Notes under the pieces: generated by a model
Seen by the model: the letters and a program-made list of their open reading frames with translations, nothing else
What the model was told of the DNA's origin: nothing
Database searches by the model: none
In this document: positions 1 to 64,000 of the stretch, in pieces
How the letters are laid out: each line of letters starts with the position of its first letter
Position numbering within the stretch: position 1 is the stretch's first letter
Made by a program: the position numbers and the translations under genes
Assembly: GCF_024398015.1 (NCBI RefSeq)
Contig: NZ_CP073747.1
Coordinates: 1,808,501 to 1,872,500 of the forward strand
Reading direction: 5' to 3'
DNA from: Kordiimonas sp. SCSIO 12610
Lineage (GTDB): Bacteria > Pseudomonadota > Alphaproteobacteria > Sphingomonadales > Kordiimonadaceae
DNA: 64,000 nucleotides

Positions 1-370
1 TACAACAGACTCGGCGGTTCGTATTACACACCTGCCGTCCAAGATTGTTGTTCAGTGTCAGAATGAGCGATCACAGCATAAGAATAAAGCAACTGCGATG
101 GGAATGCTGAAGGCGCGGCTTTATGAAGAAGAACTGCGCCGCCGTGAAGAAGAAGCAAATGCTGTTCATTCGCAAAAGACAGAGATCGGATGGGGGCATC
201 AAATCCGTTCTTATGTGCTACAGCCGTATCAAATGGTGAAAGACCTTAGGACAGGCGAAGAATCGACACAGCCGCAGAATGTTCTGGATGGTGATCTTGA
301 TAAATTTATGGCTGCTGCACTTGCCGCCCGCGTTCACGGCGAAAATGCTGACGTGAGTGATATCGAATAA
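1..370 (+). CDS. prfB: Peptide chain release factor 2, C-terminal part (5' end outside window)
   Basis: RF2 recognises UGA/UAA stop codons and triggers release of the finished peptide on the ribosome. The reading frame is open from base 2 and starts just after the place where the catalytic GGQ loop would be: the first residues read [20 protein letters not shown], which in class I release factors follow GGQHVN directly. The domain 3 and C-terminal helices follow, ending in a typical acidic tail. Only about 122 C-terminal residues are present, so the programmed +1 frameshift site known in many prfB genes cannot be assessed. The internal ATG at 98 is not a start. RF2 is chosen over RF1 from the order of conserved blocks ([28 protein letters not shown]). 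Confidence 0.95.
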
Positions 371-395
371 TTTTAAATTGATTGGGAGTTATGAA

Positions 396-971
396 ATGGC
401 AGAAGAAAAAAGTGAAAAACAGGAACAACAATCCGAGCAACTGAGTAGAACGCTGTTTGATGCGCGGAAGGTGTTCATTGTTGGAGAGATTGATAAGGAT
501 ATAGCCCTTAAAACCTGTGCGACTTTGCATGCTATGGCGCATATTTCAAACGATCCGATCACTGTAATTCTTTCGTCTCCCGGCGGCCATGTGGAGTCTG
601 GCGATATGATCCATGATACAATCAAGTTTATAACGCCTGACGTTCGGATTTTAGCGACCGGTTGGGCAGCGAGTGCAGGGGCCTTGATTTTTGCGGCTGC
701 TAACAGAGAAAATAGACTCTCAACACCTAACACCAGGTTTTTGCTGCATCAGCCAAGTGGCGGTGTTGCTGGAGATGCAACCAATATTGATATTCAAGCT
801 AAACAGATTGTTATTATGCGTTCGCGCTTGAACCAGATTTTCGCAGATGCAACAGGTCAAACAATTGAGAAAATTGAAGCTGATATGGACCGTGATTACT
901 GGATGACTGCTTCAGAAGCGGTTGAATATGGGCTTGTTGGTAAAATTGTCGATAGTGAAGCGAATATGTAG
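396..971 (+). CDS. ClpP-like ATP-dependent Clp protease proteolytic subunit
   Basis: Serine peptidase of family S14, expected to form a barrel fed by a Clp ATPase. At 191 aa it has normal ClpP length. The catalytic triad can be placed: Ser93 in WAASAGA, His118 in LLHQPSGG, and Asp167 in MDRDYWM, followed by the family-typical EAVEYGLVGKI. The N-terminal 18 residues are charged, without a secretion signal. The ATG at 396 is preferred over an upstream in-frame start at 357, which would overlap prfB; a GGGAG stretch at 384-388 serves as ribosome binding site. No clpX or trigger factor gene is adjacent, so this is probably an accessory ClpP paralogue rather than the main clpPX copy. A strong terminator follows. 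Confidence 0.85.
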   Translation: MAEEKSEKQEQQSEQLSRTLFDARKVFIVGEIDKDIALKTCATLHAMAHISNDPITVILSSPGGHVESGDMIHDTIKFITPDVRILATGWAASAGALIFAAANRENRLSTPNTRFLLHQPSGGVAGDATNIDIQAKQIVIMRSRLNQIFADATGQTIEKIEADMDRDYWMTASEAVEYGLVGKIVDSEANM

Positions 972-994
972 TAATTAAGTTCTTAGAAAATAAG

Positions 995-1026
995 AAAAAA
1001 GCCCGCGAAAGATTGCGGGCTTTTTT
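995..1026 (+). terminator. Rho-independent terminator after the clpP-like gene
   Basis: GCCCGC at 1001-1006 pairs with GCGGGC at 1015-1020, extended by flanking A and T runs; a run of six T follows on the plus strand. On the minus strand the A run on the other side also gives a U tract, so it can also end the convergent bactofilin operon. Confidence 0.85.
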
Positions 1027-1047
1027 ATAAGTGTAGAATTTTCTGAT

Positions 1048-1530
1048 TTATTCAGCGGCTTTTTTTGCGATGAAAGAAGGCGATTCTTCAACTTTCTTTG
1101 CAGCAGCGCTTTTGTCCATTGGGTTATCAGTATGGGCAAAACGGCCAGATAACTTGGCGCCAGCTTCGACCGAGAGGTTTTCATGATAAACATCGCCGTT
1201 CACTACGGCGCTTTTCTCAAGGCGAACAGTTTTTGAGCGAATTTCCCCTTCAACATTACCGCGAATAGTAACATTGTCTGCTTTGACGAGGCCTTTAACA
1301 GATCCTGTTTCACCCATAACAAGGCTACCACAGTTAATATCGCCCATCACTTTACCATCAAGTTGAAGTTCACCTGAAGTTTTTACATTGCCTTCGATTT
1401 GTACATCTGAACCAATAATTGACGGCGCGGCCATATTGCTTCCTCCTAGATTAGTTACGTTTCTTGTGCGGGTAGCCTGACCATCAGGTTTCGCTTGTTT
1501 CTTTGTGTCTTCGTTGGATTTCGAGAACAT
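1048..1530 (-). CDS. Bactofilin (polymer-forming cytoskeletal protein)
   Basis: Bactofilins self-assemble without nucleotide into filaments on the inner membrane and position cell-wall enzymes. The 160 aa protein has a short N-terminal tail, then a right-handed beta-helix core of short repeats (about residues 36-140: IIGSDVQIEGNVKTSGELQL, DGKVMGDI and so on), then a charged tail. The N-terminus begins MFSKSN, matching the MFSK-type membrane-targeting peptide described for alphaproteobacterial bactofilins. The gene overlaps the 3' end of the upstream M23 peptidase gene by 47 bases, a pairing seen widely for bactofilins. An internal ATG at 1434 (residue 33) has an AGGAGG Shine-Dalgarno at 1442-1447 and could give a 128 aa form without the targeting peptide. 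Confidence 0.92.
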   Translation of the reverse strand: MFSKSNEDTKKQAKPDGQATRTRNVTNLGGSNMAAPSIIGSDVQIEGNVKTSGELQLDGKVMGDINCGSLVMGETGSVKGLVKADNVTIRGNVEGEIRSKTVRLEKSAVVNGDVYHENLSVEAGAKLSGRFAHTDNPMDKSAAAKKVEESPSFIAKKAAE

Positions 1531-2743
1531 CTTTTCCTGCCTTTATAAAGGGTAGTGGGTCGATTACCTTTCCATCAAACCATACTTCATAGTGAAGATG
1601 TGTATCAGTTACACGACCCGTTTTACCCATATCACCAATTCTATGGCCAAGTTCGACGATATCGCCTTTCTTAACTCTTAATTTTCTCATGTGGCCGTAA
1701 CGGGTCCGAAAACCGTTCCCGTGATCAATTTCAACCATACGGCCATAGGGCCCCAACCATCCTGCTTTCACTACCTTGCCTGGTGCCGCAGCTTGGATTG
1801 CGGTGCCGGGCCAGCCTGCAAGGTCTACAGCATAATGGTTTGACCATGTTTTCTTAATCGGATCTACCCTGCGTCCGTATCGGCTCGAAAGATAATATTT
1901 TGCAGCAGGTTCACCGACTGGGAAGCTTTCTAACATCATTGTGACGATCTTAAGGCGTTCCTGATTTTCGATAATTTGTTCGAAAACCTGCCCGTCATTT
2001 GCGTTGAATATACCTTCAAATTTTAACGACGCTTCATAGGGACCACCAACAGCGTTAATTTGATTTTTGCTGGCAAGGTCTATGAATTTTTCTGATGAAA
2101 CAGCCGTTGGTTTTAATATGGCTTCAATGTGATCTTGTTCAGCAGTCAATGATGCCAAATAATTTGTAGCAATTTGTTCTTGTTGTTCAGCGAGTTTCTG
2201 AAGTTTTGATAATAAAATTTCGCGGCGCTCACGGGTTGTCAAAACTTCTGTAACTTCAATTTTTTCTTCACCTAACCATCCTTCAAAAAAAGAGGTGGCC
2301 GACGATTGTGTTTGATCTGGAGCAGTTTCTAGTGGGTTTTCTGTGGGCGCATCATCACTGGAAACTTCAATCTCATTTCCTGAAATGCTTTGTTCAAGAA
2401 AACGCTGACGTTCTTCCAGTTTGTTCGCGCGGCGTTCGATCTCTTCCTCAAGGGCAGAAAAATCATTTTCCAATGAATTATAATCGGCTGAAATATTCGC
2501 GATTTGCTGGTTCTTTTCTTCCAGTGTGATATCGCGGGTCAGGTATGCATAAGAGGTGATAATACCCCAAGCGAATGCGATGATTATGGAAAGGGCCATA
2601 GTCATCTGAAAATAACTATTGATTGTCAGAAAACGGACCCGGCCTTCGCTACGCAAGAAGAGTTGGCGCTCAGGAAAATATTTGGCTTTAAATGACAAGA
2701 ATTTTTTGCCGAAGCCTTTTATTCGGTTTGTTTCAGTAGTCAA
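1484..2743 (-). CDS. Membrane-anchored M23 (LytM) metallopeptidase
   Basis: Probable periplasmic peptidoglycan endopeptidase of 419 aa. A basic N-terminus is followed by one membrane segment (about residues 48-68, TMALSIIIAFAWGIITSYAY), a coiled coil (about 75-118, rich in E, N and L), a linker, and a C-terminal LytM domain (about 285-400). Zinc ligands are all visible: HYAVD (HxxxD) and HLHYE (HxH), with the YGHM motif between them. It overlaps the downstream bactofilin gene. Family knowledge: M23 enzymes of this layout (LmdC-type, Csd1-type) work with bactofilins in shape control, so the pair is probably a curvature or localised growth module. The start has no close competitor. Confidence 0.9.
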   Translation of the reverse strand: MTTETNRIKGFGKKFLSFKAKYFPERQLFLRSEGRVRFLTINSYFQMTMALSIIIAFAWGIITSYAYLTRDITLEEKNQQIANISADYNSLENDFSALEEEIERRANKLEERQRFLEQSISGNEIEVSSDDAPTENPLETAPDQTQSSATSFFEGWLGEEKIEVTEVLTTRERREILLSKLQKLAEQQEQIATNYLASLTAEQDHIEAILKPTAVSSEKFIDLASKNQINAVGGPYEASLKFEGIFNANDGQVFEQIIENQERLKIVTMMLESFPVGEPAAKYYLSSRYGRRVDPIKKTWSNHYAVDLAGWPGTAIQAAAPGKVVKAGWLGPYGRMVEIDHGNGFRTRYGHMRKLRVKKGDIVELGHRIGDMGKTGRVTDTHLHYEVWFDGKVIDPLPFIKAGKDVLEIQRRHKETSET

Positions 2744-2750
2744 AAATTTT

Positions 2751-2768
2751 GTATGCTGTTGAGCATAC
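2751..2768. other. Small perfect inverted repeat upstream of the M23 gene
   Basis: GTATGCT, a four-base loop and AGCATAC lie eight bases upstream of the M23 start codon. In the mRNA this would be a hairpin covering the usual ribosome binding region, and no clear Shine-Dalgarno is seen otherwise. Function is unknown; it may only be a chance palindrome. Confidence 0.35.
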
Positions 2769-2886
2769 CCCCATGCCAGTATTGTTCTCAGTGCTCATAG
2801 GGTGACTTCGTGTCAAAACTATGATGCAAACCGTGATACTTAGAACCCTCCCCAGAGTTCCTATCAGTTAAGTGCTAATATGTTCC

Positions 2887-3717
2887 TTATAGTGCATTGA
2901 GCATATCTGCAAGCGGTTCGTAAAAAGAAGGCACCATTCCAGCTTCTAAGCGAGCAGGGTGGTTAAACGGACGTTTAAGTTGCCCTTTAAAGTATTGTTT
3001 TACAAGGGACTGAAAACAGTCTTCGGTGTTATGGCCTGCTTTTTCCGCTAGGTAGGAAAACCACTTGGTTCCCGCAGCTACGTGCGAAACTTCTTCTTCA
3101 TAGATAATTTTAAGTGTTTTCGCCGATTCGCTATCACCAAAACGTTCAAATCGGTCTATCATCGCCGGCGTTACATCGAGCCCGCGAGCCTCTAGTACCA
3201 TGGGCACAATCGCGAGGCGTGCCGAAATATCATGCCTTGTGACCTCTGCGGATTGCCAAAGGCCATCATGAGCAGGTAAATCACCATATTTACAATCTAG
3301 CGCATTCAAGCGATCGCCCAGCATTGAAAAATGCCTTGCTTCATCGTCGCCAACCTGAATCCAATCATCTGTAAAATCCCGTGGCATTTGCTTGCCGAAG
3401 CGGGCAACGATATCAAAAGCCAAATCAATGGCATTTAGTTCAATGTGTGCTACCGCATGAAGAAGGGCTTTACGGTTTTCGATATTCCCCGCTTTTCGGC
3501 GCCGCGGCATTTGATTTGGGTCTAATAATTCTGGCTTTTCTGGACGTTGGGGACGCAAATTGGGTTGTGCGGAAAACTGAAACGGTAATTCTCCGGCTTG
3601 CCATTTGCGAGCAACCATACGAGCGGTTTCAACCTTTTGAATTGCATCAGGGGTTTCAAGCACGGCAAGCGATGCCGTGCTTATGTCAGTGAAATTAACT
3701 TTGCTCGAAACGCTCAT
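2887..3717 (-). CDS. DUF455 ferritin-like domain protein
   Basis: A 276 aa soluble protein of the DUF455 (COG2833) ferritin-like family, whose biochemical role is unknown. The metal-binding layout of a four-helix di-iron bundle is visible: Glu93 in AHIELNA, Glu126 and His129 in DEARHF, Glu176 in MVLEARG, and Glu209 with His212 in EEEVSH. The N-terminal 80 residues are outside the bundle and rich in Pro and Arg. It starts 5 bases after the stop of the peroxiredoxin gene, so it belongs to the glnE-bcp operon. Being next to a peroxiredoxin suggests a link with iron or oxidative stress, but that is inference. Confidence 0.85.
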   Translation of the reverse strand: MSVSSKVNFTDISTASLAVLETPDAIQKVETARMVARKWQAGELPFQFSAQPNLRPQRPEKPELLDPNQMPRRRKAGNIENRKALLHAVAHIELNAIDLAFDIVARFGKQMPRDFTDDWIQVGDDEARHFSMLGDRLNALDCKYGDLPAHDGLWQSAEVTRHDISARLAIVPMVLEARGLDVTPAMIDRFERFGDSESAKTLKIIYEEEVSHVAAGTKWFSYLAEKAGHNTEDCFQSLVKQYFKGQLKRPFNHPARLEAGMVPSFYEPLADMLNAL

Positions 3718-3722
3718 AGACT

Positions 3723-4187
3723 TTAAAGAGCTTTCGCTGCCTCAAGAACAGCCTCAGCATGGCCCTTGACTTTCACCTTGCGCCAAATCTGCTGAATAAT
3801 ACCGTTTGCATCGATTAAATAGGTGGCGCGTTCAATTCCCATGTATTTTTTGCCGTACATGCTTTTTTCGACCCAAACGCCGTAAGCTTCAATCATTTCG
3901 CCTTCTTCATCGGATACCAGATCAATCGCCAGTTCCTGCTTGGCAATGAAGTTGTTATGGCGACGAACAGAATCCTTAGATGCGCCCAAGATAACCGTGT
4001 TTGCAGCATCAAATTCGTTTTTAAGCGATGTGAAGTCTTTTGCTTCTGTTGTGCAACCGGGGGTGCTGTCTTTTGGATAGAAATAGAGAACAACGTTTTT
4101 TCCAGCATAATCGGATAATGAAATCGTTTGATCGCCGTTTGCAGGTAATGAAAATGAAGGGGCTTTGTCGCCAATACTAAGTGTCAT
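3723..4187 (-). CDS. bcp: Thiol peroxidase of the BCP/PrxQ family, 1-Cys type
   Basis: Cytoplasmic peroxiredoxin that reduces hydrogen and organic peroxides. At 154 aa it has normal BCP length, with the peroxidatic Cys45 in STPGCTTEA and the fold motifs LYFYPKD and ATYLID. It is the only cysteine in the protein: the resolving Cys five residues on, found in E. coli BCP, is replaced (CTTEAKD), so it should act as a 1-Cys enzyme needing an external thiol. A clear GGAG ribosome binding site sits upstream of the ATG. It lies 12 bases after glnE and 5 bases before the DUF455 gene. Confidence 0.93.
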   Translation of the reverse strand: MTLSIGDKAPSFSLPANGDQTISLSDYAGKNVVLYFYPKDSTPGCTTEAKDFTSLKNEFDAANTVILGASKDSVRRHNNFIAKQELAIDLVSDEEGEMIEAYGVWVEKSMYGKKYMGIERATYLIDANGIIQQIWRKVKVKGHAEAVLEAAKAL

Positions 4188-4199
4188 TGAATATCTCCG

Positions 4200-7139
4200 T
4201 TAATCTGAAACGTTGTTTTCTACGTGTTCATTTGGATAATCGATTATCGTCTGGAAATGCTTGTATATCGTAGACTGCCATTTTAACAAGTTACCTTTCA
4301 GTATATCGAAATTTTCCTGTTTCGTTGATTTGCATAGAATTTCTGTCAAACCGATGGAGAACGCTTCGTCATCAAGCGTTTTTTCGCCGTGACATAAGCG
4401 CAAAACCGATTGAATATTTTGCATATATTGACGTGCTGCAATGAGGTCAGAACATATTTGAGGGTCGATCAATTGATGTTCTAAAAGATTGTTGAGGGCA
4501 GTATCGATATGACTTGAAAAAATCTGTGGATAGTTTTCACCATGCTTCAAAAGAAGATACTGACAAATAAATTCGATATCAACTAGGCCACCTTTTGCAT
4601 GTTTGATTGCCCAAGGGCTAACCACCTTATTTGCATCCCTAAGCTTTTGCCGCATATTCGATATGGATTTGAGTAGGGTTTCCTGATCACGTTCTTTGGT
4701 TAAAATTGTGCGAATTTCGCTGACAAGTTGGTCTTTGAAGTGTGTTGGCTCCTTAATGATACGTGAGCGTGTTAAGGCCATGTGTTCCCAAGTCCATGCG
4801 GACTTGCCGTAGTAATCGCGAAAGGTATCAAGGGTTACAACCAGTGGCCCCTGGTTACCTGACGGTCTTAGTCTTGTATCAACTTCATAAAGTCTGCCTT
4901 CGGATGTCAGTGCTGTTATCGCTGTGATGATATTTTGCCCAAGTCTTGAGAAATATTGACTGGGGCCAAGCGATCGTTGCCCATTAGAGGCCTTGCTCAT
5001 ATCATCAATATAATAAAGGAAAACGATATCTAAATCAGAAGTGTGGGTTAGTTCGGAACCGCCATATTTACCCATAGCCAGTATAGCAATGCCGGCGTTT
5101 TCAAACGAACCATAACGATCCTGAAATTCTGCTTCGACGCACGGAATAAGGCATTTCAATATAACATCAGCTATAAGCGCTAAGGATTGCATTGCTTCAT
5201 CGGTTGATGCGATGCTTTCAAGCATTTGAACGCCTATTCTGAATTTATATTCTTCTGCAAACTGTCGTGTTTTGTCGAGGATATCTTGATAGTCCTGAGC
5301 ATTATCAATCAAACTTTGAAGATACTCAGTTAACTCTGTTTCATTTTCTATTGGGGCAAAAAAATAGGGCTCAAGTAACAGTTCCCAAAGCATTGGTTTT
5401 TTTGCAAGCGTATCAGCCAGCGCTGGTGCCAAACCCATGACGCGAGCGATTAATTTGAAGAGTGACGGGTTTGCTTGAAATAGAGCAAATAACTGCACAC
5501 CCGCTGGTAGCTTAGCGATGAATGCATCAAAGCGGGTTAGTGCTGCATCTGGATCGCTCATTTCGGCAAATGATGCGATCAACCCGGGTAAACATTCTTC
5601 CAGAAGTTTTTGGCTTCGATCCGTTCGGAGTGCACGGTATTTTTGGGAACGCCAGCCGCTTATAATGTTTGCAATGCTGGACGAGGCGGAATAACCAAAA
5701 GTATTCAATGTCTTTTCAAGGTTGGCAGCAATGAAGGATTGCTTATCCTGTTCCTGATCGTCAGGCATAAGCTCTTGGTAGGTTTTGCTCACGTATCTGG
5801 TACGGTAAAACAGGCTTTCTTTGAGTTGATCATCGCCGTCATATCCCATGAATTTACACACCAAAATTCTTTGATCATCGTCTTCCGGTATAGTGTGTGT
5901 TTGTTCATCGTTGATCATCTGGATACGATGTTCTAGCGTTCGCAGATATATGTAGGCATCGCGAAGGCGGTCACGAGTATCGCTTTCTAATAATTTTTCT
6001 TCAACAAGCGCATCCAAAGTTTGGAGTGTAGCTTTTTTACGGATTGCTATATGTCGACCGCCGTATAATAGCTGATTAATTTGAGCAAAAAATTCTATTT
6101 CCCGTATGCCGCCTTTGCCAAGTTTGACGTCGAAGCCTTCAAAGTCTTTGTCTGATTGTTCAAAATGGGTGTTGATATAATGCTTTATCGCTGCAATGTC
6201 TTGGATGGCAGCGAAGTCCATGCTTCGTCGCCAAATCCAGCTAGAGAGATTATCAAGATAGGATTGTCCGAGTTTTTTATCACCAGCGATTGGCGTTGCT
6301 TTGATCATTGCTGACCGTTCCCAGTTCGCGGCAACAGTGTGATAATAAGTTTCTGCTGCTTCAATGGAGATTGCAACTGGAGTAGAGCCTGGATCTGGAC
6401 GTAACCTTAGGTCAGTTCGAAAAACATATCCGTGCATTGTTCTGCGTTCCATAATTTGCATCAATTCCTGCGTTATCGATACGAAGAAATGCTTTATGGA
6501 TTTGCGGCCAGTATAGTTGACTTTTGAAGGGTCATAGAGGGCAATAAGATCAATATCGGATGAATAATTTAATTCATTGGCGCCAAGTTTCCCCATGCCG
6601 AGAATAAAAAAGCCACAATACCGTACAATGTTGATATTAACCGTTTCACTATCACCAATATCTAATTCAATATTACCTTTTTGCGCTTCCCGAGTTAATA
6701 AGAAAGCAAGGGCGGTATTTAAAGATTGGCTGGCAAAATCGCTAAGGGCTTTTGTTGTCTTATGAAGAGGCCATTCTTTGACTACATCCGCATAGGCGCA
6801 TGTCAGCGCCACCTTTGCCTTCAGTATGCGTAGATTTTCCATTAAATCTGCAACGCCGCTATTTTTAACGTAAGGCTTACTTAATTCTTTCCATATAATA
6901 TCAATGGTGAAATCAGGTCCATTTGCAAATAACTGGGCCGTAAATTCAATATTACGCTGTGCAATTGCTGATAAAAATGGGCTGTTTCCGAACAAACATG
7001 CAATGTTCTCTTTTTGGGAAGGGTTTAAATGAGAGGGCGGATTTTGCTCGGCAAGAAATTGTTCAAGCTTTGCCGTAATTTCGTCTGTTTTTTCTGTATA
7101 TTGTGGTATTGGGTTTTGTATGTTTAGGTCGGTAGACAT
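4200..7139 (-). CDS. glnE: Bifunctional glutamine synthetase adenylyltransferase/deadenylase
   Basis: Controls nitrogen assimilation by adding AMP to, and removing it from, glutamine synthetase under PII control. The protein is 979 aa and has both nucleotidyltransferase domains: an N-terminal adenylyl-removing one with GMGKLGANELNYSSDIDL near residue 190 and a C-terminal adenylyltransferase one with AMGKYGGSELTHTSDLDI near residue 700. Each keeps the GSxxxxSDxD metal-binding pattern. I chose the ATG at 7139 (MSTDLN); a GTG at 7163 would add eight residues. First gene of a glnE-bcp-DUF455 operon, divergent from the YhdP-like gene. Confidence 0.96.
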   Translation of the reverse strand: MSTDLNIQNPIPQYTEKTDEITAKLEQFLAEQNPPSHLNPSQKENIACLFGNSPFLSAIAQRNIEFTAQLFANGPDFTIDIIWKELSKPYVKNSGVADLMENLRILKAKVALTCAYADVVKEWPLHKTTKALSDFASQSLNTALAFLLTREAQKGNIELDIGDSETVNINIVRYCGFFILGMGKLGANELNYSSDIDLIALYDPSKVNYTGRKSIKHFFVSITQELMQIMERRTMHGYVFRTDLRLRPDPGSTPVAISIEAAETYYHTVAANWERSAMIKATPIAGDKKLGQSYLDNLSSWIWRRSMDFAAIQDIAAIKHYINTHFEQSDKDFEGFDVKLGKGGIREIEFFAQINQLLYGGRHIAIRKKATLQTLDALVEEKLLESDTRDRLRDAYIYLRTLEHRIQMINDEQTHTIPEDDDQRILVCKFMGYDGDDQLKESLFYRTRYVSKTYQELMPDDQEQDKQSFIAANLEKTLNTFGYSASSSIANIISGWRSQKYRALRTDRSQKLLEECLPGLIASFAEMSDPDAALTRFDAFIAKLPAGVQLFALFQANPSLFKLIARVMGLAPALADTLAKKPMLWELLLEPYFFAPIENETELTEYLQSLIDNAQDYQDILDKTRQFAEEYKFRIGVQMLESIASTDEAMQSLALIADVILKCLIPCVEAEFQDRYGSFENAGIAILAMGKYGGSELTHTSDLDIVFLYYIDDMSKASNGQRSLGPSQYFSRLGQNIITAITALTSEGRLYEVDTRLRPSGNQGPLVVTLDTFRDYYGKSAWTWEHMALTRSRIIKEPTHFKDQLVSEIRTILTKERDQETLLKSISNMRQKLRDANKVVSPWAIKHAKGGLVDIEFICQYLLLKHGENYPQIFSSHIDTALNNLLEHQLIDPQICSDLIAARQYMQNIQSVLRLCHGEKTLDDEAFSIGLTEILCKSTKQENFDILKGNLLKWQSTIYKHFQTIIDYPNEHVENNVSD

Positions 7140-7268
7140 GAAGTGTAACCCGTATAATATCACAAAGGTGATGGTTAGTATTAATGGTGTGACACTAGAC
7201 GAATGTTCGCTATTGTACCAAGTAAATTAAGAGACTTGAGTGGTTGTGAGAACAAATAGGTACAAACC

Positions 7269-10200
7269 TTGAAAAAATCAGGAAAATTGTTTGTTCGGTC
7301 TCTTGTTAGTTTAACGACCGTTTTTACTTTGCTTTTGTGTTTGTTGGTTGCGCGATTGATTATTGCGCCCATTGACCTTGAGTTCGCAAAAGAAGAAATC
7401 GACAACCAAGTCAGTGAATTGTTACCAGGATGGCAGGTATCCTATCAGAAAGCTACGCTGGGTTGGGATTGGCAGGCTGTTAGGCCTTGGATTGTTATTT
7501 CTGATTTACGCCTGGTAGATCGACGGGACAGATTGATCAGTGAAATACCAAGTGTTCAGGTGGGAACCAGTTTCTCAACTTTGTATGGCAACATTAAAAT
7601 TTCATCAGTTAACGCGCAGGGTGCTAGGGTTGATATCCTCGATATTGGTGCCTTCAGTGATGATGAAAATACCGACCTTGATACCGATCTATTTGGTGAA
7701 ACGGGTGTCCCAAACCTAAATATTTTGAAGCCACTGTCCGAAGCCTTTAGTCGATTTAGTAATCGCCTCATCGTGGCCGCGCCAAAATTTAAAGATTTGA
7801 ATATTCAAAACACGACTGTCACGGTTAACCGCGGAGAGACTATCGAGCCAGCACGATTATCTGCCTCGTCAATAACGTTAGAACGCCATGACAATACGTT
7901 GATGGCGAGTAGTACAGTTGATGTTACCCTTGGGGGCATTATTCCCACACGCGTTAGTGTGGGGGCGGACATAAATCCGGAAGAAAAGGAGCTTGATTTA
8001 AGACTATCCTTTTCTGAACTCGTGCCAAAGGATTTGGTTGGGTATCTACAATTACCAGACTTTTTTACGTCATTGGATTTTCCTTTTTCGCTTCAGGTGG
8101 ATTTCACCCTTGATGCAGAGGCTGGACTGAAGCAGGCATATTTCCTGACACATATCGACAAAGGAGTTCTTTATCATCCTTCATTGTTTCCCAAAAAGGC
8201 ACCGATTGAATTTGGTAATATCTCCGCACATTTTGACCCACAAGAGCAAGTGTTTGTGTTTGATGAGCTCGAACTCTCGCTTGGTAAGCCAAGGGTTCTA
8301 GGCAGCGGTGTTATTTATTGGCTCGATGATGAAGAACGCCCCGGGGTTCGCTTCAATGCGTCGCTTGAAGCTGCAACCATTGATGAAGTTTTAAGCTTCT
8401 GGCCAATTGCTCGTAAACCCGATGGCTCTGAAAAAGGGGGGCGTGCTTGGGTTGCCAAGCATATGATCGGCGGGGAAGCAAAGAATGCCAAGTTTAACCT
8501 TGATCTGCCGCCTGATGGTAAATCAACGCTCAAAAGCGGTAGCCCCTATGAATTGAACTTCACTTTTGATGATATTGATACTCACTTTATCCTCTCGATG
8601 CCTCCAGTACGCGGCGCAAAAGGCCACGCATTTTTGACGGAAACAGACCTGGATATCATCATTGATTCTGGTACGCTTGTGGGGTTACCCGTAACAGAAG
8701 TGAAGGCTGAGCTTACAAACATTAACTCACGGGATAAATCATACGGTAGTTTTAATTTCGAACTAGCAGGCCCTGTTCCAGAAATTTTAAACCTCATCAA
8801 CAATCCGCCACTTAGGATTCCTGACAAGATAAAGCTCGATATCAATCGTTTTGACGGTACTGCACATGCAAAAGCGCGAATTGGTACGCCACTTTACTTA
8901 AAACCGGGTGAAAACCCGCTTTCTTATGATGTCACGGCGGAACTTAGTAATCTCAGTGTTACCAATATTCTTGATGGCGAGGGGATTAGGAATGCAAATG
9001 CTGTTATGCACATAACGCCTGAAGCGATCGAAGCAAAGGGAAGGGCACGATTAAATGGTGTTTGGTCTGACTTCGTTTGGCATGAGGATTTAATTGGTGG
9101 GCGGGATAACGCGGACCTACAGACAACCCAGATTACGGCTTCTGGAACGACAGATCAGAATGGATTGGAAGCGCTAAAAATAGCTACTAGTCAGTATCTG
9201 AATGGGGAAATTGATTTTGAGGCAAAGCTATCCGGTCGTAATTTTGCTTTTTCATCTATCGATTTTACGGCAGATGCAGCCAAGTCAAAGCTGATGCTAC
9301 AGGAACTTGGTTGGGTTAAAATACCCGGTGTTCCGGCAACAATATCAGGAAAAACACGGCTATCGGATAATGTGGTACATTTGTATCCATTGACGATAAG
9401 TGGAGAAGATATCGACGCCACTGGTGATTTTAAGTGGATAAATAATAATTTGTCGGGAACGTTTGTTGCTAAACAGTTAGGGCAAAATAGTTTTACTGCG
9501 GATGTTACCTTGCCGCTTAACGACAAATCACGTGTAACGGTGAAGGCAGAACGGTTGGACCTCAGGCCATTCCTGACCAATGCAGAAGCTTCCAATGCAA
9601 AAAATGAAAACAATACCGCGACTGAATTATCTAAAACCACCCAAGAAAAACAGGCTTCAAAGGCAAACGAAAAAGCGAACGCTCGTGACATAGTTGAGTT
9701 ATCAATTGCCTCAAAAGAACTATTGCTTCTGAACGGAGAAGCTTTGTCTGATCTGAAGTTTCAGGGAACAGTTATTTCTAACCAGCCTTATGAAATTTCG
9801 GCGGATGGAAATATTCAATCTTCAGGTTCGCCCTTTTCACTTAGCCTAAAACCTCTTGAACAGGTTTTTTACACGCCCACGCAGCAGAAACTTGTCCTGC
9901 AAAGCGAAAATGGCGGTGCTGTGATGCGAGGATTGGGTGTTTTCCCACACCTCAATGGCGGTGTTTTGAACCTTGATGTTTCATCGGTTGGTTGGGCAGA
10001 TACTTGGCGCTTGGAGGGCGAGGTCGAGATCGATGATACCCTCCTGGTGAACAAAGCAACGCTTGGCGAGAAGGTTACAGAAGGCCTTATTGAAGGTATC
10101 GAGGAATATGTTGATAGCGAAGGATTAGCTCTCAATGTTGTCGAAGTACCTTTCCTATATGATAAAGGCCTTTTGGACCTGAATGGACTGAAAGCAAACG

Positions 10201-10646
10201 GTGGTTCCCTCGGTATGACAATGGAAGGCCAACTGGATACTAATAGCGGTAAAATAAATATGAACGGTGTTATTGTGCCAGCTTATGGTTTGAACTCTTT
10301 ATTGGGTAAAATCCCGTTAGTGGGTGCAATTTTCTCTGGCGGTGAAGGCAAGGGATTGTTCGGTTTTACCTACAGAATCAAGGGAGCCACAGATAATCCG
10401 GATGTTGATGTGAGCGCGCTTTCCGGTATTGCACCGGGCTTTCTTCGCGGTATTTTTGAAGGAGGTAAAGGTAAGGTCGAGGATGTGGAGTTACCAGAAG
10501 AGGGTGAAGTTAAAAACGACACAGCATCAGTTGCTAAGGACGGTCAAAATGATGATAAAGTTAGCAAGGATATAGAGACTGATAGTTCAAGGGTGTCGCC
10601 AAAAAACCAGACCGAACCAAAAGAAGATGATAAGCCACAATATTAA
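7269..10646 (+). CDS. Large AsmA-like/YhdP-family envelope protein
   Basis: A 1125 aa protein with an N-terminal signal anchor (about residues 10-30, SLTTVFTLLLCLLVARL), then a very long beta-rich periplasmic region with DUF3971-like and AsmA-like C-terminal parts (near residues 930-1060, with GLNSLLGKIPLVGAIFSGGEGKG). In the AsmA/TamB/YhdP group such proteins are thought to form bridges that carry phospholipids between inner and outer membranes. The last 60 residues are charged and low in complexity, as is a Lys/Glu/Asn insert near residues 775-800. An in-frame stop lies just upstream and the first possible start is a TTG at 7269. The assignment is by layout and motifs; the substrate is unknown. 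Confidence 0.85.
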   Translation: MKKSGKLFVRSLVSLTTVFTLLLCLLVARLIIAPIDLEFAKEEIDNQVSELLPGWQVSYQKATLGWDWQAVRPWIVISDLRLVDRRDRLISEIPSVQVGTSFSTLYGNIKISSVNAQGARVDILDIGAFSDDENTDLDTDLFGETGVPNLNILKPLSEAFSRFSNRLIVAAPKFKDLNIQNTTVTVNRGETIEPARLSASSITLERHDNTLMASSTVDVTLGGIIPTRVSVGADINPEEKELDLRLSFSELVPKDLVGYLQLPDFFTSLDFPFSLQVDFTLDAEAGLKQAYFLTHIDKGVLYHPSLFPKKAPIEFGNISAHFDPQEQVFVFDELELSLGKPRVLGSGVIYWLDDEERPGVRFNASLEAATIDEVLSFWPIARKPDGSEKGGRAWVAKHMIGGEAKNAKFNLDLPPDGKSTLKSGSPYELNFTFDDIDTHFILSMPPVRGAKGHAFLTETDLDIIIDSGTLVGLPVTEVKAELTNINSRDKSYGSFNFELAGPVPEILNLINNPPLRIPDKIKLDINRFDGTAHAKARIGTPLYLKPGENPLSYDVTAELSNLSVTNILDGEGIRNANAVMHITPEAIEAKGRARLNGVWSDFVWHEDLIGGRDNADLQTTQITASGTTDQNGLEALKIATSQYLNGEIDFEAKLSGRNFAFSSIDFTADAAKSKLMLQELGWVKIPGVPATISGKTRLSDNVVHLYPLTISGEDIDATGDFKWINNNLSGTFVAKQLGQNSFTADVTLPLNDKSRVTVKAERLDLRPFLTNAEASNAKNENNTATELSKTTQEKQASKANEKANARDIVELSIASKELLLLNGEALSDLKFQGTVISNQPYEISADGNIQSSGSPFSLSLKPLEQVFYTPTQQKLVLQSENGGAVMRGLGVFPHLNGGVLNLDVSSVGWADTWRLEGEVEIDDTLLVNKATLGEKVTEGLIEGIEEYVDSEGLALNVVEVPFLYDKGLLDLNGLKANGGSLGMTMEGQLDTNSGKINMNGVIVPAYGLNSLLGKIPLVGAIFSGGEGKGLFGFTYRIKGATDNPDVDVSALSGIAPGFLRGIFEGGKGKVEDVELPEEGEVKNDTASVAKDGQNDDKVSKDIETDSSRVSPKNQTEPKEDDKPQY

Positions 10647-10655
10647 AGGTATAAA

Positions 10656-10683
10656 CATTGGGGCAAAGTAATTTGCCCCAATG
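10656..10683. terminator. Perfect 12-bp hairpin between convergent genes
   Basis: CATTGGGGCAAA at 10656-10667 pairs fully with TTTGCCCCAATG at 10672-10683 around a four-base loop. It lies between the convergent YhdP-like gene and tyrS. There is no long U tract on either side, so it may be a weak bidirectional terminator or a mRNA 3'-end stabiliser. Confidence 0.6.
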
Positions 10684-10708
10684 TGCATCGCTATTCGCAG
10701 ATAAATCG

Positions 10709-11962
10709 TTATTCGCTGATAATGAGAGCGTGACGTTTTTTACCGGCGGAGAGTTTGATTTTTCCATCGTTCAACATGTTGCTACTCAAGACCAAGTTTT
10801 CAGTTTCTATCTTGGTATCGTTCAGTTTCAATCCACCTTGTTTCATCAGGCGGCGAACTTCACCTTTTGATTTGCCGAGGCCAGCCTCAACAAAGGCATC
10901 GATTATATTAACTGATGCGTTTAAATCCATTTTGAAGGTTGGTAGGTCATCACCTGCACCGCCCTTGATGAAGGTTTCGCGTGCTGTTGATTCTGCCGTT
11001 TTTGCAGCGTCTGCACCTCGGCACATGGCCGTTGCAGCATTAGCGAGCGCTATTTTCGCATCATTAATTTCCGCGCCTTCAAGCGCTTCAAGGCGCCGGA
11101 TCTCATCCATAGGCAAATCAGTGTACAATCTTAGAAAACGTCCTACATCACCGTCATGGGTATTGCGCCAGAATTGCCAGTAATCGTAACTGGATAACAT
11201 GGCTTCGTTTAGCCAAATTGCGCCGTTTACGCTTTTGCCCATTTTTTTGCCATCCGCCGTGGTAATTAAAGGCGTTGTAAGGCCGTATAATTGATCACCG
11301 TTCACGCGCCTACCAAGTTCGATACCATTAACAATATTACCCCACTGGTCCGAACCACCCATTTGCAGGCTACATCCATGTGTTTTGGAAAGTTCCATGA
11401 AATCATACGCTTGCATGATCATGTAATTGAACTCAAGGAAGGTAAGCGGTTGTTCACGATCAAGACGTAGTTTTACACTGTCGAACGTAAGCATACGGTT
11501 GATTGTGAAATGTGTTCCAATTTCTCTCAGGAAATCAATATATTTAAAAGTGCTCAGCCAATCATCGTTATTAACAAGCTTTGCATCGGATGGATTGTCA
11601 CCGAATGTAAGGAACTGTTCGAAAATACTGCGAATACTTGCCATGTTTTCTGCAATTTTTTCGTCTGTTAGCATTTGGCGTGTTTCATCACGGCCTGATG
11701 GATCACCAATCCGTGTCGTTCCGCCGCCCAGTAACACAATGGGGTTGTGTCCACATTTCTGGAGCCAATGCAACATCATAACTGAAACAAGGTTACCAAC
11801 ATGGATAGAGGGGGCTGTCATATCATAGCCCACATAAGCAGTGATTGAACCTTCAGACATTTTTTGGTCAAGCGCTTCCATATCGGTTGCTTGATGGATA
11901 AATCCTCGTTCAGAGAGAATATTTAAAAATTCTGACTTAAATGATTGATTTTCGTTTGACAT
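10709..11962 (-). CDS. tyrS: Tyrosyl-tRNA synthetase
   Basis: Class I aminoacyl-tRNA synthetase that charges tRNA-Tyr, 417 aa. The HIGH-type signature is HVGN ([11 protein letters not shown], about residue 54), the KMSKS-type signature is KKMGKS (about residue 240), and the C-terminal S4 RNA-binding domain covers about residues 350-410. The tyrosine-binding GYDMTAPS and [10 protein letters not shown] blocks are present. It is divergent from anmK with about 120 bases between, a pairing found in many proteobacteria. A GCTATATAGC palindrome at 11981-11990 lies just upstream of its start and contains a CTATAT that could be a -10 element. Confidence 0.97.
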
Positions 11963-12086
11963 TATTTGGTCCGTTTACTGCTATATAGCAAATTTCTTAT
12001 AGTGATTGCGGCGAGTGGTTTAGCATAGGCCATGAAAAACACAAAGCCTCAAGCTGTAAAATAATGACCGAGTAGGAATATGCGCT

Positions 12087-13238
12087 ATGTCAGCGAAAAA
12101 CAAAACACTCTGTGCCGTGGGATTAATGAGTGGAACCTCCATGGACGGCGTCGATGCAGCTATTTTATATACTAACGGCGAAACCATAGAGCGCCATGGC
12201 CCATCATTGACAATGCCGTACACTGATGGATTGCGCAGTGATATTCAAAAGGCCGTTGAGGCAGCAGCAAATTTGCCAGCAATTACCAGTGACAACGAAT
12301 TCATAAATGAAGTCGCTGATAATATTACGGATTTTCATAGCGACGCCGTGTTTGAATTAGAAAGTATGCTAGGGGCAGGTAGGGACCAGATTGATATCAT
12401 TGGTTTTCATGGTCACACGGTAACACATAGGCCTGAACGTGGTTGGACATGGCAAATTGGTGATGGTGGTCGCTTGGCTGGAAATACAGGAATTTCGGTT
12501 GTCGCAGATATGCGAACAAACGATATGCTGCATGGCGGGGAAGGGGCTCCGATTGTCCCGATATATCATTCTGCACTTTTGAAGAAGAATCTGAAACATA
12601 AAACGATTGCGGTTTTGAATATTGGGGGTGTGGCCAATGTAACATGGGTCAAGTTTGATGAAACCGGAGAGCTTATAGATATTGTTGCCTTTGATACAGG
12701 GCCCGGGAATGCGCTCCTTGATGACTGGATGCTTGCCCATACTGGTAAGGCGATTGATTTCAATGGCGAAACCGCCGCTACTGGCCTCAAGCACGAGGAA
12801 ATTATTATGGGGCTAATGGCGTCTCCTTATTTTGATGAAAAACCGCCTAAAACATTGGATCGTAATGACTTTAATATGCAATCGGCACGAGGTCTATCGT
12901 TGGAGGACGGTGCTGCCACACTTACAAGCTTTGTTGTCGAATCTGTAGTTGCAGCGCAAAGCCATTTTCCTAGCACTCCAGACGTTTGGTATATATGTGG
13001 TGGCGGGCGGCACAATACAACATTGATGCGCCGTCTTCGCCGTCATTTGCCGGCGCTTGTTGAACCAGTTGAAAGCCTTGGTTGGCGTGGTGATGCCCTT
13101 GAGGCTGAAGCGTTTGCCTTTTTAGCAGTACGGTCGCTTTATGGCCTTCCGCTCAGCCTGCCAAAGACAACAGGGTGTGAAATGCCGGTTACTGGCGGCG
13201 TTCTTCATAAAACGCGAAAGCGCTACGCACGGCGGTAA
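12087..13238 (+). CDS. anmK: Anhydro-N-acetylmuramic acid kinase
   Basis: Phosphorylates and opens 1,6-anhydro-MurNAc to MurNAc-6-phosphate during cell-wall recycling. The 383 aa protein starts with the family signature GLMSGTSMDGVDAAI (ATP-binding loop, residues 12-26). FHGHTVTHRP (about 109) and NIGGVANVT (about 179) are the other conserved sugar/ATP blocks, with FDTGPGNALLDDW near 205 and CGGGRHNTTLMRRL near 310. Followed by a strong terminator shared with the convergent hydrolase. Confidence 0.96.
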   Translation: MSAKNKTLCAVGLMSGTSMDGVDAAILYTNGETIERHGPSLTMPYTDGLRSDIQKAVEAAANLPAITSDNEFINEVADNITDFHSDAVFELESMLGAGRDQIDIIGFHGHTVTHRPERGWTWQIGDGGRLAGNTGISVVADMRTNDMLHGGEGAPIVPIYHSALLKKNLKHKTIAVLNIGGVANVTWVKFDETGELIDIVAFDTGPGNALLDDWMLAHTGKAIDFNGETAATGLKHEEIIMGLMASPYFDEKPPKTLDRNDFNMQSARGLSLEDGAATLTSFVVESVVAAQSHFPSTPDVWYICGGGRHNTTLMRRLRRHLPALVEPVESLGWRGDALEAEAFAFLAVRSLYGLPLSLPKTTGCEMPVTGGVLHKTRKRYARR

Positions 13239-13265
13239 ATAGTTTTATATGATAGGTAGATCAAA

Positions 13266-13292
13266 AAATAAGGCGGTCAGACCGCCTTATTT
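13266..13292. terminator. Bidirectional terminator between anmK and hydrolase
   Basis: A perfect 12-bp stem (AAATAAGGCGGT / ACCGCCTTATTT) with a three-base loop. Read on the minus strand it is followed by a run of T (complement of 13262-13268), the standard terminator layout; on plus it is followed by a short T-rich stretch. Confidence 0.8.
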
Positions 13293-13313
13293 AATCATTA
13301 AATCAATCAATAA

Positions 13314-13958
13314 TCAGCCTTCTTTAAGGCGTTTGTTTAAGTATGTATTGATCTTCGCCATGAAGGCATTGAGTTCGGTTTCAAAGAAATGATTTGCGCC
13401 CCGAACTTCTTCATGGTCAATCACAATTCCTTTTTGTGCTTGTAACTTTTCAACAAGCTTAATGATCGAAATTGGTGTTACCATTTCATCATCGCCTGCT
13501 TGCACGATAAGGCCTGAGGACGGGCAAGGGGCAAGGAATGAGAAATCATACTGGTTCGCTGGCGGTGCGACAGAGATAAAGCCCTTGATTTCTGGACGGC
13601 GCATCAAAAGCTGCATCGCGATCCAGGCACCAAACGAAAACCCTGCAACCCACGTTCCCGTTGAATTAGGGTTCATAGACTGTAGCCAATCGAGCGCAGA
13701 AGCAGCGTCCGATAACTCACCAATACCCTGATCAAACTCGCCCTCGCTTCGGCCAACACCGCGAAAATTGATCCTTAGTGTCGCGAAACCACGGTGAACA
13801 AAGGCGTGATAAAGATAATAAGTGACCTTATTATCCATTGTGCCCCCATATTGCGGATGCGGATGTAAAATAAGCGCTACAGGCGCAGTATCAGATTGTG
13901 CAGGCTGATATCGGCCTTCAAGGCGACCAGCAGGTCCATTAAAAATAATTTCTGGCAT
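13314..13958 (-). CDS. Alpha/beta hydrolase, COG2945-like
   Basis: A 214 aa cytoplasmic hydrolase. Visible elements: oxyanion region LHPHPQYGG (about 31-39), INFRGVGRSEG (about 73-83), nucleophile elbow GFSFGAW (Ser near 116), acid in QAGDDEMV, and catalytic His in RGANHFF (near 190). This short, lid-less family is widespread in alphaproteobacteria; its substrate is unknown. It lies divergent from the cysteine desulfurase operon and convergent to anmK, which gives no firm clue to its job. Confidence 0.88.
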   Translation of the reverse strand: MPEIIFNGPAGRLEGRYQPAQSDTAPVALILHPHPQYGGTMDNKVTYYLYHAFVHRGFATLRINFRGVGRSEGEFDQGIGELSDAASALDWLQSMNPNSTGTWVAGFSFGAWIAMQLLMRRPEIKGFISVAPPANQYDFSFLAPCPSSGLIVQAGDDEMVTPISIIKLVEKLQAQKGIVIDHEEVRGANHFFETELNAFMAKINTYLNKRLKEG

Positions 13959-14153
13959 GATTGATCTTTGGTGTGCTTTTCTATTAAATTATTGTCGAGC
14001 AAACGACGCCCAATTAACTATATAAATAAGCATATATCTAATTTTACTATCGAATCGCAAGCATCCTGTTTAATTTATGCAAAAATAATCAAAGATTTTG
14101 CGCCAAGCAGCGTTTTAAAACGGTTCGACAAAAGCTGAAACTATAGAAAACTT

Positions 14154-15269
14154 ATGGCTAAACCAATTTACCTTGATTTTAATGCGACATCGCCAATCTT
14201 GCTGGAAGTGATTGAAAAAGTTGCAGAAACCATGACCTTTCTGGGGAATCCGTCGTCGGTTCACCAAACAGGTCGGAAGGCCCGTTCTATTGTTGAAGAG
14301 GCCCGTTCGCAGGTTGCTGCTCTGGTTGGCGCTCGCAGTCGTGACATTGTGTTCACAAGTGGCGGTACAGAAGCAAATAATGCTGTTCTGCGCGCGACCG
14401 GTGCCAAAAGTCTGATTATATCCGCGATTGAGCATGACTGTGTAATTGCAGCTTCACAAGTAAGCGGCCTTCATGTTCAGACTCTTTCAGTCAACAATGA
14501 CGGTAAAGTAGACCTTGAGGAATTATCCCGTCTTTTGGAAAAGACCGAAAATCCAGCGTTGGTTTCAGTGATGCTTGGTAATAATGAAATGGGCGTCATT
14601 CAGGATATTGCAAAAGTCTCCACAATCGCGAAAGAGTTCGGCGCACGCGTTCACTGTGACGCCGTGCAGGCCGCGGGTAAGATTTCGATCGATTTTAATG
14701 AACTTGGTGTCGATTATCTGACCCTGTCTGCTCATAAGCTTGGTGGGCCGCAAGGTGTAGGTGCGATTGTACTTGCGCCAACTGCGCCATTGAATGCCTT
14801 TATCGTTGGGGGAGGGCAGGAACTTGGGCGAAGGTCTGGGACAGAGAATGTAGCGGGTGTCGCAGGGTTTGGTGTTGCTGCTATCGCAGCGCTTAGCAAT
14901 CAAGCGGAGTATGATCGAGTTCAAAGCCTTCGCGACCGGATGGAAGCTGAGATCAGAGCACATGCAAATGATATTATAATTGCAGGCAAGGATACTGATC
15001 GCCTACCGAACACCAGTTGTATTGTGATGCCGGGGATGAAAGGGGAAACACAGGTGATGCATTTTGACCTTAATGGCATCTGTGTATCGTCTGGATCCGC
15101 GTGTTCTTCGGGCAAAGTGAAGGTTTCGCATGTTATGACTGCCATGGGGCTTGATGAGGAGTTGGCGAACTCTTCGCTTCGTGTCTCGCTTGGGCTTTCT
15201 ACGACCGATGAAGAGATTGATCGCTTCATTGAGGCCTGGAAGACATTATATAACCGCACGAAGCGATAA
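14154..15269 (+). CDS. Cysteine desulfurase, NifS/IscS-like paralogue 1
   Basis: PLP enzyme that takes sulfur from cysteine as an enzyme-bound persulfide. The 371 aa protein has the PLP lysine Lys195 (LSAHKLGGPQG), His94 stacking on PLP, Asp169 in HCDAVQ, and the catalytic Cys317 on a flexible loop (SSGSACSSGKVKVSHV). It is clearly different from the second copy, which starts 8 bases after its stop, so the two are cotranscribed. Resemblance is to the Spl1/NifS-like proteins that precede iscS in some alphaproteobacteria (recalled, not searched). No IscR-type regulator gene lies upstream. Confidence 0.92.
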   Translation: MAKPIYLDFNATSPILLEVIEKVAETMTFLGNPSSVHQTGRKARSIVEEARSQVAALVGARSRDIVFTSGGTEANNAVLRATGAKSLIISAIEHDCVIAASQVSGLHVQTLSVNNDGKVDLEELSRLLEKTENPALVSVMLGNNEMGVIQDIAKVSTIAKEFGARVHCDAVQAAGKISIDFNELGVDYLTLSAHKLGGPQGVGAIVLAPTAPLNAFIVGGGQELGRRSGTENVAGVAGFGVAAIAALSNQAEYDRVQSLRDRMEAEIRAHANDIIIAGKDTDRLPNTSCIVMPGMKGETQVMHFDLNGICVSSGSACSSGKVKVSHVMTAMGLDEELANSSLRVSLGLSTTDEEIDRFIEAWKTLYNRTKR

Positions 15270-15277
15270 TTGCTGCT

Positions 15278-16429
15278 ATGAAGACACCAGTTTACCTCGA
15301 TAATCAGGCAACAACGCCCCTCGACCCAAGGGTTTTAGAGGTGATGATGCCGTACTTTACCGAAAAGTTCGGCAACCCCCATTCCGCAACGCATAAATAT
15401 GGCTGGGAAGGTGAAGCAGCGCTCGATATTGCGCGTGAGCAGGTTGCTAGTGTGATTGCTGCAAATGCTGACGAAATTATCTTTACCAGCGGCGCCACTG
15501 AAGCCAACAATATGGCGATCAAGGGCGTTATGCAGGTTTGGGCGCAAAAGAAACCTGAAATCATTACCTTGAATACAGAGCATAAATGTGTGCTTGCGTC
15601 AGCAAGGGCATGTGAAAGATATGGCGCAAAGGTAACGGTTATTCCTGTGGAGGCTAATGGCCTGTTGGATGTCAAAAAACTTGAGGCAGCGATAAGCGAT
15701 AAAACCGCACTGGTTTCTGTAATGGCCGTAAATAACGAGATTGGCGTAATCCAACCCCTTAAGGAAATTGGCGAAATTGTAAAAGCAGCAGGTGCAATTT
15801 TTCATACGGATGCAGCGCAGGCTTTCGGGAAAATACCGATCGATGTTCGTGATATGAATGTGGATCTCCTTAGCATATCTGGCCACAAAATATATGGCCC
15901 CAAGGGTGTTGGCGCGCTTTATAAACGAAACCATCATTCTGTCGCTTTATCGCGCTTTATGGACGGCGGTGCACAAGAGCGTGAACAACGTGCGGGTACA
16001 CAGGCCCCAGCGCTCGTTGCAGGGCTTGGCAAGGCAGCAGCAATAGCGTCTAACGAAATGCTTCAGGAAAATGGCCGCCTCTATGCAATGATGCAACGCT
16101 TTAAAACTCAGATAAAAAGTGGCCTTAATAATATCATCGTTAATGGTGATGAAGATCAACGCATCCCGGGAAATTTGAATATCAGTTTCCCTGATGTCGA
16201 TAATGATCGGTTGCTATCGAATATTCGTGATTTGGCACTTTCAAGCGGGTCCGCTTGCGCATCTGGCACCAGCGATCCATCGCATGTATTGGAGGCGATT
16301 AAGGGACCTGACATGCATGATAAAAACGAGGCTTCCATTCGTTTGGGGATCGGGCGCTTTACGAGTGATGAAGAAATTGACTTTGCCGCCAATAGAATCA
16401 TTCGGGCGGTAAATAGTTTAAGGGCATAA
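15278..16429 (+). CDS. iscS: Cysteine desulfurase IscS
   Basis: Sulfur donor for Fe-S clusters and tRNA thiolation. At 383 aa it has the PLP lysine Lys204 in SGHKIYGPKG, His102 in NTEHKC and catalytic Cys327 in SSGSACASGTSDPSHVL, positions very close to those of E. coli IscS (Lys206, Cys328). The long active-site loop marks it as a group I desulfurase. It sits between paralogue 1 and an ISC-type ferredoxin (gap of 3 bases), but iscU, iscA and hscBA are not in the cluster. Confidence 0.94.
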   Translation: MKTPVYLDNQATTPLDPRVLEVMMPYFTEKFGNPHSATHKYGWEGEAALDIAREQVASVIAANADEIIFTSGATEANNMAIKGVMQVWAQKKPEIITLNTEHKCVLASARACERYGAKVTVIPVEANGLLDVKKLEAAISDKTALVSVMAVNNEIGVIQPLKEIGEIVKAAGAIFHTDAAQAFGKIPIDVRDMNVDLLSISGHKIYGPKGVGALYKRNHHSVALSRFMDGGAQEREQRAGTQAPALVAGLGKAAAIASNEMLQENGRLYAMMQRFKTQIKSGLNNIIVNGDEDQRIPGNLNISFPDVDNDRLLSNIRDLALSSGSACASGTSDPSHVLEAIKGPDMHDKNEASIRLGIGRFTSDEEIDFAANRIIRAVNSLRA

Positions 16430-16432
16430 AGT

Positions 16433-16771
16433 ATGGCTGAGATTGAGATTATTTTTGTAAGCGCAAACGGCGAAGAAACGCCTGTTAAGGCCGAAGTTGG
16501 GATGAGTGTCCTCCAACTTGCGCATTATAACGATATTGATATGGAAGGAACTTGCGAGGGCAACATGGCATGTTCTACCTGTCATGTGATCATGGAGCAG
16601 AAGCACTATGATGCGATCCCTTCGGCGAGCGAAGAAGAAGAGGAAATGCTTGATTTTACTGTCGGTCTCACAGGTACATCCCGTTTGGGATGCCAAGTGA
16701 ATATCGATGATACAATGGATGGAATGAAGCTGTTTCTACCGAAAACCAATCAAAATATGATGGGATTTTAA
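16433..16771 (+). CDS. fdx: ISC-type [2Fe-2S] ferredoxin
   Basis: Adrenodoxin-like electron carrier that reduces persulfides or clusters during Fe-S assembly. The 112 aa sequence holds the four cluster ligands Cys41, Cys47, Cys50 and Cys87 in the CX5CX2C...C pattern (GTCEGNMACSTCHV and RLGCQV) and an acidic stretch (SEEEEEM) for partner binding. It begins 3 bases after iscS, and its stop shares a base with the start of the next small gene (TAATG). Its place directly after iscS supports the ISC role. Confidence 0.94.
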   Translation: MAEIEIIFVSANGEETPVKAEVGMSVLQLAHYNDIDMEGTCEGNMACSTCHVIMEQKHYDAIPSASEEEEEMLDFTVGLTGTSRLGCQVNIDDTMDGMKLFLPKTNQNMMGF

Positions 16772-17040
16772 TGAAAGTTGAAGCTCTAAAATATGAAGTG
16801 AAGCGATACATTGCAGTTTTTCAAAAAGAAGAAGACTGCCTTGTAGGAGAAATCGTTTTAAATGACCCTCAGCTAAATATGTTGCAGAAAATATTTAATG
16901 AGCCTGAAACGAACCCCATGTATGATTGTTGGGACATAAATTCACGCGAAGCGAAATTGCTCCAAAAGTATAATATACTCGAAGAAGAACTGGATTTTTC
17001 CAAATACGAATATTTTTTATATGCCGACAGGATTAATTAA
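16771..17040 (+). CDS. Unknown 89-aa protein, translationally coupled to fdx
   Basis: I cannot assign a function. The protein is acidic and rich in aromatic residues; the pattern ends with NPMYDCWDI (about residues 48-56) and KYEYFLYADRI at the C-terminus. There is no signal peptide or membrane segment. This layout reminds me of small DUF7683-type or immunity-like proteins, from memory only. The ATG overlaps the fdx stop codon (TAATG), so translation is probably coupled. By hand count its GC is about 34 percent (91 of 270 bases), visibly below its neighbours, which suggests transfer or relaxed constraint. It ends 17 bases before the convergent end of dnaB. Confidence 0.7.
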   Translation: MKVEALKYEVKRYIAVFQKEEDCLVGEIVLNDPQLNMLQKIFNEPETNPMYDCWDINSREAKLLQKYNILEEELDFSKYEYFLYADRIN

Positions 17041-17057
17041 TACTTTTCGCCAAAAAA

Positions 17058-18587
17058 TTAAAATCTCTCCGGAAGGTGATCGTCCTCTACAAGGTCAGTA
17101 AAGCGGGTAACTTCTTTGATAAAGCCAAGGCGCACGGTTCCAACGGGGCCGTGACGTTGTTTGCCGACGATCACCTCGGCTTTGCCATACAGATTTTCCA
17201 TCTCTGCCTGCCACGTTTGATGCTTTTCGTGGTCCGAAAGCGATGGCTCTTCCTTTTCCTTATAATATTCTTCGCGGAACACGAACATGACCATATCGGC
17301 ATCTTGCTCAATCGATCCTGATTCCCTGAGGTCTGAAAGCATAGGGCGTTTGTTTTCGCGCTGTTCTACCTGTCGGCTGAGCTGGGATAGGGCAAGGACA
17401 GGAACATGAAGTTCTTTTGCTAAGCCCTTAAGGCCACGAGTAATTTCAGAAATTTCCTGAACGCGGTTTTCACTGCCGCCTTTGCCGCCACCACGAAGCA
17501 ACTGAAGATAGTCAACCACGACGAGGCCGAGGTTATGTTGCCTTTTAAGGCGGCGGGCACGGGTCCTGAGCCCTGCGATCGTAAGCGCTGGCGTATCGTC
17601 AATGAAAAGAGGTAAATCCTCCATTTCCATGGCGGCGCGGGCGATAGCCTCAAATTGATCCTGTGTCAGCTTACCTTGGCGCATTGCGTGGGATTGTATG
17701 GAGTCTGGGCCATTATAATGCTCGTTTGCGCGGTCAGAGAGAATACGGGCAGCAAGCTGATCTGCTGACATCTCCAAGCTAAAGAAGCAACAAACTGCGC
17801 CTTTGCTCATATTCATGTCGACGCCGGCAACCAAATCCTGATGATATCTGTGCGCGGCATTGAACGCGATGTTGGTCGCGAGCGCAGTTTTCCCCATCGC
17901 AGGGCGGCCCGCAAGGATCATAAGGTCTGAATTGTGAAGGCCGCCAATCTGATCATTAAGTTTCGTAAGGCCCGTGGTTACACCGGACAGGCTATCTGGG
18001 TCCTTGAAGGCATTTTCGATGTTTTCAACGGCGACCTTTAGGGCGCGGCTGAATGTTTGAGCACCTGATTCTGATTGCCCCAGTTCGGCGAGGTCAAACA
18101 GTTGTTTTTCAGCCGCAGAGATTTGCTCCATCGCTTCTTCATCAATTGGTGCATCATACGCATCATTGACCATCTCTTCGCCAATTTGAATCAGCGAACG
18201 GCGCATTGCGAGGTCATAAATCGTACGACCATAGTCTTCGGTGTTGATGATGGTTGCAGCACTTGCGGCCAATCTTACTAAGTACTGCGCGCCGCCTACA
18301 TCAGATAGCGCCTCATCATTATCAAAATATGGTTTTAATTTAACGGGGTCAGCAATCTGGTTCTTGTCCATCAGTTTAAGAACAGACTCGTAAATACGAC
18401 CATGTACGGGCTCAAAGAAATGTTCAGGCTGAAGAAACCCCTGAACCTTTTGTGCGGCTTCATTGTTGACAAGAATCGCCCCGAGAATAGCTTGTTCAGC
18501 CTCTAGGTTATGTGGGGGCTGTCGGTAACCAAGGTTGCCAGTTTCGTCATTATTGCCGTTCTCATCATTTGCCTGAACAAGTTCCAT
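17058..18587 (-). CDS. dnaB: Replicative DNA helicase
   Basis: Hexameric 5'-3' helicase that unwinds DNA at the replication fork and recruits primase. The 509 aa protein has the N-terminal domain (about residues 23-130, PPHNLEAEQAILGAIL) and a RecA-like C-terminal domain with Walker A GRPAMGKTAL (about 228), Walker B VVVDYLQLL (about 360) and arginine-finger region KGLAKELHVPVLALSQLSR. No intein is present. Its upstream region holds three DnaA-box matches, listed separately, and a putative promoter. In this clade dnaB follows rpsF-rpsR-rplI, as here, but a terminator separates them. Confidence 0.97.
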   Translation of the reverse strand: MELVQANDENGNNDETGNLGYRQPPHNLEAEQAILGAILVNNEAAQKVQGFLQPEHFFEPVHGRIYESVLKLMDKNQIADPVKLKPYFDNDEALSDVGGAQYLVRLAASAATIINTEDYGRTIYDLAMRRSLIQIGEEMVNDAYDAPIDEEAMEQISAAEKQLFDLAELGQSESGAQTFSRALKVAVENIENAFKDPDSLSGVTTGLTKLNDQIGGLHNSDLMILAGRPAMGKTALATNIAFNAAHRYHQDLVAGVDMNMSKGAVCCFFSLEMSADQLAARILSDRANEHYNGPDSIQSHAMRQGKLTQDQFEAIARAAMEMEDLPLFIDDTPALTIAGLRTRARRLKRQHNLGLVVVDYLQLLRGGGKGGSENRVQEISEITRGLKGLAKELHVPVLALSQLSRQVEQRENKRPMLSDLRESGSIEQDADMVMFVFREEYYKEKEEPSLSDHEKHQTWQAEMENLYGKAEVIVGKQRHGPVGTVRLGFIKEVTRFTDLVEDDHLPERF

Positions 18588-18625
18588 TCGGTCACCATTT
18601 TAAAGAGGTCAAAACGTGTCAATGT

Positions 18626-18654
18626 TCTACAACAGCTTTGCTGCTTTGTGGCAA
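18626..18654 (-). promoter_or_regulatory. Candidate dnaB promoter
   Basis: On the minus strand TTGCCA (18654-18649) and TGTAGA (18631-18626) are 17 bases apart, about 40 bases upstream of the dnaB start. The match to the -35/-10 pattern is only fair. Its place between the DnaA boxes and the gene supports it. Confidence 0.35.
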
Positions 18655-18665
18655 ATATCTTTTTG

Positions 18666-18709
18666 TTTTACACACTATCTTTTCCACAGGGGGATAATTC
18701 TGTGGATAA
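18666..18709. promoter_or_regulatory. Cluster of three DnaA-box matches upstream of dnaB
   Basis: Three 9-mers fit the DnaA-box consensus TTWTNCACA within 44 bases: TTTTACACA (18666-18674, plus), TTTTCCACA (18680-18688, plus) and TTATCCACA (18701-18709, minus), the last a perfect strong box. The second and third also form an inverted repeat CCACAG/CTGTGG. They lie in the intergenic space between the rplI terminator and the candidate dnaB promoter, so a DnaA-controlled dnaB promoter is likely. A replication origin is possible but less likely. Confidence 0.7.
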
Positions 18710-18749
18710 CTTTCTATCTTGAAAACTTAATGTTTGAGCACAATAAAAA

Positions 18750-18771
18750 AGGGAAGCAAAATGCTTCCCTT
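18750..18771 (-). terminator. Terminator of the rpsF-rpsR-rplI operon
   Basis: On the minus strand a GGGAAGCA stem with a three-base loop pairs with TGCTTCCC and is followed by a T run (complement of the A run at 18745-18750). It lies 30 bases beyond the rplI stop. Confidence 0.85.
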
Positions 18772-18800
18772 GATTACAAATAGAAATTGGAAAAAACAGC

Positions 18801-19400
18801 TTATTCAGCGTCAGTTTTCTCTTCTTCTGTTTCTTCTGTTGTTTCTTCAGAAGCTTCAACTTCCTCAGCAACATCTTCAACGAACTCTTCTTCAGCTTCT
18901 TCTTCGTCGCCGCCAACAATAGCGCCGCCGATTTCAAACTGTGTTTCTGCTTCCGCTTCAGAGCGAGCAATGTTCACAACAACAGTTTCAGAAACTTCAG
19001 GGTGAAGCGTGATTACAACATCATGAAGACCAAGAGTTTTGATCGCACGATCAAGAACAACCTGGCTACGGCCGATTTTAACACCAGCCTCTGTAACGGC
19101 TTCAGCGATATCGCGGCTTGTTACAGAACCATATAGTTGGCCTGATTCACCAGCAGAGCGAACCATTACGCATTTAAGACCAGCCATCTGGCCAGCAACT
19201 TTTTCTGCTTCTTCGCGACGCGCAAGGTTATCTGCTTCAAGGCGAGCACGTTCGTTTTCAAAAAACTGCTTGTTGGCTTCAGTTGCGCGCATAGCTTTCT
19301 TCTGTGGTAGAAGGAAGTTACGAGCAAAACCATCTTTAACAGTGACTTCATCGCCCATCTGGCCGAGTTTCGCTACTCGCTCTAGTAGGATGACTTGCAT
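18801..19400 (-). CDS. rplI: 50S ribosomal protein L9
   Basis: Binds 23S rRNA domain V at the base of the L1 stalk. The N-terminal rRNA-binding domain is typical ([24 protein letters not shown], then [12 protein letters not shown]), linked by a long charged helix (about 50-75) to the C-terminal domain (to about 148). The protein has 199 aa, about 50 more than E. coli L9, because of an acidic tail rich in Glu ([20 protein letters not shown] onward). Such tails occur in alphaproteobacterial L9. It is 21 bases downstream of rpsR. Confidence 0.97.
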
Positions 19401-19421
19401 ATTCTGTCTCCTTAAGTGGGC

Positions 19422-19652
19422 TTATTGAACGATGAAAGGCAACAACGCGATATTACGAGCGCGTTTGATAGCCTTTGCAAGTTCGCGTTGTTTCTTTGCA
19501 GAAACAGCAGTGATACGGCTTGGAACAATCTTGCCACGCTCAGAAACATAGCGTGATAGCAATTTTACATCTTTGTAATCGATTGTTTGTGCGTTATCGC
19601 CAGAAAACGGGCATGTTTTACGACGACGGAAAAATGGACGGCGTGCAGACAT
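19422..19652 (-). CDS. rpsR: 30S ribosomal protein S18
   Basis: Binds S6 and the central domain of 16S rRNA. The 76 aa protein has the basic N-terminus [16 protein letters not shown] and the conserved core [19 protein letters not shown], with [10 protein letters not shown] at the C-terminus. A single Cys is present in KTCPF, so zinc-ribbon type binding is not indicated. The start shares one base with the rpsF stop (TAATG), indicating coupled translation of the two partners. Confidence 0.98.
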
Positions 19653-20041
19653 TAGCGTTGCTCCCTTTTGTCACCACGATCACCGCGATCGCCTCTTGGG
19701 CCACGGCGTTCTTTGTCAGCTTTAGAGCGAAGAACGATTGATTGACCTTCTTCAAGCTCGTCAACACGGATTGTCATGAAGCGAAGGATGTCCTCGTTAA
19801 GGCGAATTTGACGCTCCATTTCAGCAACAGCAGCGTGCGGCGCATCGATGTTCAACAGAACATAATGACCTTTGCGGTTTTTCTTGATGCGGTAAGCAAG
19901 GGTTTTAAGGCCCCAGTATTCAGATTTAGCGATTTTGCCTTCGTTCTCTTCGATGATTTTCGAAAAGTCGGCAGTAATGCTTTCTACTTGCGAGGCATTA
20001 ATATCTTGCCTTGCAATGAAAACATGCTCGTATAAAGCCAT
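19652..20041 (-). CDS. rpsF: 30S ribosomal protein S6
   Basis: Partner of S18 in the platform of the 30S subunit. At 129 aa, it starts [14 protein letters not shown] and carries the [19 protein letters not shown] core; the C-terminal tail has RGD repeats ([11 protein letters not shown]) typical for alphaproteobacteria. The ATG at 20041 is preferred to one 45 bases upstream because the longer form adds an unrelated N-terminus and the shorter has a GGAG site (complement of 20050-20055). The leader upstream could fold into a structured autoregulatory element, which I cannot confirm. Confidence 0.97.
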
Positions 20042-20306
20042 GCTTTTTCTCCATTTTGCTGATCGCTCGCAGGCACCCATTGCCAACGCCTCCAGCCTTC
20101 TTATTCCTGCGTATTTTCTTGATATACAAATCAGGAGGCGCTTCTTTATCGCTTTGCCGCGTGAAATACAAGGAAAATCCTGGTATTTTCTATAAAAAAT
20201 GTAAAAGCGAACATATTGTCTTGCAATTGTTGTCTGCTATGTGACATTCCGTAAGGGAATTTAGAGGTCAAACAATGACCTTTGTGAACAGATCAAGGAT
20301 ATAAAT

Positions 20307-21248
20307 ATGACAAGAGCGTTTGTTTTTCCAGGGCAGGGTAGCCAGTTTATTGGAATGGGCAAAGAACTCGCACAAGCGTCTGAGGCTGCGAAACTTGTTT
20401 TTGAAGAGGTCGATGATGCATTAAGCCAGTCACTATCTAAGCTGATGTGGGACGGTGAAGAAGACGAATTACGCCTTACGGAAAACACGCAACCCGCACT
20501 GATGGCGACATCGATGGCTGTTGTTCGCACGTTAGAATCTGAAAGCGGCAAGAAAATCGCTGATCTGGCAAGCCATGTAGCAGGGCATTCGCTCGGTGAA
20601 TATTCTGCGCTTGCGTCCGTAGGAGCGTTTTCGCTTGCTGATACCGCAAGGCTACTGAAATTACGCGGTCAAGCGATGCAGCGGGCCGTTCCTGTTGGTG
20701 AAGGTGCCATGGCTGCGATCCTCGGTCCTTCGTTTGATACTGTTCTCGAAATTGTTGAAGAAGCATCGCAGGGTGAAGTATGCGTTGCCGCGAACGATAA
20801 TGCTGACGGTCAGGTGGTTGTGTCGGGCCATAAAGGTGCTGTAGAGCGCGCGATTGAGATCGCAAAAGCCAAAGGGGCGAAAAGAGGCATGTTGCTACCG
20901 GTATCTGCACCTTTCCACTGTCCTTTGATGCAACCTGCAGCGGATGAAATGCGTTATGCGCTTGCTGATACGCAAATAAACGAACCAGCGCTTCCAGTAA
21001 TAGCGAATGTTCTAGCGGCTCCTGTTGGTAATCCTGATGGGATTAAAAACCTTCTTGTAGAGCAGGTGACAGCATCTGTTCGTTGGCGCGAGAGTGTGGG
21101 CTCAATGTCATCGCTTGGCATTACGGAAATTGTTGAAGCAGGTGCAGGCAAAGTTCTTTGCGGACTAGCGCGGCGTATTGATAAAAGCCTAAGCGCTACC
21201 AATATGCAGGAAATGGCAGATATTGAGCGGTTCATTGAGGACCTTTAA
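20307..21248 (+). CDS. fabD: Malonyl-CoA:ACP transacylase
   Basis: Loads malonyl groups on ACP for fatty-acid elongation. The 313 aa protein has the N-terminal FPGQGSQF motif, the nucleophile Ser95 in GHSLGEYSAL and the catalytic His in APFHCPLM (about 203). It is first in the fabD-fabG-acpP-fabF run. Its leader contains two short perfect stem-loops, 20246-20260 (ATTCC/GGAAT) and 20265-20281 (AGGTCA/TGACCT), and an AAGGA ribosome binding site at 20294-20298. Confidence 0.97.
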   Translation: MTRAFVFPGQGSQFIGMGKELAQASEAAKLVFEEVDDALSQSLSKLMWDGEEDELRLTENTQPALMATSMAVVRTLESESGKKIADLASHVAGHSLGEYSALASVGAFSLADTARLLKLRGQAMQRAVPVGEGAMAAILGPSFDTVLEIVEEASQGEVCVAANDNADGQVVVSGHKGAVERAIEIAKAKGAKRGMLLPVSAPFHCPLMQPAADEMRYALADTQINEPALPVIANVLAAPVGNPDGIKNLLVEQVTASVRWRESVGSMSSLGITEIVEAGAGKVLCGLARRIDKSLSATNMQEMADIERFIEDL

Positions 21249-21294
21249 AGCGCCAGATACGCATGTAAGCTGATAGAAGATATAAACGAGGAAT

Positions 21295-22038
21295 ATGATG
21301 TTTGATCTAACAGGTAAAAAGGCCCTTGTAACAGGAGCAACTGGCGGTATTGGTGCAGCAATTGCGACGGCGTTACATAGTGCTGGTGCAGAAGTTGTAA
21401 TTTCCGGTACGCGGGCTGAAAAACTTGAGGCGCTGGCGGCTGAACTTGGTGAGCGGGTTCATATTGTTGCTGCAAACCTTTCAGAACGTGAGAGCGTTGA
21501 TGCGCTTATTAAAAACGCAACAGAAGCTCTTGGCGGCGGTGTTGACATATTGGTAAATAATGCGGGTATCACGCGCGACAATTTGGCGATGCGAATGAAA
21601 GAAGACGAATGGGACAGCGTAATGCAGGTTAACCTTGAGTCTGTGTTCCGCCTCTCAAAAGGATATTTGCGGACAATGATGAAAGCGCGCTTTGGCCGGA
21701 TTATCAACATTACATCTGTTGTAGGTGTAACGGGAAATCCAGGACAGGCGAATTATGCGGCCTCAAAGGCTGGCCTTATTGGTATGTCGAAATCTTTAGC
21801 TCAGGAAGTGGCATCACGCGGTATCACCGTTAACTGTGTTGCCCCTGGCTTTATTACAACTCCAATGACAGACGCACTCACAGACGATCAAAAGAGTGCG
21901 ATCACAAAGAATATCCCTTCAGGAAACCTTGGGAAACCTGAGGATATTGCAGCGTCTGTACTATATTTAGCAAGTAATGAAGCTGGCTATATGACAGGAC
22001 AGACCTTGCATATTAATGGCGGAATGGCCATGATCTAA
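21295..22038 (+). CDS. fabG: 3-oxoacyl-ACP reductase
   Basis: NADPH-dependent reductase of the SDR family for the second step of the elongation cycle. At 247 aa it has the dinucleotide motif TGATGGIG (about 14-21), NNAG (about 88), catalytic Ser in NITSVVG, and YAASK with the catalytic Tyr and Lys. Two consecutive ATG codons occur at 21295 and 21298; GAGG at 21288-21291 fits either. It is 46 bases after fabD. Confidence 0.96.
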   Translation: MMFDLTGKKALVTGATGGIGAAIATALHSAGAEVVISGTRAEKLEALAAELGERVHIVAANLSERESVDALIKNATEALGGGVDILVNNAGITRDNLAMRMKEDEWDSVMQVNLESVFRLSKGYLRTMMKARFGRIINITSVVGVTGNPGQANYAASKAGLIGMSKSLAQEVASRGITVNCVAPGFITTPMTDALTDDQKSAITKNIPSGNLGKPEDIAASVLYLASNEAGYMTGQTLHINGGMAMI

Positions 22039-22068
22039 CAGAGTAATTGTTTTACAATTTACTTAAAC

Positions 22069-22097
22069 TTGACTTCTCAAAGCTAAAAAACTGTGTT
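22069..22097 (+). promoter_or_regulatory. Candidate acpP promoter
   Basis: TTGACT at 22069-22074 is a good -35 element; the corresponding -10 (TGTGTT at 22092-22097, spacing 17) is weak. The 169-base gap between fabG and acpP fits an own promoter, as expected for the very abundant ACP. Confidence 0.3.
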
Positions 22098-22156
22098 ACC
22101 AGCACGGCGATGCGGAACAAAAACTAGGATTTCTTAGCTTTAGGTCGCACAATAGA

Positions 22157-22180
22157 GACATATCGAAATACCGATATGTC
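22157..22180 (+). other. Perfect 9-bp inverted repeat in the acpP leader
   Basis: GACATATCG at 22157-22165 pairs with CGATATGTC at 22172-22180 around a six-base loop. It ends 27 bases upstream of the acpP start codon and has no U tract. It could be an mRNA stabiliser or a regulator-binding palindrome. Confidence 0.5.
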
Positions 22181-22207
22181 ATCATTGTTAAGAACGAGGG
22201 AAAAGCA

Positions 22208-22441
22208 ATGAGCGATATTGCCGATAAGGTGCAAAAAATTGTTATCGAACACCTAGGTGTAGAAGAAGATAAAGTCACCGAAACTGCTAGCTTCATCGAT
22301 GATCTTGGCGCAGACAGCCTTGATACAGTTGAGCTGGTTATGGCTTTCGAAGAAGAGTTTGGTATTGAAATTCCAGACGATGCAGCTGAAAAAATTCAGA
22401 CTGTTAAGGATGCGATCGATTTTATCGGCGCTAATTCCTAA
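22208..22441 (+). CDS. acpP: Acyl carrier protein
   Basis: Carries growing acyl chains on a phosphopantetheine arm. The 77 aa, strongly acidic protein has the attachment site Ser37 in [26 protein letters not shown] ribosome binding site at 22196-22201 lies close to the ATG. Followed by a hairpin with a T run before fabF, so fabF expression may be reduced relative to acpP. Confidence 0.98.
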
Positions 22442-22456
22442 AACCAATCGAGTTTT

Positions 22457-22505
22457 AAATGGGGTAGCAGCCGGCTTTTGCCAGTTTGTTACCCCATTTT
22501 TTATT
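22457..22505 (+). terminator. Terminator or attenuator between acpP and fabF
   Basis: AAATGGGGTA at 22457-22466 pairs with TACCCCATTT at 22490-22499, followed by more T residues. The loop is long (23 bases) with an inner GGC/GCC stem. As fabF starts 46 bases on, it likely lets only part of the transcripts through. Confidence 0.75.
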
Positions 22506-22550
22506 TGAACAGGGTTGTTGGGCCTTGAGACTCTGAATAAGGAAGATCTA

Positions 22551-23822
22551 ATGAGACGTGTTGTTGTTACCGGAATGGGTATGGTGTCGCCGCTTGCGAC
22601 AGGTGTGAATGAAACTTGGGAACGTTTGATCAAGGGTCAATCAGGCGCTGGCCCTGTTACACAATTTGATGCGAGCGATTTTCCTTGTAAAATTGGCTGT
22701 GAAGTTAAAATTGGCGATGGAACAAATGGAACGTTTAATCCTGACGACTGGATGGCTCCAAAGGACCAGCGCCGCGTTGATACCTTTATTTTGTTTGGTA
22801 TGGCTGCTGCGATGCAGGCGGTTCAGGAAGCTGGCATTGAAGACCTGAGCGAAGAAGAACAGCTTCGTGCAGGTGTTATGATTGGTGCTGGAATTGGTGG
22901 CCTGAAATGGATTTCAGAAACATCAATCACCCTGAAGGAACGTGGCCTTCGCCGTGTTAGCCCTCATTTTATCGCTGGGTCTATCATCAATCTTGTATCT
23001 GGTAATGTTTCAATCAAGTACGGCTTTAAAGGGCCGAATCATGCAGCTGTAACTGCATGTTCTACCGGTGCACATTCCATCGGGGATGCGGCACGAATCA
23101 TCGCGCTTGATGACGCAGATATTATGGTTGCGGGCGGCGCAGAAGCATCGATCTGTGATATTGGCTACGCTGGTTTTTGTCAGGCACGTGCACTTTCAAC
23201 AAAATATAACGATAACCCGGTTGAAGCCTCTCGCCCTTGGGATAAAGGCCATGACGGATTTGTTATGGGTGAGGGCGCTGGTGTTGTTGTTCTTGAAGAG
23301 CTTGAGCATGCAAAGAAACGCGGTGCCAAAATTTACGGTGAAGTCACTGGCTACGGTATGTCAGGAGATGGCCATCACGTAACCGCGCCTGCACCGGACG
23401 GTAATGGTGGTTTCCGCTCTATGAGCGCTGCGATTAAACGCGCAGGCATCAATGTTGAGCAGATTGACTATATTAACGCCCATGGCACATCGACACCTGT
23501 TGGTGACCCAATTGAATTTGGTGCTGTGAAACGTTTACTTGGTGATCACGCTGCCAGTGCAGCGATGTCGTCAACAAAATCCTCTATTGGGCACTTGTTA
23601 GGTGCTGCGGGTGCTGTTGAAGCAATCTTCTGCCTGAAAGCAATCCATGAAAACGTTGTACCACCAACACTAAACCTTCATGAGCGGGCTGAAGGCTGTG
23701 ATGGTATTGACCTGGTTGCACTTGAAGCGCAAGAGCGCGAAGTCAAAGCGGCGCTTTCAAACTCATTTGGCTTTGGCGGAACCAACGCATCACTTGTGAT
23801 GCAGCAGTATGAAGGTGATTAA
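22551..23822 (+). CDS. fabF: 3-oxoacyl-ACP synthase II
   Basis: Condensing enzyme (KAS II) that extends acyl-ACP with malonyl-ACP. The 423 aa protein shows the Cys-His-His triad: Cys170 in TACSTGAHS, His in NAHGTSTPVGD and His in SSIGHLLGAAG; the C-terminal NSFGFGGTNAS is also typical. The ATG at 22551 is chosen over one at 22515, because it begins the conserved MRRVVVTGMG and has a GGAAG site at 22541-22545. Confidence 0.97.
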   Translation: MRRVVVTGMGMVSPLATGVNETWERLIKGQSGAGPVTQFDASDFPCKIGCEVKIGDGTNGTFNPDDWMAPKDQRRVDTFILFGMAAAMQAVQEAGIEDLSEEEQLRAGVMIGAGIGGLKWISETSITLKERGLRRVSPHFIAGSIINLVSGNVSIKYGFKGPNHAAVTACSTGAHSIGDAARIIALDDADIMVAGGAEASICDIGYAGFCQARALSTKYNDNPVEASRPWDKGHDGFVMGEGAGVVVLEELEHAKKRGAKIYGEVTGYGMSGDGHHVTAPAPDGNGGFRSMSAAIKRAGINVEQIDYINAHGTSTPVGDPIEFGAVKRLLGDHAASAAMSSTKSSIGHLLGAAGAVEAIFCLKAIHENVVPPTLNLHERAEGCDGIDLVALEAQEREVKAALSNSFGFGGTNASLVMQQYEGD

Positions 23823-23893
23823 TAAATCACACTGAGGCAAATTAGCATTAAGTCAGTTTTTTCTAGGTTATAAACCTGATATGTTCAGTGCAT

Positions 23894-24904
23894 ATGGGTG
23901 ATTATCTTAGAAAATATCGGCTTTTTATTGGCATAACATCAGGTGTGTTTTTTTTACTGCTGGTGTTGGCGAGCGCGCTTTATGTCTTTGTGAATCACAC
24001 CCTTTCCAAGCCATCAATCAATCAGGAAACGGTCTATTACTATCTACCTAAAGGGAGTGGGTTAATTCGTGCTGCCTTTATTGCTGAAAGGGATGGGATT
24101 GTTGAGCACGCCTGGCAGTTTAAATATGCGGCTTTATATTTAGGGGTCGAGTCTAAACTGCGTTCAGGGGAGTTTGAAATTCCTAAAGGATTACCGCTTC
24201 GGGAAATCCTGATGAAAATTGTTCGTGGGAACAGTCATAGCAGGAAGGTAACCATTCCTGAGGGCTATTCAGTATTACAGGCTATTGATGTCCTCTCGAA
24301 TAGTTTTGGAATAGAGGCTTCATCAAAAATCAATGCGCTACCAATTGAAGGAAGCTTGCTCCCAGAAACATATGTGTATGAACGCGGCGATACGCTAAAT
24401 ACTCTTCTTCAGAGAATGGAAAAAGAGATGCAAAAGGTTTTGCTACAAGCGTGGGATAGCCGTGCAGGAAACTTACCCATCCAGTCTATGGAGGAGGCCC
24501 TTATTCTGGCTTCTATCGTAGAAAAAGAAACCGCCCTTCAAAATGAGCGGTCGTTGGTGGCTGCTGTGTTTTTAAATCGGCTTCGAAAAGGCATGCGCCT
24601 TCAGTCAGACCCAACAATAATTTATGGCCTAACCAACGGACTGCCACTAGGGCGCGCAATTACCAAAGCGGATATCAATAGTGATACCCCGTACAATACG
24701 TATCGTATCAAGGGTCTACCGCCCACTCCTATTGCTAATCCTGGTTTAGAGGCTATCAAAGCCGTATTAAATCCGCCAGAGGGGGCTGATTATTTGTATT
24801 TTGTCGCTGATGGAACTGGCGGTCATGCCTTTGCTAAAACATTAAAAGAGCACAATAAAAACGTAGCAAATTGGCGTAAAATTGAACGCGAGCGTGCACA
24901 GTAG
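23894..24904 (+). CDS. mltG: Endolytic murein transglycosylase MltG
   Basis: Inner-membrane lytic transglycosylase that cuts nascent glycan strands and so sets their length. The 336 aa protein has an N-terminal membrane anchor (about residues 10-32), a LysM-like region, and the YceG-like catalytic domain with the active Glu in ILASIVEKETA (about 203) and LQSDPTIIYGL following. The ATG at 23894 is preferred to a GTG two codons upstream; neither has a clear ribosome binding site. A small AGGTT/AACCT hairpin (23865-23877) lies upstream. It follows fabF as in most alphaproteobacteria. Confidence 0.95.
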   Translation: MGDYLRKYRLFIGITSGVFFLLLVLASALYVFVNHTLSKPSINQETVYYYLPKGSGLIRAAFIAERDGIVEHAWQFKYAALYLGVESKLRSGEFEIPKGLPLREILMKIVRGNSHSRKVTIPEGYSVLQAIDVLSNSFGIEASSKINALPIEGSLLPETYVYERGDTLNTLLQRMEKEMQKVLLQAWDSRAGNLPIQSMEEALILASIVEKETALQNERSLVAAVFLNRLRKGMRLQSDPTIIYGLTNGLPLGRAITKADINSDTPYNTYRIKGLPPTPIANPGLEAIKAVLNPPEGADYLYFVADGTGGHAFAKTLKEHNKNVANWRKIERERAQ

Positions 24905-24979
24905 AAACTATACGTTGCTCAAAAGTCATATTCGCTCTAAGCGTTATGCACAAATATTAAACATATGTCGGAATAAAGA

Positions 24980-25867
24980 ATGACTTTAAAAAGCATGACA
25001 GGTTTTGCCCGCATATCAGGAACAGCACCTGACTATGACTGGGTTTGGGAACTTAAAAGCGTGAATAATAAAAACCTGGATATCCGTATGCGGTTACCAG
25101 CTGTTTTGGATGGTTTCGATATTAAACTGAAGAAGAATATTGGCGCACAAATAGCCAGAGGGACAGTGTTTGCCAATCTCACTCTTAGCGATTCAGGTGC
25201 AGAAGGCGGAATTGTTATTAATGAAAAGAAGTTAGAGGCGCTCATTAAATTGGCGACAACCTATTCAGGGCAGCCGCATATTGCGCCAGCAAGCCTTGAT
25301 GGGCTTTTACGTGTAAAGGGTGTTGTTGAAGAACGCGAAGAAACCTTAGATGAGGATCAGCGCAGTATCCTTGAAGACCAAATCATGGAAAGCCTTAATG
25401 CAGTAATTACAAAGCTGATTAGTGATCGGTCAGAAGAAGGTGAACGGATGCAGCAAGTATTGAAGCAGCAACTTGCTGACATTGAGGCTTTGACAAAGGC
25501 AGCACGTGATCATTCTGGTGACCGCACTATATCGATGCAAACACGATTTGCTCAGCAATTGGATAAACTTCAGTCTGTATCAAAGCCTGTGGATGATGAA
25601 CGCCTAGCGCAAGAGATTGCTCTTCTTGCAGTTAAAGCTGATATAATGGAGGAACTGGATAGGTTGGATAGCCACGTTACAGAAGCAAAAAAACTACTTG
25701 ATAGTGTAAAACCTGTGGGTAGGAGGTTGGATTTTCTTTGTCAGGAATTTAACCGAGAGGCTAACACACTTTGTGCAAAATCTGGTGATACAAAACTTAC
25801 TAAAATAGGGCTTGATATTAAAACGCTTATCGATCAATTTCGCGAGCAAGTTCAAAACATAGAATAA
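24980..25867 (+). CDS. yicC: YicC/YloC-family endoribonuclease
   Basis: A 295 aa soluble protein. The N-terminal motif SMTGFAR (residues 5-11) and LKSVNNKNLDIRMRLP (about 27-42) define the family, as does the C-terminal block GRRLDFLCQEFNREANTLCAKS with a long helical middle. Family members have been reported to cleave RNA. It is placed between mltG and gmk, the usual clade order, and is probably cotranscribed with gmk 10 bases on. Confidence 0.95.
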   Translation: MTLKSMTGFARISGTAPDYDWVWELKSVNNKNLDIRMRLPAVLDGFDIKLKKNIGAQIARGTVFANLTLSDSGAEGGIVINEKKLEALIKLATTYSGQPHIAPASLDGLLRVKGVVEEREETLDEDQRSILEDQIMESLNAVITKLISDRSEEGERMQQVLKQQLADIEALTKAARDHSGDRTISMQTRFAQQLDKLQSVSKPVDDERLAQEIALLAVKADIMEELDRLDSHVTEAKKLLDSVKPVGRRLDFLCQEFNREANTLCAKSGDTKLTKIGLDIKTLIDQFREQVQNIE

Positions 25868-25877
25868 GAGTTTCACC

Positions 25878-26528
25878 ATGAGCGATACTGTATCACCCGA
25901 AATCAACGCAAATAAACGTAGAGGACTTATGCTTGTTATGTCTTCACCGTCTGGTGCAGGTAAAACAACACTCAGTCGCATGCTTCTCGCTGATGAAAAA
26001 GATATGGTTATGTCAGTTTCGGCGACAACACGTGAAGCAAGACCTGGGGAGGAAAGCGGCAAAGACTATTATTTTGTCGGGCATGATCGGTTCCGCGAAA
26101 TGATTGATAATAACGAGCTTCTTGAGCATGCAGTTGTTTTTGAAAATCGCTATGGTACGCCACGAGGCCCTGTAATGCAGGCTTTAAGTGATGGTAAAGA
26201 CGTACTATTCGATATTGATTGGCAAGGTACTCAACAACTCGCGGAAAGTGCAGGGGGGGACCTGGTACGTGTTTTCGTTTTACCGCCCTCGATCGCTGAA
26301 CTTGAAAATCGATTGAAGAAAAGAGCACAGGACAGCGAAGAAGTTGTTCAAAAGCGTATGGCCGAAGCTGAAAGCGAAATTAGCCATTGGGCAGAGTATG
26401 ATTACGTACTCATCAATAACGATCTTGATAAAACATACGCTGACCTGCGAAATATTTTAAATGCAGAGCGCCTCCGCAGACACAGACGCCCAGCACTGTC
26501 AGAATTTGTTAGAACATTAAAAAAATAG
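25878..26528 (+). CDS. gmk: Guanylate kinase
   Basis: Phosphorylates GMP to GDP. The 216 aa protein has the P-loop SSPSGAGKTT (22-31), the GMP-binding TTREARPGEESGKDYYFV (about 51-68) and DIDWQGTQQL (about 113). The N-terminus is about 15 residues longer than in E. coli; an internal start at 25929 is possible but the ATG at 25878 is well placed 10 bases after yicC. The following 272-base gap holds no gene, only short palindromes such as CGGTTGGCAACCG near 26611. Confidence 0.96.
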   Translation: MSDTVSPEINANKRRGLMLVMSSPSGAGKTTLSRMLLADEKDMVMSVSATTREARPGEESGKDYYFVGHDRFREMIDNNELLEHAVVFENRYGTPRGPVMQALSDGKDVLFDIDWQGTQQLAESAGGDLVRVFVLPPSIAELENRLKKRAQDSEEVVQKRMAEAESEISHWAEYDYVLINNDLDKTYADLRNILNAERLRRHRRPALSEFVRTLKK

Positions 26529-26800
26529 CATCCATTTTTAGTTGTAATTTTGGACAATATGATACGTGCGTTTGCAATTGATTCGTCTTTTTTGCGCTGC
26601 AATTGAGGCGGTTGGCAACCGAACTTTGTCCCAAATTGATACATTTCTCGCAATAAGTGTATCGTTTTGACATGCTTCACCTTAGAAAATAGCGGTAATT
26701 AGCCAATTTCTCTCGAAAATTTTTACATCTGCTAAAAAATTGCTAAAATTTTATCAAGTTGACGCACTCATAAAGTGATTTAGTTGTAAGGATTAAAGAG

Positions 26801-27454
26801 ATGAAGTCTTCATTTAAGAAATTATTTGGAATTATACTTGTAGCATGTGCACCGTTTTTTACAGGTGCAGCAAACGCAAGCACATCATTTACGTTTGTCG
26901 GTGGTGATTCTGTAAGTGGTATCCCAGGCAATAATAATGTGGGAAACATTTTAACCACATTGGGTTTAACAGAATTTACAACGGCAAGAGACGTTCAGTT
27001 CAATAGCAATGGCACACTAGACCTGTTTTTCCTCGGTTCGGAATCTGGTTTTATCAATACTGTTGAAATTAATGGCGAAACGGTTTTTACTGAAGACCCT
27101 GACGGCCTTACGGAAACACCTTTTGTAACGGACTTTATTTTCTCCTTTAATATTAACAGTGGCGACCTTTTATCAGGCCTTGGTCTCTCTTTCGGCAGTA
27201 ACCGTGGTACTCCTGCCGCGTTTGGTGACGCAGGGTTTGGTCAATTCTTCAGCCCTGTAGAAGGCAATCGATTTGCACTTGGTTTTGGCGATAACACTGG
27301 CGGCGGCGACGCAGACTTTGATGATCTTGTTGTTGGTCTTCAGTTCACATCTGCTGTACCAGAGCCCGCCACATGGTTGATGATGATCTTTGGCTTTGCT
27401 CTTGTTGGCTTACAAGTTCGTCGGCGTGGGCGCGCAAGCTTAGAGCTTTCCTAA
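26801..27454 (+). CDS. PEP-CTERM sorting-domain protein
   Basis: A 217 aa exported protein with a signal peptide (about residues 1-26, ending ANAS), a Gly/Asn/Phe/Asp-rich beta-type domain without any known catalytic motif, and a C-terminal sorting signal: VPEPATWLMMIFGFALVG followed by an Arg cluster (QVRRRGR). This is the PEPxxW-type tripartite signal recognised by an exosortase/EpsH system, which is not in this window. It is a single gene between gmk and rsmA with its own terminator. By family knowledge such proteins are usually linked with exopolysaccharide and floc or biofilm formation. Confidence 0.88.
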   Translation: MKSSFKKLFGIILVACAPFFTGAANASTSFTFVGGDSVSGIPGNNNVGNILTTLGLTEFTTARDVQFNSNGTLDLFFLGSESGFINTVEINGETVFTEDPDGLTETPFVTDFIFSFNINSGDLLSGLGLSFGSNRGTPAAFGDAGFGQFFSPVEGNRFALGFGDNTGGGDADFDDLVVGLQFTSAVPEPATWLMMIFGFALVGLQVRRRGRASLELS

Positions 27455-27487
27455 AAGCTTATACCAATACACAAGTTTTGATATTGA

Positions 27488-27519
27488 AAAGGCGCTGGCA
27501 AAATTGCCAGTGCTTTTTT
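27488..27519. terminator. Terminator between PEP-CTERM gene and rsmA
   Basis: GCGCTGGCA pairs with TGCCAGTGC (one G-T wobble) with a four-base loop and six T residues after it on plus; minus reads into CCTTTTC. It probably ends transcription from both convergent units. Confidence 0.8.
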
Positions 27520-27537
27520 GTATGTAGTTGATTTCAA

Positions 27538-28389
27538 TTATAGCAACTGACGATAGGTTTTGGCGAGTTTAACAAAGTCAGCCACACTAAGGGTTTCAGC
27601 CCTGGCTGTTTCTTTAATATCAGCCATGGCTAACAATTTTAAAGCGTCAACCGGTAAAGACTTCAGACTTGCACGCAACATTTTTCGTCTCTGTCCAAAT
27701 GCCTTTTCAACGACGAGTTCCAAATCTGACAATTTAACATCAGGATCTATTGGCTCTGTCGGTTCATAATGGATGATCGCACTGTCTACCTTGGGTGGTG
27801 GTGTGAAGGCGGCAGCTGGGACATGCATTGCTATTCGCACATTTCCTCGCCACTGCGCCAAGACGGATAACCTACCATAGGCTTTGGTATTTGGCTTCGC
27901 GACAATACGTTCTGCAACCTCTTTTTGAAACATGAGGGTGAGTGAGCTGTACCAAGGTTTCCATGTCTCTAGTGTAAGCCATTTAATAAAAAGTAGCGTC
28001 CCTACATTATATGGTAGATTTGAAGCTATTCGTGCCGTTACTTGGGCATTCAGCTTCATGGCTTCGGGTTCATTAATATCTAGAGCGTTTCCGCTTATGA
28101 TCTCAAGTCTGTTGTCGAACGCGTTTGTTATTTCTTCTAGTGCAGGAAGACAGCGTTCGTCCATTTCCACAGCAACAACTCGGCTGGCACCATTTGCTAA
28201 TAAGGCGCGTGTTAAGCCTCCAGGTCCAGGACCAACCTCATAAACAACACTATCATCAAGGTTACCTGCAACACGTGCTATTTTGCCCGTTAAATTTAGG
28301 TCTAATAAGAAATTTTGCCCGAAGGATTTTTTTGCCCTTAAGTCATGCTTGCGTATGATCTCTCTTAGAGGCGGGAGTGTGTCATTCAT
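27538..28389 (-). CDS. rsmA: 16S rRNA dimethyladenosine transferase
   Basis: Dimethylates A1518 and A1519 of 16S rRNA late in 30S assembly. The 283 aa protein has the [10 protein letters not shown] motif (about 19-28), SAM-binding [15 protein letters not shown] (about 52), and the catalytic [11 protein letters not shown] (about 120). The ATG at 28389 is chosen since an upstream start at 28443 would extend far into pdxA; the chosen one overlaps the pdxA stop by eight bases (ATGAATGA), implying coupled translation. Last gene in lptD-surA-pdxA-rsmA. Confidence 0.96.
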
Positions 28390-29407
28390 TGCCAAATTCC
28401 AATTGGTTTTCGGCAAGTTTCTGAGCGTATTTGATCGCTGCAATCATGCTGTCTGGTCTTGCTTTTCCTTTGCCCGCCAAATCAATCGCTGTTCCATGAT
28501 CGGGTGATGTACGAATAAAAGGAAGCCCCAGCGTGATATTTACACCACCCCAGAAATCAAGTGTCTTTAGGGGAATTAGTGCCTGATCGTGATACATGCA
28601 CAAAATGGCATCATAATTTTTTCTAGCCTCCTCGTGGAACAAAGTATCAGCAGGTAAAGGGTCGGTAACATTGATGCCCTGATCGCGTAACTCAATAACA
28701 GCGGGTAGGATATGGGTTACTTCTTCAATGCCCATCGCTCCATTTTCACCGGCATGTGGGTTTAATGCTGCAATTGCAATTCTAGGGTTTTCTATATTAA
28801 ATCGTTTCTGCAAATCGGCGTTCGTAACGAAGCCAGAGTGGATAATTTTTTCATGCGTCAAATGCTTCGCAACATCCTTAAGCGCAATATGAGTGGTTAC
28901 AGGAACCACCCTAAGACCTTCAGTAGCAAGCATCATAACGGATGCAGATTTAGGCATGCCCGCACGCTCGGCCAAATATTCAGTATGTCCAGGGCTTGAA
29001 AAACCAATATCGTACAGCGCGGCCTTGTGAATAGGGGATGTCACTATCGCAGATACCTTACCTTCGATTACAAAGGATACAGCAAGGTTGATAGATTGAA
29101 TTACCGCTTTGCCATTTGCTGAATTTAAAGTACCAGGAACTATCGTCTCAGTAGTTTTAACTGGAATTATAGCCAGTGTGTCTTCTGGTATGTTATGCAC
29201 TTTACTTGGACAATCGATAAGCTGGTGCTTGATATTGCTATTGTGAACGCTAAGACTTTCAACGGAGCCTATATAAACAATTTGGGGTAGGCTTAATGCT
29301 TTGCGGTTTTCCCATATGGAGCAAAAAATCTCTGGCCCAATTCCTGATGGTTCCCCCATCGTAATAGCAATAGGGGATTGAAATTCCTGTGTATTGGCTT
29401 GAGACAT
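28382..29407 (-). CDS. pdxA: 4-hydroxythreonine-4-phosphate dehydrogenase
   Basis: NAD-dependent enzyme of the DXP-dependent pyridoxal phosphate pathway. At 341 aa it contains [11 protein letters not shown] (about 17), the metal ligands in TSPIHKAAL and [19 protein letters not shown], and [11 protein letters not shown] with the zinc-binding His. The gap to surA is 10 bases, and it overlaps rsmA, so it is embedded in the same operon. Confidence 0.96.
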
Positions 29408-29417
29408 GTTTTAATGG

Positions 29418-30725
29418 TTAGCGATAATCAACGATCGCATCACGGCGAATATCGCGCAAATAGCGACGCGCCATCATGGACATACGCTGTTGCTCGAGCT
29501 GATTATAAACTTGATCAAAATCAGGCTCCTGCACGGTGGCTTCACGTCTTTCACAAACGAAAAGAACACGCCAACCATCTTCCATTTTGAGTAAGCTTGA
29601 AGCGCCTTTGCCGTCAATTTTTTGCACCGCAGTACGTGCATCGCCTTGCAGGTCACGAACCCTAATGACACCAATATCTTGAGCACCATCTGCCCCGGCT
29701 TGTGTCGCGATATCAGGTACCTGTTCACATGTCGCATCACTGGATAAATTCGAGACAGTTTGCTCAAACTGCGCAGCTACCGCGCTATCTGCTAACTTTT
29801 CGGTTGAAAGGTGGACTTGACGAAGCTGCAATTGGGTATCAAGTGGATCTGCTGTTAAAATTCGTCTTCTGTCATTCAAGGAGAAAATTACATATCCGCC
29901 AGCTGTTCGGATCGGTTTTGATATATTACCAACGCCGATTTCATCAATATCTTCTTGAGTTAAACCTTCAATATCATCGAGTGTTACCCATCCAAGGTCA
30001 CCGCCAGTCGCGGCAGTTGAAGACGCAGATAACTGATTGGCGATTTCAGAAAACGCAGCACCGTCCTTAATACCCTGAACGATTTCATCAGCGGTTGCCT
30101 TTACAGAGGTTTCATCCGCGGCACTGTTTACAAGTAGAACAATTTCACCAAGGCGGTATTCGAATTTTCCTTTGTTGTCATAAAGGCGCTGAATGTAGGC
30201 ATCGACTTCTTCATCTGATATACTGACAAATGGACCCAATCGGCGCTGTGCTAGCTGTGCCCACACAACTTCCGCCTCTATCTGCGACATCATGGTTTCT
30301 TTGCTGGCGCCAATTTGATCTAAAGCACTTGATAATTGTTCAGGGCTTTGACCAAGGCCTTCTGCTCTTCTAACAAAGAAATCTTCGAGCTGCGCATCTT
30401 CTATATTGACCTCGTTTTCCGCTGCTTCTTGGATTTGAAGGCGTTCATCCACCATCGCTCGAATAACTTGCTCTCTTACTTTGAGGAATTCTTCTTCGTT
30501 TTTTACACCGCCAGATATAGCAATAACCAATCGTAAACGTTGGTTGATATCAAAACTTGAGATCGGCTGGTCATTAACCAAAACTTCAATGCTATTGATG
30601 GCTTGTGGTTGGTTTGGTTGCTGAGCATAAACGCCATTTGCCATTATAGCTGTGCCGGTCAAGAAGGTAGCAATTGGCAATACAAGCTTTTGAAGTTGGT
30701 TCTTTAAAGTCACAATGTTACTCAT
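29418..30725 (-). CDS. surA: Periplasmic chaperone/peptidyl-prolyl isomerase SurA
   Basis: Escorts outer-membrane proteins to the BAM complex. The 435 aa protein has a signal peptide (ends near residue 34, VYAQQ), the SurA N-terminal helical domain (about 42-165), a parvulin-like domain (about 180-290; FSEIANQLSASSTAATGGDLGWV) and a second, less canonical one (about 315-410). It lies between lptD, whose product is one of its major clients, and pdxA. Confidence 0.93.
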   Translation of the reverse strand: MSNIVTLKNQLQKLVLPIATFLTGTAIMANGVYAQQPNQPQAINSIEVLVNDQPISSFDINQRLRLVIAISGGVKNEEEFLKVREQVIRAMVDERLQIQEAAENEVNIEDAQLEDFFVRRAEGLGQSPEQLSSALDQIGASKETMMSQIEAEVVWAQLAQRRLGPFVSISDEEVDAYIQRLYDNKGKFEYRLGEIVLLVNSAADETSVKATADEIVQGIKDGAAFSEIANQLSASSTAATGGDLGWVTLDDIEGLTQEDIDEIGVGNISKPIRTAGGYVIFSLNDRRRILTADPLDTQLQLRQVHLSTEKLADSAVAAQFEQTVSNLSSDATCEQVPDIATQAGADGAQDIGVIRVRDLQGDARTAVQKIDGKGASSLLKMEDGWRVLFVCERREATVQEPDFDQVYNQLEQQRMSMMARRYLRDIRRDAIVDYR

Positions 30726-30798
30726 TCAGTATATTAAAGCCTGATAAAATAGGCTTATCCATTAATATCCAACTATATACGATATTTAGGCTGTTAGG

Positions 30799-33030
30799 CT
30801 AGCCTAAATTCAATAGTTTAAATCGGAATAATATTGATGTTCCTGGTTCGATATCCCGGTCTTGTGTAAATGTTTCTCTTATCTGAAGGCCAATTTCGAT
30901 GCATTCATCAATATAAGAAACACCTGCCTCATATTCGACACCGTTGGCCCCGTTAGTTAAATCCTCAATAGCAGTTCCCGTGAAACGCCAGTTATCATTG
31001 ATCTGATAATACAAACCTAAACGCAATTCTTCGCGGTCTTGACGGTTTTCTACTGCATTCTCGAGGATCGGATTAGTAAGGTCTAGCTCTCGGTCCAAGC
31101 GAAAATAACCAACTTCCAAGCCTGTTTTTCTCGAGCCAATCAGGGCGTTCACATCATTCCGCCGAACTGACAACGATGTGTCATCCAACCGGTAGCGATG
31201 ATCGATTTCGAGCCAGTCCTTGTAGCGAATATTGGTTCGTCCAACGATATCCGAAAAATCACCCTCAAGTCCCGCGCCTTCGAGGAAGAAAGTTTCTTGG
31301 CCATCTATTCTAAAGGATTGTCCGATTAAAATGTCGCTTTGAAGGTCTTTGCTTTCATATTGCCACCTAACGCCTACAGTGACGCGTGAACTTTCGTCAA
31401 AAAGATCAAATCCTGCTGCGCGTTCTGAAGAGAATAAATTTAAATCATTCAATTCAAAGGCCCGGCTATCCTCATTTACGATACTATTGGGTGTCGCGTC
31501 AGACGGTGAAGCCGTGATCTGAATGATTGGTTCTAACGTGTGAAAACCTGATCCCGTTTGTTTAACAAGAGGGTAGCTGAATGTCCCTGTTAAGCGGGCG
31601 ACGTTTCTAAAGTCAGTGCCGCCTTCACCGCTACCAAACGTTCCCGCGAAGAAAGGATTGTCTGGTTCGGCAACATTATCGATATTGTAGGCGTCTGATC
31701 GCACCAACCCATCCAGATCGAAAACAAGCCCGTTATTTCCGATCCAACGTCGCTTCCAGCCTGCTGATAAGGACAGACGCTGAGTATCCAGACCACCAGT
31801 ACGAACAATGGAAAGTGCATTTCCACCGAGCTTTATTGTCCCGCCAAGCGGTTTAAATTTTGGTATATACTCTGCTTCGATTATCGGTACTGCAAGTGGT
31901 GTCAGGCCTGGACGTACTTCGTTTCTTAGTTCTTGGAAAAGAAGAGTGCGTCCTGAAATATAGGAACGATCGAAGAAGCCTTCCAGATTATATTCACTGG
32001 TTAAAGTGTCAGCTCTAGAGAAACCATAGCGCCTTAGATAGGTATCATCGGAGGCGAAATTTAGTTGATAGGTAGAACGCCAAGGCCCTGCGTGATTGAA
32101 CTGGCCTTGTGAACTGATGTGCCCGCGGAACTCATTATCACCAGTTAAATTATTATTTGCGTCACGTTCATCAGTATAGGTGATGCTGCCGTCAACAGTG
32201 TATTCACCGTAACTTAGTTTATGTCTGTATTCACCGGATAAAACGAGGCCCTCACGGGTGGTTATCGTCGGAGTGATCGTAAAATCCTGAGTTTTGTCTA
32301 TCACATGATAATAAGGTAGGCCTGCAACGATACCAAGGTTGTTACTTGTTCTGATCTCAAGCGGTAAAAATCCGCTCGCGCGATCAACTGTTGGATCAGG
32401 ATGAGAAAAATAGGGGGTCCAAAGAATAGGAATTCCCAAAATTTCTAATGTTGCATTTTCGTAATACAGACGTTTTTTCCCACGATTATGAACAACCTTT
32501 ACAGCTTTGATCTGCCAAAACGGGTCTTTCGGGTTTCCTTCGCTGTCGTTACAGATCTTACAGGGGCTGTAGACGGCGCGGTCTAACGTTGTGATGCCGT
32601 CTTCGCCGTCTCGCTGACCCGCATTCGCATATACACGTGCACCGTCTTCAAGTAGTAATTTAATGTCTTCAACAACCGCATCACGGAGTTCGTTTTCAAG
32701 AACGACTTTTGGTGAAAAAATGGTATCGCCGTCGGGCGAAGTTAGTTCAACAGCGCCAATGGCTTCGGCCTTACCTGTCTTTTCATTATAGCGAACTTCA
32801 CCTGCTTTTAGAATATATCCATTGCGGATGAGGACCACTTGGCCTAATGCGCGAATTTCACCGGTTTCAGAATCGTAGGTTAACTGATCGGCTTCAAACT
32901 CTACATTCTCGTCTTGTGCGTTTTGAGATGCAGGAAGCGTATATGCTATCCCCGGTACGGTGAGCATAGTCGTTGCTACAAGAGCTATTAAAAAGCGAGA
33001 TTTTTGAGGCCCTGAGAATTTCGTTCGCAT
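30799..33030 (-). CDS. lptD: LPS-assembly outer membrane protein LptD
   Basis: Outer-membrane barrel that inserts LPS in the outer leaflet together with the lipoprotein LptE. The 743 aa protein has a signal peptide (ends near GIAYTLPA), a beta-jellyroll OstA domain (about 40-150; VEFEADQLTYDSETGEIRAL) and a large barrel. Cysteine pairs are SPCKICND (about 165) and a single Cys in IDECIEIG near the C-terminus, compatible with an interdomain disulfide. The ATG at 33030 gives a normal n-region; an ATG at 33066 would add 12 residues. lptF and lptG, usually next to it, are absent here. Confidence 0.93.
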   Translation of the reverse strand: MRTKFSGPQKSRFLIALVATTMLTVPGIAYTLPASQNAQDENVEFEADQLTYDSETGEIRALGQVVLIRNGYILKAGEVRYNEKTGKAEAIGAVELTSPDGDTIFSPKVVLENELRDAVVEDIKLLLEDGARVYANAGQRDGEDGITTLDRAVYSPCKICNDSEGNPKDPFWQIKAVKVVHNRGKKRLYYENATLEILGIPILWTPYFSHPDPTVDRASGFLPLEIRTSNNLGIVAGLPYYHVIDKTQDFTITPTITTREGLVLSGEYRHKLSYGEYTVDGSITYTDERDANNNLTGDNEFRGHISSQGQFNHAGPWRSTYQLNFASDDTYLRRYGFSRADTLTSEYNLEGFFDRSYISGRTLLFQELRNEVRPGLTPLAVPIIEAEYIPKFKPLGGTIKLGGNALSIVRTGGLDTQRLSLSAGWKRRWIGNNGLVFDLDGLVRSDAYNIDNVAEPDNPFFAGTFGSGEGGTDFRNVARLTGTFSYPLVKQTGSGFHTLEPIIQITASPSDATPNSIVNEDSRAFELNDLNLFSSERAAGFDLFDESSRVTVGVRWQYESKDLQSDILIGQSFRIDGQETFFLEGAGLEGDFSDIVGRTNIRYKDWLEIDHRYRLDDTSLSVRRNDVNALIGSRKTGLEVGYFRLDRELDLTNPILENAVENRQDREELRLGLYYQINDNWRFTGTAIEDLTNGANGVEYEAGVSYIDECIEIGLQIRETFTQDRDIEPGTSILFRFKLLNLG

Positions 33031-33257
33031 ATGGTCCGATAGCTTTCGAATTATATGTATCATCATTCAAGTGATGATGTTTGTAATTTACTTGCATTGG
33101 TTAACCACGCATCACATCGAATGACAACAAGATTATGGCTTTTTAAGGGGCATTTTCTTGCAAATTCGTTTTGTTAAGGGCATTTAGGGTGTTAAGAACC
33201 TGCTCAAGGCATTACAGGTGCCTGTTTCGGCACATACGAATTGATAGAGAGGCTTTC

Positions 33258-34721
33258 ATGCAAATTAATTTCAGTGAAATTAAAACCCCATCAAATGGCG
33301 CTTGCGTCGTCTTTGTTAAAAAGGATTTGGCCTTTGAGGGCCTGGCAGCAGAATTAAATGCCCAAGCTGATGATCGCTTGAAAACTATTTTTGAAGCGGC
33401 AAATTTTGCGGGTGCAAAAGCAAGTAGCCTTGAAATCTTGGCTCCGGCGGGATGCGATTTTGAGCGCCTGTTAGTGATCGGTTTGGGGGATAGCAAGCTA
33501 AGTAAACAAGACAATATTGAGCTAGGTGCTCTTGCTACAGCAAAACTATTGCATAGCGGTAGTTCTGACGCCTTCATAGCTGTTGATTTTGAGGGTGCTG
33601 ACGCTGCTGCAATTGCAGAGGGCGCAATGCTTCGTTCCTATCGATTTGACAAATATCGTACCAAGGAACCAGAAAGCAAAAAACCGTCACTAACCTCTAT
33701 CACCGTTATGACCACTGATGAGTCAGCGACGAAGGTGTTTGAAGATCGTTCCAAAGTGGTTGACGGCGTATTCTTTACACGCGATCTCGTGTCAGAGCCG
33801 GGCAATGTTCTATATCCAGAAAGTTTTGCTGATCGTATTCGTGAACTTACGAGGCTGGGCGTTGAAGTTGAAGTTCTCGGCGAAGCTGAGATGGAGACAC
33901 TCGGAATGGGGTCTCTACTCTGTGTGGGGCAGGGGTCAGCCCGCGAATCTCAGCTTGCAATCATGCGTTGGAATGGTGGCAATGCTGGTGATGCACCACT
34001 TGCTTTCATCGGTAAAGGAGTAACCTTTGATACTGGTGGTATTTCATTGAAACCGGGCGCAGGCATGGAGCAGATGAAATGGGACATGGGCGGTGCTGGC
34101 ACCGTTGTCGGCTTGATGAAGGCACTTGCTGGCCGTAAAGCCAAAGCAAATGTTGTCGCGGTCGTTGGCCTTGTTGAAAACATGCCGTCCGGCAATGCAA
34201 CACGCCCAGGTGATGTTGTTACCAGCATGTCTGGTCAGACTATTGAGGTCCTTAATACTGACGCTGAAGGTCGTTTGGTGCTGGCGGATGCACTTTGGTA
34301 TTGTCAGGAAACCTATAAGCCAAAATTTATGATTGATCTTGCTACGCTCACAGGTGCAATGATTATTTCATTGGGCCATGAGTATGCTGGTATCTTCTCT
34401 GATAGTGATGAATTATCTGATCAATTATACGCGGCTGGCATTGAGACAGGTGACAAGGTTTGGCGGTTACCTATTCATGATAACTATGACAAGCTTATCA
34501 ACTGTGATGTTGCTGATATGAAAAATATCGGTGGTCGCGCCGCTGGTTCAATAACGGCCGCTCAGTTCCTTAAGCGTTTTACAAATGATGTTCCATGGGT
34601 CCATATCGATATCGCTGGTACGGTATGGTCTGAGAAGGATCTTCCAATGAGCGAAAAAGGCGGCACAGGCCACGGCGTTCGGTTGCTTGATCGTTTTGTC
34701 GCAGACAACTACGAGAACTAG
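33258..34721 (+). CDS. pepA: Leucyl aminopeptidase (M17)
   Basis: Hexameric di-metal aminopeptidase for peptide turnover. The 487 aa protein has the metal and catalytic residues in KGVTFDTGGISLKPG (about 255) and NTDAEGRLVLADAL (about 333), plus the Lys/Arg active-site residues there. The ATG at 33258 has a GAGAGG site at 33247-33252; an upstream start at 33171 would add 29 unrelated residues. It is divergent from lptD and 11 bases upstream of holC. Confidence 0.97.
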   Translation: MQINFSEIKTPSNGACVVFVKKDLAFEGLAAELNAQADDRLKTIFEAANFAGAKASSLEILAPAGCDFERLLVIGLGDSKLSKQDNIELGALATAKLLHSGSSDAFIAVDFEGADAAAIAEGAMLRSYRFDKYRTKEPESKKPSLTSITVMTTDESATKVFEDRSKVVDGVFFTRDLVSEPGNVLYPESFADRIRELTRLGVEVEVLGEAEMETLGMGSLLCVGQGSARESQLAIMRWNGGNAGDAPLAFIGKGVTFDTGGISLKPGAGMEQMKWDMGGAGTVVGLMKALAGRKAKANVVAVVGLVENMPSGNATRPGDVVTSMSGQTIEVLNTDAEGRLVLADALWYCQETYKPKFMIDLATLTGAMIISLGHEYAGIFSDSDELSDQLYAAGIETGDKVWRLPIHDNYDKLINCDVADMKNIGGRAAGSITAAQFLKRFTNDVPWVHIDIAGTVWSEKDLPMSEKGGTGHGVRLLDRFVADNYEN

Positions 34722-34732
34722 GGCCCGGAACC

Positions 34733-35182
34733 TTGCAGGATATTCGTTTCTATCACCTGACCCAGCAAACGTTGGAACAAGCTTTGCCAAAACTGATGGT
34801 GAAGGTGGTAGAAATTGGCATGCGGGCTTTGGTGAAGGTACCCGATAAAAGCTATCTGGATACCCTTGATAAAGTTTTATGGGATTTCGATCCAGCAAGC
34901 TTCCTGCCGCACGATAAGGATGGATCAGCCTTCCCTGAAGACCAGAATATTTACCTTACCCTCGGGGATGAAAACGTGAACCAATCAGATATTATTGTTC
35001 TCGTTGACAATATGATGGTTGATGATGTTACCGATTATAAGCGTTGCTTATATATGTTTGACGGACGTAATGAAGCGGTTGTCTCAAATGCCCGAACGCA
35101 CTGGAAGCAATTCAAGGATGCTGGGGTGGAAATGTCCTATTGGCAACAAACAGAATTTGGCGGTTGGGAACAAAAGGCCTGA
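34733..35182 (+). CDS. holC: DNA polymerase III chi subunit
   Basis: Chi links the clamp loader to single-strand DNA-binding protein. The 149 aa protein shows the family layout: IRFYHLTQQTLEQALPKLM at the N-terminus, WDFDPASFLPH near residue 45, and MFDGRNEAVVSNARTHWKQFK near residue 105. The reading frame begins with a TTG at 34733 behind GGAA (34727-34730); no ATG is available before the conserved N-terminus. The pepA-holC order is the common one. The stop overlaps the start of the next gene by one base (TGATG). Confidence 0.93.
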   Translation: MQDIRFYHLTQQTLEQALPKLMVKVVEIGMRALVKVPDKSYLDTLDKVLWDFDPASFLPHDKDGSAFPEDQNIYLTLGDENVNQSDIIVLVDNMMVDDVTDYKRCLYMFDGRNEAVVSNARTHWKQFKDAGVEMSYWQQTEFGGWEQKA

Positions 35183-35649
35183 TGATCCAATCCTCTGAAC
35201 ATGCCGGATATTCCATATCTACGAATGTTGCTGATTTTGATCTACCACGAATTCATAAGTGGCTCTCGGAAATTGCCTATTGGTCGAAAGGAATACCTTT
35301 TGATATATGCAAAAAATCATTTGAAAACTCTTTATCTTACGGCCTTTTTCATAAGGTAAATCAAAGCGCTGAATTCGTTCAAATTGGGTGTGCGCGCATG
35401 ATTACAGATGAAGCAACCTTCGCTTATCTAGCTGATGTTTTTATTGACGCAGGGCACCGCGGGAATGGACTAGGGTATTGGTTCGTTGAAACGATAATGG
35501 CGGACGATAAATTAAGTGGTATCAGGCGCATGATGTTAGCCACAAGCAACATGCATTCTTTGTATGAAAAGTTCGGGTTTGAAGCGCTTAAGCAGCCTGA
35601 AATTATGATGGAAAACACGAAGCCAGATATTTACAAAATTTGTGATTAG
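35182..35649 (+). CDS. GNAT-family N-acetyltransferase
   Basis: A 155 aa acetyl-CoA-dependent acyltransferase. The acetyl-CoA binding motif is seen in DAGHRGNGLGYWFVE (about 90-105), with the following helix, and the C-terminal SLYEKFGFEAL is typical. The substrate is unknown. The ATG overlaps the holC stop by one base, so it is translationally coupled. Close homologues are often annotated as general GNATs acting on small molecules. Confidence 0.88.
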   Translation: MIQSSEHAGYSISTNVADFDLPRIHKWLSEIAYWSKGIPFDICKKSFENSLSYGLFHKVNQSAEFVQIGCARMITDEATFAYLADVFIDAGHRGNGLGYWFVETIMADDKLSGIRRMMLATSNMHSLYEKFGFEALKQPEIMMENTKPDIYKICD

Positions 35650-35671
35650 CTATTCGTTTGGGAGTATTATT

Positions 35672-36466
35672 GTGCTTAAGAAAATATCGATATCTATTCT
35701 ATCCTTATTTCTACTGATGCTATTTGGTGGTCTTAGCTGGCTTTATTCGACGCAGGAAAGTCAGATATTTAACTTTGATCCAGTCGCAGATAACCATGAT
35801 TATCAATTTCCTGATCCACACGAAGAAATCTGGTTGGAAAATGGGGATGCAAAGCTACACGGCGTTTTCTATCCAACCCAATCCGATAGGCGTGGTGTGG
35901 TGCTCTATTTTAAAGGGAATGCAGGCAATATTGGCCGTAGCCCAAAAATGGCCAATACATTTTTAAAGCGCGGGTTTGATGTTGTTGCGATGGATTACCG
36001 ACAATTTGGTAAAAGCAAGGGCGAATTGAGTGAAGCCGCGCTTCTTCGTGATGCAGAGGTCTGGTATGACTACACGCGTGCACGCTTTCCAGATGATGAT
36101 TTGCGCATCGTTGGATATTCGCTTGGAACCACATTCTCCAGCCACATAGCGGCAGTTCGGAACCCAGAGCATGTTTTATTATTCGCTCCAATGAAATCAA
36201 TCCTGGATATGGCACAACGTCGGTTTGTTTATGTGCCTGACTTTATGACAAATTACCCCTTTCGAAATGATCTGAAGCTCGCGAGATCAAATGCTGAAAT
36301 TATTATATTCCACGGACTGCAGGATAAGATCGTTCCGCATGCGTCCGGGGCTGAGCTAAAGACGGTATTGAACGCTGACGACCATTTTTACACTATTGAT
36401 GAAGCAAACCATCTTGATCTGCCTTGGCGTAGTGATGTACTGACTATTCTCGATCAACATTGGTAG
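35672..36466 (+). CDS. Membrane-anchored alpha/beta hydrolase (BEM46/ABHD13-like)
   Basis: A 264 aa protein with an N-terminal membrane anchor (about residues 5-24) and an alpha/beta-hydrolase domain: YFKGNAGNIGRS (oxyanion region), DYRQFGKSKG, nucleophile GYSLGTT (about 149), acid in GLQDKIVP, and His in EANHLDLP (about 246). A GTG at 35672 with GGGAG at 35660-35664 is the best start. Its last 23 bases overlap the 3' end of the convergent TM2 gene. Substrate unknown. Confidence 0.85.
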   Translation: MLKKISISILSLFLLMLFGGLSWLYSTQESQIFNFDPVADNHDYQFPDPHEEIWLENGDAKLHGVFYPTQSDRRGVVLYFKGNAGNIGRSPKMANTFLKRGFDVVAMDYRQFGKSKGELSEAALLRDAEVWYDYTRARFPDDDLRIVGYSLGTTFSSHIAAVRNPEHVLLFAPMKSILDMAQRRFVYVPDFMTNYPFRNDLKLARSNAEIIIFHGLQDKIVPHASGAELKTVLNADDHFYTIDEANHLDLPWRSDVLTILDQHW

Positions 36467-37274
36467 GGAGTTCGTTTAAGCGCTCTTCCATTCTTAGGCG
36501 TTTTCGTTTTCCGCTAATGGGACGGCCTTTGCCGTCTGCCAGAAGGCCCGTTGACGCAAGGATAATATCCATAAACCATCCAATTACAAACAAACCGCCA
36601 GTGATGGTGTATAGAATACCAGTGAAAGGACGACCTATATAATAACGGTGAATACCTAAGACGCCTAAGAAAATAGCCAAAACTGTTGTAAGCGCGCGGC
36701 TTTTTGTGGAAATAACCGTTACTTTTTCTCTCTGTTTTTCGCCTTTTTTGGCAAGGATATGTTTTGTGATGTCGTTAGATATGGAAACAGCAATATCCGT
36801 TTGCGATGATATCATATCGGTTAGCTTGACGGTGTACCGCTCAGAGAAAATAGACGCTTTATTCATATCGCGTACATGAATGGTTGCGCGCATGATGTCG
36901 TCACTTTTGCGCAGTGAAATGTTCAAGCTGTTACGTGCATTATTAACTGGTACAATCGTTAAACCCATTTGTTGAATTTCAACATGTAATTCTTCAGTTA
37001 AGCCATCGATAAAGTCTTGGTCGATTGAGCCGATTGTTTCAATTGGTAATATGGCAATTGTTTTGATGTTTGGCTTTACAAATTTTGTCAAAACATTTGA
37101 TTGGGTATCAGAAGTGTCTGTTATTTGATCTTCGTCACTAACGCCGCGGACACGGTTAATAATCACTTTGCTGTTGGTGAGCATTAGCGTTGTTATGGCG
37201 AAAATTGAACCCATCCCGCCAAGAACATCACCGTATTCTTTTAACCAATCTATAATTGCGTAAATTGTTTCCAT
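36444..37274 (-). CDS. FlgO-like/TM2-domain fusion membrane protein
   Basis: A 276 aa protein with an N-terminal membrane segment (about 14-32), a soluble domain (about 70-172) and a C-terminal TM2 domain (about 194-245: FLGVLGIHRYYIGRPFTGIL and a second helix with GWFMDIILA). The middle part (AILPIETIGSIDQDFIDGLT, then ELHVEIQQMGLTIVPVNNAR) resembles the FlgO-like or cyclase-associated domain that normally precedes TPR repeats. The TM2 is a two-helix unit of unknown function. The combination is unusual; no role can be stated. It is followed by the DUF417 gene, 25 bases upstream of its start on this strand. Confidence 0.75.
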   Translation of the reverse strand: METIYAIIDWLKEYGDVLGGMGSIFAITTLMLTNSKVIINRVRGVSDEDQITDTSDTQSNVLTKFVKPNIKTIAILPIETIGSIDQDFIDGLTEELHVEIQQMGLTIVPVNNARNSLNISLRKSDDIMRATIHVRDMNKASIFSERYTVKLTDMISSQTDIAVSISNDITKHILAKKGEKQREKVTVISTKSRALTTVLAIFLGVLGIHRYYIGRPFTGILYTITGGLFVIGWFMDIILASTGLLADGKGRPISGKRKRLRMEERLNELPTNVDRE

Positions 37275-37299
37275 GGCCCCATCAAACTATTTTAAATGA

Positions 37300-38181
37300 T
37301 TACCGTCGCTGTTTATCTTCTGCGAGTAAGATAATTGTTCCCGCGAGTAGAACCATATCTTTTAGCAAAAAATGACCCGAACTGGAAAGATACGGAAAAC
37401 CATTTAACCAGGTGCCAGCGAAGCTAATCATGAAGCTAAGTGTTGATATGAAGGTTATCAGGCAAAGCATAATGCCGATATGAAATATACGTTTGCTGTA
37501 GAACCATCCGAATAGCGCAACCACTGTCATAAGTTCGATAAGCCCAATACCGTATGAAACGTGTTGAATGCTTAGGAAATTAGCCATCCAGCTAAAGAGA
37601 AAGCTTGAAGTTATTAACGGTTCAATACCCTGCGCTTCAACTAAGGTAAATTTCATAGCGCCGATCCAGAGAAGGACAACCACAAGACCCATGAAAATGA
37701 ACAAGAAGCCAGCGCTATCTTTTGATCCTCTTTGCCAAGGGGTGGATATATATTGCTTTATCCACAGCGCGACCCCTAATATGCTTATATACTTTATAAT
37801 TCCCTGGCCTGCACCGATAGCAGGAAAGCCCCCAAGCGCATCAATCCATACAGGATTAGTAAACATAAGCGATAAAGCGCCAATGCAATAAACAGCAATC
37901 AGGTTATAGCCAAGAGCCTCGGATTTTTTAGAAAGCTTAGGAAGCGCGATTAAAAGGCCACTGATAAGTTCGAATGAACCGATGATGTATCTGACGATAT
38001 TATGGTTATTTTCAAACAACGAAGCCAGTAGTGCATGGCCTGATATCCAGCGTTCAAATATTGGTGCACTCACACCTGTTATGGACATAGCGCCAATCCA
38101 TATAAATACCACAGCCAGTGCGAAGCGCGAAAACAAATACGCGGTTCGCTGACGGGGTAATAATGGCACTGGAATAATCAT
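37300..38181 (-). CDS. DUF417/RclC-like membrane protein with internal duplication
   Basis: A 293 aa integral membrane protein with about eight helices, made of two similar halves. Matching blocks are VVFIWIGAM (24-32) and VVLLWIGAM (168-176); IIGSFELISGLLIAL (66-80) and GIGLIELMTVVALFG (211-225); SLMFTNPVWIDALGGFPAIG (104-123) and SFMISFAGTWLNGFPYLSSS (249-268). Single-unit DUF417 proteins such as E. coli RclC have about 200 aa, so this is a fused duplicate. RclC is linked to reactive chlorine resistance; I do not extend that function here. Confidence 0.8.
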   Translation of the reverse strand: MIIPVPLLPRQRTAYLFSRFALAVVFIWIGAMSITGVSAPIFERWISGHALLASLFENNHNIVRYIIGSFELISGLLIALPKLSKKSEALGYNLIAVYCIGALSLMFTNPVWIDALGGFPAIGAGQGIIKYISILGVALWIKQYISTPWQRGSKDSAGFLFIFMGLVVVLLWIGAMKFTLVEAQGIEPLITSSFLFSWMANFLSIQHVSYGIGLIELMTVVALFGWFYSKRIFHIGIMLCLITFISTLSFMISFAGTWLNGFPYLSSSGHFLLKDMVLLAGTIILLAEDKQRR

Positions 38182-38253
38182 AGCTATCCAAATCTAAATC
38201 TTACCAATAATCTCTATAGCGTTATTCGCAAAAAGAATCGACAGAATAATGGT

Positions 38254-40143
38254 TTACTCGTATTGGGTGCGCATTTCGCTGTATTTATCTTCTGCGTTTA
38301 GCCACTCTTCCTCAGCTGTTTCGATTTGGTTGTCGAGTTCACCAGATTGCTTTGATAGTTGCGCGAGTTTACTTGATTGCTCAGGGCTATAAAGATTGGG
38401 ATCAGCGAGTTTCGCCTCTAACTCTTCTTTCTTTTGAACAAGTTTTTCGAGCTTGGCCTCAGCTTTCTCGGACGCTCGGCGATAAGGGGCAAGTTTATTG
38501 CGAATATCAGCGGCATTTTGCCGGGCGGCTTTTTTCTGATCTGTTGGTTTTTGACCTCTTTTCGCAGCACGTTCGCCCGATCGTTCACGCAGTAAATGAA
38601 GTTTATAATCTTCCAGATCGCCGTCAAAACGTTTCACATCGCCTTTCTCAACGATCCACAGGCGATCGACACAGGCTTCTACCAAGTGGCGGTCGTGACT
38701 GATTAAAAGCACTGCACCGTCGAAACCGTTGATCGCATGAATAAGGGCCTCGCGGCTATCAACATCCAAATGGTTTGTTGGTTCATCAAGAATAAGAAGC
38801 TGTGGCTTCTCAAATGTGGCAATCGCAAACATCAGACGCGCTTTCTCACCACCGGATAGGGAACTAACTGTGCGATCGGCCTTATCAACACCAAACCCAA
38901 AGCCGCCAAGCCGTGCACGAACCTTGGCTTCGATCGCGTCTGGCATTAGTTTTTTCATATGGTCAAGCGGCGTATGATCTTCCCGAAGTTCATCGAGCTG
39001 ATGCTGCGCGAAATACCCGACTTTAAGGGTTCGCGGTTTGCGCATTTTGCCTTCCATTGGCTTTAGTTTGCTGGCGACAAGCTTCGCGAATGTAGATTTA
39101 CCGTTTCCATTTGCACCCAATAGTGCGATCCGGTCATCCATATCAATGCGTAGATCAAGCTTCTTTAGAACAGGATTTCCAGCCTCATAACCCACCTGCA
39201 CACTTTCCATCGCGATCAACGGTGAAGACAGTGGCTCCGGTTTTGGGAAGTTAAAGGCAATTGTTTGCGCTTCAACCATCGATGCGATTGGCTTCATTTT
39301 TTCAAGCAGTTTCACACGGCTTTGTGCTTGTTTGGCCTTACTTGCTTTCGCTTTAAAACGGTCCACAAAAGCCTGAATATGACGACGCTCCGCCTCTTGC
39401 TTGGATTTAAGCGCCATTTGGCGTTCCATATTTTCACGGCGTAGCTCTTCAAAGCGGTCGTAGCCGCCTTTGTAACTGTTTAGCTTCCCGTTCTCTAAGT
39501 GAATAATATGGCCAACCGCTTTGTTCAAAAGGTCACGGTCATGGCTGACGATCAAAACCGTGTAAGGATAATTTTTGAGAAAATTCTCGAGCCAAATAAC
39601 GCCTTCTAGATCCAAATAGTTTGTCGGTTCGTCCAGAAGCAACAGATCTGGTTCGTTAAAGAGTACGCAGGCGAGGGCGACCCGCATGCGCCAACCACCA
39701 GAATAGCTCGCGCATGATCGGGCCTGAGCCTCCGCGTCGAACCCAAGGCCCGCGAGTATGGAAGCAGCGCGGGCTTCAGCCGTATGGGCACCAATATCAG
39801 CGAGGCGCGTATGGATTTCTGCGATGCGGTTGGGGTCGGTTGCCGTATCAGCTTCTTTGCTTAATGAGCTTAATTCCTTATTAGACTCGATAACTGTTTC
39901 CAAGAGGCTTTGCGGGCCACCAGGCGCTTCTTGACCAACGTGTCCAATGTGAGCTGTAGGACGAACCTTAACGGCACCGGTTTCTGGGCCGATTTCACCC
40001 AGGATCATTTTCAGTAGAGTTGATTTCCCGGTACCATTTCGTCCAACAAAGCCAACCTTATGACCAGCGGGGATTGCAACGGTTGCCTGGTCAAATAATA
40101 CCCGGTCGCCAATTCGATATGTTATGTCTGTTATATGAAGCAT
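38254..40143 (-). CDS. ABC-F family ATPase (YheS/Uup-like)
   Basis: Soluble twin-ATPase protein of 629 aa, acting on ribosomes rather than on transport. Two nucleotide-binding domains: Walker A GRNGTGKSTLL (about 35) and GANGNGKSTFA (about 345), signatures SYSGGWRMR (about 145) and SSLSGGEKARL (about 440), Walker B LLLLDEPTNYLD and LILDEPTNHLD. A charged linker with many Lys/Arg (about 240-290) lies between, and a coiled C-terminal extension (about 525-625) follows. No membrane segments. Divergent from ndk. Confidence 0.93.
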   Translation of the reverse strand: MLHITDITYRIGDRVLFDQATVAIPAGHKVGFVGRNGTGKSTLLKMILGEIGPETGAVKVRPTAHIGHVGQEAPGGPQSLLETVIESNKELSSLSKEADTATDPNRIAEIHTRLADIGAHTAEARAASILAGLGFDAEAQARSCASYSGGWRMRVALACVLFNEPDLLLLDEPTNYLDLEGVIWLENFLKNYPYTVLIVSHDRDLLNKAVGHIIHLENGKLNSYKGGYDRFEELRRENMERQMALKSKQEAERRHIQAFVDRFKAKASKAKQAQSRVKLLEKMKPIASMVEAQTIAFNFPKPEPLSSPLIAMESVQVGYEAGNPVLKKLDLRIDMDDRIALLGANGNGKSTFAKLVASKLKPMEGKMRKPRTLKVGYFAQHQLDELREDHTPLDHMKKLMPDAIEAKVRARLGGFGFGVDKADRTVSSLSGGEKARLMFAIATFEKPQLLILDEPTNHLDVDSREALIHAINGFDGAVLLISHDRHLVEACVDRLWIVEKGDVKRFDGDLEDYKLHLLRERSGERAAKRGQKPTDQKKAARQNAADIRNKLAPYRRASEKAEAKLEKLVQKKEELEAKLADPNLYSPEQSSKLAQLSKQSGELDNQIETAEEEWLNAEDKYSEMRTQYE

Positions 40144-40233
40144 GACGGGGCGATAGCATAGCTTTTCTATATTCGCAACGGGTGGAGCATATCGGTACCA
40201 GTTAACGTAACAATTCTATCATGCATTGAAGGC

Positions 40234-40261
40234 TTGTAACAATCGTGCGCACCCGCTATAA
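40234..40261 (+). promoter_or_regulatory. Promoter of ndk
   Basis: TTGTAA (40234-40239), a spacing of 16 bases, and CTATAA (40256-40261), about 50 bases upstream of the ndk start. CTATAA is the typical -10 of alphaproteobacterial vegetative promoters, and this is the best promoter match I see in the window. Confidence 0.55.
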
Positions 40262-40310
40262 GGCGCGCGAATCATTTATTTTGCTCGTCTATTAATCAAG
40301 GAATATTAAA

Positions 40311-40733
40311 ATGGCTGTTCAACATACATTTTCGATCATCAAGCCTGATGCAACGAACCGCAACCTTACTGGTGCAATCAATGCCAAATTCGAAGCTGCT
40401 GGCCTTCGTATTGTCGCTCAAAAACGTATCCGCATGACACAAGCACAGGCTGAAACATTCTACGCTGTTCACTCTGAGCGTCCTTTCTTTGGTGAGCTTG
40501 TTGAATTTATGACTTCAGCACCTGTTGTTGTTCAGGTTCTTGAAGGCGAGAATGCTGTTCTAGCACACCGTGAAGTGATGGGTGCAACAAATCCTGAGGA
40601 AGCTGCTGAAGGTACAGTTCGTAAAGAGTTCGCACTTTCAATCGGTGAGAACTCAGTTCACGGTTCCGACAGTGAAGAAAACGCTGCGATCGAAATCGCT
40701 CAGTTCTTCTCTGGCAACGAAATCGTTGGTTAA
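40311..40733 (+). CDS. ndk: Nucleoside diphosphate kinase
   Basis: Balances NTP and dNTP pools by phosphate transfer through an active-site histidine. The 140 aa protein has the phosphohistidine His117 in NSVHGSDS, the nucleotide-binding [11 protein letters not shown] (8-18) and [16 protein letters not shown] precedes the ATG. Monocistronic between its promoter and a strong terminator. Confidence 0.98.
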
Positions 40734-40765
40734 GTAATAAGCTTAGCAAAAGCTACTAAGTAGTA

Positions 40766-40792
40766 TAAAGCCCGCTCATATAGCGGGCTTTA
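40766..40792. terminator. Terminator between ndk and purN
   Basis: TAAAGCCCGCT at 40766-40776 pairs fully with AGCGGGCTTTA at 40782-40792 around a five-base loop, followed on plus by a T/A-rich stretch. It lies between convergent genes and probably works for both. Confidence 0.8.
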
Positions 40793-40815
40793 ATTATTTC
40801 TGCAGCTACAAAAAA

Positions 40816-41466
40816 TTATAATATTGGACTGATAACGGCATCATCGCCCAGGTCAACACTCTCGTAAGTGACTTTATCGTCACGAACACACACGCTGCCA
40901 TTCGCAATCTTCTTGAGTGCCGCGGGGTACATTTTGTGTTCTTGCTGCTGTATTTTCTTCGCCAATGTCTCTTTCGTATCATTCTGTCCAATTGGCACAA
41001 CAGCCTGCATGATAATGGGGCCAGCATCCATTTCAGGGACTACATAATGAATTGTGCATCCAGCAAAGCGAACGCCGTCATCAATAGCGCGTTGGAATGT
41101 GTTCAGGCCCTTGTAGGCAGGAAGAAGGGAAGGATGAATATTAATCATCCGATCGCGCCATAATTCTACAAATTCAGGATTTAAAATACGCATAAATCCG
41201 GCAAGGCAGATGAGGTCAATTGGCTGTTTTGTAAGTTCACTTTGAAGGGCGTTCTCAAATTCCGACCGTGTTTCATATTTCTTATGATCGATCACGGCGG
41301 TTCTGATACCTGCTTTTTGAGCGCGCTCGATCCCAAATGCATCGGGTCTGTTGGATATAACAAGCGCTATCTCAGCCGGATAGTCCGACAGGGCGGCAGC
41401 ATCAATCAAAGCCTGAAGGTTGCTACCATTGCCTGATATTAAAACAGCGACTTGAAATTTGGTCAT
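40816..41466 (-). CDS. purN: Phosphoribosylglycinamide formyltransferase
   Basis: Third step of purine synthesis: transfers formyl from 10-formyl-THF to GAR. The 216 aa protein has ISGNGSNLQALI (10-21), the catalytic NIHPSLLPAYKG (about 107-118) with Asn and His, and the later Asp in PEMDAGPII. It lies 12 bases downstream of purM in a purMN operon. Confidence 0.97.
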   Translation of the reverse strand: MTKFQVAVLISGNGSNLQALIDAAALSDYPAEIALVISNRPDAFGIERAQKAGIRTAVIDHKKYETRSEFENALQSELTKQPIDLICLAGFMRILNPEFVELWRDRMINIHPSLLPAYKGLNTFQRAIDDGVRFAGCTIHYVVPEMDAGPIIMQAVVPIGQNDTKETLAKKIQQQEHKMYPAALKKIANGSVCVRDDKVTYESVDLGDDAVISPIL

Positions 41467-41478
41467 AGCAGAAGACCT

Positions 41479-42576
41479 TTAGGATGTAATTGCTGACCAG
41501 TCTGTGTCTGAACCCCATGTGCCAGCCTTGCCGCTTACTTCGCATTTGGGTTTGCCGTCACCTGCTTCGATCGAGCCAATGATGACGGCATCTTCACCTG
41601 CTTTGCTCAGCAACTCGAGGGCCGCATCTGCGTTCTCTTGACTGACAACAATCACCATGCCAATCCCGCAATTGAAAGTACGTGCCATTTCACGGGTTTC
41701 GATATTACCTTCATTTTGAAGCCAGCTATAGATAGAAAGTAAATCCCATGCGCTACTATCGATTTTAGCAAGAGTATTTTCGGGCATAACACGCGGCACA
41801 TTCTCAAGAAACCCACCGCCCGTAATGTGGGAGAAAGCTTTGGCATATCCCGCTTTCACAAGCGCCATGCAACTTTTCACATAAATGCGTGTCGGTGTTA
41901 ATAAAGCCTCGCCCAAAGACGTTTTCTCGTCAAAGGGGGCAGGGGATTGATAATTATATCCCTTGTCGTCGATGATCCTGCGAACAAGCGAATAACCGTT
42001 TGAGTGGATACCCGAAGACTTAAGGCCAATAAGCACATCACCAGCCGTTACATTGCTGCCGTCTATCATAGTACCGCGTTCAGCCGCACCGACAGAAAAG
42101 CCTGCAAGGTCATAATCCTTGCCGTTATACATTCCTGGCATTTCAGCAGTTTCGCCGCCGATTAATACACACCCTGCCTGTTTGCAGCCTTCTGCAATTC
42201 CAGCGACCACAGACGTCATTTGATCAACGTCAAGTTCACCTGTCGCCATATAATCAAGGAAAAAAAGTGGTTCAGCGCCTTGGACGACAAGGTCGTTTAC
42301 ACACATGGCGACCAAGTCGATACCAACTGTTGCATGCTGCCTGGCTTCCAGTGCGACTTTTAATTTGGTGCCAACACCATCAGTTGCTGCGACCAGAATT
42401 GGGTCATTGAAACCCGCGGCCTTAAGATCAAACAGGCCACCAAACCCCCCAAGGTCTGCGTCTGCACCAGAGCGTTTGGTGCTCGCGGCGAGCGGCTTGA
42501 TATTGTCGACTAGCTTTTCCCCAGCATCAATATCAACGCCGGCTGATTGATAGGTGTATGATGATCCCTTATCCAC
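41479..42576 (-). CDS. purM: Phosphoribosylformylglycinamidine cyclo-ligase
   Basis: Fifth step of purine synthesis: ATP-dependent closure of FGAM to AIR. The 365 aa protein has [16 protein letters not shown] (about 11-26), [10 protein letters not shown] (about 65), [11 protein letters not shown] (about 138) and the [13 protein letters not shown] block (about 248). The first gene of purM-purN, divergent from the DUF2066 gene, matching the common alphaproteobacterial arrangement near hdaA. Confidence 0.97.
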
Positions 42577-42699
42577 GATAAACCCTTTCTCATGGCGCGC
42601 CGCATTATGGGCAAAATTTGCTGCAAAAACATCTGATGATCAGACTGGTTTTTACGAATGACCGCGTTATAGTAGCCTGAACAAAGATATGAAAGACTT

Positions 42700-43974
42700 A
42701 TGTTATCAATTATAAAACAATTTAGCCTTTTGATGTTTTCTGTATGTTTGATTTTTCTTATCGCAGAAACAAATGCTAATGCGCAAGTCGCTTCTGGCAA
42801 TACCTATCAGGCGAGTGCGCAGAATGATGATAGTCTTTTGGATTTGCTCTTTACCATCAAAGATATAAAAGTTGATGAAACGGCGCGAACGGCAAGCCGT
42901 GCTCGCGCAACTGCTATTGAGAAAGCAGAAACAGAAGCCTTTGATAAACTAATAACCAAATTGACACAGCCCTCTGACCGGGACCGACTCCCTGAAGTAA
43001 GTCATGCAGAAAAACAGGCATTGATGCGTGGTATAGAAATTGTTGCCGAACAATCTTCTTCACGTCGCTATATTGCAACCTTCAATATTGCGTTTGAACC
43101 CACTTATGTCAGTGAATTTTTTGCTCAATATAAAATTCCCCATGTTCTCAGCCCAGGCAAGGGATTGATGGTGATCCACGGTCACGAAAGGGGCCTTTCC
43201 TCTTATCTTTGGGAATATGATGCGAATATTGAGACAGCAAGGGCGAGTGTTGATTGGATTAACCGAATAAGAAGTTATCAGTTTCCTGCGGGTCGTATCT
43301 TTGACCGACTAAATTTAACAATAGACACGGTAAAATCGTTTGACGCCGCAACAGCGCTTAAACTTGCCCAGAAATATGATCAGGCATCAGCGCTTATTAT
43401 TCATTCTAAAACTGTTAGTGACGAAGATGGCAATCAAGAAATTATATATCGTTATTTCTTAACTGACGGCGGCGAAGAGGCACAGGGTATAATTTTTGCT
43501 GGAAATGATACTGGAAACATAAGTGATACGGACTCTGTGGAAAATCTATCTTCTTCGACGGAGGTCATGCTTCTCTCGAATATGTACCGTGAAATACTGG
43601 AAGCGATAGACAGTGGATGGAGAGAACAGCTTTTGGTCGATACGTCCACTGGCGGCGTTATTGAGGCAGTTGTGCCCACCTTGTCAGCAAAACAATTCAG
43701 TGATGTAGAAACCAGACTATCTGATCTATCTTTAATTAAAAGCCACTCGGTTCTGTCGATTGAAATACCGCTTTCGAAAATGACCTTCGAATATTCTGGC
43801 CGCGAGGACCAACTCGTTGTCGCCCTTAAATATGGAGGGCTATCGTTGGAACCATATGGTGATGGCTGGTTATTGAGACGAGTAGAAGATAGTCTTGATT
43901 TTGAAAGTGGCTCGAAAGCAAACCTGGACGCGGACCTTGCTTCGAACGTCGGTAAGCCAATAACTAATAAATAG
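42700..43974 (+). CDS. DUF2066 exported protein
   Basis: A 424 aa protein with a signal peptide (about residues 1-28, ends ANAQ). The DUF2066 region covers about 50-130: KVDETARTASRARATAIEKA and SSRRYIATFNIAFEP. Function is unknown. The family usually sits between purMN and the AI-2E-type permease in alphaproteobacteria, as here (20 bases to the next gene), suggesting a shared envelope role. No lipobox is present. Confidence 0.85.
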   Translation: MLSIIKQFSLLMFSVCLIFLIAETNANAQVASGNTYQASAQNDDSLLDLLFTIKDIKVDETARTASRARATAIEKAETEAFDKLITKLTQPSDRDRLPEVSHAEKQALMRGIEIVAEQSSSRRYIATFNIAFEPTYVSEFFAQYKIPHVLSPGKGLMVIHGHERGLSSYLWEYDANIETARASVDWINRIRSYQFPAGRIFDRLNLTIDTVKSFDAATALKLAQKYDQASALIIHSKTVSDEDGNQEIIYRYFLTDGGEEAQGIIFAGNDTGNISDTDSVENLSSSTEVMLLSNMYREILEAIDSGWREQLLVDTSTGGVIEAVVPTLSAKQFSDVETRLSDLSLIKSHSVLSIEIPLSKMTFEYSGREDQLVVALKYGGLSLEPYGDGWLLRRVEDSLDFESGSKANLDADLASNVGKPITNK

Positions 43975-43994
43975 GCATTCAAGAAGGGGGAAAT

Positions 43995-45122
43995 ATGAAT
44001 AAAAAAATCTGGTGGGGCGCCGCTCTTGTCGTCATCCTGGTTATTTATTTAACCAAGGCGGTTTTGTTTCCTTTTTTGGCGGGACTTGCTGTTGCCTATT
44101 TTCTGGACCCGCTTGCCGACAAGTTTGAAGAACGTAAAGTACCCAGAAGTGCAGCCGCAGGAATTGTAATTGGGTTTTTCTTCCTTGTCCTGTTGGCAAT
44201 GGTTTTAGCATTGGTTCCAGTTCTAAGGTCACAGTTTGAAGCCTTTGCGACCGTTTTGCCCAAAACATTAGCAAGTCTTAGACCGTGGTTAAATGATACT
44301 ATTGCCCTTCTTTCTGATAAATTTGGTCTAAACCTGGGCGGTGATGTTGATGGTGTACTCCATACATTTTCGGATCAAATCATGGCGCGAGGGCAAAAAT
44401 TGGCTGGTAGCATCCTCCAAAATAGCCTCGCTGTGTTTAACTTAATGTCGCTTCTGTTGATTTCACCGGTTGTTGCCTTTTATTTCCTACGTGATTGGGA
44501 TTTGTTGGTCGATAAGATCAATGGATGGCTGCCGCCGTCACACGCAACCGTCATTCGTGAGCAAGTCGGTAAAGTTGATGAGGTATTGGCCGGTTTCGTG
44601 CGTGGTCAGATGCTCGTTTGTCTGGTGATGGGTATAATGTATTCGATCGGATGGAGCCTTGTCGGGTTGAATTTTGGCCTGGTTCTGGGCGTGCTTGCGG
44701 GCATTATGGCATTCATCCCGTTTGTTGGAGTTATTTTTGCGCTTGCTATCGCTCTGATTATTGGTGTTGGCCAATGGGGCTTGGATTTTCAGAACTTGGG
44801 GCTGGTTTCGCTCGTATTTTTGGTTGTTCAAGTCGTAGAGGGCGCATATTTAACTCCTCGCTTAGTTGGGGAACGTGTAGGTCTTCATCCAGTGTGGGTT
44901 TTGTTTGCTGTTTTCGCAGGCGGTGAAATCATGGGTTTTGTCGGTGTGTTGATTGCAGTTCCTGCTGCAGCCGCGATTGCTGTTGTCGTAAGATACATGA
45001 TAGGCCAATATCTTGAGCATTATGACATAGTTCAGGAAACCGATGAGGAGGGCGGCAAGGATACAGATAATGCCGAATTGCCAGAAGCCTCTTCCTCTGT
45101 TGACGATAATGATAAATCATAG
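43995..45122 (+). CDS. AI-2E family transporter (PerM-like)
   Basis: Integral membrane protein of 375 aa with about eight helices and a charged C-terminal tail of about 35 residues. GLAVAYFLDPLADKFEERKVPRS near the N-terminus and GEIMGFVGVLIAVPAAAAI near residue 310 are family motifs. Real substrates differ in the family, so autoinducer-2 export should not be assumed. It lies between DUF2066 and hdaA, an arrangement conserved in alphaproteobacteria. Confidence 0.9.
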   Translation: MNKKIWWGAALVVILVIYLTKAVLFPFLAGLAVAYFLDPLADKFEERKVPRSAAAGIVIGFFFLVLLAMVLALVPVLRSQFEAFATVLPKTLASLRPWLNDTIALLSDKFGLNLGGDVDGVLHTFSDQIMARGQKLAGSILQNSLAVFNLMSLLLISPVVAFYFLRDWDLLVDKINGWLPPSHATVIREQVGKVDEVLAGFVRGQMLVCLVMGIMYSIGWSLVGLNFGLVLGVLAGIMAFIPFVGVIFALAIALIIGVGQWGLDFQNLGLVSLVFLVVQVVEGAYLTPRLVGERVGLHPVWVLFAVFAGGEIMGFVGVLIAVPAAAAIAVVVRYMIGQYLEHYDIVQETDEEGGKDTDNAELPEASSSVDDNDKS

Positions 45123-45142
45123 CAGCGTTTAAGTTAATTAGT

Positions 45143-45802
45143 ATGCAAATTCCTTTTACTCTTGATCATGCAACGAGTTTTGCACTGGAAGATTTTATTG
45201 TCTCCCCAACCAATCAACTTGCATATGACATAGTTAAGGCTTGGCCGGATTGGCCCTATCATATAACTGCATTGGTTGGTCCTGAAGCATGTGGGAAAAC
45301 ACATTTAGCGCATGGCTGGGCCAAGCTGTCAGGTGCAGTTGTTTATGAAGGTGCAGCCTTTCCAGATGTTACCATAGACCCAGAATTATCGCATATTGTT
45401 ATTGATAACATTGCTGCTGATGCGTTCGACGAAAATAAATTGTTCCATTTGATTAATTGGACCAAAGAAAATCAAACGAGTGTTCTTTTGACGTGTCGTT
45501 ACGAGCCGACCCGCTGGGATATTAAACTTCCTGATCTTCGGTCCCGATTGTCGCTTATTCAGGTTGCGAATATTAACGCACCAGACGATCAATTGCTTAT
45601 GATATTGCTCTATAAGATGTTTTCCGATCGTCAATTAACTGTTGACCTGTCTGTCATCAATTTTATTGTGCCCAGAATGGAACGCTCCTTTGCTGCTGTG
45701 CGTGAACTGGTTATAGCGATGGATGCCAAGGCACTTTCCAGAAAAACTGGAATTTCAATTAAAATAGCGAAAGAATGTCTTAAAGACATGAAAATGCTAT
45801 AG
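45143..45802 (+). CDS. hdaA: DnaA homologue HdaA, regulatory inactivation of DnaA
   Basis: Binds the replication clamp and stimulates ATP hydrolysis by DnaA, which limits re-initiation. The 219 aa protein has the AAA+ domain only: Walker A GPEACGKT (46-53), Walker B IVIDNIA (about 89-95), and arginine-finger region PDLRSRLS (about 130). It lacks the DNA-binding domain of DnaA. The N-terminus MQIPFTL resembles a clamp-binding motif. It starts 20 bases after the permease gene and precedes ppk. Confidence 0.92.
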   Translation: MQIPFTLDHATSFALEDFIVSPTNQLAYDIVKAWPDWPYHITALVGPEACGKTHLAHGWAKLSGAVVYEGAAFPDVTIDPELSHIVIDNIAADAFDENKLFHLINWTKENQTSVLLTCRYEPTRWDIKLPDLRSRLSLIQVANINAPDDQLLMILLYKMFSDRQLTVDLSVINFIVPRMERSFAAVRELVIAMDAKALSRKTGISIKIAKECLKDMKML

Positions 45803-45871
45803 AATATATTAAACTGTAATGTATCGTTGATATAGGCGTTTCTGGAAACAGTATTAAGCGGACAATTTGTT

Positions 45872-48085
45872 ATGGCTGAGCAAGACCCAATGAAACAAAA
45901 TACACAAATATCTGACAGTCAGGATACTCAACAAGACGCAAGAGAAATGCTGTTGAATATGCCAAGGCATGAGAAATACCTGAATAGAGAGCTTAGTTGG
46001 CTCGGCTTTAATATCCGTGTTTTGGAAGAAGCCGAAAACAAACGTCATCCACTTTTAGAGCGCCTCAGGTTTTTATCCATTTCGGGGAATAACCTTGATG
46101 AATTTTATATGGTACGGGTTGCAGGCCTTCGAGGGCAGCAGGAATTGCAAGTCGATGTTATTTCCGAAGATGGTTTAACACCGGAACAACAGTTAGAGAA
46201 GGTCAATAGTTTTGCTGATAAATTAATGCAGCAACAACAAAAAACATGGGCGTCCCTCAGTAAGGAAATGCGTGATGCTGGTATCTCAGTTCTGGGGATT
46301 GATGAAGTAACATCAAATGAGAAAAAATGGTTAGAGACTTATTTTTTGGAAAACATCTTTCCAGTTCTAACGCCAATTGCGGTTGATCCCGCGCACCCAT
46401 TCCCGTTCATACCCAACCTTGGTTTTAACATGGCCCTCGCGCTGGAGCGCATTTCGGACGGGCGGGAAATGATGGCGCTCTTGCCTGTTCCACACCATGT
46501 GAAAAGATTTGTACGATTACCAAATAAAAACGGGGCAAAATCTGTCCGGTTTATTTCGGTTGAACGAATATTAGAATTATTCCTCGATCAATTATTCCCG
46601 GGCTATGAAGTACAGGGAAGCGGGGTTTTTCGGGTCATTCGTGATAGTGATATCGAGATCGAGGAAGAAGCGGAAGACTTGGTCCGCGTTTATGAAAGCG
46701 CACTTAAACGCAGGCGTAGAGGGCGGGTTATTCGCCTGAAGCTTGACAAGGCAATGCCCAAATCACTTCGCCAGCTCGTCATTAAACAATTGGATGCAGA
46801 CGCCGATAGTGTGATTCAGGTTAAGGGTATTTTGGGTGTGAATGAAACCTCCCAGCTTATTATTGACGATTTTCCTGAATTATTGTTCCCGCCCTATAAT
46901 CCACGTTTGCCAGAACGCGTGAAGGATTTTGGAGGTGATATCTTTAAGGCAATTGCTGCCAAGGACTTCGTTGTTCATCACCCTTACGAATCTTTTGAGG
47001 TAGTGCATAATTTTCTGCTTCAGGCAGCAGGGGATCCAAATGTTGTTGCAATCAAGCAAACCCTTTACCGCGCTGGCTCACAGTCTAAAATTATTAAGGC
47101 GTTGATCGAGGCAGCAGAAGCCGGGAAATCGGTTACTGCTGTGGTTGAATTGAAGGCAAGATTTGACGAAGCACAGAATATTATCTGGGCCCGCGATCTG
47201 GAACGCGCCGGTGTTCACGTCGTGTTCGGGTTTTTGGATATGAAAACCCATGCCAAGGTTTCAATGGTTGTAAGACGTGAAAAAGGGCAGCTTCGCTCTT
47301 ACATGCATTTTGGTACTGGGAACTATCACCCAATTACCGCTAAAATTTATACTGATCTTTCGTTCTTTACGGCGGACCCTGCACTAGCGCAGGATGCAAA
47401 CAAAATGTTCAATTACCTAACCGGATACGTGAAGCCGGATAGATTGGATAAGCTTTATTTGTCTCCTGATACACTTCGATCGAATCTTATTAAGTTGATC
47501 GACAAAGAGATAGAGTTTGCAAATGAAGGTAAGCCTGCTGCAATTTGGGTTAAGTTGAATTCATTACTCGATTCCAAAATTATCGACAAACTTTACGAAG
47601 CATCGATTGCGGGTGTTCAAATTGATCTGGTTATTCGAGGCATTTGTACACTACGGCCAGGCATTAAGGGATTGAGCGAGAATATCCGTGTGAAATCAAT
47701 CATTGGACGGTTTCTTGAGCACGCGCGCATTTGCTGCTTTGGGAATGGGTTTGGTCTGCCTTCAAGGCAAGCGAAGGTCTTTATTTCGTCCGCAGATTGG
47801 ATGCCTCGAAATTTCAAACGTCGGGTTGAAACGCTTGTCCCGATTGAAAATCCAACCGTTCATGATCAGATCATGGGGCAGGTGATGGCTGCCAATATGA
47901 AAGACAATGGTCAGTCCTGGGAAATGAATTCGGATGGAACCTATAGTCGGTTAAAAACAGACGCAGATACGAAACTTTTCCTAGCTCATGATTATTTCAT
48001 GACGAATCCCTCCATGTCTGGTAGGGGTAGGGCATTAATGGACGATGAGCCAATCACACCGTTGATGGAATATGACGAAGATTAA
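45872..48085 (+). CDS. ppk: Polyphosphate kinase 1
   Basis: Makes inorganic polyphosphate from ATP. The 737 aa protein has four domains; [16 protein letters not shown] marks the N-terminal one, and the two catalytic phospholipase-D-like domains hold the phosphohistidine region GTGNYHPIT (about 486) and [10 protein letters not shown] (about 612). ppx follows after 18 bases, so synthesis and breakdown are encoded together. Confidence 0.97.
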
Positions 48086-48103
48086 GACTAAGCAGGGTAA
48101 AAT

Positions 48104-49624
48104 ATGACTGAACCGCTCCTCCAACAAACTGAATATAAAGCGGTTATTGATATTGGATCTAACTCTGTGCGGCTTGTGGTGTTTTCGGGCCTGTCACGGG
48201 TTCCCGATGTTATCTTTAATGAAAAAATCATGTGTGGATTGGGTGCCGAGGTAGGTACCACAGGGGCCATGGGTGAAGATGCGATGGAGTTGGCTGTCAC
48301 AGCCCTGAAGCGTTATCGTCATCTCTGTGAACAAATGGGCGTCGTTGACATCGACACAATTGCAACCGCGGCAGCTCGGGACGCTGATAACGGTGCGGAT
48401 TTTGTAAGGCGTGTACAAGATGAGGCCGGGTTAGATGTTAAAATTATTTCTGGTGATGAGGAGGGGCGCCTTGCAGGGCTCGGCGTTCTTGCAGGGCAGC
48501 CCAATGCAACGGGTATAATGGGTGACCTTGGTGGTGGTTCGCTTGAGCTTGCGCGGATGAAGTCTGGAACGATCCATGAAACCGTAAGCTTGCCAATTGG
48601 TCCTCTTAGACTGCGTGCAGCGTATGGTAATCACCTTCCTAGTATTAAAAAACATATTCAAGCCGCGTTTGAAAAGGTTGAATGGTTAGATAAAGCAAGC
48701 TCAGAAGATATTTATCTTGTTGGTGGTGCTTGGCGGAACATTTGCAAATTAATGCTGTGGGAGCGCGCGAATAATCTGACCATCTTGCATGGCTATAAAA
48801 TACCCCACAGAGAATTAACAACCTATTGCCGCCGGTTGGTTTCCTTAAATCCTGACGATATTCCGTTTGCAAATAATTTGCCGTCCAAGCGACGTGATGT
48901 TTTACCGATTGCCGCCTTGATTTTATCGGAACTTGTTAAATTTCTTCGCGCGAAGCATGCAACAGTTTCAACATACGGTATTCGAGAGGGCTTTGTTTTT
49001 GATCAACTAAACGAAGATGAGCGGGGCAAAGACCCATTTCTATATAGTTGCCGGGTTCTTGCAGAGGAACGCTGCAGGTTTCCTGAGCATGCTGACGTTA
49101 TTTATGATTGGACACGACCATTATTTGAGAAGCCAGTCTTCTTAAGTAATCAAATGGAACGACTACATATGGCTATTTGCCTGCTTAGCGATATTGCATG
49201 GCGCGGTCATCCTGACTTTCGGGCAGAGAAAGCAGTGGAACTGGTTTTACACGGAAATTTTGTGTCTATAACGCACAAAGAGCGGGCTTTTGTCGCTGTT
49301 GCCTTAAATCAAGCTTATGGCGCTCCAATCGAAGCCTTGCAATCAACGCGAATTTTATCCCTTCTCTCTATCCCAGAAATCATGGAAGCACGAATTATGG
49401 GAAGTGCAATACGGCTCGCTCAAAGATTGTCGGGTGGTGCTGTGTTCGGCTTAGAAAATAGTTCTATGGAACTATCAAAAAGAACTGTGTATCTGGCCAT
49501 TAGCCATAAAAATAAAGAAATTTTGAGCAGTGTGGTTGAAAAGCGTTTCAAGCAACTCGCTATTCTTATGGGTAAAACGCCGATGATCAAAGTTGATAAT
49601 GATTTGTGCGACTTGAGTAAATAG
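48104..49624 (+). CDS. ppx: Exopolyphosphatase
   Basis: Degrades polyphosphate from its ends and may also hydrolyse pppGpp. The 506 aa protein belongs to the ASKHA fold: YKAVIDIGSNSVRLVVF (about 12-28), ATAAARDADNG (about 87), GDLGGGSLELA (about 145). The C-terminal half (about 310-500) is the HD-like helical domain. It is directly after ppk. Confidence 0.95.
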   Translation: MTEPLLQQTEYKAVIDIGSNSVRLVVFSGLSRVPDVIFNEKIMCGLGAEVGTTGAMGEDAMELAVTALKRYRHLCEQMGVVDIDTIATAAARDADNGADFVRRVQDEAGLDVKIISGDEEGRLAGLGVLAGQPNATGIMGDLGGGSLELARMKSGTIHETVSLPIGPLRLRAAYGNHLPSIKKHIQAAFEKVEWLDKASSEDIYLVGGAWRNICKLMLWERANNLTILHGYKIPHRELTTYCRRLVSLNPDDIPFANNLPSKRRDVLPIAALILSELVKFLRAKHATVSTYGIREGFVFDQLNEDERGKDPFLYSCRVLAEERCRFPEHADVIYDWTRPLFEKPVFLSNQMERLHMAICLLSDIAWRGHPDFRAEKAVELVLHGNFVSITHKERAFVAVALNQAYGAPIEALQSTRILSLLSIPEIMEARIMGSAIRLAQRLSGGAVFGLENSSMELSKRTVYLAISHKNKEILSSVVEKRFKQLAILMGKTPMIKVDNDLCDLSK

Positions 49625-49666
49625 GCCTCATAGGTCATAACGATCAAACACGATAGCTCAGGCTAC

Positions 49667-50830
49667 TTACTCGTTATCTTCTTCAAGTTCGACAATATCG
49701 ATTTCGCCTTTCAGCGCAGTCAATGCTAGGTTGCCAGACATGAGCTTCAGTGCATCGTCGCCAAAAATTTGACGTCGCCACCCCTTAAGGGGGCGCACAT
49801 CTTCGCGCCGTGGGCTTGCAGCCCAAGCGTCTATTTCCTGACTGGAAGCGATAAGTTTTGGTGCAACACCCGTTTCTTGGCATTTAATTTTCAAAAGAAC
49901 TTTTAATAGATCAGCCATCGGGGGCGTCGCAGGGCGTGGCTTTACCTTTTCAATTTTGGGTAACTGATCATCGGGGATTGCAAGCGCCGTTTGAACGGCC
50001 TCCAGCATGCTTTTACCTGCACGCGATCTGCTGAAGCCTTTAGGAAGCCCTCTGATCTTATCAAGATAGTCTGCATTTTTAGGCGGGTGCGCCGCGACCT
50101 CAAACAGGGTTTCATCTTTCGCGACGCGGTTCCGTGGTATGTCACGAGTTTGTGCCTCGATTTCACGCCATTTTGCAAGTTCACGGAGAACCCCCAAAAA
50201 GCGTGGCTTATTGGTTCTGATCTTCATGCGAAGCCATGCAGCTTCTGGCTCGATGAAATAAATAGAAGGGTCCAAGACCACAGCCATTTCTTCTTCGACC
50301 CAAGAATGCCTGTTGGTGCGGTCAAGCTCCGCAACAAAGTGCCTATAAATATCGCGTAAATGCGTAACATCGCCGAGCGCGTACGATAACTGCGTTTCCG
50401 TCAACGGACGGCGTGACCAATCCGTATAACGTGCTGACTTATCCAGTTGCGCTTTAACGATTTTTGTAACAAGTGTTTCGTAACCCACTGAGTCGCCAAA
50501 ACCACAAACCATTGCGGCAATTTGTGTGTCAAATACGGGCTTGGGTAACGCACCTGTTAGATTGTAGAAAATCTCAAAATCCTGGCGACTTGCATGCAAA
50601 ACCTTCATCACAGATTCGTTTGACATCAGATCAAAAAATGGCGCCAGGTCTATATCTTCAGCAAGCGGGTCAATCGCATGTGCACCATGATCATCAGCGA
50701 CCTGAATTAGGCAAAGCTTGGGGAAGTAGGTGTTGTCGCGAAGAAACTCAGTATCTACTGTAATAAACTCTGCTTTGCTTAGGCGGGTACAAAGTTCCTG
50801 TAAACTTTCGGTCGTAGTGATGGGCGTCAT
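49667..50830 (-). CDS. rnd: Ribonuclease D
   Basis: 3'-5' exoribonuclease in tRNA maturation. DEDD motifs are all present: VDTEFLRDNTYFP (about 24), LHASRQDFEIF (about 80) and YALGDVTHLRDIY (about 150). An HRDC domain follows (about 205-290) and a second one near the C-terminus. I use the ATG at 50830 (MTPITTTESL), 387 aa; upstream in-frame ATGs at 50842 and 50887 would add 4 or 19 residues. It is convergent to ppx and divergent from aspS. Confidence 0.94.
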   Translation of the reverse strand: MTPITTTESLQELCTRLSKAEFITVDTEFLRDNTYFPKLCLIQVADDHGAHAIDPLAEDIDLAPFFDLMSNESVMKVLHASRQDFEIFYNLTGALPKPVFDTQIAAMVCGFGDSVGYETLVTKIVKAQLDKSARYTDWSRRPLTETQLSYALGDVTHLRDIYRHFVAELDRTNRHSWVEEEMAVVLDPSIYFIEPEAAWLRMKIRTNKPRFLGVLRELAKWREIEAQTRDIPRNRVAKDETLFEVAAHPPKNADYLDKIRGLPKGFSRSRAGKSMLEAVQTALAIPDDQLPKIEKVKPRPATPPMADLLKVLLKIKCQETGVAPKLIASSQEIDAWAASPRREDVRPLKGWRRQIFGDDALKLMSGNLALTALKGEIDIVELEEDNE

Positions 50831-50962
50831 GCCATAATCCATTGTTGTTTTGCACGGTGTCATACACGCTCTCGACCGCTTAGTCACTCTTTCTCTTGAA
50901 GTTATTTAATATCTTTCTTGACAATTACCCTCATTCATGTGCTTTTCCCTGCAAAATTCATG

Positions 50963-50991
50963 TTGATTTATGGCCTTAAAAAGCGCTATTT
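50963..50991 (+). promoter_or_regulatory. Candidate aspS promoter
   Basis: TTGATT (50963-50968), a spacer of 17 bases and CTATTT (50986-50991), about 45 bases upstream of the aspS start. A second -35-like TTGACA lies at 50918-50923 but lacks a good -10. Confidence 0.4.
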
Positions 50992-51034
50992 GCTTGGCCT
51001 TAAATGGTATAAATAAAATATTATGTAGGATGTC

Positions 51035-52816
51035 ATGCACGCATTTCGCTCACACGACTGTAACGAACTTCGTAAATCACACGTAGATGAAACAGTAAAA
51101 CTTTCTGGTTGGGTTCACCGTAAACGCGATCATGGTGGTCTTTTATTTATCGATTTACGCGATAATTATGGCCTAACTCAGTGTGTGTTTGATGTTGATA
51201 GTAGCTGCTTTGCTGCCGCGGAAGCCGTGCGGGCAGAGAGCGTGATTACGATTATTGGCCGCGTGAAAGCGCGTTCAGACGAAACTGTAAACGCTGATCT
51301 GCCTACTGGTGAAATTGAAGTCTATGTTGATGAAATGGAAGTTCAATCAGCAGCTGGTGATCTGCCGCTTCCTGTATTTGGCGATACTGAATATCCTGAG
51401 GATATTCGCCTGAAATATCGTTTCCTAGACCTGCGCCGCGAACGTATTCACAATAACATTCTTTTGCGCTCAAACGTAATTTCAAGCATTCGTCGCCGCA
51501 TGACAGACCAGGGATTTACTGAGTTTCAAACGCCGATTTTGACAGCCTCAAGCCCAGAAGGTGCTCGTGATTTCTTGGTTCCTGCTCGTCAGCATCCTGG
51601 TAAATTTTATGCACTTCCACAAGCGCCGCAGCAGTTTAAGCAGCTTGTGATGGTGTCGGGCTTTGATAAATATTTCCAGATTGCACCATGTTTCCGTGAT
51701 GAAGATGCACGTGCTGACCGCAGCCCTGGCGAATTTTATCAGCTTGATGTTGAGATGAGTTTCGTAACGCAGGATGACGTATTTAATGCTATTGAGCCTG
51801 TGATGGTTGGCGTATTTAAGGAATTCAGCGATAAGAAAATCACTGAAGCCCCGTTCCCACGCATTCCGTTTAAAGAATCGATGCTTAAATATGGTAACGA
51901 CAAACCAGACCTTCGTAACCCAATCGAAATTCAGGACGTAACTGAAATTTTCCGTGGTTCAGGCTTTGGCATTTTCGCAAATATGATCGAAAACGGTTCA
52001 ATCGTTCGTGCGATCCCTGCACCAGAAGCTGGTCTGCGTTCGCGCAAGTTCTTTGACAGCACAAATGACTGGTCAAAGAAAGAAGGCTTTGGCGGACTTG
52101 GCTATATCAATATCAAGGACGGCGTTCCTGGTGGCCCGATTGCCAAGAACCTCGGTGAAGAACGTACACAGCAAATTATCGATCAACTTGGTTTGGGCGC
52201 AAATGATGGTGTTTTCTTTGCGTGCGATAAGGAAGCACGCTCGGTTAAGTTAGCGGGCCTTGCGCGTACACGCGTTGGTGAAGAACTCGGCCTAATTAAA
52301 GATGACGAGTTCAAATTCTGCTGGATCGTTGATTATCCGATGTTTGAGTATGACGAAGACAACAAGAAAATTGACTTCTCACATAACCCATTCTCAATGC
52401 CACAAGGTGGAATGGAGGCATTAGAGACAAAAGACCCGCTTGATGTTCTAGCTTATCAGTATGATATCGTTTGTAATGGTATTGAGCTATCCTCGGGTGC
52501 TATTCGTAACCACCGTCCTGATATCATGGTTAAGGCGTTTGGTATCGCTGGATACAGTGAAGAAGTGGTTGAGCAGGAATTTGGTGGCATGCTGAACGCA
52601 TTTAAATACGGCGCGCCGCCACACGGTGGTTTGGCACCAGGTGTTGACCGGATCGTAATGTTGCTCGCTGACGAGCCAAATATTCGCGAAGTTATCCTCT
52701 TCCCGATGAACCAGAAAGCGGAAGATTTGATGATGAACGCACCAAGCGAAGTATCGCCTAAGCAGCTCCGTGAACTTAATATTCGCACTGTCGAGCCGCC
52801 TAAAAAAGAAGATTAA
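51035..52816 (+). CDS. aspS: Aspartyl-tRNA synthetase
   Basis: Class II aminoacyl-tRNA synthetase of 593 aa, bacterial type. It has an N-terminal anticodon-binding OB fold (about 15-105: [20 protein letters not shown]), motif 2 in [19 protein letters not shown] (about 227), the bacterial insertion domain (about 300-430), and motif 3 [13 protein letters not shown] (about 542). Whether it discriminates between tRNA-Asp and tRNA-Asn cannot be told by eye. Followed by a terminator. Confidence 0.97.
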
Positions 52817-52828
52817 GACGAAATACAT

Positions 52829-52852
52829 AAAGGGGCTTTGCGGCCCCTTTTT
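52829..52852 (+). terminator. aspS terminator
   Basis: AAAGGGGC (52829-52836) pairs with GCCCCTTT (52843-52850), loop of six bases, followed by T residues. It is 13 bases after the stop codon. Confidence 0.85.
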
Positions 52853-52896
52853 GATTTAATACCGTACGCTAACAACCTGCAAAGAAAGCCCTTTGT

Positions 52897-54444
52897 ATGT
52901 CAGATAAAATTCTCATCCTCGATTTTGGTTCCCAAGTTACCCAGTTGATTGCACGCCGCGTTCGTGAAACGGGGGTTTATTGTGAAATTGTGCCTTTCAA
53001 TATGGCAGATGAGATGATCGATGATTACGCACCGAAAGGCATTATCCTTTCTGGTGGCCCAGCGAGTGTCACGCATTCAGATACGCCGCGTGCGCCAGAG
53101 CGTATTTTTAATATGAATATCCCCATTCTTGGTATTTGCTATGGGCAACAAACGATGGTTGAACAGTTGGGCGGTAAGGTAAGCACGTCAGATCATCAGG
53201 AGTTTGGCCGGGCATTTGTTGATGTTAAAAATGATTGTACGTTGTTTGACGGTGTTTGGGAAAGCGGCACGAATAACGAAGTATGGATGAGTCACGGCGA
53301 CCGAGTAGAGGCACTGCCTGACGGTTTTGATATCGTAGCGGTTAGTGAAAACGCACCATATGCTGTCGTTGCAGATGAAGCTCGGAAATTCTTCGGTGTT
53401 CAATTCCACCCGGAAGTTGTTCACACACCGTCGGGTGCAGCCCTCCTTAAAAACTTTGTACGCGAAATTTGCGGATGCTCTGGCGATTGGACGATGGCCA
53501 GCTTCCGTGAAACTAAGATCTTGGAAATCCGCGAGCAGGTTGGTGATAAGCGTGTAATCTGCGGCCTGTCGGGCGGTGTTGATAGTTCGGTAGTTGCAGT
53601 TCTTATTCATGAAGCGATTGGTGATCAGCTTACCTGTGTCTATGTAGACCACGGTCTGATGCGGGCAGGGGAAAGCGAGCAGGTCGTTAGCCTGTTCCGC
53701 GAACATTATAATATCAAACTTATCCACCGTGATGCGTCTGATTTGTTCCTCGGGGAGCTCGCGGGTGTGACTGATCCAGAAGTTAAGCGAAAAACCATCG
53801 GGAAGTTATTTATCGATGTGTTTGAGGAAGAAGCCAGAAATGTTGGCGGCGCTGATTTTCTGGCGCAGGGAACGTTGTATCCTGATGTGATCGAATCTGT
53901 TTCTTTCATTGGTGGGCCGTCCGTTACCATCAAATCACACCATAATGTTGGTGGACTTCCAGAGCGTATGAATATGGGTCTCGTTGAACCACTCCGTGAA
54001 CTTTTCAAAGACGAAGTCCGTGACCTTGGTCGTGAACTCGGCCTTCATAATGATTTTGTTAGTCGTCATCCGTTCCCAGGGCCTGGCCTGGCGATCCGTA
54101 TCCCTGGCGAAATTACTCGCGAGAAAGCGGATATCCTTAGAAAAGCCGATGCGATTTACCTTGAGGAAATTCGCAAGGCAGGACTTTATGATGATATCTG
54201 GCAGGCCTTTGCCGTATTGTTACCTGTCAAAACAGTTGGGGTGATGGGGGACGCACGCACATACGATCATGTTTGTGCGCTTCGTGCTGTTACGTCTACC
54301 GACGGTATGACAGCTGATTATTTCCCGTTCCCGCATGATTTCCTCGGCCGTGCTGCAACACGGATTATCAATGAAGTCCGCGGCGTTAACAGGGTGGTTT
54401 ACGATATTACATCGAAACCTCCGGGAACGATTGAGTGGGAATAG
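52897..54444 (+). CDS. guaA: GMP synthase (glutamine-hydrolysing)
   Basis: Converts XMP to GMP with ammonia from glutamine. The 515 aa protein has a class I amidotransferase domain with nucleophile Cys81 in GICYGQQ and catalytic FHPEVVHTP (about 171), then the ATP pyrophosphatase domain with [12 protein letters not shown] (about 222), and the C-terminal dimerisation domain with [11 protein letters not shown] at the very end. Confidence 0.98.
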
Positions 54445-54452
54445 AATAGATA

Positions 54453-54899
54453 ATGAAAAACAAAGTTCCTCCACCATTTGTTATGATCTTTTTCGGTGTC
54501 TTTATTCTTCTGTCAAAAAGAATACTGCCTGAATTTGATTTTGGCTTTGTGGGGGACTTAGGTTTTGTTTTCTATCCTGCGGCTGCATTGTTAATTGCAA
54601 GCGCAGTATTGTCCTTTAAACGGCATGAAACAACAGTTAACCCATTAGAGCCAGAAAGTGCCAGTAATCTCGTCACATCCGGGGTCTTTCGAATTTCCAG
54701 AAACCCCATGTATTTGGCAATGGCCTTTATACTTATTGGACTGTCGCTGCATAAAAATGCTATCAGTGGTTTCGTGTTTGTACCCAGTTTCATAGCCTAT
54801 ATTACGAAATTTCAGATTTTACCGGAAGAAGCCGCGATGCATAAGCTATTTGGTGATGATTATAGTCATTATAAAGCCCGTGTGAGACGCTGGATATAA
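54453..54899 (+). CDS. Isoprenylcysteine methyltransferase-like (ICMT/PEMT-type) membrane protein
   Basis: A 148 aa membrane protein with about four helices. The C-terminal half has the family signature: SGVFRISRNPMYLA (about 75-88), and a Glu-Glu pair (ILPEEAAMHKLFGDDYSHYKARVRRW) that binds SAM cofactor in related enzymes. The bacterial substrate is unknown. It starts 8 bases after guaA, possibly only read-through expressed. The methyltransferase role is inference from the family. Confidence 0.82.
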   Translation: MKNKVPPPFVMIFFGVFILLSKRILPEFDFGFVGDLGFVFYPAAALLIASAVLSFKRHETTVNPLEPESASNLVTSGVFRISRNPMYLAMAFILIGLSLHKNAISGFVFVPSFIAYITKFQILPEEAAMHKLFGDDYSHYKARVRRWI

Positions 54900-55001
54900 A
54901 ACATAGTCACGAATTAAAATCGATTGTGATGATATGGTATTTGCCAATAATGCGATTGATTATTATGGTGCCCACTCAATATCGATAATCAGAGATTACT
55001 T

Positions 55002-55853
55002 ATGACGACAGAACCCAAAGATGTATCCGTTGATGTTAGACCAAAACGTCAGGCAACGGTAAAACATATTGCCACCAGAAAGGGCGGGACTCCGCTCGTA
55101 TGCTTAACTGCGTACATCACACCAATGGCGGCACGTCTTGATCAGCACTGTGACCTTCTTCTTGTTGGAGATAGTGTGGGAATGGTGCTTTATGGAATGG
55201 ATTCTACGCTTGGTGTCTCCTTGGACATGATGATCAGCCATGGACGTGCTGTTTGCCGCGGCGCCAAACAGGCACTTGTGGTTATCGACATGCCGTTTGG
55301 GTCATATGAAGAATCGAAGGAGCAGGCATTTAGAAATGCCGCCAGAGTGCTCTCAGAAACAGGGGCAGGTGCTGTGAAACTCGAAGGTGGTATTGAGATG
55401 GTGGAGACCGTTGAGTTCCTGTCCAAACGTGGCATCCCTGTCTTAGGCCATGTTGGTTTAATGCCGCAGTCTGTTCATACAAACGGCGGGTACGGCGCAC
55501 GCGGTCGTACAGTTGACGAATGGCAGCCAATCATTGATGACGCAAAAGCCATTGCTAATGCTGGCGCGTTTGCCGTGGTCCTTGAAGGGGTTGCAGAACC
55601 ACTTGCTCGCAAGGTTACAGAAGAGGTTGCTGTACCAATCATTGGAATTGGTGCTTCGAATGCATGTGACGGTCAAATACTTGTGACAGAAGATATGCTT
55701 GGCCTGTTTGCGATAAATCCAAAATTTGTGAAGCGCTATGCTGAATTAGGGGATGGTATTGCCAGTGCAATCGAAACATATGCAGATGAAGTTCGCACCC
55801 GTGCTTTCCCCTCTGAGGAATATACCTATAAAATGCGCGGCGCCAATCAATAG
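55002..55853 (+). CDS. panB: 3-methyl-2-oxobutanoate hydroxymethyltransferase
   Basis: First step of pantothenate (CoA) synthesis. The 283 aa protein shows [15 protein letters not shown] (about 58-72), the metal-binding Asp residues, LEGG (about 126), and [20 protein letters not shown] (about 149-168). The N-terminus is about 20 residues longer than in E. coli. panC is not next to it. Confidence 0.96.
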
Positions 55854-55983
55854 GTAAGGTGTGAAAACTGCCGCAAAATCAACATATTCTCATGATGGTT
55901 TGTGTTAAATGAACCATATGCAGTTCTTGGTTTGCTAATCTGGATTGCATTGTTTATGGTAGCGGCAAATTTGAATGATAAGA

Positions 55984-56019
55984 AACAACTAAACCGTTAA
56001 TTTGCTGGATATAGTTGTT
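55984..56019. other. Inverted repeat upstream of the YfgM-like gene
   Basis: AACAACTA (55984-55991) and TAGTTGTT (56012-56019) are a perfect 8-bp inverted repeat with a 20-base gap in the 186-base intergenic region. It could bind a dimeric regulator, or be chance. Confidence 0.3.
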
Positions 56020-56039
56020 GATGTGAATGGAGATAAAGC

Positions 56040-56774
56040 GTGTCAGACCGTGATAGTATACTGGCAGAGCAGGAAGTTGATGACGAGCTGCGCCGCGAGC
56101 GATTAAACGCCATTTGGAGTGCTTACGGTAAATATATTATTGGTTTAGCGATTTTGGTTGTCGTGATCGTTGCTGGTAATGAACTTTATGTTTGGCAAAA
56201 AGAAAATACCGAACGGGAAAACTCGTCAAGATATGCGGAAGCGATTGAAAAGGGTTCACTTGGTAATCTTTCTTTGATTGCATCAATCGAAAGCGCTCTC
56301 CCTGAGCTTGATGCAGGGTATGCAACGCTTGCAGGTATGCAGGCCGCAGCCGCCAAAGCAAAAGAACGGGATTTTGCCGGAGCAGTGGCAAGCTATAATG
56401 CAATTGCTTCGTCAGCAGAGGACAAGGTCCTCGCTGATCTTGCGTCCTTATTGTCAGCGATGTTGCTTGCAAACGAAATTGGTGATTTGGATACTGCGCG
56501 CTCTAAGCTCTCTATTTTAGCCATCAAAGGTGAGCCTTACTATTATTCTGCTTTAGAACAATTAGCGCTTATTGACCTTCAGCAAGGAAATGAAACGTCT
56601 GTAATTGAAACGCTTGAGCTTCTTATCAATGATATTGATGCGCCGCCATCTATCAAGGAACGCGCTAACCAACTTAGTTCATTGCTTTCTGACAGTGCCG
56701 AAGTTGTTGAGGCACCTGTTGTTGAAGAGACAAGCGTCGATACACCAGTAAACGAGGAAGAGGGCGTAAATTAA
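56040..56774 (+). CDS. YfgM-like membrane-anchored TPR protein
   Basis: A 244 aa protein with a short cytosolic N-terminus, one membrane segment (about 32-51, IIGLAILVVVIVAGNELYVW) and a periplasmic helical repeat part (about 70-210), ending in an acidic low-complexity tail. YfgM in E. coli is an ancillary subunit of the SecYEG translocon that works with periplasmic chaperones. GTG start with GGAG at 56029-56032. The stop overlaps the bamB start by one base; the yfgM-bamB-der order is widespread. Confidence 0.87.
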   Translation: MSDRDSILAEQEVDDELRRERLNAIWSAYGKYIIGLAILVVVIVAGNELYVWQKENTERENSSRYAEAIEKGSLGNLSLIASIESALPELDAGYATLAGMQAAAAKAKERDFAGAVASYNAIASSAEDKVLADLASLLSAMLLANEIGDLDTARSKLSILAIKGEPYYYSALEQLALIDLQQGNETSVIETLELLINDIDAPPSIKERANQLSSLLSDSAEVVEAPVVEETSVDTPVNEEEGVN

Positions 56775-58126
56775 TGGGTAATTTTTCCTCGTCTATTTGT
56801 CGGTCAAAACTGTTGAAATTTGGCTCTCTGACTACGTTAGTTCTTTTACTTGCAGCTTGTGGTTCTAGTGGTCCTAAGCGGACCTATGATGATGAAGGAC
56901 GCGAGCGTATTTCGATCCTATCATCGACACAAACATTGGATGCAGATAGTGCGATCGCAAATTTGCCGGTTGTTTTACCGCGCCCTTATGTGAATAAAAA
57001 TTGGTCGCAAGTAGGGGCCAATGCAAACCATTCTGCGCAACACCTGTCACTAGGTGATGACCTTCAACAGGTTTGGAAAGCAAATATCGGTTCAGGTAAC
57101 CGTAAGTATCAACGAATTCTAACAGGCCCAATTGCGGCTGACGGTAAGGTTTTTGCTGTCGACGTAAAAGGTAATGTTGCAGCGGTATCTTTATCGTCGG
57201 GCAACGTGATCTGGCGTACAGAGCTGGAAAGTGCGGATGAGCGAAGTGATGTCGGCTTCGGCGGCGGCGTCGCTTATAGCGGCGGTAAAGTTTTTGTCTC
57301 TTCTGGCTTTGGTTTTGTTGCTGCGCTTGATGGTAATAGCGGCAATGAACTATGGCGTTACTCTGATATCGTACCTTTTCGTGGGGCGCCAACAGTTGCC
57401 AATGGCCGTGTTTTCAGTATTACCCAAGATAATCAGCTGATAACACTGGACGCAGAGTCTGGTGAACTATTGTGGGATCAGGTAGGTATTGCGGAAACAG
57501 CAGGCATGCTTGGTGCGGCAAGCCCAGTATTCGATAACGGAACAGTTGTAACAGCATTGTCTTCGGGTGAATTGGTTGCGATGTTAGCTGCCAACGGCCG
57601 TATTGTTTGGCAGGATGCATTATCGAGTAGCAGACGCTTAACACCGCTTGCAACCTTGGCAGATGTTGACGGTGAACCGGTTATTGACCGTGGTAAACTG
57701 TATGCTGTCAGCCATGCAGGACGGATGGTATCGATTGATATGCGTTCCGGCGAGCGGTCATGGGAAGCCGATATCGCGGGCGTTGGTATGCCGTGGGTTG
57801 CAGGAAATTTTGGCTTTACGACTACTATTGACGGCCAAATCGTTTGCATTAACCTGACAGATGGTCGAATTCGTTGGGTGACACAGCTTCAAAGGTTTGA
57901 AAAGCAGGAAAGCCGCCGCGGTTTAATTCGCTGGAATGGTCCTGTGCTTGCTGGGGATCGATTGCTTGTTACAAGCTCACATGGCTATGCTTTATCGGTT
58001 TCACCATATACAGGTGAGGTTATTGGCGGAACTGAACTGGTTGCAGGTTCAACAACACCACCGATTGTTGTCGATAATACATTTATTTTCTTAAGCGAAG
58101 AAGGTGAGCTTGTCGCCTACCGATAA
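56774..58126 (+). CDS. bamB: Outer-membrane assembly lipoprotein BamB
   Basis: Beta-propeller lipoprotein of the BAM complex for outer-membrane protein insertion. The 450 aa protein has a lipoprotein signal with LLLAAC (lipidated Cys29), then an eight-bladed PQQ-like propeller with repeats such as DVKGNVAAVSLSSGNVIWR, DGNSGNELWRY, DAESGELLWDQ and DMRSGERSWEA. It starts within the stop of the YfgM-like gene and precedes der. Confidence 0.94.
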   Translation: MGNFSSSICRSKLLKFGSLTTLVLLLAACGSSGPKRTYDDEGRERISILSSTQTLDADSAIANLPVVLPRPYVNKNWSQVGANANHSAQHLSLGDDLQQVWKANIGSGNRKYQRILTGPIAADGKVFAVDVKGNVAAVSLSSGNVIWRTELESADERSDVGFGGGVAYSGGKVFVSSGFGFVAALDGNSGNELWRYSDIVPFRGAPTVANGRVFSITQDNQLITLDAESGELLWDQVGIAETAGMLGAASPVFDNGTVVTALSSGELVAMLAANGRIVWQDALSSSRRLTPLATLADVDGEPVIDRGKLYAVSHAGRMVSIDMRSGERSWEADIAGVGMPWVAGNFGFTTTIDGQIVCINLTDGRIRWVTQLQRFEKQESRRGLIRWNGPVLAGDRLLVTSSHGYALSVSPYTGEVIGGTELVAGSTTPPIVVDNTFIFLSEEGELVAYR

Positions 58127-58166
58127 GCCCATCAAGAATTAAACTTATATATATGAAGGCAGCGTT

Positions 58167-59618
58167 ATGGGCTTTACTGTCGCCATTTTAGGCCGTCCAA
58201 ATGTTGGAAAATCAACGCTTTTCAATCGACTGGTTGGAAAGCGTATTGCTATTGTAGATGATACACCTGGTGTAACCCGGGACCGTAAGCATGGCCGTGG
58301 AAAGATTTCGGACCTTGAGTTCGATCTTATTGATACAGCTGGCCTAGAAGAAGGTGAGCCGGGATCTCTTTCTGATCGTATGCGCCAACAAACACAGGCA
58401 GCACTCAATGAGGCCGATGTTGCTTTGATGCTTTATGATGCACGTGCTGGTGTAACACCGATGGATGAGCATTTTGCGACTTGGCTTCGCCGCGGCGACA
58501 CACCGGTTGTTTTGATCGCCAACAAGTGTGAAGGCAGTGCTGTTGTTGATGGAATTTACGAAGCTTACACACTCGGTCTTGGTGATCCCGTGGGATTATC
58601 GGCGGAGCACGGTGAAGGTCTTGCGGAACTGTATAATGAAATCGTCGCTACACTCGAGAAAGCAGGTGTTGACCCATATGCTGACGAAGCTGAAGACGAC
58701 GAAGACAATGTACGTGAAGAAGATTTCGGCCCTGAAGAAGGGGATATGGAGTATGAATTTACTGATCACGCCATGGACGCGGAAGAAGATAGCCCGCTCC
58801 GCCTTGCAATTGTTGGTCGGCCGAATGCAGGTAAATCTACGCTTATTAACTTCCTGACCGAGCAAGACAGATTAATTACAGGCCCAGAGGCCGGATTAAC
58901 GCGTGATAGTATTGCCGTTGATTGGGAATGGAACGGACTTCCGGTTAAGTTGTTTGACACAGCAGGCTTGCGAAAAAAATCAAATATCACAGATAAGCTC
59001 GAAAAACTGTCGGCATCTGATACGCTTTGGGCCATTCAGTATGCAGAAGTTGTTGTGCTGCTTCTTGACGCAGAGCGTGGTTTTGAGCGTCAGGATTTGA
59101 AAATTGCGGAACGCGTTGCCAATGAAGGTAGGGCGCTTGTTATCGCGCTGAATAAGTGGGATGTGGTTGAAGACCGTTTGGCCGTTCAACGACAGATCAA
59201 AGACACTCTTACAAAAAGCCTGCCACAGTTAAAAGGCGTTCCTGTTGTTACATTTTCGGCTCTTACAGGTAAAGGTACGCAGCATTTGATGCCTGCAGTG
59301 GAAGAAATTTACGATACATGGAATGCACGTGTACCAACGGCAGCGTTCAATCGTTGGCTTGCAGATGTATTGGAAAAACACCCAACACCATCCGCAGCAG
59401 GTGGGCGGCGGATTAAAATCCGATACGGTGCGCAAATTAAGGCAAGACCACCCACATTCAAATTATTTTGTAACAAGCCTGAGGATCTTCCTGATAGCTA
59501 CAAGCGCTATATGGAAAATGAACTTCGTCGTGATTTTAATTTGCCGGGGATTCCAGTTCGCTTCACCTTTAAGAAAAGCGAAAATCCATACGAAGGTCGC
59601 CGCAAAAAACAGCGTTAA
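58167..59618 (+). CDS. der: GTPase Der (EngA)
   Basis: Double-domain GTPase for 50S subunit assembly. The 483 aa protein has two G domains: [12 protein letters not shown] (9-20) with DTAG and NKCE, and [12 protein letters not shown] (about 216) with DTAGLR and NKWD, separated by an acidic linker (about 170-205), followed by the KH-like C-terminal domain. Third in the yfgM-bamB-der cluster. Confidence 0.97.
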
Positions 59619-59697
59619 TTATTTACACAAAATACTGAACTCATATTGCTAGACGGCGTATAGACATTATAGTCTCTTATTGAAGAGGATACATTCT

Positions 59698-60678
59698 ATG
59701 CGCCGTTTTTTGTTTGTGATTTCATGCTTGGCTTTAATCGCCAGCTCAGTCATTGCTGAGGATACGAAAATTACCTTCGTTACCGATTGGAAAGCACAGG
59801 CGGAGCATGGTGGGTTTTACCAAGCGGTCGCCAAAGGATATTATAAAAAACGCGGCCTTGATGTAACGATCCGGCAAGGTGGGCCACAAAGCGATAACCC
59901 AAGGCTTTTGGCGGCGGGTGCGATTGATATCGCGCTAACATCCAACAACTTTCAACCCATTAATCTGCTAGCGGCTGGCGCTGATACCAAGGTTGTCATG
60001 GCTGTTTTTCAAAAAGACCCACAAGTCTTTATGGTTCACCCGGAAAATCCAGCAAACTCGATTGCTGAAATGAAGGATATGCCAATTTTCATTGCTGATA
60101 GCGCGATTGGAACGATATGGCCGTGGCTGGAAGCCAAGTTTGGTTTTACAGACAAGCAAATTAGAAAATACACATATTCTTTGGCGCCCTGGCTCGTGAA
60201 TAAGGGAACGGTCCAAGAGGGATATTTATCGTCCGAACCCTTTACAGCGAAACAAGCGGGCATTGATCCAAAGGTATTTCTACTCGCAGATGAAGGTTAC
60301 CTTGGATACGCTGCGATGGTAACGGTGCGCGGCGAATTTATTCGAAAGTCGCCTGAGGTTGTTCGCAAATTTGTGGAAGCCACAATTGAGGGATGGCAAG
60401 ATTATTTATATAATGATCCTGTGCCCGCAAACGCCTTAATCCTGAACGATAATCCGGAAGCAACGGAAGAACTGCTTGCGTATTCCATTAAGACGATGAA
60501 ATCAGCCAATATTGTTGGAACTGGTGGTGATATTGGCCAGATTGATCCAGCTCGTTGGAATAGGTTTTACCGCGAAATGTCTGCTCTTGGCGTTTTTCCG
60601 TCAAATCTTGATGTAAGGAAAGCCTTTACCACTGAATTTTTGCCATCATCTGTCAAAACAGATACAAAAACAGAGTAG
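59698..60678 (+). CDS. NMT1/THI5-type ABC transporter substrate-binding protein
   Basis: Periplasmic binding protein of 326 aa with a signal peptide (about 1-20, ends SVIAED). The family pattern is seen in FVTDWKAQAEHGGFYQAVA and KGYYKKRGLDVTI, then GAIDIALTSN. Such proteins bind pyrimidine-type thiamine precursors, other heterocycles or riboflavin; the ligand cannot be told from sequence alone. ATG at 59698 with AGAGGA at 59684-59689. The genes for its ATPase and permease follow in an overlapping operon. No riboswitch fits in the 79-base upstream gap. Confidence 0.87.
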   Translation: MRRFLFVISCLALIASSVIAEDTKITFVTDWKAQAEHGGFYQAVAKGYYKKRGLDVTIRQGGPQSDNPRLLAAGAIDIALTSNNFQPINLLAAGADTKVVMAVFQKDPQVFMVHPENPANSIAEMKDMPIFIADSAIGTIWPWLEAKFGFTDKQIRKYTYSLAPWLVNKGTVQEGYLSSEPFTAKQAGIDPKVFLLADEGYLGYAAMVTVRGEFIRKSPEVVRKFVEATIEGWQDYLYNDPVPANALILNDNPEATEELLAYSIKTMKSANIVGTGGDIGQIDPARWNRFYREMSALGVFPSNLDVRKAFTTEFLPSSVKTDTKTE

Positions 60679-60685
60679 TGGGCAT

Positions 60686-61396
60686 ATGTTGACGATTGAA
60701 AATCTGAATTTCTCTTATGACAGTGGCCCAAAAATCCTTGACGATGTTTCTATCAACCTTAAAGAAGGTGAAATTGTTTCGTTGCTTGGACCGAGTGGAT
60801 GCGGAAAATCCACGCTTTTGCGGTTGATAGCAGGGCTTGAACACTCAGGTGATTTGTCATTATCCAATACGCACCAAACGTCTTTTGTGTTTCAGGAAGC
60901 TGCATTGCTTCCCTGGAAAACCGTGAGGCAAAATGTGTCGCTGCCCTTAAAGCTTCAGAATGCTAATGATGAAATGATCATTGATAGTGCATTAGAAGCC
61001 GTTGGATTGATTGAATTTCAGGATAGATATCCTGCAATGTTGTCGGGCGGTCAGAAAATGCGTGTTTCCATCGCACGTGCGCTAGTTAGTAAAGCCACCC
61101 TGTTGTTGATGGATGAGCCATTTGGGGCCCTTGATGAAATATTACGCTTTAAATTGAATGATTTGCTTCTTGATCTTCATGGAACACATAATTGGAATAT
61201 TCTATTTGTGACTCATAGCATTTTTGAAGCAGCGTATATTTCCGATTGGGTTCTGGTTATGGGAAAAGGTAAAATTATCGGCGAAATTCGTCCTGAACTC
61301 GATAAAACACTGATACCGCAGGAACAACGGTCATCCCAGGCGTTCTTGAAAGCCGTAAGTGATATAACAAACCTATTGGAAGAAAGTTATGCTTAA
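60686..61396 (+). CDS. ABC transporter ATP-binding protein
   Basis: Cytoplasmic ATPase of the NMT1-type importer, 236 aa. Walker A GPSGCGKSTLL (about 35-45), Q-loop VFQEAALLPWKTV, signature LSGGQKMRVSIARAL (about 124) and Walker B LLLMDEPFGALDE (about 144) are all complete. It begins 7 bases after the binding protein gene and overlaps the permease gene by eight bases (ATGCTTAA). Confidence 0.93.
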   Translation: MLTIENLNFSYDSGPKILDDVSINLKEGEIVSLLGPSGCGKSTLLRLIAGLEHSGDLSLSNTHQTSFVFQEAALLPWKTVRQNVSLPLKLQNANDEMIIDSALEAVGLIEFQDRYPAMLSGGQKMRVSIARALVSKATLLLMDEPFGALDEILRFKLNDLLLDLHGTHNWNILFVTHSIFEAAYISDWVLVMGKGKIIGEIRPELDKTLIPQEQRSSQAFLKAVSDITNLLEESYA

Positions 61397-62162
61397 GCGA
61401 ACTATTCTGCCAATCAGTGTTCTATGCCTTGCCTTGATATTTTGGGAATATTGGGTCAGTCACAATAATATCTCCAAATTTATTTTACCGGCACCCAGTT
61501 TGATTTGGGATGCACTCATTCAAGATTTTTCGTCATTGATGGGATCACTTTTCGCAACGGTAAAAGTCACACTCATTGCTTTGGTATTAGCGGTCATTAG
61601 TGGTGTTTTGCTGGCGTTTGGTTTCAGTGTTAGCAAAAGTTTTGAAAGTGCGTTTTATCCCTTTGCGGTTATTCTTCAGGTAACTCCTATTGTATCCATC
61701 GCGCCTTTGGTTTTGATATGGGTTGGTATTGACGGCGTTGATAAGGCACTTGTTATCATCGCATGGCTGGCAGCATTTTTTCCCATTCTATCGAACATGT
61801 CGGCAGGTCTGAAATCAGTTGATCCCCATCTCGATGACTTGTTCAGGATTTATAAGGCAACAAAAATACAGAAGTTTTTACATCTTTCATGGCCAACGGC
61901 ACTTCCGTATCTCCTCGCAAGCTTGCGCATAAGCGGCGGGCTGTCGTTAATCGGTGCCGTTGTCGCAGAATTTGTTGCAGGATCAGGCGGCTCAACCGGT
62001 CTTGCTTGGCGTATTCTTGAGGCGGGCAACCGACTTCAGGTTGAGAAAATGTTTGCTGGACTTATCCTGCTCGCGCTTCTGGGGATAGTGATTTTTTATA
62101 GTTTTGTTTTGTTGGAGTGGATAGTCCTTAGGAAATGGCATCCAGCGTATCAAAAGAAATAG
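61389..62162 (+). CDS. ABC transporter permease
   Basis: Inner-membrane permease of 257 aa with about six helices. The EAA-type loop is present near residue 155-175 (DLFRIYKATKIQKFLHLSWP). Together with the preceding ATPase and binding protein it forms a SsuC/ThiX-like importer; the imported compound is unknown. The next gene, ctaA, starts 76 bases on. Confidence 0.92.
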   Translation: MLKRTILPISVLCLALIFWEYWVSHNNISKFILPAPSLIWDALIQDFSSLMGSLFATVKVTLIALVLAVISGVLLAFGFSVSKSFESAFYPFAVILQVTPIVSIAPLVLIWVGIDGVDKALVIIAWLAAFFPILSNMSAGLKSVDPHLDDLFRIYKATKIQKFLHLSWPTALPYLLASLRISGGLSLIGAVVAEFVAGSGGSTGLAWRILEAGNRLQVEKMFAGLILLALLGIVIFYSFVLLEWIVLRKWHPAYQKK

Positions 62163-62238
62163 CACGTCCTGTTAGGGCTACGCAGTGCGGCATTGTTACC
62201 GCTTGTTTGAACCAAGATTTCAAGGTACTCACCTGCAT

Positions 62239-63270
62239 ATGATTACAAACTCTATACATAATGATCGGCGCAGTGTTGGCCGTTGGTTGATCTTCATGGC
62301 GATGATTGTTGCCCTGATGGTAGTTGTTGGCGGCGCAACGCGCCTTACGGAATCTGGCCTGTCTATGGTCGATTGGCGTCCTGTCACTGGGGTTTTGCCC
62401 CCCATCGGTGAAAGCGAATGGCAAGCAGAGTTTGAAAAGTATCAAACAAGCCCCGAATACCAATTAAAAAATAAAGGGATGAGCCTTGATGAGTTTAAAG
62501 GTATTTTTTATTGGGAATGGGGACATCGCCTGCTGGGTCGGTTAATCGGTCTCTTCTTTTTCCTGCCTCTCGTCTGGTTCTGGTTTAAGGACCGAATTCC
62601 AAACGGTTACAAGCCGAGGCTTGTGTTCCTTTTGATCGCAGGCGGATCACAGGGTTTGCTTGGCTGGTATATGGTGCAATCGGGCTTGGTTGACGAGCCG
62701 GCTGTTAGCCATTACCGTCTAACGGCCCATCTTTCCCTTGCATTATTTATTTTCGCCGCACTTCTGTGGACCGCGTTTTCCCTTTACAGGCCGAGACCCG
62801 CAGGTTCTTCGAAAGGTATGAAATTGCTAACGCATGCAACAATGGCCGTGCTTGTTCTTCAGTTGGTGATGGGAGGCTTGGTTGCAGGCCTTAAGGCAGG
62901 GCACATTTTCAATACTTGGCCCTTGATGGGAGAAACTTTCGTTCCGAATGGGTTGTTTGATATCACCCCGGTATGGCGCAATTTTCTTGATAATGCCATT
63001 ACGGTGCAATTTGATCACCGAATAGGGGCCTATATCTTTAGTTTATTTGTGATTGGTTTATTCCTGAAATCAAGACGCGAAGTTCCCGCCATTAAATTTG
63101 CTGCAATGCTCGTTCTTTTGGCGACGGCCTTGCAATTTATCCTTGGTATCATCATGTTATTAAAGGTAGTTCCTGTTTCATGGGGAACTGCACACCAAGG
63201 GGGCGGGGTTGTTGTTCTGGCCACCATGGTGTATTTGATGCACCTTCAACGAAAGTTTGAAGCAAAATAA
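62239..63270 (+). CDS. ctaA: Heme A synthase (COX15/CtaA)
   Basis: Oxidises the C8 methyl of heme O to give heme A for cytochrome c oxidase. The 343 aa protein has about eight membrane helices and four conserved His: FYWEWGHRLLGR (about 92), HYRLTAHLSLAL (about 157), FDHRIGAY (about 258) and WGTAHQGGG (about 321). GATRLTESGLSMVDW (about 34) is the proteobacterial type 2 signature. I use the ATG at 62239; a GTG at 62185 would add 18 residues before it. Confidence 0.95.
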   Translation: MITNSIHNDRRSVGRWLIFMAMIVALMVVVGGATRLTESGLSMVDWRPVTGVLPPIGESEWQAEFEKYQTSPEYQLKNKGMSLDEFKGIFYWEWGHRLLGRLIGLFFFLPLVWFWFKDRIPNGYKPRLVFLLIAGGSQGLLGWYMVQSGLVDEPAVSHYRLTAHLSLALFIFAALLWTAFSLYRPRPAGSSKGMKLLTHATMAVLVLQLVMGGLVAGLKAGHIFNTWPLMGETFVPNGLFDITPVWRNFLDNAITVQFDHRIGAYIFSLFVIGLFLKSRREVPAIKFAAMLVLLATALQFILGIIMLLKVVPVSWGTAHQGGGVVVLATMVYLMHLQRKFEAK

Positions 63271-63314
63271 AACGAATTAAATAAAAATGATAAACAGTGA
63301 GGAAACAACATACC

Positions 63315-63686
63315 ATGGATGATATTGTTACAATATATACGCTAACGGATAGCGAGGATGTAGCGGTTCACTTGGCAACAACATTAGTACGAGAAAAGCT
63401 TATTGCGTGCGCTAACGTCGGGCAATCTGTTCGATCGGTTTATGAATGGAATGGGACAATCCAGCTTGAGGGCGAAGTGCCCCTTTTTATTAAAACGTCA
63501 AAACACCTGAGTGAGCTGGTTATAGAGCGCATTAAGGAACTGCACACTTATGAAGTACCTTGTATTACCGTTTGGCCGATGATCGGGGGTAACGAAGTTT
63601 ATGCAACTTGGGTTAAAGGCCAAGTGTTAAATCCTGAAACAGAGGCCTATGTGAAAATTGATGCGGATGCTGAGGCGCTGGAATAG
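63315..63686 (+). CDS. cutA: Divalent-ion tolerance protein CutA
   Basis: Small trimeric cytoplasmic protein; a role in copper tolerance was proposed for E. coli, but the exact function is not settled. The 123 aa protein shows REKLIACANV (about 26), YEWNGTIQLEGEVPLFIKT (about 44-62) and YEVPCITVWPM (about 83). The ATG at 63315 is preferred over a GTG at 63297 (six residues more). It lies 44 bases after ctaA, both connected with metal/cytochrome supply. Confidence 0.93.
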   Translation: MDDIVTIYTLTDSEDVAVHLATTLVREKLIACANVGQSVRSVYEWNGTIQLEGEVPLFIKTSKHLSELVIERIKELHTYEVPCITVWPMIGGNEVYATWVKGQVLNPETEAYVKIDADAEALE

Positions 63687-63711
63687 AGTTATTTAAAAAA
63701 ATAACTACAAT

Positions 63712-63740
63712 AAAAAAGGCCGGAAATACCGGCCTTTTTC
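63712..63740. terminator. Bidirectional terminator after cutA
   Basis: AAAAAGGCCGG (63713-63723) and CCGGCCTTTTT (63729-63739) form a perfect 11-bp stem with a five-base loop, giving a T tract on either strand. It separates cutA from the convergent oxidoreductase gene. A smaller AT-only hairpin (63687-63707) lies just before. Confidence 0.9.
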
Positions 63741-63764
63741 GTGATTATATATTAGAAAATATAC

Positions 63765-64000
63765 CTATTCGTCGCCAACTTTCACAACTTGCTTCCCAAA
63801 GTTCTTACCTTTCAGCATATTGATGAAAGCGTCAGGGGCGTTTTCAATACCGTCTGCAATAGTTTCGCGGTACTTCAGTTTGCCTTCCTTGATCCAGCCA
63901 GCTCCAATGCCAATCCATTCACGGCAGAGTTCAGGGTACATGGAGACAATAAAGCCTTCCATTTTAGCATTTTGACCAATCAGAATTGGAAGATTGCGTG
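63765..64000 (-). CDS. NADP-dependent oxidoreductase (MDR family), C-terminal part
   Basis: Only the last 78 residues lie in the window; the frame stays open to base 64000. LIGQNAKMEGFIV, then GWIKEGKLKYRETIADGIENAPDAF and GKNFGKQVVKVGDE match the C-terminus of the zinc-independent medium-chain reductases related to CurA and leukotriene B4 dehydrogenase. The N-terminal half with the NADP-binding fold is outside, so the substrate cannot be judged. The ATG at 63962 is internal, not the start. Confidence 0.88.
   Translation of the reverse strand, partial: RNLPILIGQNAKMEGFIVSMYPELCREWIGIGAGWIKEGKLKYRETIADGIENAPDAFINMLKGKNFGKQVVKVGDE

Follow-up and report, generated by a model that had tools for sequence, protein, structure and literature searches.

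Directly upstream of dnaB in Kordiimonas sp. SCSIO 12610 lies a compact array of four 9-mers that, judged from its sequence, probably regulates the dnaB promoter: DnaA would bind there and activate dnaB. Through this array DnaA probably controls the amount of helicase. An earlier note on this DNA—a stretch of 64,000 nucleotides, hereafter the window—had proposed that DnaA activates or represses dnaB and so ties helicase supply to initiation. Control of dnaB by DnaA is supported here by conservation within the family Kordiimonadaceae, by class-wide enrichment of DnaA boxes at dnaB, and by reports in Caulobacter crescentus and mycobacteria; the binding itself, its ATP dependence and its direction (i.e., activation over repression) we infer.

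A four-box array between rplI and dnaB

The array (18665–18712, minus strand; 48 bp) was delimited by an ungapped alignment of 22 family sequences and by a profile match of 48 bits. It sits between a predicted intrinsic terminator (18749–18771, minus strand) downstream of rplI (ribosomal protein L9; 18801–19400, minus strand; PF03948 and PF01281) and dnaB, which encodes a replicative helicase of 509 aa (17058–18587, minus strand; PF00772 and PF03796). The three 9-mers fitting TTWTNCACA that the earlier note had singled out were all confirmed within a span of 44 bp: TTTTACACA (18666–18674, plus strand), TTTTCCACA (18680–18688, plus strand) and TTATCCACA (18701–18709, minus strand), each identified by sequence match and by the family alignment. 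A fourth, positionally conserved 9-mer, TTATCCCCC (18689–18697, minus strand), had been overlooked; it is two mismatches from TTWTNCACA and is recognized through the family alignment.

Read in the orientation of dnaB (minus strand), the boxes run TTATCCACA (box 1), TTATCCCCC (box 2), then the inverted TTTTCCACA (box 3) and TTTTACACA (box 4), i.e., a forward-forward-inverted-inverted layout. Because box 2 abuts box 3, the center of the array is an inverted pair. Boxes 1 and 2 are separated by 3 bp, and this supports the DnaA-array model since a spacing of 2–3 bp is given, in the part of the source cited here, as best for cooperative binding of ATP-DnaA (PMC8682772). The boxes of the array also match the five copies of TTATCCACA at the apparent oriC of the same genome.

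Clustering beyond chance

Across the whole window TTWTNCACA is common, with nine matches against 8.4 expected from shuffles and hence no overall enrichment. This commonness is a point in favor of the boxes having arisen by chance, or of the array serving another protein or a leader RNA. We nonetheless consider this reading highly improbable, given the conservation of the array (see below) and its specificity genome-wide. Three of the nine TTWTNCACA starts fall inside 36 bp (chance approximately 8e-5 under random placement), and among the 76 TTWTCCACA sites in the 3.50-Mb genome, pairs less than 200 bp apart occur only at oriC (five boxes, 170.8–171.1 kb) and at dnaB (two boxes), with 0.08 pairs within 50 bp expected genome-wide. 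DnaA boxes are thus present in the dnaB promoter region beyond chance expectation. As for a leader RNA, the array precedes the predicted promoters and so should lie outside the mRNA, and an Rfam search of 18500–18900 returned nothing above the gathering score (six weaker matches were found).

GANTC and the CtrA-type pair TTAA-N7-TTAA are cell-cycle site motifs. In the 200 bp upstream of dnaB, GANTC occurred at 9 of 30 loci, in scattered positions, and was absent from the window's sequence, while the CtrA-type pair was found at none of the 30.

Conservation of the array in Kordiimonadaceae and beyond

The boxes are conserved upstream of dnaB in relatives, whether scored by alignment, by profile or, across the class, by individual box content. 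Our family sample comprised 25 genomes, 23 of which yielded a dnaB locus with upstream sequence, and at 22 of these 23 loci the 48-bp array ahead of dnaB could be aligned without introducing a gap; the remaining locus (L023, from genome G008) carries only a broken array and was left out of the profile model, which therefore has 22 rows. Within the array the family sequences share a mean pairwise identity of 0.733, as against 0.271 and 0.274 in the two intervals before it and 0.301 in the one after; conservation does not extend past the 48 bp. The check put forward in the earlier note, conservation of its three 9-mers, gave a divided outcome: the array as a whole is kept upstream of dnaB across the family, but the 9-mers themselves vary more than had been assumed. 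Box 3 fits TTWTCCACA exactly in 18/22 rows, 15/22 have the one-mismatch TTATCCCCA as box 1, and box 4 (TTTTACACA in the window) is degenerate in most, where rows from a single genus are not independent of one another. Box 2, in those relatives that bear TTATCCACC, is one mismatch from TTWTNCACA. The array belongs to dnaB, with or without rplI nearby; it is kept in four family loci that have no rplI in the flank (L002, L015, L021, and L022).

An earlier strict array pattern hit 9 of 41 genomes (one site apiece) but not the array of the window itself; a sequence-only profile built from the 22 family rows took its place. This profile was searched in 41 whole genomes (25 from the family and 16 from other families of the order). 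Its top match lay at dnaB in 23/25 family genomes; a match at dnaB was absent from the other two, i.e., G008, with its broken array, and G024, in which neither dnaB nor the array was found. In the window's own genome the dnaB site scored 48 bits and the next listed match 14.7 bits. Among the order's other families, the top match was at dnaB in 4/16 genomes (G029, G030, G032, and G038, none of which, like G006 of the family, was part of the profile model), though in G032 it covers only 18 of the 48 positions, and the remaining 12 had no array match at dnaB in this search.

Collections of dnaB loci gave a concordant placement. The profile matched 5 of 53 loci from titled records, each time upstream of dnaB, and four of these correspond to genomes of the model while one is a further Kordiimonadaceae record (L037). 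It also matched 4 of 79 dnaB loci elsewhere in the class, again each upstream of dnaB (L144, 33.7 bits; L162, 22.1 bits; L166, 19.7 bits; and L151, 15.7 bits). As these four lie outside the order, the array layout, or part of it, is older than the order but rarely recognizable beyond it.

The sole other strong match in the family was a near-copy of boxes 2–4 in G013 (L221, 1306–1338; 32.4 bits), located approximately 120 kb from that genome's dnaB and followed closely by the start codon of a phage-like ORF (PHROG terminase-like). Possibly, this represents a mobile element exploiting DnaA control.

DnaA boxes at dnaB across the class

We searched 142 genomes of the class, 138 of which had a dnaB match, and took 79 upstream regions (hand-picked down the list, avoiding contig ends), 78 of which were long enough for analysis. 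Strict TTWTCCACA boxes occurred within 250 bp upstream of dnaB in 18/78, while the next three intervals held 0, 0, and 1, and shuffles gave a mean of 0.23 and a maximum of 1. Since strict counts understate the class signal, we added a weight-matrix test, with the matrix typed from the box consensus and 100 shuffles per sequence. By this test 48/78 class genomes had a significant box between −200 and 0 of dnaB at p ≤ 0.05 (26 of them at p ≤ 0.01), compared to 5/78 and 6/78 at p ≤ 0.05 in the next two intervals upstream; 30/78 had no significant box at dnaB. As a further control, the upstream regions of the best 30 recA loci by score gave 4/30 by weight matrix and 0/30 by strict boxes.

Outside the class, 40 of 109 other-Pseudomonadota genomes with a dnaB match were chosen, hand-spread over families, and boxes at dnaB were found in 6/40 at p ≤ 0.05 (three at p ≤ 0.01), with 1/40 in each control interval. 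By these box frequencies, dnaB seems to be under DnaA control in many Alphaproteobacteria but in few of the other Pseudomonadota sampled. Within the class, strict boxes in titled loci were present in 3/13 Caulobacteraceae, 7/20 Acetobacteraceae/Rhodospirillales and 0/4 sphingomonads, and a TCCACA core stood, by eye, at one aligned place in 13/13 Caulobacteraceae and 19/20 Acetobacteraceae/Rhodospirillales. From the box counts and the aligned cores, box layouts differ between families.

Strict boxes at dnaB were also seen in 11/26 loci outside Alphaproteobacteria (L085–L111, mostly Bacteroidota by title), and the weight matrix gave 14/26 at p ≤ 0.05 in this set vs. 6/25 and 0/25 in the next two intervals, which we treat as a lead only.

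Promoter geometry and the direction of control

Two promoters are predicted between the array and dnaB. The candidate of the earlier note, TTGCCA-17-TGTAGA (18626–18654, minus strand; −35 at 18649–18654, −10 at 18626–18631), is plausible but ranked second in a sigma-70 matrix scan, below the predicted alternative TTGACA-17-AATGGT (18594–18622, minus strand; −35 at 18617–18622, −10 at 18594–18599). The −35 of the former begins 10 bp past the array, and the latter, the window's top-scoring promoter, lies 42 bp past it. Across the family, the top predicted −35 by the same matrix starts 12–14 bp after the array in 12/22 sequences (shuffles: mean 1.1, maximum 4) and elsewhere in 10/22. L015 carries 10 extra bases and its top −35 falls at 23 bp after the array, i.e., at 13 + 10. 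By the 12–14 bp geometry, the array would span approximately −96 to −49 relative to the start site, a place that would suit an activator.

Since the array lies upstream of the predicted −35 and not over it, activation is favored. DnaA monomers would occupy the four 9-mers just upstream of the dnaB promoter, with box 3 as a strong anchor and the weaker boxes filled cooperatively as DnaA-ATP rises. DnaA held at the upstream face of the promoter could then aid RNA polymerase in starting dnaB, and helicase supply would rise along with initiation competence.

It is also conceivable, though in our judgment unlikely, that DnaA bound to the array is a repressor of dnaB, or works in both directions by nucleotide state. 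E. coli nrdAB offers the precedent, being activated or repressed according to the level of DnaA-ATP (PMC8203912); moreover, the promoter is uncertain in the window and in some relatives, and the array could seed a spreading filament. Set against this are the 12/22 sequences in which the array ends short of the top predicted −35 without covering it, and the account of M. tuberculosis in the cited part of PMC7738170, where a DnaA mutant with reduced binding upstream of dnaB under-expresses dnaB, i.e., weaker DnaA binding accompanies lower dnaB expression.

Replication origin and chromosome position

DnaA boxes beside a replication gene might also mark a replication origin or the relic of one, and the earlier note had left an origin here open. 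To this reading we give next to no probability: GC skew shows no negative-to-positive turn at the array but changes sign at approximately 171 kb, outside the window, at five TTATCCACA boxes adjoining hemE, and the window itself is close to the terminus. The stretches sampled between 350 kb and 1.93 Mb have positive skew; those at 2.10 Mb and beyond have negative skew, save for one positive stretch at 2.80 Mb. The apparent oriC holds its five perfect TTATCCACA copies in 288 bp (L113, 4819–5106; G000:C1:170818-171105), between a PF03618 gene and hemE (PF01208), followed by rho, mnmG, and a parA-like gene (these last three named by eye). An origin at dnaB is thus rejected on the evidence of GC skew and of an oriC 1.66 Mb away. 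The dnaA gene itself is at the contig start, 171 kb from the apparent oriC, and the contig's final 8.65 kb, which would precede dnaA if the contig is circular, contain no TTWTNCACA.

Measured from hemE, the window's dnaB lies at 0.946 of the half-chromosome, and all five closed family genomes (G000, G003, G007, G009, and G020) place dnaB at 0.87–0.99. Ten class genomes outside the family gave 0.51–0.96 of the half-contig, and three more, calculated by hand from rounded sizes, gave approximately 0.19 (G069), 0.39 (G137) and 0.92 (G093); hemE was present in 18 of the 20 genomes of this sample, and its use as an origin mark was checked in the window's genome only. Given the values for G069 and G137, remoteness of dnaB from the origin does not hold as a general rule.

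Comparison with known systems

Several features recall sites at which DnaA is handled, and the array might mainly serve as such a site (DARS, datA or titration-like), with its dnaB neighborhood incidental. Like the E. coli DARS core, in which box I is opposite to boxes II and III, the array is intergenic and has several boxes with an inverted pair (PMC5742627); it is the only TTWTCCACA cluster in the genome besides oriC; and it stands at 0.87–0.99 of the half-chromosome in 5/5 closed family genomes. DARS, as described in the cited part of the same source, has three core boxes, functions in DnaA reactivation, and at DARS2 involves IHF and Fis (PMC5742627), whereas in the Kordiimonadaceae array the boxes number four and their distance to the predicted dnaB promoter is often fixed. 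As the array also persists where the flank lacks rplI, and as simpler boxes recur at dnaB in other families, we regard a handling site with an incidental neighbor as quite unlikely. Decidedly improbable, too, is a combined role for the Kordiimonadaceae array, as a handling site for DnaA and at the same time the switch through which DnaA acts on dnaB. In that case a head-to-head DnaA pair would sit on the abutting inverted boxes, and late replication of the array, next to the terminus, would double or clear it and thereby reset DnaA and the expression of dnaB before the following round.

The reading we prefer, a DnaA-activated dnaB promoter, has known counterparts. In C. crescentus, of the same bacterial class, DnaA boxes are likewise predicted upstream of dnaB, which was identified in the DnaA regulon (PMC8203912, citing Hottes et al., 2005). 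Caulobacteraceae differ, however, in layout: the four-box profile found no match in 13 titled loci, and their aligned upstream regions carry, by eye, one TCCACA core, often then a TGTGGA-like core. For M. tuberculosis and M. smegmatis, in vitro binding of DnaA to a region ahead of dnaB is reported, and the homologous regions were recovered by ChIP-seq (PMC7738170); this site, like the proposed one in Kordiimonadaceae, lies upstream of dnaB, is from another phylum, and is likened here without regard to box layout. The E. coli nrdAB and dnaA promoters similarly bear DnaA boxes and have an output set by DnaA level and nucleotide (PMC8203912), with other target genes and box layouts than the Kordiimonadaceae array. 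Our literature search found no paper on Kordiimonas with DnaA and none, by title or abstract, on a four-box array at dnaB. The earlier note had further stated that the window encodes HdaA; this is plausible only, the ORF in question (45143–45802, 219 aa) having a weak DnaA-ATPase match of 22 bits against a cut-off of 23.

Implications

As DnaA control of dnaB has been reported in Caulobacter and mycobacteria, the control itself would be of a known kind. What is new here, from comparison of the sequences, is an unusually well-defined, rigid layout that is kept across the family and echoed across the class. Within this one bacterial class, such control of dnaB seems to be widespread. The array offers a compact, rigid element for testing DnaA as an activator. 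If DnaA does drive dnaB, then the initiator would set the supply of the very helicase that it loads—a feed-forward coupling.
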